Assembly (NCBI GenBank): GCA_016938155.1
Contig: JAFGVF010000254.1
Coordinates: forward strand, 1-5,838
Source of the DNA: Candidatus Cloacimonadota bacterium
Lineage (GTDB): Bacteria; Cloacimonadota; Cloacimonadia; Cloacimonadales; JAFGVF01
DNA length: 5,838 nucleotides
Reading direction: 5' to 3'
In this document: positions 1-5,838 of the stretch, one piece after another
Numbering within the stretch: the first letter of the stretch is position 1
Layout of the letters: each line of letters starts with the position of its first letter
Notes under the pieces: model-generated
Databases searched by the model: none
Told to the model about the DNA's origin: nothing
The model's input: the letters and a program-made list of their open reading frames with translations, nothing else
Position numbers and translations under genes: made by a program

Positions 1-851
1 AAAACTCTGTCCAGAGCTTGTTTACTTAAGTTTTTAGAGTCTATTCTCCCCTTAAGTTTTATCAGATTGGAATCATCTTCATCAGTTAAACCAAGCTCTT
101 TGTGGATAATCTTAAGTTGCTCTTGAAGATAGTATTCCCGTTGCATCTTGTTCAGAGTGCGTTTTACTTTTCCTTCGATTCTTTGTTCAAGTTTACTCAC
201 CTCAATCTCTTCGTTCATTACTTCAAGCAATCGCTTCAAGCAACCGTTCAGGTGTGTCATCTTGAAGAGATAATGTTTATAATGAACATCAATATTGAAG
301 TAAGTGAGAACGAAGTAGAAAACCTCAATCGGGTCAGATAAGGATTCAAGCGATTGTATCATTTCTTCAGGTAGTGAGTTATTCAGTGTGATAAACTCCT
401 TGAAGAGTGATTTGAGGTTCCTAAGATAGGCTTCAAGCTCTTTCGGTTTTACATTTTGAATGAGCTCAAATTTCTCCACATAAGCCCGGATAAACTTCTT
501 ACCGGTGACGAATCTTCTAACTTTTGCACGGTACAACCCTTCAACTAAGAGCCTGATATTCCCGTCCGGTAATCGGAAACTCTGGAGAATCTGGCAAACA
601 GTTCCAATCCGGTAAAGTTGTCCGGTCTGTGGATTGCCATCTGAATCCTCTCCTTCTCTCTGTGTTGTGCAAAACACAAGTTTATCTTCTACTAATGCCT
701 GCTCAACAGCTCCTAACGATACTTCACGACCAACAAGGACGGGAGCGATTATCCTTGGTGCAACCAGCATCCGACGCAAGGGGATAACATTATACATCCT
801 CGAGTCGTCATGTTCTATATTTACTGCGTTAACTATCTTCTTAACAGCCAC
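1..851 (-). CDS. lon: Lon protease (ATP-dependent protease La), N-terminal part, cut by window edge
   Basis: This reading frame stays open to base 1 and gives 283 codons of a protein normally near 800 residues. Lon is a cytoplasmic hexameric AAA+ serine protease that degrades misfolded and selected regulatory proteins. Residues about 20-215 match the Lon substrate-binding (LAN) domain: IPLRRMLVAPRI then VGREVS near 23-45, and LLVEGLYRAKVRRF near 101-114. The strongly conserved linker helix before the ATPase domain follows as MQREYYLQEQLKIIHKELG (236-254). The Walker motifs and catalytic Ser-Lys pair lie outside the window. I chose GTG at 851 because GGAGG lies 4 nt upstream; the next in-frame ATG (797) would remove 18 residues and has no comparable site. 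A 118-nt gap separates it from the barrel gene upstream. A TTGACA-like hexamer (901-906) lies in that gap, but I see no good -10 at the right distance. Family assignment is very secure. Confidence 0.96.
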   Translation of the reverse strand, partial: MAVKKIVNAVNIEHDDSRMYNVIPLRRMLVAPRIIAPVLVGREVSLGAVEQALVEDKLVFCTTQREGEDSDGNPQTGQLYRIGTVCQILQSFRLPDGNIRLLVEGLYRAKVRRFVTGKKFIRAYVEKFELIQNVKPKELEAYLRNLKSLFKEFITLNNSLPEEMIQSLESLSDPIEVFYFVLTYFNIDVHYKHYLFKMTHLNGCLKRLLEVMNEEIEVSKLEQRIEGKVKRTLNKMQREYYLQEQLKIIHKELGLTDEDDSNLIKLKGRIDSKNLSKQALDRV

Positions 852-855
852 AATT

Positions 856-860
856 CCTCC
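856..860 (-). promoter_or_regulatory. Ribosome binding site of lon
   Basis: GGAGG on the minus strand is separated by AATT from a GTG codon. This site decides the lon start, because no in-frame ATG lies between the upstream stop (903-905) and this point. Confidence 0.7.
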
Positions 861-969
861 ATTATAAAAGCTGATGCAAAATTGGGTGTACCCCGTATAG
901 TGTCAAACCTTTTGTCTAATCTCTCATTTGAGATGTAGAAAACTATCCTATTTAGTGGATTAACAGGAA

Positions 970-1485
970 TTAGAACCGATAAAATAGACCTATTTGCGGA
1001 AGCTCTAATACAACTTCATCATCAGTTGTATAGTACACAGGGTATTCAAGGACAATGGCTGAATTTCTTGAAACATTGAACTCCAATCCCGGTCCACCTC
1101 CGAAGTGAGTTTCTCTGTAATAGTCATAGTGAGTTTCTCTTACATAATTATCAGCCCAATAAGACCACCTGTCATATTCATAATAGTTTTCCCAGTAAAC
1201 ATGGGAAATACCACCGAACGCATAGAAGCGTAAGATTGAGTAGGTTGATATGGTAAAGATTCCTTGAACACCTACATTCGTAAATCTTGAGTAGTCATAA
1301 GAGTCTTTTTCACCTGCCTTGTAAGTAATCCCCGCTACCTGTATCCCGAAATCTCCGAAGTACACTCGACAGCCAACTCCTGCACCTGAGAGTGGTCCGG
1401 CTATTAATCCTAATCTAACATCCGTTTCGCCTGCGAACAAAGTGATTGAAATACATAGAATTATCAATACACCCAGAGTTTTCAA
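970..1485 (-). CDS. Small secreted beta-barrel outer-membrane protein, paralog 3 (TTG start)
   Basis: A 171-residue protein of unknown specific function, the third of three tandem paralogs. Residues 1-18 form a signal peptide (MKT, hydrophobic core, LFA before GE). The mature part has alternating polar and hydrophobic stretches and ends in LFYRF; a final aromatic residue is the usual signal for insertion of outer-membrane beta-barrels. With paralog 2 it shares LGLIAG / LSGAGVG near 25-38, a G(V/L)QG turn near 72-75, RFYAFGGIS near 86-94 and PQIGLFYRF at the end. The start is TTG, chosen because AAGGGAGG lies just upstream and the resulting MKT matches the ATG-started paralog 2. Residues 95-123 are extremely aromatic (nine Tyr and three Trp), probably an extracellular loop or barrel rim. 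It lies 70 nt after paralog 2. Size suggests an eight-stranded barrel, but that is inference from composition. Confidence 0.8.
   Translation of the reverse strand: MKTLGVLIILCISITLFAGETDVRLGLIAGPLSGAGVGCRVYFGDFGIQVAGITYKAGEKDSYDYSRFTNVGVQGIFTISTYSILRFYAFGGISHVYWENYYEYDRWSYWADNYVRETHYDYYRETHFGGGPGLEFNVSRNSAIVLEYPVYYTTDDEVVLELPQIGLFYRF
1104..1140 (-). repeat. 24-nt tandem duplication inside barrel paralog 3
   Basis: AGTGAGTTTCTCT occurs at 1104-1116 and again at 1128-1140, a period of 24 nt or eight codons. In the protein it gives RETHY followed eight residues later by RETHF. The in-frame period suggests a small duplication that lengthened the aromatic loop; the two paralogs lack it. Confidence 0.55.
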
Positions 1486-1489
1486 AAGT

Positions 1490-1497
1490 CCTCCCTT
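1490..1497 (-). promoter_or_regulatory. Strong ribosome binding site before a TTG start
   Basis: AAGGGAGG on the minus strand, then ACTT and TTG. An unusually complete Shine-Dalgarno sequence pairs with the weak initiation codon of the third barrel gene and supports TTG at 1485 as the true start. Confidence 0.65.
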
Positions 1498-1555
1498 AAT
1501 GTACCTTCGAGTGAAAGGAAAGTATATAGAATAAGCTATAATTTAAGTTCTCGAA

Positions 1556-2071
1556 TCAGAATTTATAATATATCCCAATCTGCGGGATATACATCGTAAA
1601 AGAGCCGTCTGTATTATAGAATAAGGGCCATTCAATAGCGATATTGGCATGCTTCAAAAAAGTTACCTGCATCCCGATACCAGTTCCGATATTGTAAGAC
1701 CTATCAAGCTCTGCGTCTATTTTATCTCCGGCATATTCTCCTTCCATGGTATATACTTCTTCGGAAAACCTATTCTCATTATAGAAGAAAGAAACTCCTC
1801 CTAATAGATAAAACCGCACATCACTCGGTTTACTCAGAGTATAAAATCCCTGTAAACCTCCATTGAATTGTCTTTGATACTCCTCAGATTCTTTAGTACC
1901 ATCAACATAAGCAGCACCGGTTATCTGAAATCCTGCTTTTTCATAGAATTGACGGTAGGATAAGCCAATACCCGATACAGCACCGGCAGCAAAGCCGAGA
2001 TTTTTCTCCACTTCACCTGCAAATACTAATGCCGATGAAAGCACTAATATAAGCGTGATTATTGTTTTCAT
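1556..2071 (-). CDS. Small secreted beta-barrel outer-membrane protein, paralog 2
   Basis: A 171-residue protein, the middle member of the tandem trio; specific function unknown. Residues 1-18 are a clear signal peptide ending LVFA before GE. The mature sequence has short amphipathic stretches suited to beta-strands (LGFAAGAVSGIGLSYR near 25-40, GFQITGAAY near 47-55, GLQGFYTLS near 72-80, RFYLLGGVSFFY near 86-97) separated by acidic and polar loops. It ends in GIYYKF with the C-terminal Phe expected of Bam-inserted barrels. The EWPLFYNTDG segment (147-156) lines up with HWPLTFRNDG in paralog 1 and EYPVYYTTDD in paralog 3. The ATG at 2071 follows AGAGG with a 6-nt spacer and lies 12 nt after the stop of paralog 1, so the two are almost certainly co-transcribed. 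The closest general resemblance is to small OmpA-type or opacity-like barrels, a fold-level guess only. Confidence 0.82.
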   Translation of the reverse strand: MKTIITLILVLSSALVFAGEVEKNLGFAAGAVSGIGLSYRQFYEKAGFQITGAAYVDGTKESEEYQRQFNGGLQGFYTLSKPSDVRFYLLGGVSFFYNENRFSEEVYTMEGEYAGDKIDAELDRSYNIGTGIGMQVTFLKHANIAIEWPLFYNTDGSFTMYIPQIGIYYKF

Positions 2072-2083
2072 GATAAACCTCTA

Positions 2084-2608
2084 TTATTTAAATCTGATTA
2101 GAAAAGATGCCATTGGAACATACATGCTGATATACCCGTCATTTCTGAAAGTTAGAGGCCAATGGATGGAAAAAAGTCCCCAATCATTGAGGACGAAATC
2201 AAGACCCAGTCCCATTCCGTAATACATTTTCTCGTCAACATTCACTTTGTAGTCATTTGAGTCCAGATGCATTCCGTCAATTTCTTCCCGATCTTCTTTG
2301 TAGTGATATGAGCTGCCGGCGAAAAAAAAGAACGAGGTTCTTTCAAAATCCTTCAATTTATATGTACCCATAAAACCAGTGTTGAAATAAGCCTCATATT
2401 CGGAACCGCTTTTCCCATTTGCAGTACCACCTATTATCATTGAATAGCCAAGCGGTGTTCCTACATTTCGATACGCTAATCCTGTTGCACATAAATCACT
2501 TACATGGAATCCCATATATTGCCTTGTACCGGTCTCTTTAACTTCTTCAGCAAACACTACACAAACCATAAGTAAAATCATAAGACTTAACGCAATTTTC
2601 TTTAACAT
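2084..2608 (-). CDS. Small secreted beta-barrel outer-membrane protein, paralog 1
   Basis: A 174-residue protein, first gene of the predicted operon. An in-frame ATG at 2626 would extend it by six residues (MEDGET), but I prefer ATG at 2608: GGAG sits 5 nt upstream of it and it gives a classical signal peptide (MLKK, hydrophobic core, VVFA before EE, cleavage after about residue 20). The mature region is rich in Gly, Tyr and Phe, with strand-like segments near 52-62, 75-84 and 91-103. Polar, acidic residues 104-128 probably form an exposed loop. It ends in FLIRFK, so the final aromatic is followed by one extra Lys, unlike the other two copies. It shares with them the (H/E)(W/Y)P segment near 149-158 and the (I/V)P motif near the end, but is the most diverged. 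Two consecutive stops (TAA TAG) close the frame. Role in the outer membrane is inferred, substrate unknown. Confidence 0.8.
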   Translation of the reverse strand: MLKKIALSLMILLMVCVVFAEEVKETGTRQYMGFHVSDLCATGLAYRNVGTPLGYSMIIGGTANGKSGSEYEAYFNTGFMGTYKLKDFERTSFFFFAGSSYHYKEDREEIDGMHLDSNDYKVNVDEKMYYGMGLGLDFVLNDWGLFSIHWPLTFRNDGYISMYVPMASFLIRFK

Positions 2609-2613
2609 AGTTT

Positions 2614-2617
2614 CTCC
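2614..2617 (-). promoter_or_regulatory. Ribosome binding site that sets the start of barrel paralog 1
   Basis: GGAG with the 5-nt spacer AAACT before ATG at 2608. The more upstream in-frame ATG (2626) has no such site and would place charged residues ahead of the signal peptide. Confidence 0.6.
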
Positions 2618-2643
2618 ATCTTCCATTATTTGCTACCAATTCC

Positions 2644-2673
2644 ACTATAGATTAACGCAATTATTAATGTAAA
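2644..2673 (-). promoter_or_regulatory. Predicted sigma70-type promoter for the barrel operon
   Basis: On the minus strand TTTACA (2673-2668) is followed after 18 nt by TATAGT (2649-2644), each one or two bases from the consensus hexamers. An A-rich run (2674-2681) lies directly upstream and could act as an UP-like element. Transcription would begin near 2636-2638, leaving a leader of about 30 nt before the start codon. The position, just ahead of the first barrel gene and after a long non-coding stretch, supports it. It is a pattern match only. Confidence 0.5.
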
Positions 2674-2809
2674 GTTTTTTTTACTCGATTTGCAAAATTA
2701 TGCTTTAAATATTTCTTTTCTCTTAAAAAAGAGAGGACAACCTTCTGTTAAAAGCTTAGTAGGGTAGTATCCTTTTGTCTCTGACAAATGGTTTCCTTTC
2801 CCCACATAC

Positions 2810-2822
2810 TTGCAATGTATTC
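2810..2822 (+). repeat. 13-nt repeat TTGCAATGTATTC, copy 1
   Basis: TTGCAATGTATTC occurs here and again at 3081-3093, 271 nt away, inside the CACTGTG repeat cluster. An exact 13-nt match is unlikely by chance in a region this short, so it may be a remnant of a larger duplicated unit. The flanks do not match beyond it. Confidence 0.45.
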
Positions 2823-2832
2823 TTTATTTTTT

Positions 2833-2851
2833 AATATCAATGATTGATATT
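2833..2851. repeat. A+T-rich perfect palindrome
   Basis: AATATCAA and TTGATATT form an 8-bp perfect inverted repeat around a 3-nt centre. It could be a protein binding site or a weak hairpin. Read on the plus strand it is followed by a short T run, but no plus-strand gene precedes it, so I do not call it a terminator. Confidence 0.4.
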
Positions 2852-2938
2852 TTTCCTGTAATGGCTTTACTACAATAATGCCCCTCTTTTGCTCCATTCA
2901 GCAATATATAGCTCTCTCATAACCCTCGCACTCATTTT

Positions 2939-3009
2939 GCACTGTCCTCCCACTGTGACACCGGGTGGGTAGTGGGTGCACAGTGCAGTCACAGTGGGAT
3001 CACAGTGCG
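2939..3009. repeat. Phased CACTGTG inverted repeat (11-nt units)
   Basis: The left arm (2939-2959) and right arm (2988-3008) pair over 21 positions with two mismatches, including the perfect 11-mer CCCACTGTGAC. Read on the minus strand, the right side is a run of 11-nt units: CGCACTGTGAT, CCCACTGTGAC, TGCACTGTGCA and the partly matching CCCACTACCCA. Cores fall at 3002, 2991 and 2980 on one strand and at 2940 and 2951 on the other, all 11 nt apart within each arm. The loop holds GGGTGGGTAGTGGGT (2963-2977) and the perfect palindrome TGCACAGTGCA (2977-2987). A period of 11 is not a codon multiple, so this is not coding repetition. It may be a dispersed extragenic repeat, a binding-site array read on one face of the helix, or a structured RNA. 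Confidence 0.75.
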
Positions 3010-3048
3010 TTGTTGATTCGAATGCAAAAGCCGAGGTAAAAGTAGCCT

Positions 3049-3074
3049 AACTCTGCATAAAACGCACTGTGGAT
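3049..3074 (+). repeat. Direct repeat with AACGCACTGTG core, copy 1
   Basis: These 26 nt recur at 3176-3201 with only two differences. The shared central block is GCATAAAACGCACTGTG. The AACGCACTGTG part is also the exact inverse of CACAGTGCGTT at 3001-3011, so this copy could fold back on the end of the phased repeat (11-bp stem). TAGC lies a few bases upstream in both copies and ATTCGAAT or ATTCGGAAT further upstream, so the repeated unit may be about 40-60 nt with an internal deletion in copy 2. Confidence 0.7.
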
Positions 3075-3080
3075 TGCTCG

Positions 3081-3093
3081 TTGCAATGTATTC
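3081..3093 (+). repeat. 13-nt repeat TTGCAATGTATTC, copy 2
   Basis: Exact second copy of the 13-mer at 2810-2822. Here it runs into ATTCGGAAT, which itself recurs at 3160-3168 upstream of the second AACGCACTGTG copy. Confidence 0.45.
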
Positions 3094-3175
3094 GGAATAG
3101 AAGGATTGTCTCCAAAGAAGTTGGAAACGGGAAGGTTTCAATCTGATAGAAAATGGATTATTCGGAATTAGCTGA

Positions 3176-3201
3176 AACTCCGCATAAAACGCACTGTGAA
3201 T
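3176..3201 (+). repeat. Direct repeat with AACGCACTGTG core, copy 2
   Basis: Second copy of the 26-nt unit at 3049-3074, 127 nt away, with two substitutions. It is followed by a small hairpin, TCCTT-CAA-AAGGA (3201-3213), which the first copy lacks. Confidence 0.7.
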
Positions 3202-3251
3202 CCTTCAAAAGGAGAAAATAGAAAAATCAATAACATTCGAAATCGTAAGTT

Positions 3252-3296
3252 AAAAAAGAAAGTGGTATCAGGGCTAACAACGGAATTATTGATACC
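3252..3296 (-). terminator. Possible intrinsic terminator after cdsA
   Basis: On the minus strand GGTATCA (3296-3290) pairs perfectly with TGATACC (3270-3264) and is followed by ACTTTCTTTTTT, a T-rich tract ending at 3252. It lies 84 nt beyond the cdsA stop, a suitable place to end the prfB-uppS-cdsA transcript. The 7-bp stem and 19-nt loop make it weaker than a textbook terminator. Confidence 0.4.
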
Positions 3297-3379
3297 GTGA
3301 CAGGTTCTACTTAATACGCTCGTTTAAGCTTGAAGGTTAGAAGCTTTGGATAAAGACCGGTGCAAGCTAACTTCTTTGA

Positions 3380-4186
3380 TTATCGATATTCCACAATACT
3401 TAAAACGAAAAGAATTACATAGAGGAAGGCTACAGAAATCAGGAAACTGTCAAAACGATCGAGGATACCGCCGTGACCGGGGATAAGATTAGAACTGTCC
3501 TTAACCTTCATGTCCCTTTTAATCAGCGATTCCATTAGGTCCCCGAGTTGTCCGATAAAGCCGGTTGTGAGAGCAGCTGCAATCAGCTGGGTTAATGTAA
3601 ATAAATCTCTGTTTATCAGTCTGATAACAAGCACGGCTATCAGCGAGAAAACAGCTCCTGCAATGAATCCTTCCAGCGATTTCTTGGGGCTGACAGGGAA
3701 GATACCGCGATGTTTACCAAGAGTCATTCCAATGAAATAGGCAAAGGAATCGGTAATCCATGTGAGGACTAAAATAAGAATCAAAAGCCAGTTACCGTTG
3801 TTAAAGTTTGTGATTTGGTAGATAGTTGAGGGTAGAATACCTGCATAAATGAAGATAAAAAGAGTGAATGATATGCTGCAGATGCTTCTATCAATTTTGT
3901 TTCTCAAAAGCCTGTTTGTAAAAATAACCACCATAAAGGGGAGCAGAATCACCGGCAGAGCTTGCCAACCGTATAAACTGACTGCAAAATACACCATTAT
4001 GGAAAAGGGTATGGATAGGATATTAGGAAGATTACCATTGCGTTTGAACATCCTGAATAGCTCCCAGGACATCAAAGCAGATAACAAACCACCGAAAATG
4101 AGTAAGGGGAGACCATCAGACCAGAAGACCCAAAGTATTATCGGAATACCTATTAATGCAACACTTACACGCTTAACAAGATTCAT
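3380..4186 (-). CDS. cdsA: Phosphatidate cytidylyltransferase (CDP-diglyceride synthase)
   Basis: A 268-residue inner-membrane enzyme that makes CDP-diacylglycerol and pyrophosphate from CTP and phosphatidic acid, the branch point for all bacterial phospholipids. The length is normal for the family. About seven or eight hydrophobic segments span the protein, starting at residues 7-21 and ending at 248-264. The family signature is complete at residues 220-246: it begins SLIKRD, includes KD at 229-230, and ends HGGILDRFD with the metal-binding Asp residues. Also conserved are TDSFAYFIG (145-153), SPKKSLEG (166-173) and GQLGDLMES (212-220). Its ATG shares its first base with the last base of the uppS stop codon (TAATG), and GGAG lies 7 nt upstream within uppS, so translation is probably coupled. 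The gene usually following in other bacteria, dxr or rseP, is absent; a repeat-rich gap follows. Confidence 0.97.
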   Translation of the reverse strand: MNLVKRVSVALIGIPIILWVFWSDGLPLLIFGGLLSALMSWELFRMFKRNGNLPNILSIPFSIMVYFAVSLYGWQALPVILLPFMVVIFTNRLLRNKIDRSICSISFTLFIFIYAGILPSTIYQITNFNNGNWLLILILVLTWITDSFAYFIGMTLGKHRGIFPVSPKKSLEGFIAGAVFSLIAVLVIRLINRDLFTLTQLIAAALTTGFIGQLGDLMESLIKRDMKVKDSSNLIPGHGGILDRFDSFLISVAFLYVILFVLSIVEYR

Positions 4187-4920
4187 TATAATGCTCCAAA
4201 GCGTCTGTTTCTATTTTGAAAATCTAACACAGCCTGAACCATATCAACACGAGTGAAATCAGGCCATAATTTATCGGTGAACCACATTTCTGCGTAAGCT
4301 ATCTGCCAGATTAGAAAATTGGAGATACGCAATTCTCCGCTGGTGCGTATCAGCAGGTCAGGATCGGGCATATCTCTTGTATATAGATAGGATTCAATCA
4401 ACTCCTGGTTGATGCTTTCGGGGTCAATTTCTCCCGATATTGACTTCTGACTTATCTTCTTAACTGCCTGAACTATGTCCTGCCGTCCACCATAGTTAAA
4501 GGCAATACGGAGTTGTAATCCTGTATTGTTCCAGGTGAGTTTCAATGTGTTGTTAATACTTGCAAGATATGCAGGATCAAGTCTTTCTTCACTACCAAGA
4601 AGTTTAACACAGACATTGTTGGCATGAATTTCATCGATTTCCTTTTTCAGGAATTCGAGAAGAAGTTTGAACAAACCCTTAATCTCCGCTTCGGGTCGAT
4701 TCCAGTTCTCAGCAGAAAAAGCATATACAGTGAGGTATTTCAATCCAAAGTCCACTCCACATTCCACAACTTCTCTAATTGTTTGAGCACCTGCTCTATG
4801 CCCGAATAGCCTGTTCTTAAGTCTTTTCTTCGCCCATCTGCCATTCCCGTCCATGATGATGGCGATATGTTGGGGTACACGCGATTTATCTATGCTTGCA
4901 AGCATCTCTTTATAATCCAT
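4186..4920 (-). CDS. uppS: Undecaprenyl diphosphate synthase (cis-prenyltransferase)
   Basis: A 244-residue cytosolic enzyme that extends farnesyl diphosphate with eight isopentenyl diphosphates in cis configuration. The C55 product becomes the undecaprenyl phosphate carrier for peptidoglycan and surface polysaccharides. All family regions are present: HIAIIMDGNGRWA (18-30) with the catalytic Asp24, GHRAG (40-44), FSAENW (68-73), NYGGR (142-146), DLLIRTSGE (188-196), SNFLIWQ (200-206) and AYAE (208-211) with the magnesium-linked Glu. It ends RRFGAL, typical of the family. A short-chain or long-chain cis-prenyl enzyme of other specificity cannot be excluded from motifs, but as the only copy next to cdsA UppS is most likely. 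The ATG at 4920 lies 6 nt after the prfB stop, with GAGG 4 nt upstream overlapping that stop. It overlaps cdsA by one base. Confidence 0.97.
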   Translation of the reverse strand: MDYKEMLASIDKSRVPQHIAIIMDGNGRWAKKRLKNRLFGHRAGAQTIREVVECGVDFGLKYLTVYAFSAENWNRPEAEIKGLFKLLLEFLKKEIDEIHANNVCVKLLGSEERLDPAYLASINNTLKLTWNNTGLQLRIAFNYGGRQDIVQAVKKISQKSISGEIDPESINQELIESYLYTRDMPDPDLLIRTSGELRISNFLIWQIAYAEMWFTDKLWPDFTRVDMVQAVLDFQNRNRRFGAL

Positions 4921-4926
4921 AAGTCC

Positions 4927-5838
4927 TCACTGTTTCTTCTCTGCAGAAGCTTTTAAAAACGCAATGATAAAGGGATTCAAATCCCCATCCATAACTCTTT
5001 CGGTATTGCCGATTTCATGGTTTGTCCGGTGGTCTTTAACCATCTGATAAGGTTGAAAAACATAAGACCTGATTTGATTTCCCCATCCAATCTCACTCTT
5101 TGTGCTTTCCTGAGCATCCCGTTCCTTTTGTCTAATCTCTTCAAAGTGCTGATAAAGCCTTGATTTAAGGATTGACATTGCCTTTTCCCGATTCTTATTC
5201 TGAGACCGTTCATTCTGGCAACTCACGACAATATTGGTGGGTAAATGCGTAATCCTTACTGCTGAATCAGTTGTATTTACATGCTGCCCACCTGACCCGC
5301 TGGAACGGTAAGTGTCTATCTTTAAATCTTTTGGGTCAATGTCTATCTCAATATCATCATCAATTTCAGGATAAACAAAAACTGAGGCAAAAGAAGTCTG
5401 TCTTTTACCTTGTGCATTGAATGGTGAGATGCGAACAAGGCGATGAATCCCAATCTCAGCTTTAAGATAACCATAAGCCTGTTCACCGTTTATCTCAAGT
5501 GTAACATTTTTGATGCCTGCCTCTTCACCGGCAAGATAGTCAATTATATTGTAAGAAAACCCATTCTGTTCGCACCAGCGGGAATACATCCGAAAAAGCA
5601 TAAACGCCCAGTCCTGTGATTCAGTTCCGCCTGCACCGGGATGAATATTGAGGATGGCATTACAATGGTCAAATTGCTCATTCAATAAGCATTCAGATTC
5701 TGCTTTCTCAACCTCGGTGCGATAGGAATTCAGTGCATCAGCAGCATCATGCAGCAATTCTTCACTGAACTCTTCATCCAGCATGATTAAATATGTATTT
5801 AAATCATCAGCAATTGAGGCAAGGTTCTCGATTTTGTC
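4927..5838 (-). CDS. prfB: Peptide chain release factor 2, N-terminus outside window
   Basis: The frame is open to the right edge, giving 303 codons; comparison with the 365-residue E. coli protein suggests about 65 residues are missing. RF2 reads UGA and UAA stop codons on the ribosome and triggers release of the finished protein. The stop-codon-reading tripeptide SPF (fragment residues 138-140) identifies RF2 rather than RF1, which has PxT. The catalytic GGQ (183-185) sits in [22 protein letters not shown] (68-78) is the conserved domain-2 start. An internal ATG at 5784 is not the true start, because the coiled N-terminal domain continues upstream of it. The +1 programmed frameshift that often controls RF2, near codon 25, would lie off the window and cannot be judged. 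The gene ends in TGA, RF2's own codon, 6 nt before uppS. Confidence 0.96.

What the first reader, a model, noticed from the sequence alone, without database searches (positions are those of the whole stretch)
2939..3009. Helically phased CACTGTG array forming a large inverted repeat with a G-rich loop
Five copies of the CACTGT core sit 11 nt apart within each arm, three on one strand and two on the other, arranged as a near-perfect 21-bp inverted repeat. The 28-nt loop contains three GGG runs (2963-2965, 2967-2969, 2974-2976), with a fourth at 2996-2998, so a G-quadruplex competing with the hairpin is conceivable. Eleven-nt spacing puts every core on nearly the same face of DNA, as in an operator array. 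Seen directly: the units, spacing and pairing. Inferred: that it is a functional binding array, a dispersed extragenic repeat family, or a structured RNA.
Basis: partly seen in the sequence, partly recalled or inferred. Interest (0 to 1): 0.7.

Follow-up and report, generated by a model that had tools for sequence, protein, structure and literature searches.

The report
Dispersed 11-bp-phased palindromic DNA arrays
The array is one of at least 37 copies, found between genes of a little-known bacterium, of a 127-base DNA element built from 11-base steps; it likely serves as a landing strip where a still unknown protein would line up along one face of the double helix, and arrays built on the same plan with other core letters occur in related bacteria.

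Summary
Observation confirmed, but the unit is larger than reported. The array is one copy of a dispersed family: 38 places in the window's own genome (37 strong) and 13 (6 strong) in its congener Ca. Zophobacter franzmannii (Cloacimonadota); among 124 genomes of the phylum only these two and, weakly, one more respond. The element is 127 bp (window 2894-3020), two inverted arms of 11-nt units, plus a separate CACTGT box downstream (3053-3074; a second at 3180-3201). 31 of 34 scored copies fit the frame; two others are one and two units shorter, though two of three shortened congener copies break the rule. Array-to-box spacing falls at 61-62, 71-73 and 82 nt, steps of about one DNA turn. The arms do not co-vary, so selection on a hairpin is not supported; in the one orthologous pair cores (45/50) and box (21/22) are kept better than linkers (38/55). 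No G-quadruplex motif in 31 copies. Best reading: a docking array for a cooperative DNA-binding protein, usually upstream of a gene in one orientation (21 of 24). The same plan with other cores occurs in other genera. Protein and function are not shown.

The parts
2894..3020 (+). the 127-bp two-arm element (type B), box downstream; 11-nt units run in from both ends, axis at 2957
   Evidence: terminal units 116 nt apart here and in all 14 of 36 stretches where both were found near an array; frame fitted in 31 of 34 scored copies; model match 2895-3018, E 3.0e-26
2894..2904 (+). left terminal unit CCATTCAGCAA (family CTATTCANCAA)
3010..3020 (-). right terminal unit, TTGTTGATTCG on + (family TTGNTGAATAG)
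2940..2946 (+). core CACTGTC, left unit 4
2951..2957 (+). core CACTGTG, left unit 5
2979..2985 (-). core CACTGTG, right unit 3
2990..2996 (-). core CACTGTG, right unit 2
3001..3007 (-). core CACTGTG, right unit 1
3053..3074 (+). box 1, CTGCATAAAACGCACTGTGGAT; starts 32 nt after the element's end
3180..3201 (+). box 2, CCGCATAAAACGCACTGTGAAT; 127 nt after box 1 here and in L118 and L122
2835..2893 (+). left flank shared with the copies in L118, L119 and L134
   Evidence: pairwise BLAST of these copies starts 57-59 nt before the element
2084..2626 (-). 180-aa ORF with a start that looks like a signal peptide (by eye), no Pfam match; its start lies 267 nt from the element on the side away from the boxes
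3380..4186 (-). cdsA homologue (PF01148), gene on the box side

Best explanation
The array is one copy of a dispersed intergenic DNA element (two inverted arms of 11-bp units with CACTG cores in a 127-bp frame, plus a separate CACTGT box) that likely works as a helically phased docking array, on which one sequence-specific protein would bind core after core along one face of the double helix and would contact the box a whole number of DNA turns away. Shown: copy number, frame, spacer steps, conservation of cores and box in one orthologous pair, absence of arm co-variation, placement upstream of genes in one orientation. Inferred: that a protein binds, that binding is cooperative, that the same protein binds the box, and that the outcome is local control of transcription or DNA shape at the neighbouring promoter. 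Not known: the protein, and how the copies spread.
For: 38 places in the own genome. 31 copies fit the 127-nt frame at a mean ungapped identity of 67%, down to 51%, so letters change while length holds; two more lack one and two units (116, 105 nt). Distance from last core to box core in 27 copies: 61 (1), 62 (13), 71 (3), 72 (8), 73 (1), 82 (1); three shortened G001 copies give 71, 71, 72 (read). Among 238 of 310 units that match CACTG at 4 or more letters, core positions carry 1.3-2.0 bits (raised by that choice), linker positions 0.2-1.0. In the one orthologous pair cores are 45/50, box 21/22, linkers 38/55, spacer 22/43 identical. Pairing is no better within a copy than after shuffling (74.0% against 74.8%). 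The gene on the side away from the box points away from the element in 21 of 24 cases (20 of 23 counting the orthologous pair once; P 0.0003 and 0.0005). Families with the same plan and other cores occur in G011 and G070, also without significant arm co-variation.
Against: No binding protein was identified and no binding was measured. Two of three shortened G001 copies have lengths (102 and 55 nt by terminal units) that are not 127 minus whole units. The whole element in the orthologous pair (94/127) is no better kept than the left intergenic stretch (166/229). Type-B linkers pair slightly better within copies than in shuffles (0.446 against 0.419, none of 2000 reached it). Few independent spacer changes underlie the 32/42/52 steps, because copies share ancestry. 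With ORFs of 70 aa and more the placement count was 20 of 25; the bias is absent in G011 and G070, and orientation also follows GC skew weakly (18 of 25 negative, P 0.043). Neighbouring genes share no evident function. At four own-genome sites the matching gene side in G001 lacks the element.
Confidence: 0.53

Rival explanations
1. Non-autonomous transposon: two transposon ends back to back; the phased cores would be binding sites of a transposase encoded elsewhere, and the arrays have no host function.
For: Dispersed copies, up to 97% identical, at unrelated loci; terminal inverted units; sharp ends of similarity; found in one genus, with lineage-specific presence; only one orthologous copy seen.
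Against: No parent transposon was found (the 72%-complete assembly limits this) and target duplications were not tested; box distances are stepped; cores and box are conserved across two species at a shared site; strong orientation bias to neighbouring genes.
Confidence: 0.28
2. A structured RNA or hairpin (small RNA, untranslated region or terminator) in which the arms pair.
For: The window folds better than shuffles as RNA and as DNA (z -2.3, -3.9, -3.3), and L041 with z -4.7. The in-register pairing (74.0% of cells) far exceeds pairing with the partner slid by 1-3 columns (33-49%), as any inverted set of cores would.
Against: No co-variation: 74.0% of cells pair against 74.8% in shuffles, covariation score 0.103 against 0.120; none significant in G011 and G070 (G011 linkers P 0.076); no Rfam match (best permissive hit E 0.36); no terminator-like site.
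Confidence: 0.12
3. G-quadruplex competing with the hairpin.
For: Three GGG runs in the loop and a fourth at 2996-2998.
Against: 0 of 31 copies have a canonical four-run motif with loops of 1-7 nt on either strand, window included.
Confidence: 0.01
4. Integron attC recombination sites.
For: Long imperfect palindromes with conserved ends, one copy reading RYYYAAC ... GTTRRRY.
Against: Both signatures (consensus recalled) occur together in 1 of 31 copies; copies lie singly beside unrelated and partly housekeeping genes. Integrase genes were not searched.
Confidence: 0.01

Closest known systems
REP elements / REPINs with RAYT (tyrosine) transposases
   Same: Dispersed, extragenic, palindromic, lineage-specific, many copies.
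   Different: REPs are 20-40 bp, most with a GTAG or CGTC motif at one end (abstract and passages of PMC3733652); here 127 bp, no consistent tag, and the contigs with Y1 transposase genes show no model match.
Plasmid centromere parC bound by ParR (ribbon-helix-helix)
   Same: Arrays of about 11-bp repeats; ParR of plasmid R1 needs at least two 11-bp repeats (passage of PMC9426499); R1 parC has ten direct repeats flanking a promoter (a reference title seen there).
   Different: There direct repeats at a plasmid site beside parM/parR; here inverted arms, tens of copies between chromosomal-type genes, and no par gene among the 27 proteins checked in Pfam.
MITEs
   Same: Short, non-coding, terminal inverted repeats, many copies.
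   Different: No parent transposon found and target duplications not tested; internally phased sites and a stepped-distance outside box are not usual MITE traits (recalled).
Phased operator arrays (regulators binding every DNA turn)
   Same: Same-face repeated sites near promoters.
   Different: Usually one or few operons; here tens of loci without evident shared gene function, in a fixed frame. Recalled, not tested.

Membership tests
REP/REPIN | 20-40 bp palindrome with a GTAG or CGTC tag at one end | tested here: not met
   127-bp unit; within 10 nt of either end, either strand: GTAG in 3, CGTC in 0, GGAG in 4 of 31 copies
REP/REPIN | copies flank a RAYT (Y1) transposase gene | tested here: not met
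   Y1_Tnp: 2 matches on 2 contigs of G000, 5 on 5 contigs of G001; none of these contigs is among the model matches (which scored 150 of 371 and 150 of 277 candidates)
MITE | terminal inverted repeats and many copies | tested here: met
   CTATTCANCAA / TTGNTGAATAG, 5-10 of 10 fixed letters kept on the left, 6-10 on the right, in 31 copies; 38 places
MITE | target-site duplication | not tested
   flanks were only looked at by eye
MITE | autonomous relative with the same ends | tested here: inconclusive
   own-genome model matches are whole-length or cut by contig ends, but the assembly is 72% complete in 427 contigs and not all candidates were scored
Structured RNA | compensatory base changes in the stem | tested here: not met
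   (14 type-A copies, 62 pairs); one search agrees except for type-B linkers
Integron attC | RYYYAAC and GTTRRRY at the ends (recalled) | tested here: not met
   1 of 31 copies
ParR-parC centromere | array next to parM/parR on a plasmid | tested here: not met
   no par gene among 7 window and 20 neighbour proteins; no plasmid or phage record similar to 2894-3075
ParR-parC centromere | bound by a ribbon-helix-helix protein | not testable with these tools
   no binding data

The most novel reading that the evidence does not exclude
Cloacimonadota carry a class of chromosomal nucleoprotein arrays not described before: several lineages have their own dispersed set of two-arm arrays with cores every 11 bp (CACTG in Zophobacter, CATTG and GTTAC in Cloacimonas, CATTG with GC-rich linkers in another genus), read by a fast-diverging, cooperative DNA-binding protein that wraps or bridges promoter DNA and turns the chromosome into a set of phased docking stations.
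Probability: 0.3. Interest if true: 0.85.

Novelty: new variant of a known kind. Interest (0 to 1): 0.63.

Why it matters
Bacterial dispersed palindromes are mostly explained by RNA hairpins or by REP transposases (recalled). Here the conserved thing is neither pairing nor overall sequence but phased cores and their distance to a box, and the same plan is found with different core letters in other genera of a little-known phylum. If a protein is found, this would be a new way of marking tens of promoters with ready-made phased arrays; if instead a transposase binds, it would be a transposon whose ends are organised by helical phase. Either outcome can be tested directly from the sequences listed here.

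Tried and rejected
Rfam at gathering and permissive thresholds: nothing at gathering; one chance-level hit. tRNA/tmRNA: none. Plasmid and phage records similar to 2894-3075: none. Viral contigs: the box pattern gave 0; four CACTG cores at 11 nt gave 39 stretches, of which 0 have a phased inverted arm nearby and 25 have only one or two distinct units, as simple tandem repeats do. The box pattern in named genomes gave 7 exact hits, 3 in Ca. Zophobacter franzmannii and 4 single ones elsewhere, about what I estimated by hand for chance. The window site in G001: cdsA is followed directly by tpiA without array, but gene order differs, so it is not a clean empty site. No terminator-like site; 4 promoter-like sites against 2.1 (sd 1.6) in shuffles. 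A common function of neighbouring genes: none evident.

Rows dropped. Searches fetched 35 stretches from a listing capped at 100 of 115 matches; one of them (C249) holds no array. In one search five own-genome copies cut by contig ends were below the score and are in no frame count, nor are C256, C426 and C161, seen only. The search looked for a 127-nt window, so the frame is partly built in; independent of that, both terminal units were found near an array in 14 of 36 stretches, 116 nt apart in all 14, and MAFFT needed gaps in 2 of 34 rows. In some searches three of 34 copies (L103, L108, L139) were left out of the frame counts, two of them because they are shorter. In one search L124 was put into group A in the wrong orientation and L108 and L139 were out of register; the clean pair test is, with 14 of the 17 rows of that group. 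In one search five of 34 copies without a box were left out and 5 of the other 29 had no gene called on the non-box side. In one search one of 20 G070 loci (L271, cut by a contig end) was dropped. In one search one pattern hit (L108 at -104) lies inside the array and is not a box; the degenerate box of L116 at +31 was not matched.

Literature (search listings, and passages): searches showed no description of such arrays in Cloacimonadota; one search returned nothing. The library lacks most subscription papers; the Cloacimonas genome paper of 2008 was not looked up.

Full report
WHAT IS THERE. The five CACTGT cores, 11 nt apart, three on one strand and two on the other, and the 21-nt inverted repeat are as described. 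The window is contig C97 of a 2.38-Mb, 427-contig, 72%-complete genome. The one other genome of its genus held here, G001, has contigs of the same lengths with the box at the same positions as contigs named Candidatus Zophobacter franzmannii, phylum Cloacimonadota. That name comes from a study of an Antarctic lake (PMC8542988; search listing and passages seen; the terms repeat, palindrom, CRISPR and transpos brought up no such arrays).

IT IS A DISPERSED FAMILY. CACTGTGNNNNCACTGTG with up to two mismatches gives 115 matches in the own genome, 2 for the backward control; with up to one, 50 and 0. I fetched 35 stretches, then 36 contigs, 35 of them whole. Scoring for a two-arm frame found 34 copies, 30 in the own genome and 4 in the congener. 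A sequence-only model built from them finds 38 places in the own genome (37 with E of 5.2e-12 or lower, C161 weak at 9e-4) and 13 in the congener (6 strong, 7 weak or partial), and none in five further genomes of the order. Across 124 genomes of the phylum, with stricter filters, only G000, G001 and, weakly, G038 respond. The true number is probably higher: 12 of 34 copies lie within 400 nt of a contig end where 5.2 are expected, as if copies break the assembly.

THE FRAME. In 14 of 36 stretches both terminal units (CTATTCANCAA, TTGNTGAATAG, up to two mismatches) were found near an array, and in all 14 they start 116 nt apart, so the element is 127 nt. It is made of 11-nt units counted in from both ends; the fixed part of a unit is CACTG at positions 3-7, the rest is loose. 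31 of 34 scored copies fit the frame without a gap although they average 67% identity and fall to 51%; the scoring looked for this length, so the 14 free measurements and the near gap-free MAFFT alignment are the better evidence. Two other copies, L108 and L139, are shorter by exactly one and two units (116 and 105 nt); the third, L103, is degenerate. Against a strict rule: of three shortened G001 copies one is 55 nt shorter (L109, five units), but L104 and L107 are 25 and 72 nt shorter (lengths corrected to the 11-nt terminal units). Within their arms the 11-nt phase holds. Two main types exist: A with the tight centre CACTGTTTCAGTG, and B, to which the window belongs, with a G-rich centre that reads as worn units.

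THE BOX. Outside the array stands a single further core in a longer conserved box, CYGCATAAAANNCACTGTRRAT. I used the box to orient the copies, so that it lies on one side is partly by definition; but no copy has boxes in both directions, and with this orientation the unit next to the terminal one carries an exact core in 27 of 31 copies on the box side and in 1 of 31 on the other, so box and array asymmetry go together. The box starts 31-32 nt (14 copies), 41-43 nt (12 copies) or 52 nt (1 copy) after the element; from the last core to the box core that is 61-62, 71-73 and 82 nt in 27 copies, and 71, 71, 72 in three shortened G001 copies (read). The steps are close to one turn of B-DNA. Because copies share ancestry, only a few independent changes lie behind them. 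Eleven copies have another box 35 nt before the element, and three, the window among them, a second box 127 nt after the first. Similarity between copies stops near the box end on one side and near the terminal unit or the outer box on the other.

PAIRING IS NOT WHAT IS KEPT. If the hairpin mattered, the two arms of a copy should match each other better than arms of different copies. They do not. On 14 gap-free type-A copies, 74.0% of cells form a standard pair against 74.8% after shuffling partners (452 of 500 shuffles as high), and the covariation score is 0.103 against 0.120 (477 of 500). Sliding partners by 1-3 columns drops pairing to 33-49%, as expected of inverted cores. My own test on 17 and 17 copies agrees, except that type-B linkers pair slightly better within copies (0.446 against 0.419, none of 2000 shuffles); subfamily structure is a likely but unproven reason. 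Good folding energies are what inverted cores give by themselves. Rfam has no match.

WHAT IS KEPT. One copy is orthologous between the two species (L117 in G000, L111 in G001; similarity runs from -598 to 815 around the element). There the box is 21/22 identical, cores 45/50, linkers 38/55, the array-to-box spacer 22/43; the element as a whole is 94/127, no better than the left intergenic stretch at 166/229; the flanking genes are 82-90%. This is one pair, but the order (box and cores high, linkers and spacer low) is what a set of binding sites gives.

WHERE THE COPIES SIT. Copies lie between genes in the stretches examined; a few ORFs of 120-131 aa overlap them, which I take as spurious. For the 29 copies oriented by a box, a gene of at least 100 aa on the other side could be called in 24, and in 21 of these it starts beside the element and runs away from it (P 0.0003; 20 of 23 counting the orthologous pair once, P 0.0005), at 99-691 nt, median 287. 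With ORFs from 70 aa the count was 20 of 25. The gene on the box side shows no such bias (15 against 9). In the window this is a 180-aa ORF with a signal-peptide-like start. Neighbours include EF-G, trigger factor, a C25 peptidase with a secretion tail, an SLT/LysM protein, a citrate-type transporter and a methyladenine glycosylase, with no evident shared function. Orientation also follows local GC skew weakly (18 of 25, P 0.043), so a replication-strand cause is not excluded.

TURNOVER. Nine own-genome sites were looked up in G001 through their gene flanks. Flanks of six gave a hit, one of them weak (L122) and not followed. At the tilS/LysM site (L120) both sides are conserved and G001 has other sequence and no array; beside rpoD (L128), at L129 and at L135 one side or unlinked sides are conserved and no array lies within the G001 stretch held; for L141 the contig ends too soon to tell. 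With the one shared copy this speaks for gain and loss, that is, for spreading. No carrier was found: the Y1 transposase genes of both genomes (2 and 5 matches) lie on contigs without a model match.

THE SAME PLAN ELSEWHERE. Three CAYTG cores at 11-nt phase match 17 times in G011 (CATTGCTTACC units), 10 in G038 (CATTGCCCACC) and 27 in G070 (CATTGCGCGGT); 11 of 124 genomes have any match, six of them a single one. The backward control, meant as noise, rang 66 times in G011, 20 in G020 and 9 in G044; it is a further array family with GTTAC cores, two-armed in G011 and, in the stretches seen, one-armed in G020. In G011 (a single 2,246,820-base contig, by that length probably Ca. Cloacimonas acidaminovorans, recalled) cores stand at 0, 11, 22, 41, 52, 63 in 15 of 20 fetched loci, and the other five keep the phase and the 19-nt central gap with a unit lost, changed or added; in G070 the frame is 0, 11, 22, 40, 51, 62, with 26 to 30 of 30 core letters matched in 19 loci. 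Arms show no significant co-variation (G011 linkers 0.500 against 0.482, P 0.076; G070 linkers 0.833 against 0.834). These copies do not show the placement bias of the Zophobacter family. Whether the families descend from one another or arose in parallel I cannot say. Four phased CACTG cores also turn up in 39 viral contigs, but none of these has an inverted phased arm, so the two-arm frame, not the period alone, is the distinctive trait.

HOW IT MOST LIKELY WORKS. Shown: a repeated frame whose letters drift while cores, phase and box distance mostly hold. Inferred: a sequence-specific protein binds the cores in register on one face, cooperatively, from both arms toward the centre, and contacts the box across a whole number of turns; at most sites this complex would form some 100-700 bp upstream of a gene and would influence its transcription or local DNA shape. 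ParR on the 11-bp repeats of plasmid R1 is the nearest mechanism with a protein in hand (passage of PMC9426499), as an analogy only. The main rival, that the binder is a transposase and the element a minimal transposon, shares the binding-array part and differs in purpose; the turnover data favour it, the stepped box distance, the placement bias and the cross-species conservation disfavour it.

NOVELTY. It fails tested features of REP elements, attC sites and plasmid centromeres. I found no description in the search listings, in a library without most subscription papers. I call it a new variant of a known kind, dispersed extragenic palindromes, because the docking function is inferred; with a protein in hand it could become a class of its own.

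Noticed in passing
window 970-2626 (-): Three ORFs of 171, 171 and 180 aa in a row, similar in layout (by eye), with signal-peptide-like starts and aromatic ends as in small outer-membrane barrels; no Pfam match.
   Followed up: partly
L232-L251 (G011): GTTAC family: 66 pattern matches, about 40 places, between coordinates 283 kb and 2,157 kb of a 2,247-kb contig; none in the 370 kb around coordinate 0. Origin position not determined.
   Followed up: partly
L222, L225, L231 (G020): GTTACCATCCC units in direct tandem at 11-nt period, without an inverted arm in the three stretches seen; 20 matches in the genome.
   Followed up: no
L016, L019, right of the box: Another short palindromic repeat (GTTCCCAAGCCCCAGCTTGGGAA) lies just beyond at least these two type-B copies.
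   Followed up: no
L281-L319: 39 viral-contig stretches with CACTG cores at 11-nt period, one-armed; 25 have only one or two distinct units.
   Followed up: partly
L133, L143, L148: These type-A copies seem to have two left-type arms and no usual box; near L143 and L148 a shared sequence GCTAAGTT...ACYACTG stands on the right instead (by eye).
   Followed up: partly
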